64,000 nucleotides of DNA. Origin: Periplaneta americana (lineage: Eukaryota > Arthropoda > Insecta > Blattodea > Blattidae). Of the stretch, positions 1 through 64,000 are shown piece by piece. The position numbers and the translations under genes were made by a program. A model generated the notes under the pieces. It did not search any database and was not told where the DNA came from. It saw only the letters and a program-made list of their open reading frames with translations. The number at the start of each line of letters is the position of its first letter. Position 1 is the stretch's first letter. The stretch covers positions 108,350,821-108,414,820 of the forward strand of contig NC_091123.1 of the NCBI RefSeq assembly GCF_040183065.1, written 5' to 3'.

Positions 1-870
1 TTGAAAAAAAAATGTAAATAATTTTTGTTATCTTAGAAATATTTTTTCTTATAGCGGAAGGACAATGCTTTACACATACTGATTTTCATTATTGTACAAG
101 ATACAGTAATGGAGGAAAAACATTTTGACTATTTCCAAAATTTTACTGCTGTAAGCTGTACCTAATCTCTTAAATAAAAGATTCCCTTGCCTGAATGGAA
201 CTCGAAACCAAAACGCTTGCGTGACAGACTGATAGTCTAGACCACGCAATCACTGCAGAGACTATTTATAGTACACACGTTTGTACATTTTTGTGCATAT
301 TTGGTGCTTCAGTATCATGTTAGCAATGAACTCAGAACAGGAAGGTCTGCCTAGCCCGGAGTTGTGAAAGAAGAATAAAGCAGCAATTTTGCATCGTTTG
401 TCATGTCTGCTGAGAAATCTACACAAGCGCCAGTGCACGTGGCGCACATGTTCATCCAGACAAATGTCATGACCTATGCGAAATGTTGTTTTGCGAAGTA
501 TGCTATCCTTTTTTTATGAAACCAAAATAGACATTTACGTTATTCTCTTCGTGTCTGATACACTCTGGTGACATTTATCAGGCAGTCAGGAGTTTATACG
601 AATATTTTTTGCAGTTAAAAATAGGTTCGGTTTTAGTAAGTATTCCTTCAGTGGAGGTCGTGCAGACCCACGTCAAGAATTACCACTGTATGCCTGTTAA
701 TTTTAAGGTTCAATTAAATACACTATTCAACAAATTTTTAACTTTTTTTCGATAATCCCGATCAAAATACCTGATCAAGGTGTAATTTGAGCTCCTGAAT
801 TAGGAAAAAGCATCCAAATTGCTCTATCGGATCGCATTTCTGAGTTGTTAGTATATTCCTCTAATATGTA
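1..870. other. AT-rich DNA without a recognisable gene
   Basis: No coding region, splice pattern or repeat family is recognised. A weak tRNA-like trace lies on the minus strand at about 186-256, where a TTCGAGTTCC-type B-box-like motif follows a GTGGTCTAGAC stretch; this may be the head of a decayed SINE. Confidence 0.4.
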
Positions 871-929
871 TTCATTCATTCATTCCATTCATTCATTCAT
901 TCATTCATGCATTCATTCATTCATTCATT
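871..929. repeat. (ATTC)n microsatellite
   Basis: Imperfect tandem ATTC repeat with two interruptions (a lost T and an inserted G). No gene context. Confidence 0.9.
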
Positions 930-1064
930 GTTCTGTCCAAGGGCAGCTTTCTTCAATCGTTCCTATTTTTTGCCTTCCTCTTTGCCTCCTCATATGATCT
1001 AAAGTCCAGTGCAAAAAGGGGGAAAGTCGTAAATTTGTGAAAAATGAGATGAATTTTTTATTTT

Positions 1065-1302
1065 AGTGGGCTATTTTACGACGTTTTATTAACATCTTAG
1101 GTTATTTAGCGTCTGAATGAGATGAAGGTAATAATGCCAGTGAACTGAGTCCGAGGTCCAGCACCGAAAGTTACCCAGCATTTGCTCATATTGGGTTGAG
1201 GGAAAACTCCGGAAAAAACCTCAACCAGGTAACTTGCCCCGACCGGGATTCGAACCTTGTTTCGCGGCCAGACGCGCTAACCGTTACTCCACAAGTGTGG
1301 AC
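1065..1302 (-). mobile_element. tRNA-derived SINE, family A
   Basis: Read on the minus strand, it starts with a tRNA-like head (GTGGAGTAACGGTTAGCGCG, then a GGTTCGAATCC B box). It continues through a GGTTGAGGTTTTTTCCGG core and ends in CGTAAAATA with an A/T-rich tail. It matches the copies at 34.2 and 37.1 kb almost base for base but lacks about 12 bp just upstream of the B box. Pol III promoter boxes are visible. I found no convincing target duplication. SINEs have no coding capacity and depend on a LINE reverse transcriptase. Confidence 0.9.
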
Positions 1303-2153
1303 TGGGTGTAATGTTCTTTTGTGATTTCGGAGTGAATTTTCCAGAAAAAACTTGACATATTTTTCGGATAGTTTACACACCTGCAAACTTCAGAACTTTG
1401 TATGATATATTGTGTTTACTTACTATGAACCTCTACCACTATCATTTGTTTTTATCCGTGTTAAAAATTAATTCAAAGACGTATTATCACAATAAAATAC
1501 TTTATTAGATAAAACTCGCAGTTGTTAACTCAATCAAAGTTACGTTACAACTGCTTGACTGAAAAGATAGGATATTCATCTACGGGTTGAAGAACTTAGC
1601 CTACATTCATCAGGGAATTTTGATCTTCGTAATTATTCATAGAACAATATAAAGTTTCTCTGCAGTGCTTGTGCTGCCGAGAATCCACTAGGCAGAGAAT
1701 TCAAGTATATTTGGTAGAGAATTCAAGTGGCAGTACTGGCCGCTACGCATATGATGGATGGGGGTGTGAGGCTGTCAAACCGGAATTAATGGAGAAGTGC
1801 CAACTTTCTACAAGGTTGTATTCTAGGGTTACTAGAACTAATAGAACTGCGGAGGGACTTTTTGATCGCACTATACAAGTCCTTACCAAAAGACAAAATT
1901 ATTTTTTCATTGACCAGTGGCGGTTATTGAGGCTAATTATCATGCAAAAAAGGTTTTTTATATTTCTTTTCATTCAGATAAAGCTAGTAACTCAAAAACA
2001 ATGTCCGATATATTCGAATTTAGCGCATACAAATCATGTAAGATCACATATTTTCGTTTAGGTTATAAAATGACTTGACTAGTGATATTAGTAAATAGTA
2101 CGAAGTTATATAAGGAAATAACTCCAGCTATTTTATATAACACAGAAAATTGG

Positions 2154-2207
<54 letters not shown>

Positions 2208-2400
2208 GAAGAGAAAATCACTGTATTATGAAATATGTGGACTACTGACAACGAGAACGGTGGCGTCCCAAGAAAATGTAGGTACTTAACCTCTGCAATT
2301 GTTCACACAAATGCCACTGGCATACGCCGGGATTTAAACTCTCGTGTTCGGGAATGGAAGACAAATCTAAAGATTAAAATCTGCATGTGTATGTGCACAG
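1303..2400. other. Anonymous AT-rich DNA with an (AAT)n tract
   Basis: Nothing recognisable except a pure (AAT)n microsatellite at about 2155-2207. The short open frames here have no conserved motif. Confidence 0.5.
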
Positions 2401-3841
2401 TATACATGGTGAACTGTAAGTAATGTCATTAATTTCAGGGAGTTTTTCTTGGAGATATTTCAACAAAAAAGCTTTATATAATTTTGCTCGTTTTTGCTTT
2501 CTTTACGAAATGAAAATTGTTTTATATGAAACATTTAATAGCATGTTTTGAGAAATCCATTGATTTAATTCCTAATATCCTCTGTCAATTTAAGAGAGTG
2601 TCCTTACAATGTGCAGAAATTTAATCCGAACAAATGTAACTTTTCGTTCTGCAAAACAATTTTTCAATGTTACATTTTTTCGGATCAAATTTCTGTACAA
2701 TTAGGGGACAAAAACTAAAATTATTTCAATTATTTATTATTAGACAATGGATGCGGGTTGACTTATCGTTGAATGTAGGTGCACATTACCTATATGTTAC
2801 ATTTTTTTCATTCAGACCATTGGCTCAACAGGTTTTAAACGTAAACAGACGGCGTCAACATGCTACTGTATCTCGTACAGTCAGAAGGAAAAGAAAAATA
2901 ACGTACTGTAGTAGTGTAGCACATACCTTGCAAGTTCAATCCTCGTTATCATTGATGCAATTACCAGCGTTACAGTAAACGACGATATATTCTCGTAAGT
3001 TGTCGAAGCTGAATCGTCTCGCTTAAACAGTTTTCGTATCGAGAGAATTTCTGAAGAAAAACTCTAAAATGGGGATTACTCAGTTTCTTTAGAGGAATAT
3101 TTGCACTGAGCATCTTGTTGCACGTGTCGTTTAGACCCGCAAAAATTAATGATGATGATGATAATGATGATGATGATGATGATGATGATGTAGATGGTTT
3201 CTCAGATTTCATTTCAACGCATTTCCTGTGCGATGTACTGTTGCAATGTTTCTCTATAGCCTGAGTTATTCTGGTTTTTATTTCAATTTTACATACATTA
3301 CACACGATATTGTCTTCGTTAATAGGCCTACATAAAATGTCACTCTCATACTTCTTAATTGCATTTCGTATCTCTAAGCGAATTTAACGTTTTTACTTCG
3401 ACATTATGAATTGTTTTGCACTACACTATTCAACTCGTACTAAATACTTGAGCAGGATAACACAACTGCACACATTTCGTTGCAATGTGGACCGGGGTTC
3501 ATTCGTTATGTACGTTGCTGTACTTGCCAGGTACACAAAAGACGAACGACGCGGCACGTGCCATATACTCCGATACGAAACAACTTCACTTTTCCTTAAG
3601 TCATCCCGCATCCACTGTCTATTTATTATCATAATACACTGCTCACTTAAACCGACTGAGCATATCGGGAATTCAATCAATAGCTTTCCAAAAACACGCA
3701 ATGAAATGTTCCATATAAAACAATTTTTTTCTCGAAGAGGAAGCAAAAACGAGCAAAATTTTATTAACCATTTTCTTGTTAAAATATCTCAAAGAATAAC
3801 CCTTTGACAGTAATGACATTACTTACGGTTCATCCTGTATA
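2401..3841. mobile_element. Foldback DNA element, TACAGG-type, long copy
   Basis: The ends are long inverted repeats: TATACATGGTGAACTGTAAG at the left and, read on the minus strand, TATACAGGATGAACCGTAAG at the right. Homology continues inward for about 250-350 bp per arm; for example GGATGCGGGTTGACTTA near 2752 pairs with the inverted GGATGCGGGATGACTTA near 3600. The same termini and sub-terminal sequence bound the shorter copy at 44133-44697. The central 0.8 kb (about 2766-3585) is absent from the short copy and holds no recognisable transposase. TA at the ends suggests a TA-targeting (Tc1/mariner-like) origin, which is inference. Confidence 0.75.
3148..3190. repeat. (GAT)n microsatellite
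   Basis: Tandem GAT with one interruption, inside the central part of the 2.4-3.8 kb foldback element. Confidence 0.9.
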
Positions 3842-4654
3842 AATGTCTATCTTCATTTAAGTATGATATTTCTATGAATTTATTAAGTCGTACTATTAAG
3901 CTATTCCAGCTTAAGCTTTGAATCATTCTTAATGCTTTATTTTGTGTTATATGTCAGGGTCTTAAATAAAGCAGGAGAGAGCAGTATGGACTAGGACTGG
4001 TAATACTACAGTTTATGTATTTGCACATTTCTTTTAAATCTTGCATGTTGGCTTCTTACATAAAGAAACTGAAGGTGGTGTTGGCACATAGAGTAGTAAC
4101 AGTGATCACGAATAATAATGAATCAAAGGAACGTGAATTAAAAGATTAGTTACAAATTGTTTATGTAATTTTTTACAATTGTTGCCGTTTTAAATAAGTC
4201 TTGAATACTACACAACGAGTACTTATATATTATGAAGTTCTAAAGCTGCAGGAAAGATATTACTTTTAAGACTTTTCCTCTTGGACGGATTATGCTAATA
4301 GCGTCTTTCATATTTCATGATCTCAGCAATCATTTATGGGCTCTGCTGAGACATCTCCTTTCTCTCAGTTTATAAGACCAATCATTTTTGTTTTTAATTT
4401 GAATTTTTCGTTCAAAGGATGTGCTATATTTAGTTCTCTTCTAATATTTACATTCCATATTGTGTGTATGTACATTGAGGTCAGACTAATTCCCTGACGT
4501 ATATAGACCTACATGTAAGTCCCTTAATCGTTCATACCCTAAGAGGTAGAGACGAAATGAATGTCAGTGACCTTCGCGTCTGAGATGGCCAGGATCTCTA
4601 ATTAGAACCGATGACAAGAACCCATGTAAAAACGTCACTTTCACCGATCCGTTT
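3842..4654. other. Anonymous AT-rich DNA
   Basis: No gene, RNA or repeat family recognised. The last ~100 bp may be a further degraded part of the LINE fragment that follows. Confidence 0.4.
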
Positions 4655-4890
4655 TAAACTACAAGAAGATTAGGAAACTAATTACAAGGTGGCTTGACGA
4701 CGTCGAAAGAGATCTTAAGACCCTTCAAGTAAACCAATGGAAAAGGAAAGTAGGCCTACAGGATAGGAGCCAGTAGAGGAGGATCATTGGGGCTGTCTTA
4801 TCCTAAAAGGCTGTTGAACCTAAGAAGAAGAAGGAGAAGAAGAAGAAGAAGAAGAAGAAGAAGAAGAAGGAGAAGAAGAAGAAGAAGATG
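4655..4890 (+). pseudogene. 3' end of a non-LTR retrotransposon (LINE) with (GAA)n tail
   Basis: A plus-strand frame reads RWLDDVERDLKTLQ followed by QWKRKVG. This is the extreme C-terminal RWxDDVExDL signature of the endonuclease-reverse transcriptase polyprotein of insect LINEs. It runs into stops and then a long (GAA)n tract at 4827-4887, which looks like the element's 3' simple-repeat tail. The rest of the reverse transcriptase is missing, so this is a 5'-truncated dead copy. The clade cannot be fixed from so short a piece. Confidence 0.65.
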
Positions 4891-6191
4891 AGGACCTTAC
4901 TCATAGCTTGTCAGGTCCGGAGATAATGCAGGCCGACACAGGCAACCCTAAAGGTATTCAGATAACACAGACCGATCCCCGAATTTCAGCATCCCAGCAC
5001 CCTGATGGCCCACAACCAGTCTGATCATCCCACGGATACTAGCAAGAGATGCTATAAGTGTCCTTGTTCAGCATTAGGAATAACTCTGACACCCCATCAG
5101 ATATCGCCCATCGAGTACCCCCGTACGATTAGGGGTACAGCTGTAAACGTTGTGGGAAGCAATAACAGACTGGATGTCTCCGCTTGGCATCAGCGAAGCA
5201 CGTATATCTTAACCTGAAACCATATTTTTGTTATATAAAAAGTAAAATGAAGTATGTAATGCTGAAACAGAAAAACTCGGAGAAAATCTCTTCGATCTCG
5301 TCTATCACAAATATCACTCTATTCGATGCGACGTCGGGAATTGAAGCCACGTTCACAGAATGATAAGGTCGAATTCAGGCACTGAACTAATTGGATGTTA
5401 CTCGTAACTTTCATCTGCCTTCCTATGTTTTATAAATTGTGATATTGTCATGACGTGATAGGTATATAGTTATTGCAATTCTTAATCTGTGATAGGTAAT
5501 TAATTATTTGCATTATAGGGTACTGGCACCTATGATGGGCACCCCTACAGTTCCATATGATTCGCAGTACTAATAGCATACATTCCCGTGCATAGGCTAT
5601 GTCCTCAGAGCGTGTGGGAAGCTTCAGTTTAAAATTAATTGTGCCCATTGCATGTTTATTGTCACTTAATATTAATTATGTTTTAATGTTCGTTTCTGTC
5701 CTAAATAGTGTTTCGAGGTTTTATTGTTTTCTGTATTGTGTTCAAAGCTTGACTTTTAACTCCGTTTAGTGTATCTCAGTACAGATAAATACAGTAGTTT
5801 TAATGAAGAAATAACGATTTATTGTGTCTTAATGACCCATACCCATCACTATGTACTAAAAATCGTGTGATGTACAGTTATGGACACAGTATTTCCATAA
5901 CTGTTTCTTATATTTTTATATATTACAACTTGTTTATCATACATAGACCTATTTGTAGATCTTGATGCGACGAATATAATATTTTAAAACGAATTTTTTA
6001 GAATATTTTATATAGTGATGATCACTGTGTCGATTACTAAATATTTGTAAGCGCCCATTATTAGTACAGTGTTATAAAACTGATAGCCATTGGTAACTAG
6101 TCTTTGACGTTTAGTCTATTATTTATCGTAGGTTACAGCCGAAATCGAACTCTGTAGTCCTATTTTTCTCTCGATCTCTAAACGCACAATA
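4891..6191. other. Unassigned DNA
   Basis: About 4890-5220 is less AT-rich than its surroundings and holds a 70-residue open frame (5005-5217) with no motif I recognise; it may be part of an old repeat. The rest is AT-rich with no feature. Confidence 0.4.
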
Positions 6192-6386
6192 TTGGAAATA
6201 TTAATTAAAATTAAAGATCAGTTGATATTATCAGTTGCACCAGTTCAGAATGTTCACAGAATTGAAACTTCTGCTACGAAGTTTGGGCTACCAAGATCAA
6301 TATTGAAACGGTACATTAAGGGGCAGGACAAATCTACAATTTTGCTACCACCTTTTAAGAATAATGCTTGGAACAGAAAAGTATAA
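6192..6386 (+). pseudogene. Possible Psq-type helix-turn-helix remnant
   Basis: The 64-residue frame contains a run ending ATKFGLPRSILKRYIKG (about residues 28-44). This resembles the Psq/CENP-B-like helix-turn-helix at the N-terminus of pogo-type transposases and of insect Psq-domain proteins. The frame closes soon after, and no downstream DDE catalytic region can be followed. It is most likely a fragment of a DNA-transposon transposase; a lone exon of a host Psq gene is possible but less likely in this setting. Confidence 0.35.
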
Positions 6387-6742
6387 GCTTTCCTCCAAAG
6401 TAATCCTATTAATTCAGACAAACAGCACAAGGTTGACGAAGGCAAATTCAAATGTGAACGAAGACAATCTAAAAAAAAAAACGGTTTGTAGAAACTGAAT
6501 CAGTCATAAAGGAGGAAAAACCTAACAAAGAAAGAATTTTTCAACAATACTAAATGAAGTTCTAAAGTCTTCCGTATGAGTTCTTAGCAACCTACCTTTT
6601 ATCCTGGAATTCCAACAACATTGGCTTTACAAAATCTTTAGAAAAAGAGTGCAATAGAATTAAAAATTCACAGATAAGAGTTTCTCAAGGACTTATTTAA
6701 GATAAGTCTTGTGATGGTAGGTGAGGATTTATGCCCTCACAA

Positions 6743-6859
6743 CTAGATGGCACTTTGTATATTGTTTTGTATGCATTTCCGCTAGATGGCGCTTTCCATA
6801 TTCTTTTCTGTGTATACTCGCCAGGTGGCATATTTGTTCTTGCTCTACCGGGTCCGAGA
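6743..6859 (+). repeat. Three 39-bp tandem units, each with a CTCF-like motif
   Basis: CTAGATGGCAC at 6743, CTAGATGGCGC at 6782 and CCAGGTGGCAT at 6821 start exactly 39 bp apart and head three degenerate tandem units. The middle unit, read from 6780 as CCGCTAGATGGCGC, fits the CTCF core consensus. The repeat is plain in the sequence; binding by an insect CTCF is inference. Confidence 0.6.
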
Positions 6860-6939
6860 TTAACTATCATAAGTTTAGTTTTCAGACGAGCGATCTGATT
6901 CGCCGACTTAAATGTGTAACGTATTTTTCTTGCTCTGGG

Positions 6940-7600
6940 TGGCGAGCTTTCTGATTGAGAGGAAGTTGATGACAGGACGCGGTGTTGGAGAGTCGACGAC
7001 AGCACGTAGAGTTGGAGAGTGGCATCTGAACAGTGAACTTCGAGTCTGGAGGCACCTACGCATGGAACGGGCGGTGTGTCCGCTCAGACTGGAGTTCGTG
7101 CATCGCTGAGTACACGAAAGCACTTGTATTCGTGAATACGAGAGTCTTCAGGTGGCTACGTACTGGAACGGATTTGTGTGTCCTGTTAGAGTGGAAACTT
7201 CTGGGAGTGAACCACTGCATTGGAAAGAAGGCAGTAGTCTTTGTGATTGGGAATCACATTTTCTACGGAGTGTCGCGCATACTGCATGTGTGCTGAGTAC
7301 GCGGCGTCGGGGACGCCCGGGCACGCTGGAATCATGCCGCAAAGTGGTGAACTGCTATTCAGGCTCGAGTGGTATATTTCATGTGTTGTGATAGTGCTTA
7401 TGACAGTGAGGTATGCCGGGTTGAAAGTACGATTACTCCCGTTAATGCGCAAAGACATGCGTGTCTGGGCGATAAGAACTCATTTACAGGCAGTACATGT
7501 TGGATTCTTATGGTGGAGTTATGCAGGAGAAGGATGGACATCTTCTCTAGTTGTAATGTTCGCTAGATTTTTGTCAAGACTCATTAGTCACCTCCTCATT
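6940..7600. other. GC-richer island, origin unknown
   Basis: This stretch is visibly richer in G+C and CpG than its flanks and keeps several overlapping open frames on both strands. None has a recognisable domain. Degenerate internal repetition is present: a ...GGAACGG...GTGTGTCC... phrase recurs about 100 bp apart near 7064 and 7163. It may be part of an old element such as a retrotransposon terminal region, or a promoter-like island; I cannot decide. Confidence 0.4.
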
Positions 7601-10600
7601 CATTTTATTGTAGTAATATGTATCATAGTTTTATCATTGTTAGTTTTAGTTTTTCATTTAGTATAATAAATTATCATTTAGTTGTTAATGATTTATTATT
7701 TGTTATTTGCTCGCTCCTATGTAACAATGACACAACTCGGAAATGCTTCATATAGAAGCACGATCCACGGACCTTTGAGGAATTGGGAACCTAGCAGAAT
7801 TAGAAAGTGTCTAGATTTAACTATTAGAGAGAGAAAGTATGTGTCAAGACGCTACAGTGGATATTAAGAGAGAGAAACGACAGTCACACGTTACAGTGGA
7901 AGTGGAAGTGAGATTAAATGTAGCTAAATGACGTCACAGTGGTATTAACTGATGTCACGTCACAATCTAAAAAAAATATCTAAAACGAAATGAAACCTCC
8001 ATAGAAACAGAAGATATGTTTCATAGCACAGGGAATGAAACTGATCAGTCATAAGCGATCGAAGAAATAGTTGAAAGAAATTTATGCAGTCAAAAGAAAT
8101 TGAAAAACTATAAAAAGCAAGTAACGAACATTATCAGAAAGAAGGGCGGGTGCTAATACAAGTATTCAACAAGATAATTTACTAAAAAGACACCAGAAAA
8201 AATTTCAACAAACGATGCCATTCTAACTTCATTGAAATCGAGAATTCTTTTCAATATTAGAAAGAAAAAAGAGAAGAATAAAGAAAGAAGGAAGAAAGAA
8301 AACGGAAAAGGGAGATTAATAATGGAGGGAAAAGATCTAAGCATAAAAGAATTGCTTAATCGACAAAACAAGTAAGCAGTAGAGGAGTAACGTGAGATCA
8401 GCACGATGTTCCCCCCTCAGCCGTTATAGCTGATTTACATAACCGAATTTCGCTACCTATTGTAACACTCTAAATTCATCACGATGCAAGTATACTTGTC
8501 AAAATTTAATGAGGAAATGTCTTCCGCAATGAGGACTCCAAGCAGGGCTAATTCCGTAATGCGAATAAAGGCATGACGCTACGGCGCGGGACATAGGATG
8601 TGAAAGAGAAGTAAAAAAAAAATAAAAATAAAGTATAGAAAATACTCGTTAAGATATAAATGAAACACACTTGGGTGCATGGCTTATGCTTATTCTGCGA
8701 ACAACAGAAGTGTTATTTACGACTCATGACAACTTTTGATTAACTCAATTTGGGCATCAATTACACAGAATCTATGTTTAGATGTTGGTACTTATGTTTC
8801 AGACAAATTTAACAGACTAATAACTAGGTTAACGACTTCATGTAGCAGACATAAACATACAAGTGTTGATGCCACAGCTGTTTTCCCTCGCTTTGCTCTA
8901 TAGTTACATTTATAATTGTCGTAGACTTCTTTTTCACGGAATTACGATTGATTTATATTAATTATTTTTCTGTCTTAGAGTACATGAGGGAAAAAACGTG
9001 ACCCTTACGTACATAAAATTGAAATTATAGTATATAACCTACCTTGCAATTAACTTCTTCGTCTTTCTTTAATTATTTAACCTTCTTTTACGGACTCACA
9101 ATCCAATATCGTGAAGGGGAGGGTATTTTTAGTTCAGCACTAGACTCTTACAATGCAGTCCTTCTTGACTGTGTGGTTAGCACGATGAAGAGCAACCGCG
9201 GAGACGTCACAGGACAAACATATAGACGCGGGACTAACATCCCATGGTATAGTGATAAATCTCCACCTATGCCGGGAATCGAACTACGACCGTTTGTTTG
9301 GGAAGTGTAAGCGTTATTCTCTAAGAAATGGCGGCCGACCTTTGTCATTATAAGGAGAATAAAATGGCTCAAGCTCAAGTAGAATCTTATTGGAACTTCA
9401 TTAAATGTCTGTCAAAAAGTATTAATGATAGGTGAAAGGTGATAACAGACATAACGCACACTTTCATCACTCACTTGGAATCATTATAATGAGTTTTGAT
9501 GTGAGCGAGAAATTTTCTGTACATTCTGCGTGAAATTTTGTTCTGGAAAATCGTTCTTTTAACATTCAGTAATTCTACGTAGACCATTCAGGTTTAACTT
9601 ATTGTTTTTCCGAAGAAAGCTGTGCTAAAGGTTTTTATCCCTCTCGACTGGGCCTCAACCCGCGGACTTTGGGTTTATGACAAGCATGGTATAGTGGGAT
9701 CCAGGGATTTTGGCAGATGGATTTTGTTAATCTGAACTCCAGAGCGAGTTATTCACTGCGGCGTCTCTATCACAAGCAATGGGTGGGACATAAGTGTAAA
9801 CATATCCAAGTAGACTCGATGGACAGTCACCACCAGAAACTATGCACATATATTAGCTAACTATAAAACTGCGTTAGTCTATGTATAATGTTTGCGTGCA
9901 TATGAAAAAGGATCAGTTCCCGACACACAGTTTTCGATATAATTTCAGTTGCTGTTGCATAATCTTTTCCTGTTACTATAAAGTATAAAGACAATCTATA
10001 TAATAAAAAAACTATTCTATAATCAACAGACAGACTGACTCATCACCTTAAATCCCTTTAAACCCTATGTCTAGCTTCTGTTAATCTTTAGTCAAAAGAT
10101 AAGACGGAGTTTTACGAAATATGAACATTAAGGAATGGAAAATTGGAGATAGTAATGATCAAAATAATTATACTGACTTATTTTTGAACCAGCTGACATG
10201 CAGTCTTTAAATTTGAAACAAAGTTCTCTTTATAACATTGAGTTAGACTACCTGTCTCTCAGAATTGTTTCCAAAACGTATAAGGAATGTAAAAAAAATC
10301 AACTTCATGTAGCTACCCTTTCAAAATACCTTTTGAGGGTTTTTTTTTTATCCCCTAACGGGACAGAGAGGGGAGAGAAAGTATTTGACGGTTTTAAAAA
10401 TTCACTTCAGTATTTGAACTAGCCGGCGTAGACACTTCAAATTAAAAATGAATGTTACTCCCTACAATTTTGGTTAAACATTCTTAGATTTTTTAAATAC
10501 CATCTCCAAAGGTACTGGTGAAAAGACAGAAGAGAATGAACAATCTCATGTCATCCGATCTCGACATCTGGGGATCTTTGGGATCACAGAATACGAATAT

Positions 10601-12229
10601 GGTACTATTTTGTCCGAATTTATCCCTGAAGTGGTGGAGTGGGACAAAAATGGGTGAGAAATTAAATTTGATATTACAGGGGTTTTCGAGACGAAAATTA
10701 CGAATAATAAAATTTATGCGAATTCAATATGACAGATTCAGTACTATGAATTATATTTTAAGAAAACTAAACATCTGGTAGCGCAGACAGACAAGAACAT
10801 AGTTAACACATGCATTTTTAAAGGAATATGTAAAATCTTTCGACAATATAAATTTAGTAAAATCCAAAAATTTAATTTCTACATATCCTGAATGAATTTT
10901 GTGCAGGAATTTGGTATAGTCATCAGCCAATACTTATAGATTAATTAACATATTTTTAGAATCCATAAAAGATTTATTGTGAGTGGTAATTATATTTATC
11001 AATTGGTGCAATTCGTGCAGGAAAATTAGTTTCCCCGATATTTTCTTACGATTTTGAATATTTTTAAATGCTTTCTTCTCACAATACTTTTGAGGAAAGT
11101 TCATTCAATAAAAAGAAAAAAATAATAATTTCCTCCATTTCCTTAGGTGTACAATGCCTTCTTAACCGAAAATTGTCCCGTTCTTCTAAGGCACAAATGA
11201 ATATTGATATTTACCTTCACAATCAGTGTATATATTAGTTCAGCTGCATAAACATCTGCAGATAAAATAATAAATCATCTTCTACAAAAAAATGTGATTC
11301 TTTTTACCAAAGATTGCCAAAGTTTCACCCATCACTTTTCTTGTGGTGCTGAAGTTTACGAGGCTAAAAACGAAAAGGATAAAGATGGTGAAAAAGTTAC
11401 ACATTTTTTGCGTTCCGTAGTTTGGAGAAGTCTTAAGAAATAAGAATTTAAATCTAGGCCTACTAATGGCGGATGCGACAAGTGTAGGAATTACCACGGT
11501 AAAAGAATCATCCAACAAGCTCGACAATACTATCAGACTCAGACTAAACAACACAAGAATCGAATCGACAACTTTTCTAGTGACTTATTGCTCAGAGACC
11601 GCCTCATTGTCTAAGCATTACCATTTCTTGTAAACACATGCTACTTATGAATTAATTCATTAATTTAAGTTTTTATATTCATCTGTTTCCCTTAAACCTT
11701 TGGAACATGAGGTTTCTTGCTTGGTTTATCGAATTACGTATTTTCTTATTCAGCATGCCTCTTCTTTCGGTTATTTATCGCTCTTCAAATCGAACCCTGT
11801 CGCTTATGCAACTCATTCTCGTACTTCATGAATGCTTGTTGTTAATGAAGACAATTCGACACAATTCATTTCTATTTTTCGCCTGTCGCCTCATGAAGTA
11901 GGCCTAATAAACATTTGCAGTAATTTCTTGGTTCTGATCATGCAATGTTTTTTTCCTTTTAATTTAGGAAATGTAGGAGACAAACGAAAGTCATTCACGG
12001 CACTTCTAAGAATCGGACTGTCTTGTGATGTGTTTATTAATAATGACTATAGGAGGAGAGTGTGAAGATATAAACAACGACAGACAGTGTTATCGCAACT
12101 CATTCATGCAGTTCACACAAGACAACATTGGCTCGCCTACTGGAAATGTCATCGAGGTTATCTGCCAAAATCGCTTCCGCCGACTGTAACTAGGTACTAA
12201 GACAATCGGGGACGATTTTTTCTCTCTCT
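7601..12229. other. Long anonymous interval
   Basis: AT-rich DNA with no protein domain, no RNA gene and no clear repeat boundary. A CRE-like TGACGTCA sits at about 7929. A SINE-head-like minus-strand trace (GGGAATCGAACTACGACC) lies near 9272. Short open frames at 10198-10422, 10518-10781 and 11282-11554 show no conserved motif. Confidence 0.45.
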
Positions 12230-12821
12230 ATGAGGCCGGGATGGGAACATCCCTGTGCATCGAGACCTGAGGTCTTGTGCGCTCCTGGTATGAGTTGCAA
12301 GCCCACCGACCGCACCTACGCCGAACCGACCTAACCGCTAACACCCTGACGACCAGTTCCGTCATCCTTCGAAATCCGTGTACTATTCCACCCCAACAGC
12401 ATCCCCACATTCCCACTCAAACAGTCTGAGGTTTAAGCCCCCTCTCCCGTCTCCTCAACTGTCGGAGGTGTAAGCCCCCTCTCCCGTCAGGAGGGGAGTG
12501 GGTTCCGCTGCTGGTCACCAGCTACCATGCTTGACATATCCACGGAGGCCGGCCGAGAGAGTCAGCAGCTTCGGAGGGCCGCCGCAGGCGCGATCTGAAA
12601 ACCAAGTGAGACAACCAAAATGATAAGAAAAGGATGATGAGGGAGGAAAGGAAGTGGTGACAATGAATGGGGTTCCATACGCCTGATAAAGTTATCTGAT
12701 ATTCATCCATAGGAATGAGGAAAAAACCCCCCAACCAAGGCAACTCGTTCTAAGCGGGGAATCGAACCCCGGCCCGCTGCGTTCGGGAGCGAAGACCTAG
12801 CACGAGACCACAGCGGTGGAC
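12230..12821 (-). mobile_element. GC-rich tRNA-headed repeat (SINE family D, provisional)
   Basis: Read on the minus strand, it begins GTCCACCGCTGTGGTCTCGT and has a GGGGTTCGATTCCCC B box about 60 bp in. It goes on through a T-rich core to about 12600. The GC-rich, CpG-rich part to 12230 may belong to the same element or to a neighbour. Inside it the phrase TAAGCCCCCTCTCCCGTC occurs twice in tandem (near 12434 and 12471). Fragments of the same core (GGTTCCATACGC...GATAA) occur near 31.7 kb, supporting a dispersed family. No target duplication found. Confidence 0.6.
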
Positions 12822-12913
12822 ACCGAGGACGATTAGTCTTGTCTTATCTCGCGTTATGTTGTGTTAAGCAGTATTCATGAGCCATATTATTTCATCACCA
12901 AGTACTCTTGCTA

Positions 12914-13712
12914 GTCATCATCATCATCAATAGCTATCAGGGTTTAGGCCATTTGGCCTGTTCCGTCTCAGGTGAAAAGCTGGTCTCTCCATCGCTTCTT
13001 CGGGCGTCCACGATCTCGGTATCCAAGGGGGTCTGTAATTTAATAATCTCCTGGGTAGTCTATCATTTGGCATCCGTAGAACATGCTCATGCCAGTTGCT
13101 CCGATACTTGTGGATTGTCTCTGTAATGGCTGCGATATTTAGTTCTTGTCGGATGTCTTCATTATATTTATGGTCATAGAGAGTGTAGCCTGCTAGCGGT
13201 CTTAGTAATCTCATCTCAGCTGCTTCTATTCTTTTCAGTTGACTAGTTTTTAGAGTCCAAGTTTCTGATCCATATAGCAAAGTTGGAATGGCCATTGTTT
13301 TGTAGAATTTCAAAATTGTGTCTTGCCGGACCTTCTTAAACAGTGTATTTCTAATTGTTCTTAGCAGCTGTTGAAATTTGGCTAATTTATTATCTATATC
13401 TCGAGAATGAATATAGGAGAGATTACAGCCAAGGTAAGTAAAAGTATTTACTTGCTCTACTCCAGAGTTATTGATAACTATTTTAGTTCTTATAGAATTT
13501 TTACCAATAAAAGCCATGGTTTTTGTTTTGTGTATAGAAATTTCTAAATTGTACTCTTTTGCTTTTTGATATAACCTATGAATTGCCATTTGTAAGTTGT
13601 CTTCGGTGTTAGCTAATATAATTACATCATCTGCGTAGAGCAGAGTGTTAAGGGGTTTATTATCGATCATAAAATGTATGGCCGAATCAATTTCCCAGTC
13701 CTTAATAAGTGC

Positions 13713-13778
<66 letters not shown>

Positions 13779-15246
13779 TAAACAAGGAGACAGCGGACAA
13801 CCTTGTTTTAAGCCTTGATTTGTTATCCTAGTCGTTAAACTAATCTTGTTATTAATTTTAATTTTAATCTTTGTGTTTCTGTACATGCTTTGAATGGCAT
13901 AAATTAAATTTTGAGGTATCCCTTCTTTCTTTAAAATGTTCCAAAGTGTTGATCTATTTACAGTATCAAATGCTTTTTGGAAAACAATAAATGTTATGTG
14001 TGTTGGAATATTGAACTCTCGATGTTTCTCAATAAGTTGGGCCAATGTAAAAACTCCATCAATGCAAGATCTATTTTCTCTGAAGCCGTTTTGTTCTTCA
14101 AGAAGTATCGTTTCAGTGATTGGCTTTAGTCTGCTATTTATGATTTTTGCATATATTTTAGCGGCTGAATTTAATAGACTAATGCATCTATAGTTAATCT
14201 TATCTTTTCTATTCCCTTTTTTGTAAATGGGAACCACTAGTGACTCATTCCACTCATCAGGTAAGCTTCCATGGCTCCAACAGACATTTATGAAATCTAG
14301 GAACTTATTCAGGAATGATGGCGGGACATGTTTAAAGAGTTCAGTACTGATTCCGTCTGGTCCTGGTGTTTTCCTGGATTTGCTTTTTTGAAGCACTGAT
14401 ATTACTTCTTCCATGTCAATCTGATCAGCTGCTATATAGTTTAAATTTTCGTTAATTTCTGAGGCTTCCGTGTTCGTCCATAGTTGTTCATAATAATCTA
14501 GCCAGCTTTCCATTGGAATGGGATTTATATTCAAATTATCTTTTACCGTTTTATTTAATTCATTTAAAATTTTGTATGTTTTGGTCTGTTGGCCATGTAT
14601 ATCATATTCTATATTATTGCTAATGAATGTCTCCCATATTTCTCTATTTAATTTCCGGACTTTTTTTTTGGCAACTGCAGATAATCGTTTGTAATTAATA
14701 AGATTGTTGTCTGTTCGCTCATTAAGATATTTAAGGTATGCCTCTTTTTTATCTTGAATTTTGCGTGCTATATCTTCATTCCATATAACAAGACCTCGTT
14801 TATGTAATTTTTTCTTCCTTGTTCCTAAAGCTTCTCTAGCAGCTTTTATTAATACATCTTTAAGGCATTTCCATTCATGATTGATATTTGAACTCACTGC
14901 ATATTGTGGAAGATATAAATTAATTCTGTTTTTTAAATAGCAGACAAATGCTTGGATCACTTAACAAATTAGTTTTGATTACTTCTTCCTTTGGTTCTTG
15001 AGTGTATTTTCTTTTCCATTTAATAGGTATCCTAAGAGTGGATATTACAAGGAAATGATCACTGCTTATATCGTATCCTCTAAATACTCTGGTATCTCTT
15101 ACGTAAGGGGAAATTTTATTATTTGTTAATATATAGTCAATTATAGATTTATGTCCTCTAGCTGTCCAAGTATACTTATGGATTTCTTTGTGACGGTAAA
15201 ATGAGTTAGTAAGTTGATAGTACTGGATATAATCTTCTTCTTCCAC
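12914..15246 (-). pseudogene. Non-LTR retrotransposon (LINE) endonuclease-reverse transcriptase, inactive
   Basis: Two minus-strand frames make up one element. 15246-14920 holds the end of the endonuclease domain (YILTNNKI, then SSDHFLVI). 14960-12927 holds a 677-residue reverse transcriptase with NYRCISLLN, KAFDTVNR, GLKQGCPLSPCLFN and LLYADDVIIL, then the C-terminal YGSETW and RIEAAEMR block. The two frames differ, so a frameshift lies in 14920-14960. Motif A reads FIVFQKAFD where FxDFxKAFD is expected, so a catalytic aspartate is lost. A second frameshift near 13020 scrambles the tail; the alternative frame still reads GRPKKRWRDQLFT before a stop at 12968-12970. An in-frame (AT)n expansion splits the domain. 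The element is 5'-truncated and its 3' end is a short (TGA)n run at about 12914. The LINE clade is not certain. Confidence 0.9.
13718..13773. repeat. (AT)n microsatellite inside the reverse-transcriptase frame
   Basis: Read on the minus strand, it encodes an alternating Tyr-Ile run between the GCPLSPCLFN motif and NALIKDWE, and does not break the frame. Confidence 0.95.
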
Positions 15247-15815
15247 TGTGCTAGAGTCCTTGAGAAACCACAGACTTCTTCTTCATAGTGTTAGTATTTG
15301 AGGAATCATAAACTTCTTCATAGTGTTAGAGTCTTTGGGGAATCATAAGCTTTTCCCTTCATAGTGATAGTTTTTGAGTAACCATAAACATCTTTCTTTA
15401 TAGTGCTAGAATACTTAAGGAACCATAAACTTCTTTCTTCATAATGCTGAAGTTCTTAAGGAACCATAAACTTCTTTCTTCATAGTGCTAGAGGCCTTAA
15501 GGAACCATAACCTTCTTCCTTCATAGTGTTAGTATTTGAGGAACCGTATACTTCTTCTTTCATAGTGTTAGTCTTTGAGGAACCATACATTTCTTCCTTC
15601 ATAGCGTTAGTCTCTGACTAAACATAAATTTCTTCCATCATAATGCTTAGAGTGTTTGAAGTACCATAAACTTCTTTCTTTAGAGTCTTAGAGTCCTTGA
15701 GGAATCACAAACTTCTTCCTTCATAGGATAGTTTTTGAAGAAACATAATTTTCTTCCTTCATTGTGCTAGTGTCTTTGAGGAACCATAAACGTCTTCCAT
15801 CATAGTATTTCAGTC
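15247..15815. repeat. ~40-bp minisatellite, about 14 units
   Basis: Degenerate direct repeats of about 37-42 bp. Each unit contains versions of CTTCTTCCTTCATAGTG, then TTAG and GAGGAACCATAAA. It starts exactly where the 5'-truncated LINE ends. There are no unique spacers, so it is not a CRISPR array. No open frame spans it in a meaningful way. Confidence 0.9.
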
Positions 15816-15832
15816 GTATAACTTCTGATTAA

Positions 15833-16001
15833 TTACTTATGGCTTCTAAGGAAACCGGAGGTTCATTGCCGTCCTCACATAAGACCGTCATCGGTCCCTA
15901 TCCTGTGCAAGATTAATCCAGTCTCTATCATCATATCCCACCTCCCTCAAATCTATTTTAATATTATCCTCCCATCTACGTCTCGACCTCCAAAATTCTT
16001 T
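15833..16001 (-). pseudogene. 3' fragment of the (GTAA)-tailed LINE
   Basis: The sequence matches the 3' ends of the copies at 18.36 and 40.17 kb (GGAGGTTCATTGCCG, then GTGCAAGATTAATCCAG and CATCTACGTCTCG), with the tail reduced to about one TTAC unit. Homology stops near 16001. It encodes only a broken part of the C-terminal domain. Confidence 0.8.
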
Positions 16002-16220
16002 TATAGAGAAACTTTTTGAGTGCGTGTTTTTAAGGACAATAATGTAAGGTCCTCAAATTCTATTGTCTTTAAGTCGATATTTTAAAATATGAAGTAGCCT
16101 ACTCAGTTTAATTACTCATAACCGAAACATAAGAATTATTCCTTTACTGTTTTACTGCCCCTATTTTACCTACTTAAAAGCCTATATGGTGTAGGAAAGA
16201 GAGTATATTTTCTGTAAATC

Positions 16221-16495
16221 GACACTAGATACGTCACCAGCATTGCTCTGTGGGCTAAGGCGCCATTCCGGAACTGCGCTCGGGTGCAGCTTCGATTTCC
16301 GCTTGGGCTGATTACCTGGTTGAGTTTTTTCCGAGGTTTTCCCCATCAATAAGGCAAATGTCAGGTAATTTATGGCGAATCCTTGGCCTCATATCGCCAA
16401 ATATCATCTCGCTATCACCAATCCCATCGACGCTAAATAACCTTGTAGTTGATACAGCGTCGTTAAATAACGAAGTAAAGAAAGACACTAGATAC
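16221..16495 (+). mobile_element. tRNA-derived SINE, family B, with 12-bp TSD
   Basis: The body (16233-16483) has a tRNA-like head (CTGTGGGCTAAGGCGCC, B box decayed), the core GGCTGATTACCTGGTTGAG, and the tail GATACAGCGTCGTTAAATAA. It is flanked by perfect direct repeats GACACTAGATAC at 16221-16232 and 16484-16495, the expected duplication from LINE-assisted insertion. Confidence 0.93.
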
Positions 16496-17705
16496 ATCTA
16501 GCGGATCCCTCTAAATATTATCACGAGGCAGGGTCACCGCAGAGACTTCACAGGTTAATCAAAAAATAATTGATAATCATCCAGTCCATAGACGGAAGAT
16601 AAATTTCTTCGAACCACGGATGGACAGCATGTCGGACAAAATAAAAAATTATTGTTAAAATAAATGAATTTAAATGACATTAAGAGAAGAAACAATAATA
16701 AAAAGTAATATAATTTTACTTTCGTGGAACTGAAAATTTCATTTTAGTGTACTAAGTGAAGTGATAGATTTGCAATAACATAATCATAGACGTTATACAG
16801 TATATTTAATAAGAAATCAAATATGTTATCTAACCAAGCTATGTCTGGGACCAAAGAAGAGTAACAGACTGACGGAGGGAAATAAATAAAATTGATAACT
16901 GTCATTTGCTGATACTGAACGGTAATCAATTACTGAAATAACTATTACGAAGGCTCAGAGGTAGCTTTGCATACTCACTCAAGAACGTGTGGGTCAATCA
17001 GTGACTCAAAGTGACTGGACGATTCTTTGCCGTGCGGATTGGAATTCTTTTCACTTCGAACGTCCGTCAATCTAATTGCCAACCAGTTGTAGATATTTAT
17101 TTTTTTGCAGGTCCAGTAGAAAGGCTCGCAAGAGTGTAGGTAGCGTGACTTCCAAGTATCGTGACAGTGCCTTATTGCTCCTGGGTTTTTAGTTCTGTCG
17201 TCAGCATAAAATTTAACTACAACAGAAGGATCAAGGGATACATTTAGGTTTTCATTGTTTATTTATTTATTTTTTATTTTTTTTCTTGAATTGTTTTTTT
17301 CATTAGCAGTGCCGTTAGTGGAAGTGATGGAGCAGGTTTTCTCAACGTAATATTTCTTGATAGTCTGTCAGCATGCTCGCCTTTACATCTGAGAATTCAC
17401 GGTTTCGATTTCAGTTGATAACAATAATTAAGCCGAATATTTTATATATATTTTACAGCATGTAAAAGTAAATATTATTTACTAGTCATTTCTCATATAT
17501 GTCAAAATTGAATTCATAGCAATAAAATGCTTATAGACGTATGTATACCTGCATAGTGTAAGAGTATTGGGTGCTTTTACTTCACGCCATAGCAGGGAAA
17601 GGTGTTTAGGGCAAATACCTTTACATACCTGGTGTCTATTTCCAAATTTAATTTCAGGGACCATAAATGAATGTTTACATCTTTTCTTTACGTTTGCCTG
17701 CCTTT
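16496..17705. other. Anonymous AT-rich DNA
   Basis: No gene recognised. A faint tRNA-head-like stretch (GTCAGCATGCTCGCC ... GGTTTCGATTTC) near 17368-17415 may be a decayed SINE start. Confidence 0.4.
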
Positions 17706-17902
17706 CCAGATTTGCGCTCGGGCGTGGGTTCGATTCCTGGTTGAGTTTTTTCTCGAGGTTTTCCCAACAGCAAGCCGAATGTCAGGTAATTTAAGGCGAA
17801 TCTTAGGCCTCATTTCGCCAAATATCATCTCGCTATCACCAATTCCATCGACGATAAACAACCTAGTAGTTGATACAGCGTCGTTAAATAACTAAGTAAA
17901 AA
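17706..17902 (+). mobile_element. SINE family B, 5'-truncated
   Basis: It starts inside the tRNA-like head at GCTCGGGCGTGGGTTCGATT and continues through the T-rich core to GATACAGCGTCGTTAAATAA and an A-rich end. The first ~50 bp of the head are missing. No clear target duplication. Confidence 0.85.
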
Positions 17903-18247
17903 GAGATTGTAGTAACCTTTAAGAAAAAAAAGCCGGCAGTTTTAAACAGTAAATTACATTAATTTTAACACAGTCAGTAACAGAAAATCTTACATACAGA
18001 GTTGTTATTGGTTTGGTTTACCGCCCTACGGGATGTGGATCCGCCGACGCTAGTCTACCGTCTGCCGCCCACTTTGCTTCCCAATTCCCTTTCACGTTGG
18101 TCGCGTACATGCATGTTGTGCAATTGTGCGATTGTTGTGAGTAAACTCGTTAGAAGAAAATTGGTAATTTAAATCGAACATGTAAACTTGTCCGCGTTCC
18201 AAAGTAATATCCTAATACCTGATGTAAACTCGTCCGGTTACAACAGT

Positions 18248-18257
18248 GAACATTTCC

Positions 18258-18353
<96 letters not shown>

Positions 18354-19308
18354 TGGCTTTTAAGGAACCCGAAGATTCATTGCCGCCCTCACATAAGCCT
18401 GTCGTTGGCCCTTATCCTGTGCAAGATTAATCCAGTCTCTATCATTATATCCCACCTCCCTCAAATCCATTTTAATATTATCCTCCCATCTACGTCTCGG
18501 CCTCCCCAAAGGTCTTTTTCCCTCCAGCCTCGCAACTAATATTCTATATGCATTTCTGGATTCGCCCATACGTGCTACATGCCCTGCCCATCTCAGACGT
18601 CTGGATTTAATATTCCTAATAATGTCAGGTGAAGAATACAATGCGTGCAGTTCTGCATTGCGTAACTTTCTCCATTCTCCTGTAATTTCATCCCTCTTAG
18701 CCCCAAATATTTTCCTAAGAACCTTATTCTCAAACACCCTTAATCTCTGTTCCTCCTTCAAAGTGAGAATCCAAGTTTCACATCCATTCAGAACAACCGG
18801 TAATATAACTGTTTTATAAATTCTAACTTTCAGATTTTTTGAAAGCAGACCATATGACAAAAGCTTTCCAACTGAATAATAACACGCATTTCCCATATTT
18901 ATTTTGCGTTTAATTCCTCCCGAGTGTCATTTGTATTTGTTACTGTTGCTCCAAGATATCTGAATTTCTCCACCTTTTCGAAGAATAAATCTCCAATTTT
19001 TATATTTCGATTTCGTACAATATTCTGGTCACGAGACATAATCATATTCGGGATTTATTTCCAAACCTATCTCTTTACTTGCTTCCAGTAAAATTCCCTT
19101 GTTTTCCCTAATCGTTTGTGGAATTTCTCCTCACATATTCACGTCATCCGCATAGACAAGAAACTGATGTAACCCTTTCAATTCCAAACCCTCTCTGTTA
19201 TCCTGAACTTTCCTAATGGCATATTCTGGAACAAAGTTAAAAAATAAAGGTGATTGTGCATCTCTTTGCTTCAGCCAGCAGTGAATTGGAAAAGTATTGG
19301 AACATTTC
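18248..19308 (-). pseudogene. 5'-truncated LINE with (GTAA)n tail and 9-bp TSD
   Basis: On the minus strand the element starts inside the reverse transcriptase. A frame near 19273-19215 reads [17 protein letters not shown], degraded from the QGD-LSP-LFN motif, and the YADDV codons lie near 19143-19156. The longest open piece, 18896-18360 (178 residues), carries CETWILTLKEEQRLRVF, HALYSSPDIIRNIKSRR and GKRPLGRPRRRWEDN. The 3' end is a (GTAA)n tail, seen on the plus strand as (TTAC)n at 18257-18350. GAACATTTC at 18248-18256 and 19300-19308 is the likely target duplication. Frameshifts and stops make it non-functional. Confidence 0.9.
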
Positions 19309-19919
19309 TCTTCCCATTTTATCCAAATTTAGGACTGGTAGCTTAGGCCTATGTATGAAAACTTGCATGGTTAGAAATATTTGCTTGTTTATTCCTTTGT
19401 TTTAATTTTATAGGTCTTAGGTCTTAGAGAAAATGTCAGTCCTTGTTCATCACACTTAAGTTGAATGATTTTGGAAGTTGCTTTATAAATGTTTATAGTC
19501 TAGTAAGCAGAGACAATAGTTTTCGTTATTAGCGGTAAAGAAAGTTGTTCATTAAAAAAACATGTTTTATTTGTATTAGAAGATAGTTTTGAAGTGGTGT
19601 ATGACATGATCTTTTTGCTAATTTTTAAAAATAAAGCATTTTTTTACAATATATTATGCATTCTAGCGACAAAGGAGAAGTCTACTACTAATTTTCATTT
19701 CCTTAGAAAAAATTACATTTGTTTCAAATTGAAAAAAAAAAAAATTAACACTTTATAAGGAAACAATCGTGAATATAATGTTTGATTAAAGTTTTGACTT
19801 GCTTCTTTGTTACAAAGAACTTTTCACCATTGTTGAACAGTTAAGCCATCATAATAAAGATAACAACTTTGATATTGTAACAGCACTGTTAGAATTAAAA
19901 TCGAAAAGTGAGATTTACC

Positions 19920-19950
<31 letters not shown>

Positions 19951-21429
19951 CTTCTTCTTCTTCTTCTTTTTTGTAAAAAGTCCCTTCAATGTCTTTGTTT
20001 ACCCATATCAAATGCTGACAGTGACAGATATTTATCTTATCATAGTCTAATTGTAACAGACAGGACAACCATAAAGAACCAAAATGTCACAACTTATTTT
20101 ATGTTGCAGTTTGGTGATAAGCCTGATGATACTAATATGATCTAAAATAAATGTTGCAATTTGGTGATAAAAGTTTTGATCACCACTCAGCAGTGTTGCC
20201 TGACTTACTTGTAAAACTAATTAATATTGGTTAACCTTCATTTCTGTCATTATTCATTATTTTAACCTAATAAAATATTACTTGACTTACTAAACTGTCT
20301 TGAAAATGTATTATTGTACCATCTCACCATTACAAATATGCCGCTAGGTGGCAGTTATTTTTAGCTGTTCTCTTGTTACCAGTTGTGCCAACTATACAAT
20401 CTTCATTGAACTGTATGGACTATTACTAAACAAGAAGGCTTTGTTCATTCAGTTTCATTTTTATTAAAACAGTTCCATTCCACTTCAATTATCAATATAT
20501 ATTAAACAGTCTCAGATACGTGACTATCCATAATGTCATATAGCAGAAGCTATAACATAACCTAAATAATGTAAAAAAGGTAAATGAAAGAAAAGTTTTA
20601 ATTAAGGATGATGAAATAAACAAGAATCATTTTAAAAATGACAATTATTGAAAGTACAATGTTGGGAAACAAACAAATGCTAGGGAGGTGGTAAAAATAA
20701 ACGAATGCTAGGGAGGTGGTAACAATAAACTGTAGGATAATCAGCCATGATTGGTTGAAACACGTCGTTCCGTACCGTTTTATTGTCAAAAGTAATATGA
20801 CGTTGTAAAAGATTAATAGTCACCATAAACCTTTGCCTCTGCTTATAAGGTAAGATAAAAAACACACGCTGAAGGTTAGTTAATGTTTGGCACCTGATGT
20901 ATCTAGAAGCCAATGTTGCCAGGTCAAAGGTATATTTTTCATTAATCTATGAACACAAAATTTCTCCAGATTCCACCAGCATTTTCGATACCAAATAATA
21001 AATAATAAATATCTAAGTTTTGTCACAAACTAGCTCTTATAATCTATGCATAATTCGAATCTTACATATACAGGGACTTTAAATCTTGCTTAGCGGAGGA
21101 GATTACATGTTGCATTAAAATACCTGGTCTTTTAAATTGGATGTTTGTGCTAATTTCGGACGAGTTTACATGTCCCGGTATATTTCCTCTGGGTCGAGCG
21201 TGAAAAGATTTTATGTTGCTTAACATAGACAGATAATGCAACTTGAAGGGACGTCGAGGTTAAAAATTAGTATAAAGCTGACTTCCATTCAGTTTAATTC
21301 AATTTAGTTCGAGGCAATGAAATATAGGCTTACTGCGCATCTTCATTTATGATGCGTACATTACGAAACAAATCGTACAAGAAGTGTCGTGCTGTATTTC
21401 CAGCAGTCGACAGTTCAAGCACTGATTAT
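19309..21429. other. Anonymous AT-rich DNA with small repeats
   Basis: Contains a (CTT)n microsatellite at 19919-19968, encoding only a poly-Phe frame. A 31-bp tandem duplication, each copy holding ATGCTAGGGAGGTGGTAA, lies at about 20672-20735. No coding domain found. Confidence 0.5.
20341..20354 (+). promoter_or_regulatory. CTCF-like motif
   Basis: CCGCTAGGTGGCAG fits the CTCF core consensus CCRSYAGRTGGCRS. It is a single motif in otherwise anonymous DNA; occupancy is untested. Confidence 0.35.
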
Positions 21430-21960
21430 TATATTTATTTATTTGAATATACAATTTCTTGAACCCTATTTTACCCGAAAGTACATTAGGGTTATAGTTA
21501 TAGACTGGTAATTTATATTATTACAAGGAGACTTGAAATTAACACATATCTACTACATTAATTTGAATTAATTACATATTCTTAAATATATTACATATAA
21601 AATTACAAAACTATTTATAACAGCATGTTTTTTCTGAACACATTGAATAATGGTTTGTCATAATATATTACATTACAAAAATGTAAATGTGCGACCAAAA
21701 TAAATCTTCTATTTTCGAATACTGGACAGTGAAACAAAAGATGATCCACAGTTTGCTGTTCCTCACAGATACATAAGTAGCTATTTTCCTTATGTAATTT
21801 AAATCGTTCTAAATAAAAACCAAATTTCCCATGACCCGATAAAAATTGCGCTAGTACAAAATCCGGTATAATTTTGTTCCTATTTAAGCGGGTGTCGACC
21901 CTAGGAAAAAAGATTTCTCTCAATGCAATAAATTAGATTTATAACGTACTGTCTTGCCGA
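21430..21960 (-). pseudogene. C-terminal fragment of a second LINE type
   Basis: The frame 21923-21615 reads AQFLSGHGKFGFYLERFKLH, then CICEEQQTVDHLLFHCPVF. This is the (T/S)GHG...YLxRF...C-C...(E/D)HLLFxCP pattern found at the C-terminus of Jockey/I-type LINE polyproteins, where a gag-like zinc cluster follows the RNase H region. The rest of the polyprotein is missing. The AT-rich plus-strand flank at 21430-21614 is probably its 3' UTR. Confidence 0.7.
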
Positions 21961-24900
21961 AAGCTGAGGACACCGAATCACCGCTAAGCAGGTTGTTACT
22001 TGCTCATGTCATTTTTCGAACGGCGCCGTACTAAGCGAAACCTATTTTGAGATGTACACCAGTTACAGGATCACCGTTTGATGCATATAACGAACATAGA
22101 CAAAGTCTTTCATTCAGAGAACAGAACTTCGGCGTGCTGGATTTGTTGTCAGATCCGCTACAATTTAGTTCGCAGCGGATAAAGGAAAGATTATGATTAA
22201 ACTTTGGAACAAGTGAGCCCAGGTGTGCGAACTCAACAGGTGTGTACGTAGGATTCCTGATGTGCAACACTTTGTGGTCAATGAGTCTCGCAAACCACAG
22301 GCTGAAACAAATTGCCATTTTATTGACGACGTTTCTAATACGAATTAATTTTCTGAACGACCTTACAGATGCGTGATGCTTTGCTGTTCCTTTCTATTTC
22401 CATTAATTTTATTTTGTTTCCTCCCTTTCATGCTTTTAGCCCGCTCCTTCTCTAAATAATAGGATGTAACTGACTATTACTTTCGTAATATGTACTTTCG
22501 CCCATCCAAGATGGACAATGTACACGCTGTACAATTTAGAAAAGCGGAGATAAAGTAAACTGTACCTCTGTCTCGTGCAGAAGGCTTGTTTCTCCGTTCA
22601 ATTCTGTTCGATTATAACGCAATAACAGGCATCTGTAATATTGAATCTGCCGCCACAAACAATCAATAGTTATCTTCTTGAGTACTTGTATATGTAATTG
22701 GAATTTATTGAGCATGTAATAGGAATTTCACCCACGCCCATAATAGGCTTGTCCCACCAGACCTCGTTCGCTGAATGTCTTCATTAAATACACAAATGCA
22801 GAAAAATTATCCAGAATTTTTCTTTTTTTGGAGTGGGAGGAGCAAAACAAGCATTCTTTAAGTAATTGTGAATCGTAAATGCTTCCTTACGGAGTTACGT
22901 AAGTTGCGCTTTTACCCTGACTCCTAGGGTGCCGAGGATGCGAGAAAAACCACGTGGAGAACGAAACTGTTTTCACTCGAAATACATTTTCAGCTGCAGA
23001 ATCTAATCGTAAATCACGAAATAAGAACACGATTATGGAACAATGGTGAGTGAATTAATGTTTGTTAATTACAAAGAGGTTTTCACCCGGTGGTATTACA
23101 GGAAAAGTAACGACATATTATAAAGACAAGATATATGAGAGACAAGACATACAATGAGATTAGGAAAGAAATCTAAGCACATGAAGAAAATCTGTCCACA
23201 GTAGCTTTGTTTGAGAAAAATAGTTGTTACAATATCTCAAGTAATAAAGAGCCTCAGTTTCCAACATTGGGAAGCCTATATTTGGTATTTAACATACTTA
23301 TCTAATTGTAGATTCTTTCAGAGACCGTGGAATGTTGATATTGTGATAGGTACAGCGCATAAATATCGGTAACTGGAGTTAAATCTTTTTCGATAATGAT
23401 GAAATGAATTGATTTCTAGCCTATGTGTAATTTATACATCTTGATTATACAACTTTTAACATTATATCACTTAGGAATATAAAGTACTAGTGGCTGAAGA
23501 TTAAGTTCAATAGAAGCTTAAATAAAGATTTTTCAGGTTTACTTTCCAAACAGAATACCAGATATTTTCTATAATAATGAAACATACTCCACGAACATTG
23601 TAACATTGAAAGTAAAGTAATAAGCTTAACACAATGAAGTGTAACCTTGTCAAAAATTTTCTCCTTTTAAGAAACTTCCCTCTGAATGGATTATATACCA
23701 AATGCTTTTCTTGAACGTATACATCTTTATTTCTTTGAGTTTCAATGCGAAAACGCAAGTAACAAAATCAAGGCGATCAGCGGTGTTTTTCATGTAGGAG
23801 TAAAATAGTAGCTATTTCAGATCATTGCGGATTATTGGCAAGAATATGACATTTTGAGTGCATTAGACACAGTAAATGCTGGACATAATTTTGGCCACGT
23901 TGAAACGTTAGCATAATATGTTTAATCAATGATATATTTATTGAAGGTTTTAGTAGGCCTAACATATAATTACGTAAAGCCGTTACTCAGAAAATTATAG
24001 AAATGAAGATCTAATGGAAGATATTGTCTAATTACATAACCCCAAAAGGTTTCACTTTCATATCATCAATAATAGTATTAATGTGTATCATTAATCACAA
24101 ATACACTATGGAATTACCTGTAATATTTCATTTTTAATTATGATAATGTCAACAAACCTTCTTGAGTTTTGTAGTTTTTAATAACCTATACACAGCTATA
24201 CTAAGAAAATTACACAACAGGCAATCAGATCTGTAAATTCATAATAACATAACCTTCGTAATAAGTTTTGAAGTTCTCAGTATATTAGACAAATGAAGAT
24301 CGACCTATTGGCATTATGATGTCAGAGAATCTGTTGGAAATCCTGGAGGCACGGCCTCCTTGGCCTCCTTGATAAATAATATTTATTTTATTGTTTTGTT
24401 TTATTCCGAAAAGCTAGTAGTTATCAAAACTGACGACAGGAAAGTAGGAAAATTGGCATTTCATTGAAAACTACTATTTTTCCACAAATTGTTGGATGTC
24501 AAGCTTCAAAATGAGGTATCATTCATTAAAATCCGTTCAGCCGTTTTCCCGTAATTTCCATTACTTAATATTCCGAATATATATGATATGTACTTAATAT
24601 TCCGAATATAATTTATGTTGTGTAACATTGATCTTAGATCATGTAAATTTAGTATAGGACTGATCTAAGATTACAAAAATACTTAGGAAGGAAAATCGTA
24701 TTTATGGCTAGTAGTTTGCAATATATTGTTCGATATTCATTTGTCTCCTTGACAATACTTGTAATCAAAATAGTAATAATTTTTTTAACAGTCATTGTCC
24801 AGAACGATGATAGCATTTACAAATATCCCATTTATATAATCATGAAACATTTATCCATATAATTTTAAACTGTAGTAGACTGGCAGTACTGGTTCTTATG

Positions 24901-25580
24901 TACGCGGCAATAGCCACCTCAGAGAAAAATACTTCAGCACATGAATTGTTGTATTAGTTATGGAGTCATCTTTAGGTGCAGAAGTAACCCCATGGAAGAA
25001 ACGTAATCAACAAAAAGAGAAAAAACAGGATATAATAAAGAAAAACGAAGATTAAAGGAGAGGCACACTTCAGCCATAACAGAGTATATTTTCTTAAAAC
25101 AACCATTGTTCACAGTTACCTGCATTTACACATGTATTTCTAAGAGGCTATTTGAGTTATAAATGTACTTCAGTTTTCCCAAGTCTCTGCAACACCTTAA
25201 GAAATGGCATGTTGAATTTCATACTTGAAGTGTCAACAACACCTATGCCAGATTGTTTTTTCTTTCTCCTGAAAATTTATGTTTTTGTACTATGGTTGTT
25301 TCCCCCCCCCCCCAAAAAAAAACTTCAATTTTATTTTAGAGAATGAAGAAACAGATCGTCGTGCACCACCAAACAAAAGAAGCAGACTGTAATTCCACGA
25401 ATGTTATTCAGAGAGATTGGAAAAATATGAAGTTGTGTTATGAAACCACAAGAAAACGTTCAAACTGGAAATAACATAGCCTAGAAGCTGGTATATAGGC
25501 GTACAACAATATATTATATCTATAGCATTATGCGTACAATTATGCGTGAAAATTAATACAGAGCTTTCTTTATATAGCAA
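21961..25580. other. Long anonymous interval
   Basis: No gene or repeat family recognised. The 95-residue frame at 22318-22031 (minus) has no known motif. A short tandem duplication of ATGTACTTAATATTCCGAA lies at about 24560-24610. Confidence 0.45.
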
Positions 25581-25881
25581 TTAACTCCTTCAGTCCCGAA
25601 TTTATAGTTAAAAAAAAATAAAAAATCTGTCACATAATCATTCTGGGGATCCAAAAATCCCAAATCAAGTCTTAACAGCAAATCAAAATTTGGGGGAAAT
25701 TTTGACCCCTGGGATCCCACAATTTTACATTTTATTTTTAATTCAGGTATAGAAATGTTTCAAAAATAATACTCCCCATTTCTATCACATCGAATTTTTC
25801 AAAATATTTGAAAGTATCGAAGACATTCCAAAAAAGAAAAAAAAAGTACAGTATAATGTACATAAGATCTGAAGGGGTTAA
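25581..25881. mobile_element. piggyBac-like MITE, TTAA-flanked
   Basis: TTAA at 25581-25584 is followed by CTCCTTCAG, and the right end reads CTGAAGGGG before TTAA at 25878-25881. This gives a 9-bp TIR with one mismatch and the TTAA duplication typical of piggyBac. The interior (293 bp) is AT-rich with a small inverted motif (GGGGATCC / GGGATCCC) and no coding capacity. The short TIR makes the superfamily call tentative. Confidence 0.55.
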
Positions 25882-26910
25882 ATAAATTTCACTCACCATT
25901 TCAATTGCAGGAATATTATGTAATCTTCTTTATTTTAATAAAGGATTAAATTAGCTCCTTACGTCCAGCAATCTTGAAATGAGGTAAGTTGCCACTTAGA
26001 TCTCATCTTAGATCAAGGTTATATAATGGATTGGTGTTTATGTTACTGAAAATCTATGTTCAGCTTAACTGGTGATTCATTTTATTGCCACTTTTCTGAT
26101 TAAATATTTATAAAATTGACTCGTAATGGAACAATGCTGGAATTAGTTTGGCAGAGGAAAGCTAAATATTCCGAGAAAACTCTCACATCCTATTCACACA
26201 TATAAATCTCAGACTCTGATATCAAATGCTAGGTAAAAGGAATCTTTCACTATTTTAAATTCTTTCCGGGAGTGCGCAATGTTGTCATTCTCGGTTGTTT
26301 AACGGATGTCACGCTAGCTGTTTAATTGTGGTTCGCTATTCAAAACCGACGGAAAGCGATGGGCTTTTAAGGAAGATAAAATCCTTACTATGGCTTCCTG
26401 CGGGGGAAAGTAAAGCTGAGGGACCCGTGTCGGAGATTTATGGCACGTAGAAAAATTCTGTTCTCGACAGAGGATACTAGGCATAATTTGTCAGTCATTT
26501 CTCATTTTGAATTTCTAAACCTGTGTAACTGAAAGCATAATTGAAACTAATAGGTCTACTGCTACTACTAGGCCCTACTACAACTACACCACTAATCCTA
26601 CTACCACCACCACCACTACCACTATTACTACTACACTACCACGATGGTCTAGTGCAGGGCTGGGAGTAAGCCTTTCTCTGAGCGCGCTCGAGCTCACAGA
26701 GAATCCAGCTGCGGACAGATGGATAGAAACGACAAACAACGCAGAGGTTCAGTAACAATGAGTGCGCCTAGCCTACTTATGTACATAAATACTACATTTA
26801 ATTTTCTATTTACAACAAATGTGAATGTAGCTTACACATTGCCCGCCACTGATCGATTCTTATGTCCACGATGAACACAATTGCGGAGACCGCCATCTGA
26901 AGATCACTCA
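25882..26910. other. Anonymous DNA left of the hAT element
   Basis: No gene found. A CAGGGCTGGG motif near 26655, followed by a GC-rich GAGCGCGCTCGAGCTC palindrome-like stretch, may be the end of another decayed hAT element. Confidence 0.4.
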
Positions 26911-27262
26911 ATCTAACGCAGCCTTGGCGAAAATGTAACTCACGAGAACATTGTGGCTCGCAATGATAGCTGTGCATGTCTCTTGCTCCCTCAACCCCCA
27001 CCCTCTCACTCACTGGAGTCAAACTCCGTTCATTTGCATTTGTCTCTGACTTGCAAGTGGCCTATCGTCGCAATGTCTCTCTCGAAACCATGTACCTCTG
27101 CAAAAACGAAAGTTACAAGTAGGATGGGAGGACGCATTTTTTTGCTGCCAATATGGTGAGAATATTAAATGTATGATTTGTTCACAAGTATTACGAGGAA
27201 TACAGTTGTATAACATAAAACGGCATTATACTACATGTCACTCATGAAACATTAAAAGGTTG

Positions 27263-27336
<74 letters not shown>

Positions 27337-27948
27337 TCGATCCTTTTTCAGCAGATGTACGAAAAATGCGGTTAAGTCTTCAATTTAAACTCACAGATTT
27401 ACAATGTAATGTTACAATGAAAGCTAGATGTAAGGACTTGACAAATGTTGAACTTTTCAATTCTCTGCCAAAAAATAAATATCCGAAGCATCCTTCTTTC
27501 GCTTCCTCTGTTGAAGCCATGTTCGCTACAACTTACGTTTGTGAAAAATTATTTTCAACAATGAAAATAGTAGAAACGTAATTTAGATCACGACTGACAG
27601 ACAAATACCTTCGTGATCAACTACGACTGGCAGTGACATAATTCCTGATTTTGAAACTCTGTCGCAGAAACATTCTGAAGACAGTTAATTTTAGGTTGTG
27701 ATAATGTGTCCTGTGTTTTCTTGTTCACTTCTTTCTTCGTTACACGTACTAAACATTAGTTTGTAACCTTATACTGTATAAAATTATATTTAAGTGCTTG
27801 ACGCAAGGAAAATGAAAATCCGTTAATAAGTCAGACAGTTGTTTCATTCCCCTTTCGGGTGTCTGCCTCCCTCCATAGGTGCTATGCACGTTGCAGATTA
27901 CACAGTGGCTCGGCGCACGATTACATTTTCGCCACGGCTGATCTAACG
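26911..27948 (+). mobile_element. Internally deleted hAT transposon with TIRs and 8-bp TSD
   Basis: The body is 26919-27940. The left TIR is CAGCCTTGGCGAAAATGTAA and the right TIR, inverted, differs at one position of 20. ATCTAACG flanks both sides (26911-26918, 27941-27948), the 8-bp duplication of hAT elements. The coding relic has two parts. Near 27150-27250 a BED-type zinc-finger remnant reads YNIKRHY around a C-x2-C and H pattern. At 27366-27690 lies the C-terminal hAT dimerisation domain (ATTYVCEKLFSTMKI, then frames related to FRSRL and LRDQLRLA). The catalytic middle is gone, replaced by an (ATT)n tract at 27260-27335. It resembles GTF2IRD2/ZBED5-type hAT proteins. Stops make it dead. 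Confidence 0.92.
27260..27335. repeat. (ATT)n microsatellite at the hAT deletion junction
   Basis: It lies where the catalytic core of the transposase should be. The second copy has the same tract at the same point (51976-52018). Confidence 0.9.
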
Positions 27949-27960
27949 CATAAATCTCCC

Positions 27961-28262
27961 AGGCCTGGTCTAGTGGCTAGAGCGTTGGAATTATAATCTT
28001 TTGAACCCGAGTTCGATCCCCAATTTATAAATTCTGTTGGACAACCCCGTGGTCCAGATGACACGGGTTTTTTCCGAGAGCTCCGGTTCCTCTGTGGCAT
28101 CCCAACAAATCGCCATTACCATCTCACCGCAAGTGTAGCGTAGACCAGCCTCCTATGGCGCACCCTGAGCAATGACTCTGTCGGTAAATTGGTCCACATA
28201 ACTGGCTTCACATGGATTAATGGCCAATTCGAGTACCCACCATTAGTAAAAAAAAAAAAAAC
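27961..28262 (+). mobile_element. tRNA-derived SINE, family E
   Basis: The head reads CCTGGTCTAGTGGCTAGAGC (A-box like) and, about 35 bp on, GAGTTCGATCCCC (B-box like). A GACACGGGTTTTTTCCGAGAG core and a poly(A) run at 28250-28260 follow. It inserted next to the right end of the hAT element. No target duplication identified. Confidence 0.75.
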
Positions 28263-28934
28263 TACTACTACTGCCAACAGTGGCATCGCCAATTTTTTTA
28301 AGTGAGGGAACTCGAGTGCTGATAAAGTAAACAATAATCGTAGCAATGCAATAGCCCCACAGTGCCGAAAACTGTTGAGGGGCCATTTGAAAATCACGCT
28401 AAATTTCCGTAACTTAATTACTTGTTTAATATATTACTCTTTAGTATAATCTGTATGATATACATAGGGTATTAATTAATCTTTATGATATTCATATGGT
28501 AGGACTACTTCGAAGTGACAACTTGGTAACGAATCAACAAGCTCCAAAACACTATATGACAGGTGAGGTTGAATTTTCGGAAACGCCATTGACAAGCATC
28601 TTTTACCCTATACCACTGAAGTATTTTGAGAATACATTATTATTAATCAAAGGAAATATTCATAATACCAAATTTTAATGTGGTTAACATAAGATTAATA
28701 TTCCTTATTTTTTTAGACACAGAACAAAATCAAACATGTCTATTTTAATACAAATATAAATCAGATCTTCGTCTCCCTCTGTTAATCTAAGCTGTTATAA
28801 AAAAGAAGTTCACTATTCATGTGTTACAGTCTTCAGTGCACTGCCCAATTATCTTAAAACTTTGAAGGACCATGAGAAAAGGTTTAGAATTAACCAAATT
28901 TATATATACTCATACCTTCTACACAAGTGAGGAA
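28263..28934. other. Anonymous AT-rich DNA
   Basis: No feature recognised beyond short open frames without motifs. Confidence 0.4.
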
Positions 28935-29232
28935 TTGTTTATGCTTGTAAATTGAATTATTATACTTAATACAATTTTGTATAGCTTAATTAAAATATGC
29001 TTGTAAATTGAATTAAACTCTTTACTATATATTGTATATTTTTCTATAGCTTAACTGATGAATTGTAGTCTACATATATGCTGTAAATTGAATAGTGGTC
29101 TGTATAGCTCAACTGATGAATTTTTTAATGCTTTTAAATTTAATAAAATCTACTTGATATGAATGACATAATTTTGCGTAGCTTAACAAAAGTATGTTTG
29201 ATGAGAGAGAGATGGAACGGAGAAAAATTCTC

Positions 29233-29303
29233 TCCGGCGCCGGGATTTGAACCCGGGTTTTCAGCTCTCCGTGCTGATGCTTTAACCACTAAGCCACGCC
29301 GGA
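29233..29303 (-). tRNA. tRNA-like unit, left arm of locus 1
   Basis: Exact reverse complement of 29443-29513, with the same 7/4/5/5-bp cloverleaf. Not believed to decode: position 33 is C and the arm belongs to a retroposed palindrome. Confidence 0.7.
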
Positions 29304-29442
29304 TACAATCCCGACACCGTTGAGAATCGTCTCAGATTAAGCTCCATCTCTTGGGTTCCCTCTAGTGCAGAGGGCGGCCACTAGAGGGAACCCAAGAGAT
29401 GGAGCTTAATCTGAGACGATTCTCAACGGTGTCGGGATTGTA

Positions 29443-29513
29443 TCCGGCGTGGCTTAGTGGTTAAAGCATCAGCACGGAGAGCTGAAAACCCGGGTTCAAA
29501 TCCCGGCGCCGGA
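29443..29513 (+). tRNA. tRNA-like unit, right arm of locus 1 (GGA-like loop)
   Basis: It folds into a full cloverleaf: acceptor TCCGGCG/CGCCGGA 7/7, D stem GCTT/AAGC, anticodon stem TCAGC/GCTGA with loop ACGGAGA, and T stem CCGGG/CCCGG with loop TTCAAAT. A box (TGGCTTAGTGG) and B box (GGTTCAAATCC) are present, so Pol III transcription is plausible. The formal anticodon GGA would be Ser, but the long variable arm of tRNA-Ser is absent and the invariant U33 is C. It is better treated as tRNA-like than as a gene. Confidence 0.7.
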
Positions 29514-29896
29514 GAGAATTTTTCTCCGTTCCATCTCTCTCTCATCATCTGAGAAAGCAGAATATCTGCATGGAAATATCATATGTACTTCGGTACATCA
29601 AAATAAAATAAATAAATAAAATAAATAAAAAAGTATGTTTGTAAATTGAATTAATCTGTTTACTATGTGTATATTTTTGAAAAACTTGACTGATGAATTA
29701 TATATGCTTTAAATTGACTAGTATAGCTCAACAGATGAATTATTTATGGTTTTAATTTGATATAATTTGCATGATACGCAATATTAATTTTTGTATATCT
29801 CAACTGATTATGCTTTTATATTGAATTAACTTATTTGCTATATGTTACATTTTATAGCTCCACTAATGAATGATTGTTTAGGTTTGTAAATTTAAT

Positions 29897-30030
29897 CGCT
29901 CGGGCTTGGGTTAGATCCCCATTTGGTCTGATTATCTCTTTGATTTTTTTCCGAGGTTTTGTCCAACCATAAGGAAAATGCCAGATAATCTATGCCAAAT
30001 CCTCTGCCTCACCACACCTCCCTTCATCTC
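29897..30030 (+). mobile_element. SINE family B, partial and decayed
   Basis: It begins CGCTCGGGCTTGGGTTAGATC and continues through TGATTTTTTTCCGAGG to CTTCATCTCGCCA. The 5' half of the head and the 3' end are missing. Confidence 0.75.
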
Positions 30031-30493
30031 GCCAAAAAATTGTAATCTTGTAAAATTTGGACTTGTTCCACATCATAAAGCTTCAATGCTAAAATAAGAT
30101 CTATAGAATACAATATATGAAACGAAATGAAAAAAAATGTAACAAATTCGAACATGAACATTGTAGTGATAAAAAAACTTTAGATATATGCAATCTGCCA
30201 AAGATACAGAAACAGAAACATTCAATATTTCGTGCTAAAGTAATCGGTTGCATCTATAGTAAAGGTAGGATTGTGGAACAGGAGCTGTTCTTTACAAATC
30301 TAATAGTAAATGCTTTCCTGATAATGGAGCCGAAACGTAACAATAATTCATTGGGTGTTTCTGAACTTTTCACATGTTGCAAAGTCCTAAAATATCGTGT
30401 CATGTTTAACATCGTGAAAGTCTTAAATATAAGTAACATTTTCGGTTTACTGGTTATTTTATTACGCTTTTTCAACTGATATGACTATACCCT

Positions 30494-30699
30494 ATAGCGT
30501 CTGAGTGAGATGAAGGTGATAATGCCAGCGAAATGAGTCCAGGGTCAAACGCCTAAAGTTACCAAACATTTGCTCTTATTGGGTTGAAGAAGAACCCCGG
30601 AAAAAACCTCAATGAGGTAACTTGTCCCAACCAGGATTTGAATACGAGCCCGCTCGTTTCATGGTCAGGCGTGCTATCTTTACTCCACAGCGGTGGGCT
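30494..30699 (-). mobile_element. SINE family A, old copy
   Basis: It aligns along most of its length with 34162-34396 but is clearly more diverged (B box degraded, several indels). No target duplication found. Confidence 0.85.
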
Positions 30700-30764
30700 T
30701 TTCGGTTTAAGAACAGCAATAAGAGAATCTGTAATTGCTAAGATAGAGTTTTACTTTTTAAATT

Positions 30765-30868
30765 TTATCCAACTTTGTTTTGTGCTACTGGAAGACTCAT
30801 ATTGAAGCTGAATATACAATTGACGATGTAATTGTGGGTGCGTATGATTTTCTATTTTAAACATAATT
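30765..30868. repeat. Diverged dispersed repeat, copy 1
   Basis: The stretch with TGCTACTGGAAGACTC ... TTGAAGCTG ... GTGGGTGCG resembles 32198-32305 (TGCTATTGGAAGATCT ... TCGAAGCTG ... GCAGGTGCG) by eye. Family unknown. Confidence 0.45.
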
Positions 30869-30926
30869 ATGATTGAGGTTTGAGTAAATAGAATTGTAAC
30901 ATTTATATTAGAGGAGAAAAATTCGC

Positions 30927-30998
30927 TCCGGCGCCGGGGATCGAATCCGGGTCCTTGGTTCTACGTACCAAGCTCTCTAACCATTGAGCTACGCCAAA
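30927..30998 (-). tRNA. tRNA-like unit, left unit of locus 2
   Basis: On the minus strand: acceptor TTTGGCG/CGCCGGA (pairs with two G-T), D stem GCTC with GAGA, hairpin CTTGGT-ACGTAGA-ACCAAG, and B box GATTCGATCC. Same loop as the right unit. Confidence 0.6.
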
Positions 30999-31280
30999 GT
31001 TCAATTCGACATGTATTTATGTTATTTTTCTCCTCTAATATCAATTGTTACCATAACAGATATATTCTGTAGGACCAACGTTAATCTTTACGTAGATTCT
31101 TCGCCCAACAGTGCATATTACTTTGGAATCCCGGCCACCAAGTCACTCAATTGAGTGCGCTTCTTGTATAAAGGCAGTTGACTTAATATAAATGTCAACA
31201 TACATGTCGAACTTGGAGTCAGGCCACAAAGGGAAAAAACACTGGAGGAAAGGGATTCGATCCGGTGCTGTGGATTGAAC

Positions 31281-31352
31281 TTCGGCGTAGCTCAATGGTT
31301 AGAGCGCTTGGTACGTAGAACCAAGGACCCGGGTTCGATCCCCGGCGCCAGA
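31281..31352 (+). tRNA. tRNA-like unit, right unit of locus 2 (GTA-like loop)
   Basis: Acceptor TTCGGCG/CGCCAGA (one mismatch), D stem GCTC/GAGC, anticodon hairpin CTTGGT-ACGTAGA-ACCAAG, T stem CCGGG/CCCGG with loop TTCGATC. The formal anticodon would be GTA, but the stem is 6 bp and position 33 is C, so it is not a normal tRNA-Tyr. A and B boxes are intact. Confidence 0.65.
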
Positions 31353-31431
31353 ACGAATTTTCTCCTCTAATATTAATTTTTACCATATATTCTGTAGGAC
31401 CAAAAATATTCATCTTTACGTAGAATTGTAA

Positions 31432-33084
31432 GTGTTATGAAACAAAGTTTAACCGTATTTTCAATGTCTGTGTAGGGTGGGGGAGTGCAAAAATGTGGGC
31501 ATGGTTATCTGTGTGGTAGGAACTAGTCCACTGAAACGTCCTGAGGACGCTGCCCCTGCTTTCCAACTACAGAACAGAGACAATTAAAAGATGAAGCAAA
31601 TGTAGGATGAGAGTGAGAAGGGAGGCCGAAATACCTAGAGAAAACCTGCTTCATAGTCTCTCTTTCGTAGCAAATCTGGTAGCATCTGATAAGAGATCAA
31701 ACTCCGGTTCCATACGCTGACAAGTTATCACTTTACTGAGTTACGGTTGGTGATTGGAGCTCTCGATATCATTGGGAGCTCAGGGCCTCTCTCTTCCTCC
31801 AACAATAAAAGGAACCCGGTCTTGTGAATATCCTTCATGATACCAAGATAAAAAATTAATCGAATTTTTATGCAAACTATTATACAGTATTGATAGCCAC
31901 ACTGATCTGAATGACAGATAACTGGCAAACCAATGAGAGGGGTTTCACAATTGAATGGGAAGGATGTCAGGGCCCCGGGCTGCCCCCGGCGGGTCGTGTG
32001 GGAGTCGGACGTGCCTGCAGCGCTCCTGCGGGTTACGGAAGGGTCACGGATAATTTCTCTTGATGAGCCCACACTTGAGCATAATGAATCGTGATGGTCC
32101 CCGCCGGTCCTTTCACCTCGTGCGTTGTCTTGGCTTAGCGATTTCGTGGAGACGTACAGTATTTTTATTTTATATGTATTATTTTATTTTTATTTTTGTG
32201 CAGCTTCACCTTATGCTATTGGAAGATCTCTTATCGAAGCTGCTAGACACGATTAATTAATAATGTGATTGCAGGTGCGGATAATTTTCAATTTTACACA
32301 CAGTTTAGTATAATGGTTTACGAAAAGGCCGTTTCAAACTATCTGATTACACGTACCATGTAAGAGCAATTAATCATTCAAAAAGACCGAAGTCCGGTTT
32401 CAAAAATTTTATATACAATAACTTGACCATAATGTTATAATCATAGGTAGGAAGTTCGTACTAAAACAGTAGATGATACATAGTGTGTTCACATAAACAA
32501 TGCATAGTATCATTCTGTGGAGCTGTGTACAGTAGTGACTAGTTTGAAGAATATTGTTAATTTATATTAATATTTTAGGTTCTGAATAAAGTGAGCTATT
32601 CTGTTATTATTGTACTACTTACGTAATGTTAATATTATGCATGATTCCAAAAAAAAAAGTAAACTCATCTGTTATTAAATAATTATGCAAACAGGAGTGT
32701 GTAACACGTTCATTTTTTCCCCAGATTATTCTTCGTAAAATGTTGACGTCTCGTGCTATGCATTCAGTTGCGTTACAGTCCAAGTTCAACATCGGAACTT
32801 CCTAGCTGTCACTGCAATATAATTGAAAAATTTTGATGAAAACAATTATGGGTATAATATTATGTGCCACACACGATAGATTCACAAAGTAGTTGTTCAC
32901 CTGATGATACTAAGATATACAGTAGCTCTACATACAGTAACGTCTTGTGACGTGAAACGAATATTTTCCGCGTACAAATATTGTTTTTTTTTCTGAACAT
33001 AAAAGGACTATTTCTTCTTATAAAATGAAAAACTTCATTGTTATTTATTATGAGGCTAGAATCATAATTGTATACTTTGTACGT

Positions 33085-33090
<6 letters not shown>
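31432..33090. other. Mixed anonymous DNA
   Basis: 31480-31740 carries fragments resembling the family D core (GGTTCCATACGCTGACAAG). A short GC-rich patch lies at 31965-32060. 32198-32305 is the second copy of the diverged repeat seen at 30765. No coding domain recognised. Confidence 0.45.

Positions 33091-33136
<46 letters not shown>
33091..33136. repeat. (AT)n microsatellite
   Basis: Uninterrupted AT dinucleotide tract. Confidence 0.95.
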
Positions 33137-33139
<3 letters not shown>

Positions 33140-33196
33140 TAAATTATTTTAGTTTAGGAGTTACAAAGTTTATAATTACAAATTATTGTCTTTTTT

Positions 33197-33462
33197 TAAG
33201 AGTTCGCGGGAAAAACGATGAATGTCACATTTCTGTTAAAGATTAGATAATGATCTAATTGAGTCTATAACTGCAAGATGTAGTGCTGTTTCTATAGAAA
33301 ATAAAGGAAAGGATTACTGTATTCGTGGTGATAATTCTCCTTTTTAGGCTCTACCATTTTTTCATAAGAACAACATTAAATTTCGCAGTGATCCATTGGA
33401 TTAGATAATGGCATCAACCTTAAGAAAACTGTGACATTCATCGTTTTTCCCGCGAACTCTTA
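33197..33462. mobile_element. TA-flanked MITE, 262 bp
   Basis: The left end reads AGAGTTCGCGGGAAAAACGA from 33199, and the right end is its inverted copy ending at 33460. The inverted match runs on for about 15 more bp (TGAATGTCACA). TA dinucleotides flank both ends, fitting a Tc1/mariner-type target. The interior has no coding capacity. Confidence 0.8.
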
Positions 33463-34144
33463 TTATTATTTTCTTGTTCTAAGGCTGTGGACGATTGGAG
33501 CACATGTTTGGTTATCACCCTGCTGTGCATTAGGGTGGAGTGAAAATATGAAGTTTATGGAATTAAAATGTAATACCAGGAAAACTTTGTGGTTTGATAT
33601 CATAGAGAACAGTGCAAAATATTTTTTCTATTAGCTTAATATTTTGAAATTTTCATAAAATTTGGAGGTTCAGATTTTTTAGCGAGAGAACATTCTCCAG
33701 TGGTTTAATTTGAACAGGATACCAGGAAAATGTTTAAAAAATATATGTTAAAAGGCTCTGCATATGTTTGGTCCCCTGTTATTTCATTTTGAAGTGTCGC
33801 AGAAACCTCAATTTATAAGAAAATTGGGCATAATCACAAACCTCTTAGGTATGATATAATTGATATAATCAATGGAAATTCATTCCTCTGATGTTACAGG
33901 GTATCTAAATAAGAACAATGGTTCTAATTAATATAAGAAAGCTGACCTTCTGCCCTGTATTCAAAATGCGAAAGGGGCTGGACCCATCACAATTATCTAG
34001 CTATCATGATGTAATGAAATTTATCTATGGTCAAAAATGAATTAAAACCTGGCTTAAAATCAAAGGAGAGATTTCAGAAAGAGTTGCTATCAAAAGTAAG
34101 GCATTTATTCCGACAGTCAGTCATACAAGAGTACTACAACTGGT
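33463..34144. other. Anonymous DNA, possibly part of an older element
   Basis: AGGGTGGAGTGAA near 33530 is inverted as TTCACTCCACCCC near 34709. A decayed ~1.2-kb element, itself hit by the SINE at 34.2 kb, may therefore occupy about 33526-34725. The evidence is only this short inverted match. Confidence 0.3.
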
Positions 34145-34413
34145 TCGTGCTTACCATGATGGGTTATTTTACGACGCTGTATCAACATCTAGGTTATTTG
34201 AATGATATGAAGGTGATAATGCCGGTGAAATGAGTCTGGGGTCCAGCACCGAAAGTTACCTAGCATTTGCTCGTATTGGGTTGAGGGAAAACCCCGGAAA
34301 AAACCTCAACCAGGTAACTTGCCCCGACCGGGATTCGAACCCGGGCCACCTGGTTTCGCGGCCAGACGCGCTGACCGTTACTCCACAGGTGTGGACTCGT
34401 GCTTACCATGATG
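34145..34413 (-). mobile_element. SINE family A, full copy with 17-bp TSD
   Basis: Perfect direct repeats TCGTGCTTACCATGATG (34145-34161 and 34397-34413) flank a 235-bp body, 34162-34396. On the minus strand it has the tRNA-like head (GTGGAGTAACGGTCAGCGCG), an intact B box (GGTTCGAATCCC), a T-rich core, the central GGTGCTGGACCCC segment and a CGTAAAATAACCC end. This is the best-preserved family A copy here. Confidence 0.97.
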
Positions 34414-35954
34414 AATGCAGAAATATACTGTATACTGCAACCTCAATTTACAGTCTTCCAAATAAAGTTTAATTATGTGATCTTACACCAATTCACTAGC
34501 TATTATAGTGAAAAACAAAATAACAAAACAAGTATAGAAAAAGGCAAAAAAAACTGTGATTTTAAGGAACTTCAATGCCCTTGGGGCACCTCAAAAATTA
34601 AATATAGAAACTGTATTTTTTTCAAATTCCTAAGTTAAGTGAAAATACAGATTTTTGCAAATATTAGTTTACATTTAGAATAAAGATAAGAAAAATTTCA
34701 GTATAGATTCACTCCACCCCACTGTACATATTTGTTGTTCGGTCCACTGACATTAAAAGATTTGCTATTACTTTTCATTCGGTAGAGATATAGTCCAAGC
34801 TCACACAACTTAACAGTTTTCGTACCAACTTCCTAGCTCTGGTTATAACAATATAAAATACGATAAATATGTTACCAAATTTAGCATACCATGAGAACTA
34901 ACGTTAGCCGAATTATTAGAACTTTCGCTTTCCATGTCCAAGACTCCAGTTTAAATGTCGATCAGTTCGAGTGGGACAAAGAGAGCGTTTGAGAAGATCA
35001 CATTCTATGTATTTCCTAACACCATTTCACGAATTCTAAATCATTCTCTACCGCCTTGGAGGGGTTAAGCAATTAACTAAGCCAACTAATATTTCCCTTT
35101 CCACTTTGAATAATTGAGAGGCTCTGTGACAAGAAGTTTAGACCGTCACTGATGAGTAGAGTCCTGCGTTTGATTACTTTGAACACAAGCTAAGGTGTAT
35201 GTCGAGCATACTAGCTGTCTTGGTACAGAGAACAAATTGCGAGTCAACAGTTCAGGATGCGGTCTCTTCCCGCACGCTCACCTACTGTGTGTTTACATCT
35301 ATTCGTGTACCTGTGTGTGTAAGTCGGTGAACAACAAGAATAGTACTCACGTACAAAATATCACTTGGATTTAATAGCAACAATAACGAAATATACCGGG
35401 ACATCATTTTATTTTTACTAACATTTCTAATATTAACCTGGCTATACCTTTGCATTAATGGTTGAGAACCGGAAACACCGTTTGGTACCCCCGTCCACGA
35501 CTGGAGTTCGATGATACTGGCGTAAAATACAAACAAATCACTTTACTAGGTATAGTAAGGAAGAAAAGTAATTAATCTATTTACGTAAACTAGGAAGTAT
35601 CGCGATTTTCAGTTTGATAATATTCATTATAGGTTTTTGTTTAATCAAAATACAGTACTGCATTAACAATAGCCTAAGTGTTTTTACTCACAGATTGAGC
35701 TATGCATTCGAACGTATTCATTATGCAGTGTAAATTATACTATCTACGGCACATTAGCCTACAATATAGAGAAGGAAGTTAAATTGAAAAATAATCATAA
35801 TATGGATATTTAAACACATTTTTGAAAATGGTGGCCGTTCATTTCGATACAGGCTTCAGTTCTTTTGTGCATATTATCTCACTATAGACTATTGTACCTA
35901 ATTCCAATTACCAGTTTCGGTCCTCGTACCAGTAACTCATGTTGAAATAATTCT
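34414..35954. other. Anonymous AT-rich DNA
   Basis: No gene or repeat family recognised. Confidence 0.4.
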
Positions 35955-36844
35955 CTATATACTCCAGTGATCGCCAAAATCTGTGTCGCGACACATGCCC
36001 CTGCCTCCACTCAAGCGTAACCATGGCATCATACCCCCCACCCTCTGTTTACAGCCTTCACTTCGATATAAGACAAGACATTTATCAGCAGCGGACGTAC
36101 ACATGTAATGTTACTAGTGTGTAGGATAATATGTTTCGATGTCTTTTCCAAAACAGAAAACAGATAATATGTAAAAACTTAATTTCAAGGAGCATGGGAG
36201 TAAAAGTATTTTTGTGCAGATGGCAAAAATATGAGATAGTTAATTTGTTGTAAAATTTTAAATGATGTATAAAAGAACAATGTACATTGTCATTATTCTT
36301 CTTGATATAAAGACTACCACGCCCTTACCTGTAACTTGAATCATTAATAAACGAAAAATAAAAATTATCAGCTTCTATGTCTTAATCGGAGTAAAATACT
36401 TCGACTTTTTTTTCGACGTATGTAGTGTAATTTGAATATTTCATTAATAAATAAACAATAAAAGTGTCGGCTTCTATATCTTAATCGGAGTAAAATACTT
36501 CGACGTTTTTTTTTTTAAGTATGTAGTGTAATTTACAATTTCGTGACCAGCCTGGTACGTTTTTCTAATTTCTGCTGATGTAGAGTACACGTTCTTTTAA
36601 TGGTAAATAAGAAAATATATTTTATTTTATTAATAATACAAAAATAATGAATAGGAAGATAAAAGTTAATAAGTAGAAGAATATTATATTGTTTTTTTTT
36701 CTGATCACAGTCCGTCTCTGCACTGTTATTCGCTGCATTACCTGAGGAGATACCCACTCCACCCCTCTCCCTGTGATAGTGGTGTGCGGGTTGCATTTCT
36801 ATTACGTCACACTTTCGTAGTGTTTGGCAACCACTGATCTACTC
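35955..36844. mobile_element. Non-autonomous hAT-like element
   Basis: The left end is CAGTGATCGCCAAA (from 35963) and the right end, inverted, is CAGTGGTTGCCAAA (ending 36836): 12 of 14 match. The flanking 8-mers CTATACTC and ATCTACTC agree at 6 of 8 positions, as expected for an old hAT duplication. Inside, a ~95-bp segment containing CTTAATCGGAGTAAAATACT is duplicated in tandem at about 36345-36535. No transposase remains. Confidence 0.65.
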
Positions 36845-37062
36845 TATAAAAGAGTACCTTACGTACTGTAAATTCAATCTTCACTTCTACCAGATCCGAA
36901 AAGATAAAATTACTCAGACATGCTATCTACTGTCCGTCCAAGTGCTTATGTAGCAGGGTCGTAGGAAGGGGGCAAATCACATGACAGTTAATTACTTAAC
37001 GAAGCCCTTTTATTTAAGTTATTTTAAACAGTTGTATAATATTACGTAGATGTCCAATTCCT

Positions 37063-37380
37063 AACAGAAATTAATTTATTTCAATTAAACAGTGTTCATG
37101 GATTAGATAATTTTTATTTTAGTAGGTTATTTTACGACGCTTTATCAACAGCTTAGGTTATTTAGCGTCTGAATGAGATGAAGGTGATAATGCCGGTGAA
37201 ATGAGTCCGGGGTCCAGCACCGAAAGTTACCCTGCATTTGCTCATATTGGGTCGAGGGAAAACCCCGGAAAAAACCTCAACCAAGTAACTTGCCCCGACC
37301 GGGAATCGAACCCGGGCCACCTGGTTTCGCAGCCAGACGCGCTGACCGTTACTCCACAGGTGTGGACAACAGAAATTAAT
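37063..37380 (-). mobile_element. SINE family A with 13-bp TSD
   Basis: AACAGAAATTAAT at 37063-37075 and 37368-37380 flanks the element. The minus-strand body has an intact B box and core. Its 3' side is ~45 bp longer than the other copies, so an A/T-rich tail or read-through flank was carried along. Confidence 0.93.
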
Positions 37381-38098
37381 GTTTTCATAAAAGAGCTAAG
37401 ACAGTCCAGCCACTAGCCTTTACAGAGGGGCGAGAAGAAGCGAGTGAGGGAAACCAGGATGCGACGTAGGCAAACGGACGACAGTACCTGTACGAAAATA
37501 GAATTCAATATTGAAAGCTCTTTCGTCACTGGAAAACGCGAACATAATTCTGGAACGTACTATACTCACTAACTCAGTACTGCTTACTATGACCGCATAG
37601 GCGGTCTTGGTTCTGTGTGGAAAAGGTTGGAGGTTTACTAGTAGAGGGGGTGGGAGTGAAGTACATTAAAAATTCAGGTACAATAAAAATTGAAATAAAA
37701 ACAAAATGTTTCTGTATTTACAGTATATAAAGGCACCTTATATGCAATAAAAGGTAACTTTTTAACACGATTAGGCAAAACTAAACATTTTCAGGAATCA
37801 GTCCCTTTATTATCGGGAGCCATTACATTTTGCCCACATACGCAATGAGAAAACTGTTCGAGCTAAGATAAAGATATCTACTGAAGAATATTAAACAATA
37901 TTAAACATCTATGCAATGCAAACACACACTCTCAGAGACGTTCTGTGCTCTCCACTGAAGCTATGTAGTGACAATATCTTGAGATGCGCAACAAATGTAA
38001 CAATATTAATCTAAAAAGAACATTCGAATTTCTTCCTACAACCGCTTTTGCCCACTTTTGTTAACATTATGTACTAGTCGTAGTGACATAAAATAAAT
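37381..38098. other. Anonymous AT-rich DNA
   Basis: No feature recognised. Confidence 0.4.
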
Positions 38099-39085
38099 CG
38101 AAGTTTTAAGTGGAGACGAACAACATTGGCCTGCAAAAATTTAGTGAAAATCATATTTTTATATTTCAGCTACTATAAAAGCTGAATAAACAAAACTTTT
38201 CATGCTTAATATACATATACGAGTATATTACTTTATGAAACACTATTCAGAATATTAAAATAGCTAATAATTACCTTTAAAAATAATAACAAATTTGCAT
38301 AAATTTTTGCAAAACCTTAAGCATTTCCATAGTAAAATATACAATTAATTAAATATCTGCATGATTCTTTTACTGGAATGTTTTAAAGACCTAAATCAAC
38401 AACATAGGTCGCCCTCGGTAGCGCAGTTGGTATAGCGCTGGCCTTCTATGCTCGAAGTTGCGGGTTCGATCCTAACCGAGATCGATGGCATTTAAGTGTG
38501 TTCAAATGCGACAGGCTCATGTCAGTAGATTTACTGGCAAGTAAAAGAACTCCTGCGGGACAAACATTCCGGCACACCGGTGACGCTGATATAGCCTCTG
38601 CAGTTGCGAGCGACGTTAAATAAACCATAATTTATTATTTTTTTTCAACAACATAGTCTAAGATCTTTTGCCTATTCCTTCAGGAAATATAATTATTTTT
38701 CTTAATGAAAAATTTTAGACATTTTAACATGGAAGTTAACGATTAAGAAAAAAATAGTTCTTGAAAGAATAGGTAAAAGATCCTAGACTATGTTGTTTAT
38801 GTAGGTCTTTAAAACATTGCAGTAAAAGAATCATGTAGATATTTAATTAATTGTATATTTTATTATGTAAACGCTTTACGATTGTAAAAAAATATGAAAG
38901 TTTGATATTATTTTTACAGGTAATTATTAACTATTTTAATATTCTGAATAATGTTTTATAAAGTATAATGAATGCATATTACGCATGGAAATGTTCATTT
39001 ATCTTTTATAGTAGCTGAGATATAAAAAAATGAATTTAACTAAATTTTTGCAAGCCAATGGTGTACCTCTCCCCTTAAAAAACTT
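38099..39085. mobile_element. ~1-kb imperfect palindrome (foldback element) split by a SINE
   Basis: The left arm (38099-38407 plus 38657-38713) is the inverted counterpart of 38743-39085. Paired landmarks are TGCAAAAATTTAG near 38138 with its inverse near 39038, AGCTACTATAAAAG with CTTTTATAGTAGCT, and ACATAGTCTAAGATC with GATCCTAGACTATGT. The centre lies near 38715-38742. The arms start with AAGTTTTAAGTGGAGA-like termini. No coding sequence seen; superfamily unknown. Confidence 0.8.
38396..38656 (+). mobile_element. SINE family C with 12-bp TSD
   Basis: TCAACAACATAG at 38396-38407 and 38645-38656 flanks a 237-bp body. The head is CCTCGGTAGCGCAGTTGG (A box) with GGGTTCGATCC (B box). The body has ATGTCAGTAGATTTACTGGC and the 3' end GACGTTAAATAAACC. 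It sits in one arm of the 1-kb palindrome and the other arm lacks it, so it arrived later. Confidence 0.97.
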
Positions 39086-40085
39086 GAGCCCAATAAACAA
39101 TTTAGACACCATATAAACATTTTTAGTCCCTTTGGCAAAATGTGTCTGGAATTTGTCTACCTCTAGTTTTTACAATAAAAATGCATTAAGATACTTCAGA
39201 TTTAATTAGAGGTTACAATTAACAAATGGAAAAAGAAAAACAAATGTAAACACAAGGTTTAAATAAAACAAATTATGAGTGCGTGCTTTACGAGTCCCTA
39301 CACATTCCGATGAATGATTATACACATTTTAAGTGTTTCAAATGAAAAACTTCTGCTTTTTTTCTTATAAAATACCTGTTCTTCTTACCTAATGAAGTAC
39401 TGGTCACCAAATTCTTTTATTAGGACAGTGATCTCCAGGCACCTAGCTTTGTTTTGTTTTCGTATGTTCACTGAACAGTAGACCTGAACTATGTAGTAGG
39501 TTCGAGTGCCCTCCGATCTATACTTCACAAATACCTACACTGTTGCGGGTCGCTTGAAGGGTTTAGGTAACCAAACGCAAGACCCTACTGATGAGGTTCA
39601 AACTATTATTTGCTTTTACGTAGCTACGCATATATTCATTGGTAGAATATCTCTTTACCGTCTTGACAATTGCAGTAAATGTCTGTAACGCAATTCCTCC
39701 ATATACTGTATTGTAGGATAATGAAGAAAGATAACCGTAGCAAAGTATTCGGTTATTTATTTAGGACACACCGCATGTGATTCCTTTACTTAGTTACCCT
39801 ACGGCACTTCCCAATGCATTGGATCACCTTCTACAGAGATATGTATCTTAGTATACGTACTCATAATTTGCAGCCCTCCCGGTAATATAAGCCGACACTG
39901 CTGAACTTACACTCCGAAACAAAGAATTTTAATTTACAACAGTATTTGGGTATAGGGCTATTTAGTATCGAACGTACTAGATGTTATATTTTACATTGAA
40001 TTTTTTTCTTTGTAAAAATATATCACATGTTTATATGTATATTCCCTTTCTTTATGAGGTATATGGTAAAAAAATTCAGGAGTTT
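39086..40085. other. Anonymous AT-rich DNA
   Basis: No feature recognised. Confidence 0.4.
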
Positions 40086-40091
40086 GATGCA

Positions 40092-40171
<80 letters not shown>

Positions 40172-40677
40172 GGCTTTTAAAGAACCCGGAGGTTCATTGC
40201 CGCCCTCACATAAGCCCGCCATTGGTCCCTATCCTGAGCAAGATTAATCCAGCCTCTATCATCATATCCCACTTCCCTTAAATCCATTTTAATATTATCT
40301 TCCCATCTACGTCTCGGCCTCCCCAAAGGTCTTTTTCCCTCCGGCCTCCCAACTAACACTCTATATGCATTTCTGGATTCGCCCATACGTGCTACATGCC
40401 CTGCCCATTTCAAACGTCTGGATTTAATGTGCCTAATTATGTCAGGTGAAGAATACAATGCGTGCAATTCTGTATTGTGTAACTTTCTCCATTCTGCTGT
40501 AACTTCATCTCTCTTAGTCCCAAATATTTTCCTAAGCACCTTATTCACAAACACCCTTAACCTATGTTCCTATCTCAAAGTGAGAGTCCAAGTTTCACAA
40601 CCATACAGAACAACCGGTAATATAACTGTGTTATAAATTCTAACTTTCACATTTTTTGACAGCAGACTGGATGCATA
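40086..40677 (-). pseudogene. 5'-truncated LINE with (GTAA)n tail and 8-bp TSD
   Basis: The minus-strand frame 40554-40177 (125 residues) reads KVLRKIFGTKRDEVTAEWRK, HALYSSPDIIRHIKSRR and GKRPLGRPRRRWEDN. It is the same family as 18.3 kb and ends in a (GTAA)n tail (40093-40171 on the plus strand as TTAC). GATGCATA at 40086-40093 and 40670-40677 is the likely target duplication. Only the C-terminal domain is left, so it is inactive. Confidence 0.9.
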
Positions 40678-40726
40678 TATACAGTATATTTATATGTATA
40701 TTCATTTAATCTCTTTCTGCTGTAGG

Positions 40727-41067
40727 GATTACACGATAATGCCTGCAGAGGAGGAGATGATACTCTGGACCAGCCCTGCCCACTGGGTGGATTCAGCTCC
40801 CAGAGCATACAGCGAGAGACGGGGCAGTGCACGGAGCGTCAACTATTGGTGCCTTCCAGAGTCCGGCAAAATTTCTTTCAGGCCTACCCATACCCGTTTT
40901 ACTTCATGAATGGGCTAATGCATGGAATCGGTAGCCTGCCTTCAACTTTCCCTCACAAGCAGACAGGCAGTGTCGTTGCACGTGACGTCAAACAGTCCTA
41001 TAAAAACCCGAGAGGACTGTTGTATTTTGACGACCTGCGCCAGATTATGCTGCTTTCAGATGCATGA
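40727..41067 (+). other. GC-richer segment with exon-like and promoter-like signals
   Basis: A pyrimidine-rich TCTCTTTCTGCTGTAG ends at about 40726, like a splice acceptor. Open frames then run to 40909 and, in another frame, 40846-41067; neither has a known domain. TGACGTCA at 40983-40990 stands 8 bp before TATAAAA at 40999-41005, a CRE plus TATA arrangement. It could be an exon, a promoter or an old repeat; the sequence does not decide. Confidence 0.3.
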
Positions 41068-41388
41068 TACATATCAACCAAGTCATTCAAACCTGACAGG
41101 AAGCCTACAGATATAGACAAACTACTGAAAACTTAATTTGTTGTCTTCTGAAACGTACCTTTAATAAATACAAAGAAAACTATTTCTCGTTAACATAATA
41201 TCCATTAAATGCCAACAGTTTTTATAAATTACTTACACTTTCCTTTTCATCATAGTAATATAAATTTAATGCAAACCCTTCAAACTCTCAGCTTCATAAA
41301 TAAAAAGAAATCTGTCCCTCAGAAGTGAAATAGCAAATCAATATTATGAAGAACAAAAACTTTTTTTTTTTTACAATGCTGAGTAACT

Positions 41389-41507
41389 TTCGGTGCTGGA
41401 CCCCGGGCTCATTTCACCGGCATTATCACCTTCATCTCATTCAGACGCTAAATAACCTAAGCTGTTGATAAAGCGTCGTAAAATAACCTACTGAAATAAA
41501 TTTTACA
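41389..41507 (+). mobile_element. SINE family A, 3' half
   Basis: It runs from GAGTAACTTTCGGTGCTGGA to GCGTCGTAAAATAACC plus a tail, in plus orientation. The tRNA-like head and core are missing (5' truncation). Confidence 0.9.
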
Positions 41508-41622
41508 GGTCTTCGTGGGGATTTTAATTGTTGATAAGAAAAAAGTTAAAATGGAATATTTTTCTATAATAGTTGTTGATATTCATAATAATTGTTATCA
41601 ATATCTTTTCAACATATTTCCT

Positions 41623-41695
41623 TCTCCCTTCCCTTCCCTTCCCTTCCCTTCCCTTCCCTTCCCTTCCCTTCCCTTCCCTTCCCTTCCCTTCCCTA
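41623..41695. repeat. (CCCTT)n microsatellite
   Basis: About 14 pentamers, nearly pure, strongly strand-asymmetric (polypyrimidine). Confidence 0.95.
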
Positions 41696-41819
41696 GCCAA
41701 CTAGTCACAAATTGCGAAATGTTACTACTGTCTTTTGTTGAGTCAGATACACTTTGCAGGAATATGAAATGTGTAATATTGTCTTATTATTATCACCATT
41801 AAATCGAGAAAAAATTCGT

Positions 41820-41894
41820 TCCGGCACCGGGAATCGAACCCGGGACCTCTCAGCTCTGCGCGCTGAGGGCTCTTTCCAACTGAGCTATACCGGG
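41820..41894 (-). tRNA. tRNA-like unit 1 of locus 3 (GCA-like loop)
   Basis: Acceptor CCCGGTA/TGCCGGA 6 of 7, D stem GCTC/GAGC, anticodon hairpin CTCAGC-GCGCAGA-GCTGAG, B box GGTTCGATTCC. Position 33 is C, so it is not taken as a functional tRNA-Cys. Confidence 0.65.
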
Positions 41895-41940
41895 ATACGA
41901 TCCACGGTGCCGGTCGAACTCCTCTCATAGTGGATCGTGT

Positions 41941-42015
41941 CCCGGCATAGCTCAGTTGGAAAGAGGCCTCAGCGCGCAGAGCTGAAAGGTCCCGGGTTCG
42001 ATTCCCGGTGCCGGA
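41941..42015 (+). tRNA. tRNA-like unit 2 of locus 3
   Basis: Acceptor CCCGGCA/TGCCGGA 6 of 7, hairpin TCAGC-GCGCAGA-GCTGA, T stem and B box intact. The D stem has one change relative to unit 3 (GAGG for GAGC). Confidence 0.65.
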
Positions 42016-42278
42016 ACGAATTTTTCTCGATTTAATGGTGATACTACACATTGACTACTTCATAGTAGTCGTGTTAATATTCAGTGAGGATGGCGAGACC
42101 TCATATAATGAATATGTGATGTATTAAATGTTTATATTTATCACAAACTGTTGTTGAATTTAGCCATAAAGTCATTTAAATATGCTCCCCTGCATATTGA
42201 CTTACATAGGTTAAAATGCAGGAAGTAGGCCGTAAAACAGTACTATGAGAGGAGTTCGACCGGCACCGTGGATCGTGT

Positions 42279-42353
42279 CCCGGCATAGATCGGTTGGAAA
42301 GAGCCCTCAGCGCGCAGAGCTAAGAGGTCCCGGGTTCGATTCCCGGTGCCAGA
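42279..42353 (+). tRNA. tRNA-like unit 3 of locus 3
   Basis: Same unit as above with scattered changes: D box GATCGGTTGG instead of GCTCAGTTGG, and one unpaired position in the anticodon stem (TCAGC/GCTAA). The loop is GCGCAGA. Its trailer repeats that of unit 2 (CTACTTCATAGTAATCGTG). Confidence 0.6.
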
Positions 42354-42473
42354 ACGAATTTTCTCGATTCAATGGTGATAATACACATTGACTACTTCAT
42401 AGTAATCGTGTTAATATTCAATGAGGATGGCGAGACCTCATATAATGAATATGTGATGTATTGTCTTATTATT

Positions 42474-44132
42474 TTATGAATTCTATAGCACAATAAATTG
42501 TGAAACTGTATTTCTTTAATCAAGAATTAGGGCCTATCTGCCGTTATTTTTTGAGTTATATACTTACTTTGCAGAAAAATGAAATGTGTAATATTTATCT
42601 TATTATTTTATGAAATTCTGTAGTGCAATAAATTGTAAAACTATATTTCTTTAATCAAGAATTTTCTGTCGTGTTGGACCAGAAAGTAAGATTTTATGAA
42701 GTGACTAAATAGGCAACGAACAACTAGTAATGTTTCATCTTAACCAGCGCAGACTGGCTTCCGTGAATGCAAGTCACTCTACCTTATAATACGACCAAAC
42801 AAGCAGGCTTTATTGGGTTCCGCCTGGACTGGACTTAATTATAAAATCCGGGCTGAATGGGCCGGTCTTAAAAGTTAACTTGCTCTGTAGCTTCACCGGA
42901 ACACAAGCATGACGGCAGGCAGTTACGGGCGTGAGTCTTGTCTGATTTGCCGGTGTCTGAGTCTGAGAGTAGTATGTGGCGGATGTAGTACATTACAATC
43001 TACATCGTGTATACAGAGTGTAAGGGGTATAAGTGCCGTCCTTTTCACAGACATCAGGGACGGCCTACAGGATCAAAAATGACCTACAACATAGGGTCAA
43101 AACTTGATAGTTTTTCCAGAAAAAAAATATATTTCTTTTCTTATTTTATTTGCGTTATACTGCTTTTATCTTAGTAAAATTACGAAAACAATTACATCAG
43201 TAGATATATCTAGCAAACAGTTAATAAGTTATTAGTTTCAATAAATATTTGCGTGTTCTATTAAGTTTTCTTGAAATTAAATAATAATGCAAGCTTAAAT
43301 TTGTTAATATTCTGGCGTGAAAGACGTGGCATCATGTTCAGCAGGCAGTACGAGTCAGTTGAGTTCAAGCCCCCTGTCATAGGTCTACTGCCGAGCGGTT
43401 GGCAGTTTAGTACAGGTATTCGATAAACAACTTACAATGACATTCACAGTTTAGGAATATCACATGTTATTAATTTATGGAAAAAGTCGTCGTAATTCAA
43501 GTGAGGCAATAAGGATGTACCTCAAAGAAGGGTACCTAATCGGCGAACTTTTGTAGCAGTTTCAAACACGACTTGTGATTGAGTTTGCCACTACACTCAT
43601 CCTCGCGCACCCGTCGACTTGTTCTCTGCACCTGTGTCCCAAGAGCTAGTTCGGAGCAGCTCCCTTGGACAGGCCTGCTCTGAACTACACATGATAGACG
43701 CCGACACTTATGTGGGCATCTCCTAGACTAGGGTCAGCAGAGCTCAGGAGTCTCTGCAGGACAAAATATTAACGAAGAACAGCCATCCGTACCAGAGGCA
43801 GGATTCGAACCCACAAAACTTTTGAACGCACCGCCTAAGAGGAGCATATCTTAGACCACGTAATCACCCAGCTCGCCCTCAGTGACATCGAAATACAATA
43901 ATTTTGTGCCTTAATTCAATTAATTCATTTGCATATATTCTACATCCTAATTACGTAAAGAAGCAAAAGAAAATAATGTGTTACTGTCAATTTTTTAACA
44001 GAAAAACATGTTTCCAGAGTGTCTGATTGAAAGAAAGTGGCTTTCGGCATGCAGTCTATGTACGCTTCGCGGAAAAAAGAATATGCCGCCGACAATTTAT
44101 AAATTCCAGATACATCTCGACATCTTTTACAA
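42474..44132. other. Anonymous DNA with a paralogous empty site
   Basis: 42474-42530 and 42569-42664 are two copies of one ~95-bp sequence (TTTCTTTAATCAAGAATT at their ends). The first is split by locus 3. Near 43795-43880 a minus-strand tRNA-like head (GGGTTCGAATCCTGCC) suggests an old SINE fragment. Nothing else is recognised. Confidence 0.55.
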
Positions 44133-44697
44133 TACAGGTTGAACCGTAAGTAATGTCATTTATTTCAGGCGGTTAATCTTTGAAATACTTAAATCAAAAA
44201 CTTTTAATACAATTTTACTTTTTTTTTTTTTTTGCTTTTTTTGTTTTATATGAAACATTTCATAGCGTGTTTTGGGAAAGCCATTGATTTAATTCCCAAT
44301 ATACTGAGTCAGTTTAAGAGAGCAGTGTATTATGATAATATATGATTGAAAGGATTGTAGTTTTGTCTTTTAAATGCGCAGAAATTTGCTCTGAACAAAT
44401 ATAACTTTTCGTTCTGCAAAGGAATTTTACAAGCTCGGATTCAATTTTTACACATTTAAAGGATAAAACTAAAATTATTTCATTCATATCATAATACACT
44501 GTTCTCTTAAATTAACTGAGGATATTGATAATTAAATCAATAGCTTCCCCAAAACACGCTCTGAAATGTTTCATATAAAACAATTTTTATCTCGAAAAGG
44601 AAGCAAATCGAGCAAAATTGCATTAAGCTTTTTTGTTTGAAATATCTCAAAGAATAAACCACTGATATTAATGATATTACCTAAGGTTCACGCTATA
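44133..44697. mobile_element. Foldback DNA element, TACAGG-type, short copy
   Basis: The left end is TACAGGTTGAACCGTAAG and the right end, inverted, is TATAGCGTGAACCTTAGG. The inverted match continues for about 200 bp per arm (for example TTTTATATGAAACATTTC near 44241 against its inverse near 44562). It shares this sequence with 2401-3841. The central part (ATATAACTTTTCGTTCTGCA) matches the left arm of the long copy. No coding capacity. Confidence 0.8.
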
Positions 44698-44702
44698 TGC
44701 CC

Positions 44703-44979
44703 GAACTCTAGTAGCCGCCGCCGTAGCTCAGTCGGCTGACAATGAGACGCTTGTTGCTGATTCGGATTTTTACTACAATAACATAGTATATTCGATTCGC
44801 GGTTAGGCTGATTACGTGGTTGCGTTTTTTTTTTTTTTTTCGAGGTTTTACCTAACCGTAAGGCGAATGTCAGGTGTAATTTATGGCGAATTCTCTGCCT
44901 CATCTCACCAAATACCATCTGGCTAAATAACCTAGTAGTTGATACAACGTCGTTAAATAACCAAGTAAAAGAACTCTGG
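44703..44979 (+). mobile_element. SINE family B with 9-bp TSD
   Basis: GAACTCTAG at 44703-44711 and GAACTCTGG at 44971-44979 (one mismatch) flank the body. The head GCCGTAGCTCAGTCGGCTGA is intact. About 40 bp of extra sequence separates it from the degraded B box (TTCGATTCGCGG). A poly(T) run expands the core, and the end is GATACAACGTCGTTAAATAA. Confidence 0.88.
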
Positions 44980-45377
44980 CGAATAACAAACCTCCACCCC
45001 ATCCCAAGCAATACTCCTGCCTCTAAATAAAACGGTCTGTCTTTTCATTACGCTTGAAGATGGCAGACAACAACTCCTTCAATAAATCATTGCCCTGATC
45101 GTGTAGGTTATTCTCCATCGAGAGCAGCCAGAGTGATTGTAGTCTTGTGAAAATATTATTGCCCATCAATTTTTGCAAGACAGAACGAAGTTTATTAACA
45201 AATGCCACATAACATTTAAAATAAATCAATTAAAAACGAAAATAAAAAAATTATTTTACTCCACCGGAAGGCGAACTCACAACCTATGAAACGGAAAACA
45301 GACATCTCACTCCTACGAATGAACGAATGAATGAATTCTTAAGCATTAACGTCCCATGAGAATTCCTTATAAATGAG
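44980..45377. other. Anonymous AT-rich DNA
   Basis: No feature recognised. Confidence 0.4.
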
Positions 45378-45606
45378 CCGTTCGGAGCAGAAGTTGTGTA
45401 AGTCAAAAATGGGTAATGAGGTTTAAAGTAAAAATTCTGTAAAATACAGCGCAAAGTAGCAATTAATATGTCCTTCGTGCTATGCAGTGACTACTAATAG
45501 TTTAAATAAATTGAATATTAATTGCTACTTTGAGCTGTATTTTACAGAATGTTTACTTTAACCCTCATTACCCATTTTTGACTTCCACAACTTCTGCTCT
45601 CAACGG
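45378..45606. mobile_element. 229-bp foldback MITE
   Basis: The arms 45378-45465 and 45517-45606 are inverted copies with few differences; AAAAATGGGTAATGAGG near 45405 pairs with CCTCATTACCCATTTTT near 45562. The centre is ~50 bp of AT-rich sequence. No clear target duplication. Confidence 0.85.
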
Positions 45607-45873
45607 TCAAATGATGCTTCCATGGGTTCCAATGCGCTTAGGTCGCAAATGTAACCATTCTTTTGACCAAGTGAGTTTATGAAGATCCCCAGAAAAATCT
45701 TCAACCAAGACTCTTTTCGCAAGAGGGATTTTAACTCGGCCCCCTAATCAGAACGGTCACTACTCCACGACCATGAATGTTGTAAATCTACAGTATATTA
45801 TGAGTACGTTCAGTATCCGTTTCCGTGAAGTGCGGATGTTGAACATTTCTTCATTAGATTTGCAATTACTACA
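45607..45873. other. Decayed SINE-like stretch
   Basis: 45665-45775 holds a weak minus-strand SINE head and core (GTGGAGTAGTGACCG, then a lost B box). Too degraded to assign. Confidence 0.35.
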
Positions 45874-46063
45874 TTAGGGTACGTACACGTTGGAGGAACG
45901 ATAAACGATAAGAGAAATGACCTAACGACGCTTTGGTATTATCAAAGAATGAAGCGTTCATATAAGAGCAACGAGGACACGGGAAGCGAACATTTTGAAT
46001 TTTCAGTAGAAGATATTCTATACATCCACTTATAGTAAGAAGGTATATAGAAAATATCAGCTG

Positions 46064-47107
46064 CTATAGTTCCGTCGCTCTTATTTCCGGCAACCAATTA
46101 CGTTGCAGGTCGGCTACATTTAAACGTGTGCGTCTTGTGATTCGCTAATGATTACGTTATGCATTTCCTAAGGCTCGATAAATACTTAATGTAATCGCCC
46201 GCCATTTTGGCTCTTTCGTTGGCGTTCGCAGAAAGCACATGAGGACGTTATTTGCCGCTCAATTATTTGCTGAATTGCATTGTGTTTGATTTATTACCAT
46301 AGGAACTACGACATGATAATGTTTAACGGTGTGACAAATAGATTCCTTGTTTGATAGCTCGGCAATGGAAAAACAAAAATGGCGAACGTTACTACCTACC
46401 TAGACTTTATAGAGCCTTCACTTCCTAAGGGTAAAAACACGTTGGAGCAACGATAAAGGATAAAAGAAACGACCTAGCGGCGCTTTGGTATTATCAAAGA
46501 ATCAAGTGTTCATATCGGAGCAACGAGGACGCGGGAAGGGAACATTTTGATTTATCAGTAGAAGATATTCTATACATCCACTTTATGAAAGAAGATATAT
46601 AGGAAATATCAGCTTCTAAGTTCAAGGTTAATATAACTTAAATACGTACAAAATTAAACCCGTTTCTCATCCCAAAGGTAATATAAATTCGTTGTGTTGT
46701 GATTGGTTCCTGTGATCTCATAACATATGACGAATAAATACACAACTGATCAATATGACAATATCTACAATAATTAATTTAATATGCCGAAATAATAATA
46801 AATCGATTAATATTCGGATATATTGACAACCACCGGTAATTATACAGATTAATATTATCTTAATCAGAGATCATATAAACGACAAGAGCGAAGAAAATGG
46901 TACTTTTCTTTTTCGTCGCTTTTATCGTGTATCTTCGCTTTCATCGTTACTCCAATATGCACACCTCAATAACAATGCATGCATCAATTCTCCCTGATAT
47001 AGCATCGCTGCTTCTTTTATCGTTTATCGTCGCTCCAACTTGTACGTACCCTTAGACGTAAGCAAAGAGGAGGAGTCACGTCGGGAATAACAGCGTCACG
47101 ACTATAG
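46064..47107. mobile_element. Element E, inserted into A and carrying B
   Basis: Both ends read CTATAG, followed inward by imperfect inverted repeats: TCCGTCGCTCTTATTTCC on the left, and on the right, inverted, CGTGACGCTGTTATTCCC. About 21 of 28 end positions agree. CTATAG is self-complementary, so it may be part of the TIR or a target duplication. Without element B it would be about 420 bp and non-coding. Confidence 0.65.
46429..47051 (+). mobile_element. MITE B (GGGTACG family), inside element E
   Basis: Full-length 623-bp member: GGGTAAAAACACGTTGGAGC at the left and GTTGGAGCGACGATAAACG read inward from the right. It is flanked by TAA (46426-46428) and TTA (47052-47054). The interior is AT-rich with repeated GGAG(C/T)AACGA motifs near both ends. 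Confidence 0.85.
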
Positions 47108-47532
47108 GTTCAAGGTTAATATAACTTAAATACGTACAAAATTGAACCAGTTTCTCATCCCCAAGCTAGTATAAATGCATTGTGATGTAATTGGTTCTTG
47201 TGATCACATAACGTATCACGAATAAATACACAACTGATCAATTTGTCAATATCCATGGTAATTAAATCAACATGCTGAAACAATAATAAATCGATTAATA
47301 TTCGGTTATATTGATAACCACCGGTAATTATACAGGTTAATATTATCTTAATCAGAGCTCATATGAACGACAAGAGTGAAGAAAATGGAATTTTTCTTTT
47401 TATCGCTTTTGTTGTGAATCTTCGCTTTTATCGTTACTCCAATATGCACACCTCAATGACAATGCATGCTTCAATTCTCTCTGATATAGCACTGGTGCGT
47501 CTTTCATCGTTTATGATCGCTCCAACGTGTAA

Positions 47533-48155
47533 GGGTACGTACACGTTGGAGCAACGATAAACGATAAAAGAAACGATCTAGCGACGCTTTGGTATTATCA
47601 AAGAATCAAATGTTCATATCGGAGCAACGAGGACGCGGGTAGCGAACATTTTGATTTATCAGTAGAAGATATTCTATGCATCCACTTTATGAAAGAAGAT
47701 ATGTAGGAAATATCAGCTGCTAAGTTCAAGGTTAATATAACTTAAATGCGTACAAAATTAAGCCCGTTTCTCATACCAAAGATAGTATAAATTCGTTGTG
47801 TTGTGATTGGTTCTTGTGATCACATAACATATGACGAATAAATACACAACTGATCAATTTGCCAATATCTACAATAATTAATTTAATATGCCGAAATAAT
47901 AATAAATCGATTAATATTCGGATATATTGATAACCACCGGTAATTATACTGATTAATATTATCTTAATCAGAGATCATATGAATGACAAGAGCGAAGAAA
48001 ATGGAACTTTCCTTTTTCGTCGCTTTTATCGTGCATCTTCGCTTTTATCGTTAATCCAATATGCACACCTCAATGACAATGCATGCTTCAATTCTCTCTG
48101 ATATAGCATCGCTGCTTCTTTTATCGTTTATCGTCGCTCCAACGTGTCCGTACCC
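47533..48155 (+). mobile_element. MITE C (GGGTACG family), inside the right end of A
   Basis: Full-length 623-bp copy, GGGTACGTACACG to CGTACCC, flanked by TAA at 47530-47532 and 48156-48158. It lies at the right terminal repeat of element A, directly after CCAACGTG. Confidence 0.88.
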
Positions 48156-48172
48156 TAAATTACATACCCTTA

Positions 48173-49187
48173 AATTTTTACAAGTTATTCGATTCGCTAC
48201 AAGTTTTACGAAGTTTTAATTATCTAAATACTTTCATTGTTATCAAGTACTACGTTATTAACCAGGATCATTTTTAATACTGCATTAGGACACAGTATCC
48301 TTTCAAGTAGGCAGAAGTGTCGTTAATCCGGAAGTGAAGTGAAGTGATGTTATGAGTAGACCCTAGTGATAAGTTGGCAACCCTTACTATTCGTGAATAA
48401 ATTCATTTAGTAGGTCTGTTCAGACCTGTGCAGTGTGTGCGTCGTTATGCTGTGAGAGCGTCGTGTCTATTTCTGCCTGGCGATAGGATGCAGTACAATA
48501 CGGCACGGAAGTAAGTATAAGTTCTACACATTACTTCTTGAAATTTTGGTCCTTTTGTGTCAGCGTTTTTGAAGTGTACTGTATTTGCCTTCCACCGCTA
48601 ATTGTGACCAAGATGTTTATTAACATAAGAGCATAGTATATGAAAAATATTATTATATCAGATGTAATTATCTCTAGCGTTTCAATTCAGGGTTGGTTAA
48701 AATAAGTGTTCAATGGTAGCCTATTTAGGGAGGAGAACTTTTTTTATATAATTTTCATTCAGTTGACGCGTATTTTACGATGCGCAGAATGCGGGATCAG
48801 AAACGCTGCAACGTGACTATCAGAGATGAAAATATACACAATGTGGCAATTTGAAAACGGGATTAGTGCCATGAGGCTTGAATTGGTGCTTCCATCTACT
48901 AGAAATGAATAAGAATTCAAAGAGTCATCGTTCCTAAAGTGCTACACGGATGACAGTCACACATTCCCCTATTTCAGCGATGTCAGACAGGGACTAAACG
49001 GAGCGGAGCGCTCCACTAGGCTGGTTGCGTGCTCCGGTGTTTCCACAGACATAAGCAAATTCAAGCTCCGATCTAGCTCCACAACCGGTATTGGAGCTTA
49101 CAACTCTGACGCTACTGCCCTATTTGATAAAGTAGTAGTAGTGGATGCTCAACTACTATTCTCTCTTGTTTTTGTATTTGTGTGCGC
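48173..49187 (+). other. Mostly anonymous; possible 5' exon
   Basis: A less AT-rich stretch at about 48300-48510 ends in a strong splice-donor pattern, CGGAA|GTAAGTATAAG (GT at 48511). An ATG at 48488 lies in frame up to the donor (MQYNTAR). It could be the first exon of a host gene with a long intron, or chance. A GC-rich patch at 48995-49110 contains GGAGCGGAGCGCTCC. Confidence 0.3.
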
Positions 49188-49190
49188 ATA

Positions 49191-49228
<38 letters not shown>

Positions 49229-49540
49229 CGTTTCTATCAGCGTACCTTTTTGTGTGCGTGTGTGTTTGTGTGCATGTGTGTTTTCTGTGCGCGAGTGCGA
49301 GTTTTGTGTGTGTGCATGTGCGCTGGATTTGTGCGTGTATGAGTGTGTACGCAGTTTTAGTATTTGTGTGCGTATTGCGCGTGCGCGTTTTGTGTGTGCG
49401 TAATTTTAGTGATTTTGTATGAGTATGTATGTGTGTGTGTGTGCGTGTGCGTGTGCGTGTGTGTGTGTGTGTGTTTTTTTCTATCAGCGTACCTTTTTGT
49501 GTGCGTGTGTTTTTTGTGTGCTTGAGTGTGCGTGTCTTTA
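49188..49540. repeat. TG/GC-rich low-complexity tract with internal duplication
   Basis: Alternating (TG)n and (CG)n runs. The phrase TATCAGCGTACCTTTTTGTG occurs twice (about 49234 and 49482), so a ~248-bp unit is duplicated. The open frames here are translation products of the repeat. Confidence 0.9.
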
Positions 49541-49794
49541 AGCAAAAAGCAAGACGAACGTAGTCGAATATCAAATTTTGTCTGTCCGGACCAGGCTTGG
49601 GTGGACGATAGAGTAAATGTAGATCCTAATATGCATTCATTCGCTATCATTATGTCATTCATTCTTGGGCTGTCAAATGTTTTTTGTTTACAAGTGCTCA
49701 CTGCGTTCCGTAAGCGACAACAGTGGACTCGTTACCATTACAGAATACATATCATAATACGATTTGTAATTAAATAAAAAAGTAAATGAAGCCA

Positions 49795-50025
49795 CCGGCG
49801 TAGCTTAGTCGGCTGAGGCGCTTGCCTGCCGATCCGGAGTTGAGCTCGGGCGCGGGTTCGTTTTCCGATTGGGCTGATTACCTGGTTGGGTTTTTTTCAG
49901 AGATTTTCCCAACCGTAAGGCGAATTTCAGGTAATCTGTGGCGAATCCTCGGCCTCATCTTGCCATCACTAATCCCATCAACGCTAAATAATCCAGTCGT
50001 TGACGGAGCGTCGTTAACTAATCAT
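49795..50025 (+). mobile_element. SINE family B, nearly full
   Basis: The head GGCGTAGCTTAGTCGGCTGA is followed by CGGGCGCGGGTTCGTTTTCC (B box changed), the core GGGCTGATTACCTGG, and the end GGAGCGTCGTTAACTAA. No clear target duplication. Confidence 0.9.
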
Positions 50026-50984
50026 AATATATCAGGATAGAATTAAATAATGTAAATGAAACTTGAATTGTAGCTACATACATAATCGGTAATACTACAG
50101 AAGAACTAGATCAAAGGAAGCACAATTTTTTTCTTTAACAATTGCGTACTAGGAATAACAATAGAAGACCAAGCACGTGATTTTACTTCCCGGCACCCAA
50201 TACTTTGCACAGAATAACCGAGAACTACTCACCTGTTGTATGTAGTAATGAATGGATGTAGTCTATAATGGCATTTCTGATGAGACAATTTAAGTACTTC
50301 ACTCTGCTCTAGAGGTCCAGGTCCAAATTTATGGACAGTGAGTGTTTGGGAGTCTGGACCGCGCCAGCAAGAAAGCATTTTAAGTGTCAGTAGAGATAGT
50401 TTATTGTCGAAAGAGGTCGTATTTAGACATAATTAACAATCGCATTTTACTTTTAATGGTGATTCGTTCGCTTGTGACGTCAGATGTGGACAATATGGCG
50501 GTGACACATCCATATATTGGTGAATTTAATTATAGTATGAGTACACAACTAAACCTTCCAAAGTGTGGATATTTCTTTACAAAACATTTTATTTCAACAT
50601 TCTGAATATTTTAAATTTAAATTATCGCTGTTACAACGTCATTGGGATGTCCCATTCGATTATGAAAACATAATTTATTGTAAAATCTATCTAACTGCTA
50701 TATACTTTAATAATGTAATTACATTATCCTACAATTCCTTGCTGTTTTATTATGCTATTTTATTTAACACTTTCAACTATGCAGATCATACATTCCTCTT
50801 TTTTATTATTTAGAACAACGAAATGTTACTTTTTCAATATTATCCCAAAATAAAATATACAGCAGAGGAAGCAAGACCTGTCCTGTGACCTTATCATGCG
50901 CCGTGGGTATATCACCAATGGGTATGGAAGGGGGAGATAGTTTTTAGTCTGTGAGATGAACGTCCGTGTCTGTAGATTCGTATA
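50026..50984. other. Anonymous AT-rich DNA
   Basis: No feature recognised. Confidence 0.4.
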
Positions 50985-51971
50985 ATATTAACCAGCCATG
51001 GCAAAAATGTGACTCACGAGCACATTGTGGCTAGCAATGATAGCTATGCATTTCTCTTACTTCCTACATTCCCCAACCCCCACCCTCTCACTCACTGGAG
51101 TCAAACTCCTTTCCATTTGTATTTCTCTCTGACCTACGAGTAGCGTATCGTCGCAATGTTTCTCTCGAAACCATGTACCTCTACAAAATCGAAAGTTTTA
51201 AGTAGAATGGGAGGACACTTTTTTTTTTCTGCCAATACGATGAGAATATTAAATGTATGATTTGTTCACAAGTATTACGAGGAAAACGGTTGTATAACAT
51301 AAAACGGCCTTATACCACACGTTAGGATAAGTACACGTTGGAGCGACGATAAACGATAAAAAAAAGCAGCGATGCTATATCAGAGGGAATTGAAGCATGT
51401 ATTGTCATTGAGGTGTGCATATTGGAGTAACGATAAAAGCGAAGATACACGATAAAAGCGACGAAAATGAAAAGTTCCATTTTCTTCGCTCTTGTTGTTC
51501 ATATGATCTCTGATTAAGATAATATTAATCTCTATAATTACCGGTGGTTATCAATATATCCGAATGTTAATCGATTTATTATTATTTCGGCATATTAAAT
51601 TAATTATTGTAGATACTGGCAAATTGATCAGTTGTATATTTATACGTCATATGTTATGTGATCACAAGAACCAATCACAACACAACGAATTTATACTATC
51701 TTTGGTATGAGAAACGGGTTTAATTTTGTACGTATTTAAGTGATATTAACCTTGAACTTAGCAGCTGATATTTCCTATATATCTTATTTCATTAAGTGGA
51801 TGCATAGAATATCTTCTACTGATAAATCAAAATGTTCTCTTCTCGCGTCCTCGTTGCTCCGATATGAACACTTGATTCTTTGATAATACCAAAGCGTCGC
51901 TAGCTCATTTCTTTTATCGTTTATCGTTGCTCCAACGTGTACGTACCCTTACTCATGAAACATTAAAAGGT

Positions 51972-52018
<47 letters not shown>

Positions 52019-52600
52019 CTCTGTACGTCGATCCCTTTTCAGCAGATGCACGAATAATGCGGTTAGCTTAAACGCACAGATTTACAATGAGATGTCGAAT
52101 GAAAACTAGATGTAAGGATTTGACAGATGTTGAACTTTTCAAATCTTTGCCAAAAAATAAATATCTGGAGCTTCGTTCTTTCGCTTGCTCTGTTGAACTC
52201 ATGTTTGCTACAACTTACGTTTGTGAAAAATTATTTTCAACATTGAAAATAGTAAAAACCAAATTTAGATCACGACTGAGAGACAAATATCTTCGTGATC
52301 AACTACGACTGGCAATAAGTGACATAATTCCTGATTTTGAAACTCTGTCGCAGAGACATTCTGAAGTCAGTTAATAGGTTGTGATAATGTGTCCTATGTT
52401 TTCTTATTCATGTCTTTCTTCGTTACATCTACTAAACATTAGTTAGTAACCTTATACTGTATAAAATTATATTTAAGTGCCTGACGTAAGGAAAATGAAA
52501 ATCCGTTAATAAGTCAGATAGTTGCTTCACTTCCCTTTCGGGTCTCCGCCTCCCTCCATAGATGCTATGCACGTTGCAAGTTAAACAGGATGGCTCATTT
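50985..52600 (+). mobile_element. Second internally deleted hAT copy, hit by a MITE
   Basis: It starts CAGCCATGGCAAAAATGTGA at 50993, matching the left TIR of the 26.9-kb copy, and follows that copy through the zinc-finger remnant. After a MITE (51325-51948) and an (ATT)n tract (51976-52018) comes the hAT dimerisation domain, open in 52087-52374: CKDLTDVELFKSLPKNKYLE, ATTYVCEKLFSTLKIVK, FRSRLRDKYLRDQLRLAISD. This frame is better preserved than at 27 kb. The right TIR is eroded and the 8-mer ATATTAAC is not repeated at the right. No catalytic domain. Confidence 0.85.
51325..51948 (-). mobile_element. MITE D (GGGTACG family), inserted in the hAT relic
   Basis: Inverted relative to B and C. TTA flanks it at 51322-51324 and 51949-51951. 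Removing the element and one TTA restores CACGTTACTCATG, the counterpart of the empty CATGTCACTCATG in the 27-kb hAT copy, which fixes both ends to the base. Confidence 0.93.
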
Positions 52601-52769
52601 TTTCCCTCTCGCACAGCTCACATGTCAGGTCTCACCACCTCATCTATAGCTTGGAGCTCCTTGTGTTACATTCACATGGTACGTCTCTGAATAGTGCTGC
52701 TTCTGTGTGTCTCAGGTTCGAACCTTACATATGCACAGCATGGCTATAAAACTTCTGTAGAATGTTTTA

Positions 52770-52826
52770 TTTTCGCTTTCAGGGTTAAGGCCATAAGGCT
52801 TTCTTTTCTACTCAACCAGCCTTCGT

Positions 52827-52885
<59 letters not shown>
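52770..52885 (-). repeat. LINE 3'-UTR-like fragment plus (AT)n tract
   Basis: AGGGTTAAGGCCATAAGGC at 52783 resembles AGAGTTAAGGCCATGGAGCC at 60202, in the 3' UTR of the LINE there. An (AT)n microsatellite (52829-52885) follows. Probably a short 3' scrap of a related LINE. Confidence 0.45.
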
Positions 52886-52890
<5 letters not shown>

Positions 52891-53686
52891 TTAACGACTA
52901 GTATATGTTTATTTAATAGAGCCATTTAACAGATAATACGCTATAGACCTAGTGGAAAAATATATTTGAAACGGCAAAGGAAACGATTGACTAAGACAGT
53001 CATGTCAACTGATGCCCATAGGCGCAAGCGCGCGCTTTAGAGTTCAGAAGAGCCTGAGCGCTTTACAACGGAAAGGAAAGAGACAGACGAAATAGGTAGT
53101 ATATGCCGCTTGGTCTAGCTATATACAGGGATGGCCAGCACTTACTCAATGGATAATGGGAAGAGAATTCATTAAAACTGTATCCATGTTGATTTTGAGA
53201 TTTATCTGAGAAGTATAAGTACATTATAAGAATGTAAGTTTTAATTTTAATGCTCTTTTTCATAGGTTTGTTTTTTTTTATTCAAATGGACTATTTTCTC
53301 AACTTTTTTTACATAAAAGTGAAATTTTTAAGATATATTTATTTAGTAGCCTTACGGTACTGAAACAATGTTTTGTAAATCTAATGTATCGTAATTACCT
53401 AAATTGAAGATAACACAAAAAAAAGTGAAATTCATTTTTCTGGGTATAACATTCTTGATTCATATGGAAATTTACATCCTGAATTCAAATCCGTATTTAT
53501 TTTCTCTGTGTCACACATAGTTTTCAAGTTATATGCAATTTCATTTTTTAAATAATTTTCGTTTCCACGCTATGTATTTATGTAGGCAAAACATGTAACT
53601 ATTAATATTTTAATCACTTACAAAATTATTTACAAACATTTTATGCACTATAAAACAAAAAATGTATACAAGCCTTAATATAATAA
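52886..53686. other. Anonymous AT-rich DNA
   Basis: A CAGGGATGGCCAGCAC motif at 53127 looks like a hAT terminal repeat but no partner was found. No gene recognised. Confidence 0.35.
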
Positions 53687-54774
53687 TTATGTTATCTGGA
53701 AAAACTTATTTAAGATTAGAAAATATGAACAAAATACACTTTTCCCTAAGAATTTAAAAGTCTTATTTTTTCTCTTTTGTTCAATTTTGCAGTCTCTAAT
53801 AATGTTCCAGCAATAATCAGCAAGCATTGCAGGCATCCATTTCCCTTCATACCGCTTTTCCATTGACATTACATCTTTGTGGAACTTTTCACCATGTTCG
53901 TCGGAGACGTCACTGCAGCTCTCAGGAAAATAATGTAATGTGTATCTAGGAAATGCACTTTTAAAGACATGTGACATTCTAGATCCCTATATGCATTTAT
54001 CATTTATTGAACCAGTTGTTCTAAGTCGTTATCTCTTTTTCTTCCCAGAAAATTTTGCGTTACATTCTTGAAACATGAACACGCTCTTCTTTCTTCTGGT
54101 GCAAGGCATTTCCCGAAATCAGATCCTTCTAAAGTTCTCTAATTTGGGGACCCACAAACACGCCCTCTTTTATTTTTGCTGCAGAAAGACGAGGAAACTT
54201 TCTTGAAAGGTATACATAAATCCTCTTCCAGATGTGTCCATGGCCTTAACAAATTGTTTAATAAGGCCTAGCTTGATGTGAAGAGGGGGCAGCAGAACAT
54301 CTTCACTGGCTACCAATTTCTCATTCAGTATATTTTTTCTCCAACTTTCCTCTTACGTTCACGCCAAATCTTTCTTTTAAAATGGAAATTTCTATCGTGA
54401 CTATTCAACTCGCACAGAAAACATCCATATTTGGTGTACTCTTGTTGCATACCTCATATCATGGCAACTATTTTCAAATCACCACATATTTTCCACTTGT
54501 GCTCATTATATTTGATTAATCTCAGCATATTTTTCAAAATATCATAAGACTCTTTAGTCATACTTGCATAGGTAACTGGGATAAAATTCATTATTTTCCC
54601 ATTGTGGAGGAGAACTCCCTTTAGACTGTATTTTGAGGGATCTATAAAAAGTCTCCACTCCTGTGGCTCGTATTTGAAGTTCAAAGTATTCATTAGGTCA
54701 CAAATAACATTGCAAAATGTCATCATGAGTTGAATTGTGCATATGCAGAAACAATATTTCATGTAAACAAGCAA
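53687..54774 (-). pseudogene. Broken conserved ORF of unknown function, repeated in arthropods
   Basis: Three minus-strand pieces lie in the right order. 54774-54454 has EPQEWRLFIDPSKYSLKGVL and KWKICGDLK. About 54330-54040 reads LPPLHIKLGLIKQFVKAMD and, after a frame change, GVFVGPQI. 53977-53687 has HYFPESCSDVSDEHGEKFH, MEKRYEGKW and ADYCW. I recognise this block order from a multi-copy uncharacterised protein family in insect and other animal genomes. Whether it belongs to a mobile element is unclear. Stops and frameshifts between the pieces make it a pseudogene. Confidence 0.6.
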
Positions 54775-54817
54775 TACTCACTTTCTCTAACAAGAAATCC
54801 AGGTTAAATTCAAGATT

Positions 54818-54822
<5 letters not shown>

Positions 54823-54880
<58 letters not shown>
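54823..54880. repeat. (CT)n microsatellite
   Basis: Nearly pure CT tract; it creates the Arg-Glu run in a minus-strand frame. Confidence 0.95.
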
Positions 54881-54883
<3 letters not shown>

Positions 54884-55842
54884 AGAATCTATTTTACTTC
54901 TATGATTTAAGAGTTTCCGTAAAAGAGAATTATGTAAAGTTTTACATATTTTATATACCACAGATGTCGCAATATTATGGTTAAAATGAATATTTACTCA
55001 CATGTTAAGGAATGTCTCCACCATCCAAATAATGCCAGTTTAACACGCTATAAAACTCAATTTTAAATCCTGTAACAATGGTTTGCTTATTAACATAAAA
55101 TTTTACTAGCAACAGGAATGTCACAATTTGAAAATGAAAACAAATGAAGTACAAAATTAACTGTTGCTAGCTGTTGTTAAGCAAAGTTCACCATCTTTAT
55201 CACAAACTTAAAATGTAAGTTAAATGAGACGTATATTCTCGTATAACTAAAAAATTGTGCCTGATAGCGAATTTCTGTTTTCAGATTTGAATTTGCCATA
55301 TGAAAATCCTTTGGCAACACATATTTTCATATAAGAAAAATTACCCTTGTAGAACAGTGTAATGTAGCCTATTGAAAATTTTGAAAACATTCGCATTGAA
55401 AATATTTGTAAGGAAATGAATTAACAAAGCAACTACTGTTGCATCATAAACAAAACATACGAGCCCATGTGTTGCAAAAACGTCAGTTCTATAGCTTCAG
55501 CAGAATTCTAGAAAACAATTTAATATTCTGATGATAGGAAGTTGCGCACAAAATATCACCTTAAAAGCACAATGCGATAAGAGTTTTGTTATGTAATATT
55601 AGTTACAGTTAAAACAGTTAGGTAACTTTGCTTTGTTCTGTAATATTGTTTTGATTAGTTTATTGATTACTTTTATAAGGCTAAAGATACCATCAGGATA
55701 AATTTCAACTTACCATGTCATACTCAGACTCTTTCTTTGAAATATCACTTTCTTTATGAATGATGTTTCATTCACTTAATATAGTATAATTGTACTACTA
55801 TGGAATTTATGTGAATATTCCTTCTTAAGTCTTTATTATGTA
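54881..55842. other. Anonymous AT-rich DNA
   Basis: No feature recognised. Confidence 0.4.
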
Positions 55843-56060
55843 GTTGTTGTTTAGTCAACTGTCCGAAGACAGGTTTGAACCTCTCAACTAACACCAATAA
55901 GTCATCACTAATGAGGCAACTAGGCCAGGGGATAATGGGGTAGGGTGGCCATTTCCAATGCATACATCGCCGATTAGCTACATATTCCACTAATCAGACT
56001 TGAGATACATACAAACAATTGTTCTTCCTCTGACACACATCGTCAAGTGAGATGTATTGC
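55843..56060 (+). repeat. Dispersed insect repeat (TTGTTTAGTCAACTGTCCGA type)
   Basis: The sequence GTTGTTTAGTCAACTGTCCG, then GGTTTGAACCTC, AATGAGGCAACTAGGCCAGG and CCAATGCATACATCGCC is one I recognise as a dispersed retroposon-type repeat in orthopteroid insects. Its exact class and borders are not visible here. Confidence 0.5.
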
Positions 56061-56710
56061 TTGATAATAGATGTACATATCAGATAGAACCTCAATCAGA
56101 GGTATTATTATTGTTATTAACATTTAAAACACAAGTGCAATATTAAGAAATTAGTGTTAGTACTTTTGTTTTACAGACAATATAGAAAATATTAAAGAGA
56201 AAGAAGCCATATAAAAATAACGACATAAAATTTCACGTTCCGTTTGAATTTGGTGCACCACTGTTTTCCTAATCCAACAGGCTGCTTATTCATATAGGTA
56301 CATTATTCTTACTCCTTCCATATCTAGCGCTTGATGCCGGCGCACGACGTCAAGGTCAGAAAAATGCGCTTGCTTTGACATCACTGGACTAAGACCTAAC
56401 AGGCCACATGACCTAACACGGGCAAGGAAGATGATGGTGATTTAACAGATAAAGCCTATGCGAGAAAATAATAACGTAATTATGAACTAATGTGATTCAA
56501 TTCAATGTACGTATATTCAATGTAATAAAGACTTATATTTAAGTTAGTTAAATGATGGAAATTAATTTAAGAGTAGTTTTCTACAATTATGCTATAGAGA
56601 TCAAAACCTAATTAATATATATATATCGATGTAATGAGAATAATACGAATGTAATGCGATTTTGCCATTAGAAGTTTTGTATTCTATTTCAGTAAATCAA
56701 TGGTAGTTAC

Positions 56711-56769
<59 letters not shown>

Positions 56770-57241
56770 TGAGCAGATGTTAGCTTCATTATAAGTAGCA
56801 AATATTAAACAGTAACTTGTATATTAAGCAAGAATTAATGTAGTTTTGATCTAAAATCAGCCCTCACTTCACTCGGAAACGAGTTCTAATTTCTAGCAAT
56901 TGAGATTGTATAAGGATGAAGAATAACATCGCTGCGTCTCCAAAATCCAATATGTATTTTTTTTTTTATATTTTGCAGAAGAAAGAAAAAGGCATTGTCT
57001 CTCTTATTTCCCTTGATGTTCAAAGCTACTTTCCGTATAATTCCATAATTTTTCATGTACTAATTGAAATTATACCGAAAATAGATTTGCAACTCAAAGG
57101 GATTTCAAAGCAACAATGCAGTTTTCTTTCTCCTGCATAATCTTGTTAAAAACATACAGTGAATTTTGGAGGCGCAGCGACGATATAAAAATGTCTTGCG
57201 GCAGAGTATAATGAGCAAGTTGTGTTAAGATCACTGGTATT
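56061..57241. other. Anonymous AT-rich DNA with (AAT)n
   Basis: Contains an (AAT)n tract at about 56709-56766. A CpG-containing patch at 56325-56420 has no recognised role. No coding domain. Confidence 0.45.
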
Positions 57242-57324
57242 TATACCTTATTTTATTTCAAGGGGTGCAGTTCGGTGGCTCCTTTGAACACCGAACTGCA
57301 CTCCTTGAAATAAAATAAGGTATA
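57242..57324. repeat. 36-bp-arm hairpin
   Basis: 57242-57277 and 57289-57324 are inverted copies with one mismatch and an 11-nt loop. Arms begin TATACCTTATTTTATTTCAA. Probably the end or remnant of a foldback element; a terminator or hairpin RNA is less likely. Confidence 0.85.
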
Positions 57325-57622
57325 GCTGATGAGGGGTGGTGTTCAGAGAGCTCTTCAGGGCATCTATCCCCAATGCCTGGTTTGGGCAGAAGTGCTTTGA
57401 ATGATGAAGTAGTGTACGACGAAAATAGTCTGTATCTTACACATAAGTTGCATGGTAAAACAGTTACTGCCATGTAAGAAAATCTTAGGAAGATGAACAC
57501 CCTGACCAGAAAATGATTCGAGCTCCAGAATGTCTAGAAAATATGCGGAAAATAATCATAAGCGGCCGATTTGCATGACTTAGAATGTGCGTTTATAAAG
57601 AAATGATTCGAAAATATCTATA

Positions 57623-57820
57623 CTTCGTTTTATAATGTCTGAAAGAATATGTAAACAGTCGTGATAGAGAGAGAGGGAAAGGGATAATTGCTATTGAATC
57701 AATGACAGAGGTCTCATTTCAAGCTTGTCTTGAAGTTGGGTGTGGACAGAACGCTTCAAACCGCCCTATTTCTAGATAAGCGTGGAATGAGACCTCTGCC
57801 ATTGGTTCAATAGCAATTAT

Positions 57821-57865
<45 letters not shown>

Positions 57866-57904
57866 AGTACTGTTTACATCTTCTGTCAGATATTATGGAA
57901 CGAA
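57623..57904. mobile_element. ~280-bp foldback element with CT/GA tract
   Basis: The arms pair outside-in: TTCGTTTTATAATGTCTG against TTCGTTCCATAATATCTG, then ATGTAAACAGT, a GA/CT run, and ATAATTGCTATTGAA(T/C)CAATG with GAGGTCTCATT. The centre is about 57718-57782. The right CT run (57823-57862) has grown into a microsatellite, while the left stays short. No coding sequence. Confidence 0.8.
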
Positions 57905-58506
57905 TTATAAGTTAAATGGGACGAAAGTGAAGTTTTAGGTACCGTACGTGTTGAGATGTTTATGGCTACGTGAAAACTTTTTGCCATTGTATTTCGTGCT
58001 AAGTTGAACTTCCTCATTTTATTTAAATACTATTAAGATTGACATTACGTTCAATTCAGAGCCCACCATTCAAACAGTCGACACCATTCAAGAAATGAAT
58101 CGATACCGTTCAATAATAATCAATAATTCAGTCGATAGATGAAATAATCATGGGTTGAGATTCTAAAGTATAAATTTATGTTCCACAAATTATTTTAGAT
58201 AAATTAATGGAAGCAATTGCAAACTGATCCCTATCAAATTAGAATTAAGATATAAAAAGGAATATGAACAATTTTTTTTTTTTTTTTTTTTTTTTGGAAA
58301 TAATGAGCAACGTAGAGTAATTGAACGAAGACGTGGTTCAACTAGCGCAAAGTTAGTTTCCTTCGTATTCCACTTATACACCTTCAAGTGTTTAAAGCTC
58401 TTTCATCAGTCATACCAACGTAACTTTGGTGGCATACGAAAGTTTCACGTTAGTGCACACTTACATTATCCTTTGCATATACGAATCTGTGACAGGTTAG
58501 GTTAAA

Positions 58507-58616
58507 TTGGATTGGATTGGATTGGATTAGATTAGATTAGATTAGATTAGATTAGATTAGGTTAGGTTAGGTTAGGTTAGGTTAGGTTAGGTTAGGTTAG
58601 GTTAGGTTAGGTTAGG
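58507..58616 (+). repeat. Interstitial insect telomeric repeat, blockwise array
   Basis: Uninterrupted pentamers in three pure blocks: (TTGGA)4 at 58507-58526, (TTAGA)6 at 58527-58556, and (TTAGG)12 at 58557-58616. TTAGG is the ancestral insect telomere unit. Unique DNA follows for over 5 kb, so this is not the chromosome end. Confidence 0.9.
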
Positions 58617-59264
58617 TGTTTGTTATATCTTGCAAATACGAATATGTGCAGAATTTCCAAGCGCTGAAGAAAGGCTGGTGATTTTTGTTTTGATATCAGT
58701 ACTGGTCACTTCCGAAATCAATAGAACTAACTACGCGCTAGTTTCACCGAAGATGTTACGTTAGTCTATATGTTGGATTCGGTAAGTGAAGAAACTTGCA
58801 TCTATTTGCAGTTATAGATTACAATTATTACAAACCGGTTTTTATACTAGCTAATTAATTAGAGAGAAGTTAATTTCATATCAATAAATGTATAACAATA
58901 TTAATAAATGTTCTATAAGCTTCATTACACTTGTTGGGCGGGTCCTGTCAACAATCAGATCACTAGGACACCGCTCAACACTACTACTAGTCACGTTCAC
59001 ACAGCGCTTTTTAACCATCTGGTACATATTTGAGTAACTGTTTTACATGAATTGAAAAAAGTTTTTGATGGTACGTTTTTATGTTTGTAGAAGTTGATTG
59101 GCGTAATTACAGTAGCCTAAAGTTCCATTTTCTGCATTCTTTTGAAGAACATAAACATAAGGAATTCGACAAAGTGTGAAATAAAAAATAACTCAGATTT
59201 GATATTTACAGCATCACAATATTTCCTTTTGATGTATCATATATTGAAAAGTAATAAACATACA

Positions 59265-59300
<36 letters not shown>

Positions 59301-59534
59301 TGTTTATTATCTAACCCATAAACACTGTTTAATTGACCTTACATGTGTGAGTTAAATTGAAAAGTAAATTATACAATTATTTTGTCGCGTTGCAAATTAG
59401 ACCTATATTACAGTTTATAGTTTAGATAATTCTCGAGATTAACTGTACCACTGCTAGAAGAGGTTTAGGAAGAATACTAGGGCAACGAACCATGTACTTG
59501 CATGTTATTTTACATATGGCTTTTTTCTGTTTTT
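58617..59534. other. Anonymous AT-rich DNA
   Basis: A short (AT)n tract lies at about 59270-59297, next to a TTTATTATCTAAC / ATTGAAAAGTAAT neighbourhood. No gene recognised. Confidence 0.4.
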
Positions 59535-59795
59535 AGTGGGTTATTTTACGACGCTTTATCAACATCTTCGGTTACTTAGCTTCTGAATGAGATGAAGGTG
59601 ATAATGCCGGTGAAATGAATCCGGGGTCCAGCACCGAAAGTTACCTAGCATTTGCTCAATTGGGTTGAGGGAAAACCCCGGAAAAAACCTCAATTTTACA
59701 TGTGGTAATACTAAAGATGTAATACTACGAAATCGTTCTGAACATCTCGGTAACCTGAGATGTTGATACAACGTCGTAAAATAACCCACTAAAAA
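59535..59795 (-). mobile_element. SINE family A, head-less, joined to an inverted 3' end
   Basis: 59535-59693 is a minus-strand family A copy that stops in the core before the tRNA-like head. After ~55 bp, 59748-59795 is a second family A 3' end in plus orientation (GTTGATACAACGTCGTAAAA, then CCCACTAAAAA). The two ends AGTGGGTTATTTTACGACG and its inverse bracket the locus. Confidence 0.85.
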
Positions 59796-60056
59796 AAAAT
59801 CTCGACAAGTGGTAGCCCCACCCCCCAAAAAAATAATGTGTGCCGCCTGTAGTGGTACAGCTAATCTGGAGAGTTACCTTTTACTTTCTTGAATGACTAG
59901 TCGGAAGATACGTAATTAATATGCTCCCAAATAAGAGAATTTTTCTGAATTGTACATGAAGGGCATGATTTGTAACACCAAAAGTAAGAAATTTGATTTT
60001 GTCTATACACTGTACTATTTAAGTAGGCCTAATCATTTTTCAATCTCAACATGTAA

Positions 60057-60057
<1 letters not shown>

Positions 60058-60100
<43 letters not shown>

Positions 60101-60101
60101 T

Positions 60102-60159
<58 letters not shown>

Positions 60160-60192
60160 TGTTTGTTTGTTTGTTTGTTTGTTTGTTTGTTT
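60058..60192. repeat. (AAT)n-(ATT)n palindromic microsatellite with (GTTT)n
   Basis: An (AAT)n run turns into an (ATT)n run near 60105-60115, giving a self-complementary tract. A (GTTT)n run at about 60159-60192 follows and abuts the 3' UTR of the minus-strand LINE at its right, so (AAAC)n is probably that LINE's tail. Confidence 0.9.
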
Positions 60193-61130
60193 ATACTGGC
60201 AGAGTTAAGGCCATGGAGCCTTTTCTTACACTCTACCAGGTCACAAAATATCAAGTAGTGAAAATTTAACAGAGAGTTAAAGAACAGAATACTAACATAT
60301 TACAAAAAAATAAATAATAGCATAATAAAATCGACACTAAACAATATGAAAATAATACCATAATAGAAAAAAAAGTAAAATACAGATCTAAAGATTGGAA
60401 TATAATAAAAGCAACTCAGTACAAATAGTTAGTAGGGAAAACGTAAGGAAGAATACAACAAATGGAATGTAATAAAATAATAATAAAAAAGAAAAATATA
60501 CAAAAGTTAAACAAAATCCATAATAAAAAGGGTATGACAATAATTTCGTCTGGTGTTCAAGAGAACAAAAAAAGGGGAAAGGAAGGAAAATAAATATATA
60601 CTGTATATTTTTACAAAACTATCGCAAAGGAAATGATTTATAATAGAAAGGAATCTGAAATTGAAAAAGTGAAGTTTTAGTTTATTTTTGAAACTAGATA
60701 ATGTCCGACAGTCTCTGACATGTTGTGGTTGAGAGTTCCAGAGATGAGCTGCAGAGACTGTGAAAGATGAAGAGTAGAAGGATGTTCTCTATTTAGGATT
60801 GGAGAGTGTGATATGGAGTTGTGAGCGAGCATCTATTTCGTAATATGAGGACAAATGTTTAAAATGAGAAGCTACTGTAAGTAGCTAGGGTTAGAGTTCT
60901 GAAGAATATTGAAGAGTAACGTGAGAGAGTGAATAGTTCTTCGCTCTTTGAGGCGGACCCAGGACAGCATATTTAGTGAAGGTGAGATACGGTCAGATCT
61001 AAGGATGTTGCAAATAAATCGAACATATGCATTATGAACACGGTATAGTCTGTCTGTCAGTCTCATGTTAAGGTCAGTGTAGTGTGTGTCACAGTAATCA
61101 AAATGAGGCATCAAGAGCATTTACACACTA
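60193..61130 (-). pseudogene. 3' part of a third LINE type with (AAAC)n tail
   Basis: The minus-strand frame 61120-60872 reads PHFDYCDTHYTDLNMRLTDR, LYRVHNAYVRFIC and WVRLKERRTIHSLTLLF, the post-reverse-transcriptase region of LINE polyproteins. Downstream, near 60760-60690, broken frames recall the C-terminal LWNSLP...R-F...L motif. The element ends in a GGCTCCATGGCCTTAAC 3' UTR and the (AAAC)n tail. It is 5'-truncated and dead. Its clade is not certain. Confidence 0.75.
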
Positions 61131-61277
61131 AAGGTGTAGTTTAAAACCTCGTGGCACATTCATATAATCCACCGTCAACCAACTCGCAAGCACGCCGTGT
61201 TACCTTTGTGCTCACGGTGCAGGATCTGTGTCGGCGGGAACGTAGCGCAGTGGCGGCCTCCTTGTGCCTGTAATCTG

Positions 61278-61536
61278 TACACTATAGATGTTAAATGTTA
61301 TGTTTTATTTAACGACGCTCGCAACTGAAGAGGTTATATCAGCGTCGCCGGATGTGCCGGAATTTTGTCCCGCAGGAGTTCTTTTACATGCCAGTAAATC
61401 TACTGACATGAGCCTGTCGCATTTAAGCAAACTTAAATGCGATCGACCTGGCCCGGGATCGAACCCGCAACCTTGGGCATAGAAGGCCAGCGAAGTTGGT
61501 ATAAACTTGCCAACCAGGTCGACTACACTATAGATG
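61278..61536 (-). mobile_element. SINE family C with 13-bp TSD
   Basis: TACACTATAGATG at 61278-61290 and 61524-61536 flanks a body that reads, on the minus strand, from the tRNA-like head (GTCGACCTGGTTGGCAAG, B box GGGTTCGATCCC) to AGCGTCGTTAAATAAAAC. About 10-15 bp are inserted between the head and the GCTGGCCTTCTATGCCC segment compared with 38.4 kb. Confidence 0.95.
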
Positions 61537-61879
61537 ATCGGATAGTAAAGAAGAATACAAAATGCGCTTTGATAAACACTGTTCATTATTCCACTTGTGC
61601 CAACACTAAATTATAACCTAAACAACTAAATGCAAATAACCTACATTATAGAAATACAAATAATACATTGTACCAATATAACTAAATACAATTTAATTGT
61701 AGCATATACTTGTAACATTTTTTAAGTATAGTTATGTAAGAACGAAACAATACATTGTTCGTGAAAGTTAGCAATTGACAAATTAAACTTCTACATATTT
61801 TATAGACTGGGCATGTTGAAAAATGTAAACAAAAACATATCGACAAATACAACAATAATACTTGAAAGATGGTTTCAAA
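61537..61879. other. Anonymous AT-rich DNA
   Basis: No feature recognised. Confidence 0.4.
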
Positions 61880-62270
61880 TTAAAGTAACATGAATTGTGC
61901 AATGGATACATAATCTCAAGAGTCTAACTTTGGGAATTAGAAAAATGTTTCCAATACTGCATGCTTCTGGAGAGGTGAGTGTTCTTTCAATTTCCAAAGG
62001 ATTAGAAATATTAGGCTTTTTTAAATTTAAAATTTCATTATCGTTCATTCCAAATTTTAGGTTGCGATTTTCAGTGATGGATGTGGTGACCATTTTATTT
62101 CCTTATCCTACCATTGTCAAATGCAGAGGTTGAGAGGCTATTTAGCCAGATGAATCTTGTGAAAAAGCACAGGAACAGGATGAAAAATCCCAAGCTAAAT
62201 GCAATTTTGACCATACGAGCAAGACTGAGAAGACTTGAAAAATGTTATTGCTCCAAGATGTATATTTTGC
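61880..62270 (+). pseudogene. hAT transposase C-terminal fragment
   Basis: From about 62108 the plus-strand frame reads SNAEVERLFSQMNLVKKHRN, then KNPKLNAILTIRARLRR. This is the SNAxxERxFS core of the hAT C-terminal dimerisation domain (about 45 residues). The upstream part (61897-62110) is in another frame, so one frameshift lies just before the motif. Catalytic DDE residues and TIRs are not seen. It differs from the hAT copies at 27 and 51 kb (STYVCExLFS type), so two hAT lineages are present. Confidence 0.75.
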
Positions 62271-63029
62271 AGTTCGAATTTGGAAGTGATATGTTGAGAA
62301 AAATCTGGCTGGAGTTTTTGAACTACAGTTTAGCGGTTTTTTTAAGCTTGTGCAGCGGTAAATGGAATTCTGAGTTGGCAACACTGGTCAGTACCCACAT
62401 CGATGTGTCACGTTTTATGTATGCACCAGAAACTTCTTGTGAAATTGAAAGAATTTTCTTGAAGTACAAACATTGCTTATTCGAAAGAAGGAAAACAATT
62501 TCGTTTGGAAACTTTAAAATGTAGCCTACAGGAATATAGGCATTTAATATAAGCTTAATGGATTTAAAGAAGACTGCTGAATATCAAAAGTCGTAAAACT
62601 TATCGCTTTTCATGTTTCAATTGAGGTTATAGTTTTTTATTTTTGTGGAAGTGTTGCAATTTTTTATTATAACAATAATTATAATTTATTATACAGGTCT
62701 ATTTAAAAAACAATTATGCTGATTATGCATGTACTGTACTTCTTATTATACAAACAATCATTTTATAAAACACTGTTTTGCAAATAAATACACTAATTTA
62801 TTTCGTGAGCTGACTGTACAAGTTTATATTTGGCCAGTATCAGTTGTTGGGTTCTTGCCGCATCCTTCCTGGCACAAAATAATGGAGAACGTACAGCAGG
62901 TATGTGTTCACTAAACTTCTAGGCCTAGTTCAATGTGACCAAACACTGGGCTCTAGTTATTACTTTTCGAATGGTTTCATGTATAGATCTTCTGCAGTCA
63001 TTCGGAGTCATGTACAAAGAAATATAGTC
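62271..63029. other. Anonymous AT-rich DNA
   Basis: The open frame continuing to 62524 has no motif beyond the hAT fragment. No other feature. Confidence 0.4.
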
Positions 63030-63238
63030 GGCCTGGGTAGCATAATCGGTATAGCGCTGGCCTTCTGTGCTCGAGGTTGCGGGTTCGATTCCGGCATTTA
63101 AGTGTGCTTAAATGCGACAAGCTCATGTCAGTAGATTTACTGCCACGTAAAAGAACTGCGGGACAAAATTCCGGCACAGCGGCGACGCTGATATAATCTC
63201 TGCCGTTATGAGCGCCGTTAAAAAAACTATAATTTTTT
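63030..63238 (+). mobile_element. SINE family C
   Basis: The head GCCTGGGTAGCATAATCGGT and B box GCGGGTTCGATTCC are followed by ATGTCAGTAGATTTACTGCC and the 3' end GCCGTTAAAAAAACT. Close to the 38.4-kb copy with small deletions. No clear target duplication. Confidence 0.9.
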
Positions 63239-63970
63239 TACAAGGAAATTTATTTTGTCGCATAGCATCACTTTTTCTTTAAGGGACACAAGGACTAAGT
63301 TTTGACATTTTTACAATTTTAATCCAATTTATTTCAATTTTTTGACCGTTAGATCCATTAAGAACAAGATATGTGCAAATTTTGAGCTCAATCGGATTGC
63401 TGTTTTCGAAGTTAATTTTATTTTAATTAAGTAAATTAGTGATGTAATCAAAATGTTCCATATACATTACATTCAAATATAGCAAATCCACTTTTTTTTC
63501 TCATACGGACCCAGATACACGGGAAATATTTTAGCCTTGTGAAATTCATGCTATCTAGTTAAGTTTGGACGCAATATTTTTTTTTTTTTAAATTAGGAAT
63601 TTATTTATTAATTCATATTTTTTATTTACATAATAACTGTTTTTCTTCCAGTTTTCGAAATAATAATGTAATTTATAATTGCCTTCATTAAATTTAAAAG
63701 AATTAAAGTATTACCTAAAATCGACCATTTTTGTGCACCATACACCAAAATGTATTTAAATACATTCTGTTAGAAAACTAAGCTAAATTAAGGTAATGGG
63801 TTCATACCCCATTTATAGAGGAAATTGCCTCCTCACTTAAAATGTTTCCGCGTTAGATTTCACAAGCCAACATTCTCATGGGGGCAGATAAAAAAATTAT
63901 GCTTTTTCCTTCCAAAATGTTAATAATGTCAAAAGAAATGCTTATACAAATTTTGGCTACTCAGGCGCAA
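63239..63970. other. Anonymous AT-rich DNA
   Basis: No feature recognised. Confidence 0.4.
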
Positions 63971-64000
63971 TTACGAGGGCCGTCCAGGAAGTAAACTTCC
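63971..64000 (+). mobile_element. Possible mariner-type terminal repeat, cut by the window end
   Basis: TA is followed by CGAGGGCCGTCCAGGAAGTA, resembling the CGAGGG(C/T)...(A/G)AAGTAA start of insect mariner-like TIRs. Only 30 bp are visible. Confidence 0.4.

What the first reader, a model, noticed from the sequence alone, without database searches (positions are those of the whole stretch)
29191..29641. Perfect 169-bp inverted dimer of a tRNA-like unit, retroposed as one piece
Seen: the arms 29199-29367 and 29379-29547 are identical when inverted, each with a complete cloverleaf facing outward. A unique A-rich tail follows, and AGTATGTTTG flanks the whole insert. The host DNA on both sides is one tandem array. 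Known: tRNA SINEs are normally single-headed. Inference: an RNA made here would fold into a 169-bp duplex, so either a hairpin RNA was reverse transcribed or the dimer formed during insertion. It could also be a small-RNA source.
Basis: partly seen in the sequence, partly recalled or inferred. Interest (0 to 1): 0.85.

Follow-up and report, generated by a model that had tools for sequence, protein, structure and literature searches.

The report
Two-headed tRNA retroelement with Penelope-style integration
The mirror-image tRNA-like repeat is real and typical of its family: these small elements are apparently copied into both cut ends of the target DNA at once, the way Penelope-type jumping genes insert, which would make them tRNA-headed hitchhikers on machinery that SINEs are not known to use.

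Summary
In detail: two identical 169-bp outward-facing arms, 11-nt spacer, A-rich end, 12-bp target duplication. The interpretation changes. In the same 3.23-Gb genome (very probably Periplaneta americana) the element is a 382-bp unit, often tandem. Of 31 fetched loci, 28 are head-to-head arrays. In all 28, one outer end lies at unit position ~104-116 and the other at ~167-177, flanked by 12-15 bp repeats at a symmetric target, AAC^N12^GTT. The 28 centre junctions all differ, and most show microhomology. At seven loci, locus-specific variants recur in every unit tested, nearly always in both arms. So the dimer is made at insertion: each cut strand end apparently primes reverse transcription at one of two nearby internal RNA sites, and the cDNAs are joined. 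This is the published signature of Penelope-like elements (PLEs); PLEs in this genome show it too. A Cys-type tRNA family behaves likewise (18 of 25 two-stranded loci); for the Tyr type the evidence is partial. Snap-back is excluded where the tail-less arm is longer (19 of 28). No PLE sharing sequence with the element was found, so the enzyme is inferred. The element lacks the hammerhead found in local PLEs. My searches found no published PLE-type tRNA SINE.

The parts
29188..29199 (.). left target-site duplication AAAAGTATGTTT, preceded by AAC
   Evidence: direct repeat D6; 12-bp length from the 28-locus target profile; letters checked
29200..29367 (-). S arm: antisense copy of unit U from about position 107 inward to about 321; starts at the fixed S end GATGAGAGAGAG
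29232..29303 (-). tRNA-Ser-like cloverleaf of the S arm
   Evidence: ARAGORN; Rfam tRNA 64.7 bits
29363..29367 (.). 5-nt microhomology (TAGTG) at the head-to-head junction; belongs to both arms
   Evidence: overlap of the two U alignments
29363..29607 (+). T arm: sense copy of unit U from about position 305 through the next unit start to 167
   Evidence: (L038 1684-1928, 100% to U)
29443..29514 (+). tRNA-Ser-like cloverleaf of the T arm
29519..29523 (+). TTTTT directly after the tRNA, a possible Pol III terminator; a like run follows the tRNA in the Cys and Tyr elements (mirrored as AAAAA at 29223-29227)
   Evidence: sequence
29548..29607 (+). 60-nt extension present only at the T end; counterpart of the PLE 'tail'; holds a hairpin with a TTCG loop (by reading)
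   Evidence: comparison of S and T ends at 28 loci
29608..29628 (+). A-rich (AAATA-like) stretch between the T end and the right duplication
   Evidence: sequence
29629..29640 (.). right target-site duplication AAAAGTATGTTT, followed by GTA
41777..42472 (.). related Cys-type element in the same window: S arm (-) from 41791, then two tandem units (+) to 42458, flanked by 14-bp direct repeats TATTGTCTTATTAT at 41777-41790 and 42459-42472
30898..31380 (.). related Tyr-type tRNA element: head-to-head arms 30898-31005 (-) and 31274-31380 (+), about 93% inverted identity; target duplication not established

Best explanation
A non-autonomous, tRNA-headed retroelement (unit 382 bp, too short for a reverse transcriptase) that integrates as Penelope-like elements do. 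Shown by anatomy: both strands are cut at symmetric sites 12 bp apart (AAC^N12^GTT). The top-strand 3' end joins the element at S (unit ~107) and the bottom-strand 3' end at T (unit ~167). Arms run from a fraction of a unit (39 nt) to 6.5 units (2485 nt) and are joined head to head, mostly at short microhomology. Where variants allow a test, both arms mostly copy one sequence. Inferred: each 3' end primes reverse transcription internally on the element RNA, the enzyme comes from one of the many PLEs of this genome, and the RNA comes from multi-unit copies whose outward tRNA head may serve as Pol III promoter.
For: 28 of 31 fetched loci are two-headed, each with one S end and one T end and a flanking repeat of 12-15 bp. 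Target: AAC before the repeat in 16 of 28 (binomial p about 2e-21), G at +13 in 22 of 28. Twenty-five clean junctions average 2.56 nt of microhomology against 0.68 by chance, 0 of 20000 simulations (the three with inserted bases left out). Of 40 testable variants, 11 (at seven loci) are in every unit that covers the site, 10 of them in both arms; 25 are in one unit and 4 in part; S-T distance is 0.0047 within loci against 0.0074 permuted, 7 of 5000 as low. The tail-less arm is longer in 19 of 28. PLEs of this genome: three fetched copies are head-to-head palindromes with direct repeats of 15, 12 and 13 nt and a one-end extension of about 42 or 29 nt; ten family A arm ends fall at two positions, six and four (by eye). 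The Anolis PLE cuts and extends both strands and starts reverse transcription at two adjacent internal sites that define the 'tail' (PMC11167929, parts 1-2 of 4 read); inverted pLTRs with an optional one-end tail are described as typical (PMC3846280, passages).
Against: No sequence shared between the unit and any PLE examined: 3 loci and 20 PLE 3' ends (best E 0.20). No hammerhead motif in the unit, though local PLEs have it. The three PLE targets seen do not show a clear AAC^N12^GTT. The Anolis study saw no difference in start site between the strands, whereas here the two ends are always different. Three of 31 loci (L036, L063, L066) do not show the full pattern. Four variants at three loci are in part of the units only. 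In the Tyr family only 4 of 38 loci show both strands. No RNA or enzyme data.
Confidence: 0.8

Rival explanations
1. cDNA snap-back: one first-strand cDNA folds back on itself at its 3' end and primes its own copy, giving identical arms with a small loop.
For: At this locus the junction looks exactly so: terminal CACTA would pair with TAGTG across an 11-nt loop and the arms are identical. Self-priming was suggested for bdelloid PLE palindromes (PMC3846280 passages).
Against: The S arm is longer than the T arm in 19 of 28 loci, for example L033 with 615 against 183 nt, and it ends at a fixed sequence joined to the target duplication; the T arm carries about 60 nt that the S arm lacks.
Confidence: 0.07
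2. A long hairpin RNA of the whole dimer is transcribed and retroposed as one piece.
For: Both arms lie between one pair of target duplications.
Against: 28 loci have 28 different centre junctions, so the dimer is not inherited as a unit; tRNA heads face outward.
Confidence: 0.03
3. Foldback-type DNA transposon with long, tandem-repeat inverted ends.
For: Foldback elements have inverted ends of variable length built from tandem repeats and fixed-length duplications (recalled, no call).
Against: Centres differ in all 28 loci, the two ends are different positions of the unit, T ends carry long A-rich additions in six of 28 (by eye), and junctions carry microhomology.
Confidence: 0.03
4. Ordinary tRNA SINE moved by a LINE, with frequent twin priming on two RNAs.
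For: tRNA head, A-rich end in some copies, target duplications; twin priming gives 5' inversions in L1 (recalled).
Against: A fixed internal S end in 28 of 28, a symmetric target at both nicks, and only 1 of 28 duplications starting with AAAA. L1 twin priming normally uses variable internal sites and does not duplicate the sequence (recalled).
Confidence: 0.08
5. Assembly artefact (fold-back join).
For: Perfect palindromes can be library artefacts.
Against: Recurs at 28 of 31 fetched loci with different junctions and matching direct repeats. The genome's size and contig lengths fit the PacBio HiFi assembly of P. americana (PMC12774602 passages).
Confidence: 0.01

Closest known systems
Penelope-like elements (EN+ PLEs; Anolis Poseidon, Adineta Penelope, and families A and B of this genome)
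   Same: Head-to-head inverted copies, tandem units, two fixed ends separated by a 'tail', target duplication, cleavage at the same motif on both strands
   Different: No RT/GIY-YIG ORF; carries a tRNA-like head and no detected hammerhead; about 60-nt tail; no sequence similarity to the PLEs examined
Metazoan retrozymes
   Same: Short non-coding tandem units, PLEs proposed as mobilisers (PMC7761336 passages)
   Different: No hammerhead detected; circular RNA not shown; tRNA head present
tRNA-derived SINEs (for example Sbg1-Sbg9 of Blattella germanica, PMC9191728 abstract and section 8 part 1)
   Same: tRNA head, short, target duplications
   Different: Two-headed, often tandem, with variable centres; sequence upstream of the tRNA is part of the unit; ends are internal positions of the unit; no LINE partner known
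L1 twin-primed 5' inversions (recalled)
   Same: Both target strands prime reverse transcription; head-to-head junction with microhomology
   Different: Here the rule in 28 of 31 fetched loci, with fixed end sites and duplication of sequence in both arms

Membership tests
Penelope-like element | ORF with RT and GIY-YIG endonuclease | tested here: not met
   The 382-bp unit is too short to hold it; PLEs elsewhere in the genome have it (L051, 811-aa frame; GIY-YIG hits)
Penelope-like element | Head-to-head inverted copies flanked by one target duplication | tested here: met
   28 of 31 fetched loci
Penelope-like element | Two end positions separated by a 'tail', one at each side | tested here: met
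   28 of 28 two-headed loci. Cys family: 18 of 25 two-stranded loci; one is 95/194 and six have one such end and the other at query 27 or 310
Penelope-like element | Hammerhead motif in the repeat | tested here: not met
   Motif scan finds it in 5 of 5 PLE loci and in none of the Ser, Cys or Tyr sequences. Rfam misses even the PLE motif, so its silence does not count
Penelope-like element | Sequence homology to a PLE | tested here: inconclusive
   None found, but only 3 loci and 20 3' ends were compared, out of 7670 first-look GIY-YIG candidates
tRNA-derived SINE | tRNA-like head with internal Pol III promoter | tested here: met
   Cloverleaf by ARAGORN and Rfam; transcription not tested
tRNA-derived SINE | Single-headed copies with a 3' tail | tested here: not met
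   28 of 31 two-headed; a long A-rich end in six of 28 by eye
tRNA-derived SINE | LINE partner sharing the 3' end | not tested
   No LINE search was run
Metazoan retrozyme | Self-cleaving hammerhead | tested here: not met
   No motif
Metazoan retrozyme | Circular RNA | not testable with these tools
   No RNA data
Foldback DNA transposon | Centre inherited between copies | tested here: not met
   28 different centre coordinate pairs

The most novel reading that the evidence does not exclude
A whole class of tRNA-headed SINE-like elements (Ser- and Cys-type here, perhaps Tyr-type) parasitises PLE enzymes. The tRNA module, with an upstream leader that pairs with the T-arm, does the work the hammerhead does in PLEs and retrozymes: it makes unit-length or circular RNA, copied round by round into tandem arms.
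Probability: 0.2. Interest if true: 0.88.

Novelty: new variant of a known kind. Interest (0 to 1): 0.72.

Why it matters
SINEs are textbook parasites of LINEs; a tRNA-headed element with PLE-type insertion would extend that dependence to a third class of retroelement. How PLEs make their head-to-head copies is still open (self-priming against priming by both target strands). Young, nearly identical short insertions with exact ends, a symmetric target and variants shared by both arms show in genomic data what has been seen for one PLE in vitro, and give a small, easily tested RNA template.

Tried and rejected
Simple snap-back was my first model and fits this locus alone; the arm lengths at other loci rule it out there. 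Hammerhead by Rfam: negative, but Rfam also missed the motif in PLEs, so I used a motif scan with PLEs as positive control (a stricter scan failed on the control). A looser pattern matched 14 of 20 PLE 3' ends (the L072 match looks like chance). Search for a sequence-sharing PLE partner: none among L051-L053 or 20 PLE 3' ends. Circular template: homogeneous units fit it, but four partial variants (two in L049, one each in L061 and L067) fit a linear or mixed multi-unit RNA; left open. Clustering of arm 5' ends: 6 of 56 at unit positions 1-10 (expected 1.5) and 10 of 56 at 93-112 (expected 2.9), windows chosen after looking; a scan test gives 0.0535, so I make no claim. On checking, and the junction test had three mapping faults: a query edge hid 11 nt of the L047 T arm, a gap misplaced the L062 junction, and internal breaks in L040 and L057 blurred their T arms. 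redo junctions, arm ends and variants; their numbers replace those (before: 23 junctions, mean 2.70; 52 variants; 0 of 400 permutations; scan 0.0145). A longer L031 alignment (with gaps, into the S arm) was not used, because the leader resembles the antisense T-arm there. Literature: SINE with twin priming and head-to-head (none), non-autonomous Penelope phrases (one paper, on butterflies, which only names short nonautonomous Penelope elements, passages), and combinations gave listings in which I saw no tRNA-headed PLE-type element; subscription papers and preprints are not held.

Full report
What is there. The arms at 29199-29367 and 29379-29547 are identical over 169 of 169 bases when inverted, each with a tRNA-like cloverleaf. 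The window maps to G000 C7:108350821-108414820 in a 3,231,669,367-base genome of 91 contigs. The size and a 188.08-Mb contig (C6) fit the published HiFi assembly of Periplaneta americana (3.23 Gb, scaffold N50 188.1 Mb; PMC12774602, passages); this identification is inference.

The family. Searching that genome with the arm scored 40 of 968 first-look candidates and gave 46 matches at 20 loci (regions fetched). One array shows the true unit, U, 382 bp, repeated head to tail. A second search with a body segment not in the window's arms (U 176-304) scored 40 of 1563 candidates and added 11 loci. All 31 were mapped (the 28 two-headed ones again). In each of the 28 one outer end lies at U 104-116 (S) and the other at U 167-177 (T); the spread is partly chance match with the target. 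None has two S or two T ends. L036, L063 and L066 are not assigned: L036 shows one arm and no duplication; L063 and L066 show short antisense fragments by eye and no convincing duplication. The sample is biased to young copies, because only best matches are scored.

Target and duplication. The 28 have flanking repeats of 12 (13 loci), 13 (10), 14 (3) or 15 bp (2). The base before the repeat is C in 22 of 28 and the triplet AAC in 16 of 28 (window frequency 0.017). Counted from the left nick, position 13 is G in 22 of 28, position 14 T in 17 and position 15 T in 19. The site is thus AAC^N12^GTT, the same motif cut on both strands; I read the longer repeats as bases that the element end shares with the target. 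Our locus reads AAC-AAAAGTATGTTT-GTA.

How the two arms arise. The S arm is the longer in 19 of 28 loci, so there it cannot be a fold-back copy of the T arm, and the T arm has about 60 nt that the S arm lacks. Each cut strand end therefore seems to have primed its own cDNA. The 28 centre coordinate pairs are all different. Twenty-five clean junctions average 2.56 nt of microhomology against 0.68 expected (0 of 20000 simulations reach it); the three with inserted bases (L044 3, L045 2, L046 198 nt) were left out, and two of the 25 have none. Variants were tested with arm ends trimmed and with the 5' pieces of L040 and L057 beyond internal breaks dropped. Of 40 testable variants, 11 are in every unit that covers the site (L034, L039 twice, L046, L060 three times, L061, L065 twice, L067), 10 of these in both arms; 25 are in a single unit and 4 in part of the units of one arm (L049 twice, L061, L067). 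S-T distance within a locus is 0.0047; swapping arms between loci gives 0.0074 on average and a value as low in 7 of 5000 permutations. So both arms and their tandem units come mostly from one RNA, or from RNAs of one homogeneous source.

Comparison with PLEs. GIY-YIG domains are abundant: 150 of 7670 candidates were scored, all over the cut-off, several in inverted pairs by their coordinates. L051 holds an 811-aa frame that I read as RT followed by GIY-YIG, the latter from the PF01541 hit. L054, L055 and L056 are head-to-head palindromes with direct repeats of 15, 12 and 13 nt and a one-end extension of about 42 nt (family A) or 29 nt (family B). Ten family A arm ends fall, by eye, at two positions: six short, four long. 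This matches published PLE anatomy (PMC3846280, passages) and the in vitro work, where the protein cuts and extends both strands and starts at two adjacent internal sites that bound the 'tail' (PMC11167929, parts 1 and 2 of 4). One difference: that study saw no strand difference in start site, while here S and T are always at opposite ends.

Other tRNA families. For the Cys-type element of the window 40 of 2587 candidates were scored: 40 loci, 25 with both strands. Of the 25, 18 have one outer end at query position 111-119 and the other at 193-203; one has 95 and 194; six have one end at 188-198 and the other at 27 or 310, which I cannot interpret. The Tyr family (40 of 2339 scored, 45 matches at 38 loci by my count) shows both strands at only 4 loci, with ends near 138-139 and 187-192 at two of them. 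The list is incomplete, since the window's own minus arm is not in it; the two-headed rule is not shown for this family. Ser, Cys and Tyr types share the GAATTTT(T)CTC run after the tRNA and a leader before the tRNA that pairs with the T-arm side: duplex -28.4, -24.6 and -33.6 kcal/mol, reached by 0.002, 0.014 and 0.002 of 500 mononucleotide-shuffled leaders. With the leader, the predicted fold is no longer a cloverleaf. The meaning of this is open.

Membership. It works like a PLE, but I do not file it as one: it lacks the ORF and the hammerhead (found by the same scan in 5 of 5 PLE loci), and no homology was detected in the PLEs compared. It is tRNA-headed like a SINE but not single-headed. 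I describe it as a non-autonomous tRNA-headed element with PLE-type integration. Shown: ends, target, junctions, shared variants. Inferred: which enzyme, which polymerase, and whether the RNA is linear or circular.

The dimer is genuine, one insertion, formed during insertion; it is the family's rule rather than an oddity. A 169-bp duplex RNA would need transcription across the centre from a neighbouring promoter; this and the small-RNA idea were not testable.

Noticed in passing
window 58497-58617: Interstitial TTAGG/TTAGA array, i.e. insect telomere repeat inside a chromosome; the published assembly reports telomere repeats embedded in scaffold 7 (passage), and this window is on C7, though contig numbers need not agree.
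   Followed up: no
L056 105-3429: A PLE family B copy is a near-perfect 3.3-kb palindrome (98.9%) with a 13-nt direct repeat.
   Followed up: partly
L051: PLE with an open 811-aa frame; family A and B repeats carry a minimal hammerhead core CTGATGATG...GAAAACG.
   Followed up: partly
window 42255-42363, 31252-31360 and unit U 351-382 with 1-76: Leader upstream of the tRNA is complementary to the tRNA T-arm/acceptor side in three families; may be a remnant of an old head-to-head junction or a folding switch.
   Followed up: partly
L046 3636-3833: 198-nt filler of other sequence at the head-to-head junction.
   Followed up: no
L049 3222-5706: Six and a half tandem units with two variants in contiguous blocks of three units: template mixture or later unequal exchange.
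   Followed up: no
window 44241-44583, 45378-45606, 57663-57841: Further inverted pairs of 78-97 nt at 83-93%, nature not examined.
   Followed up: no
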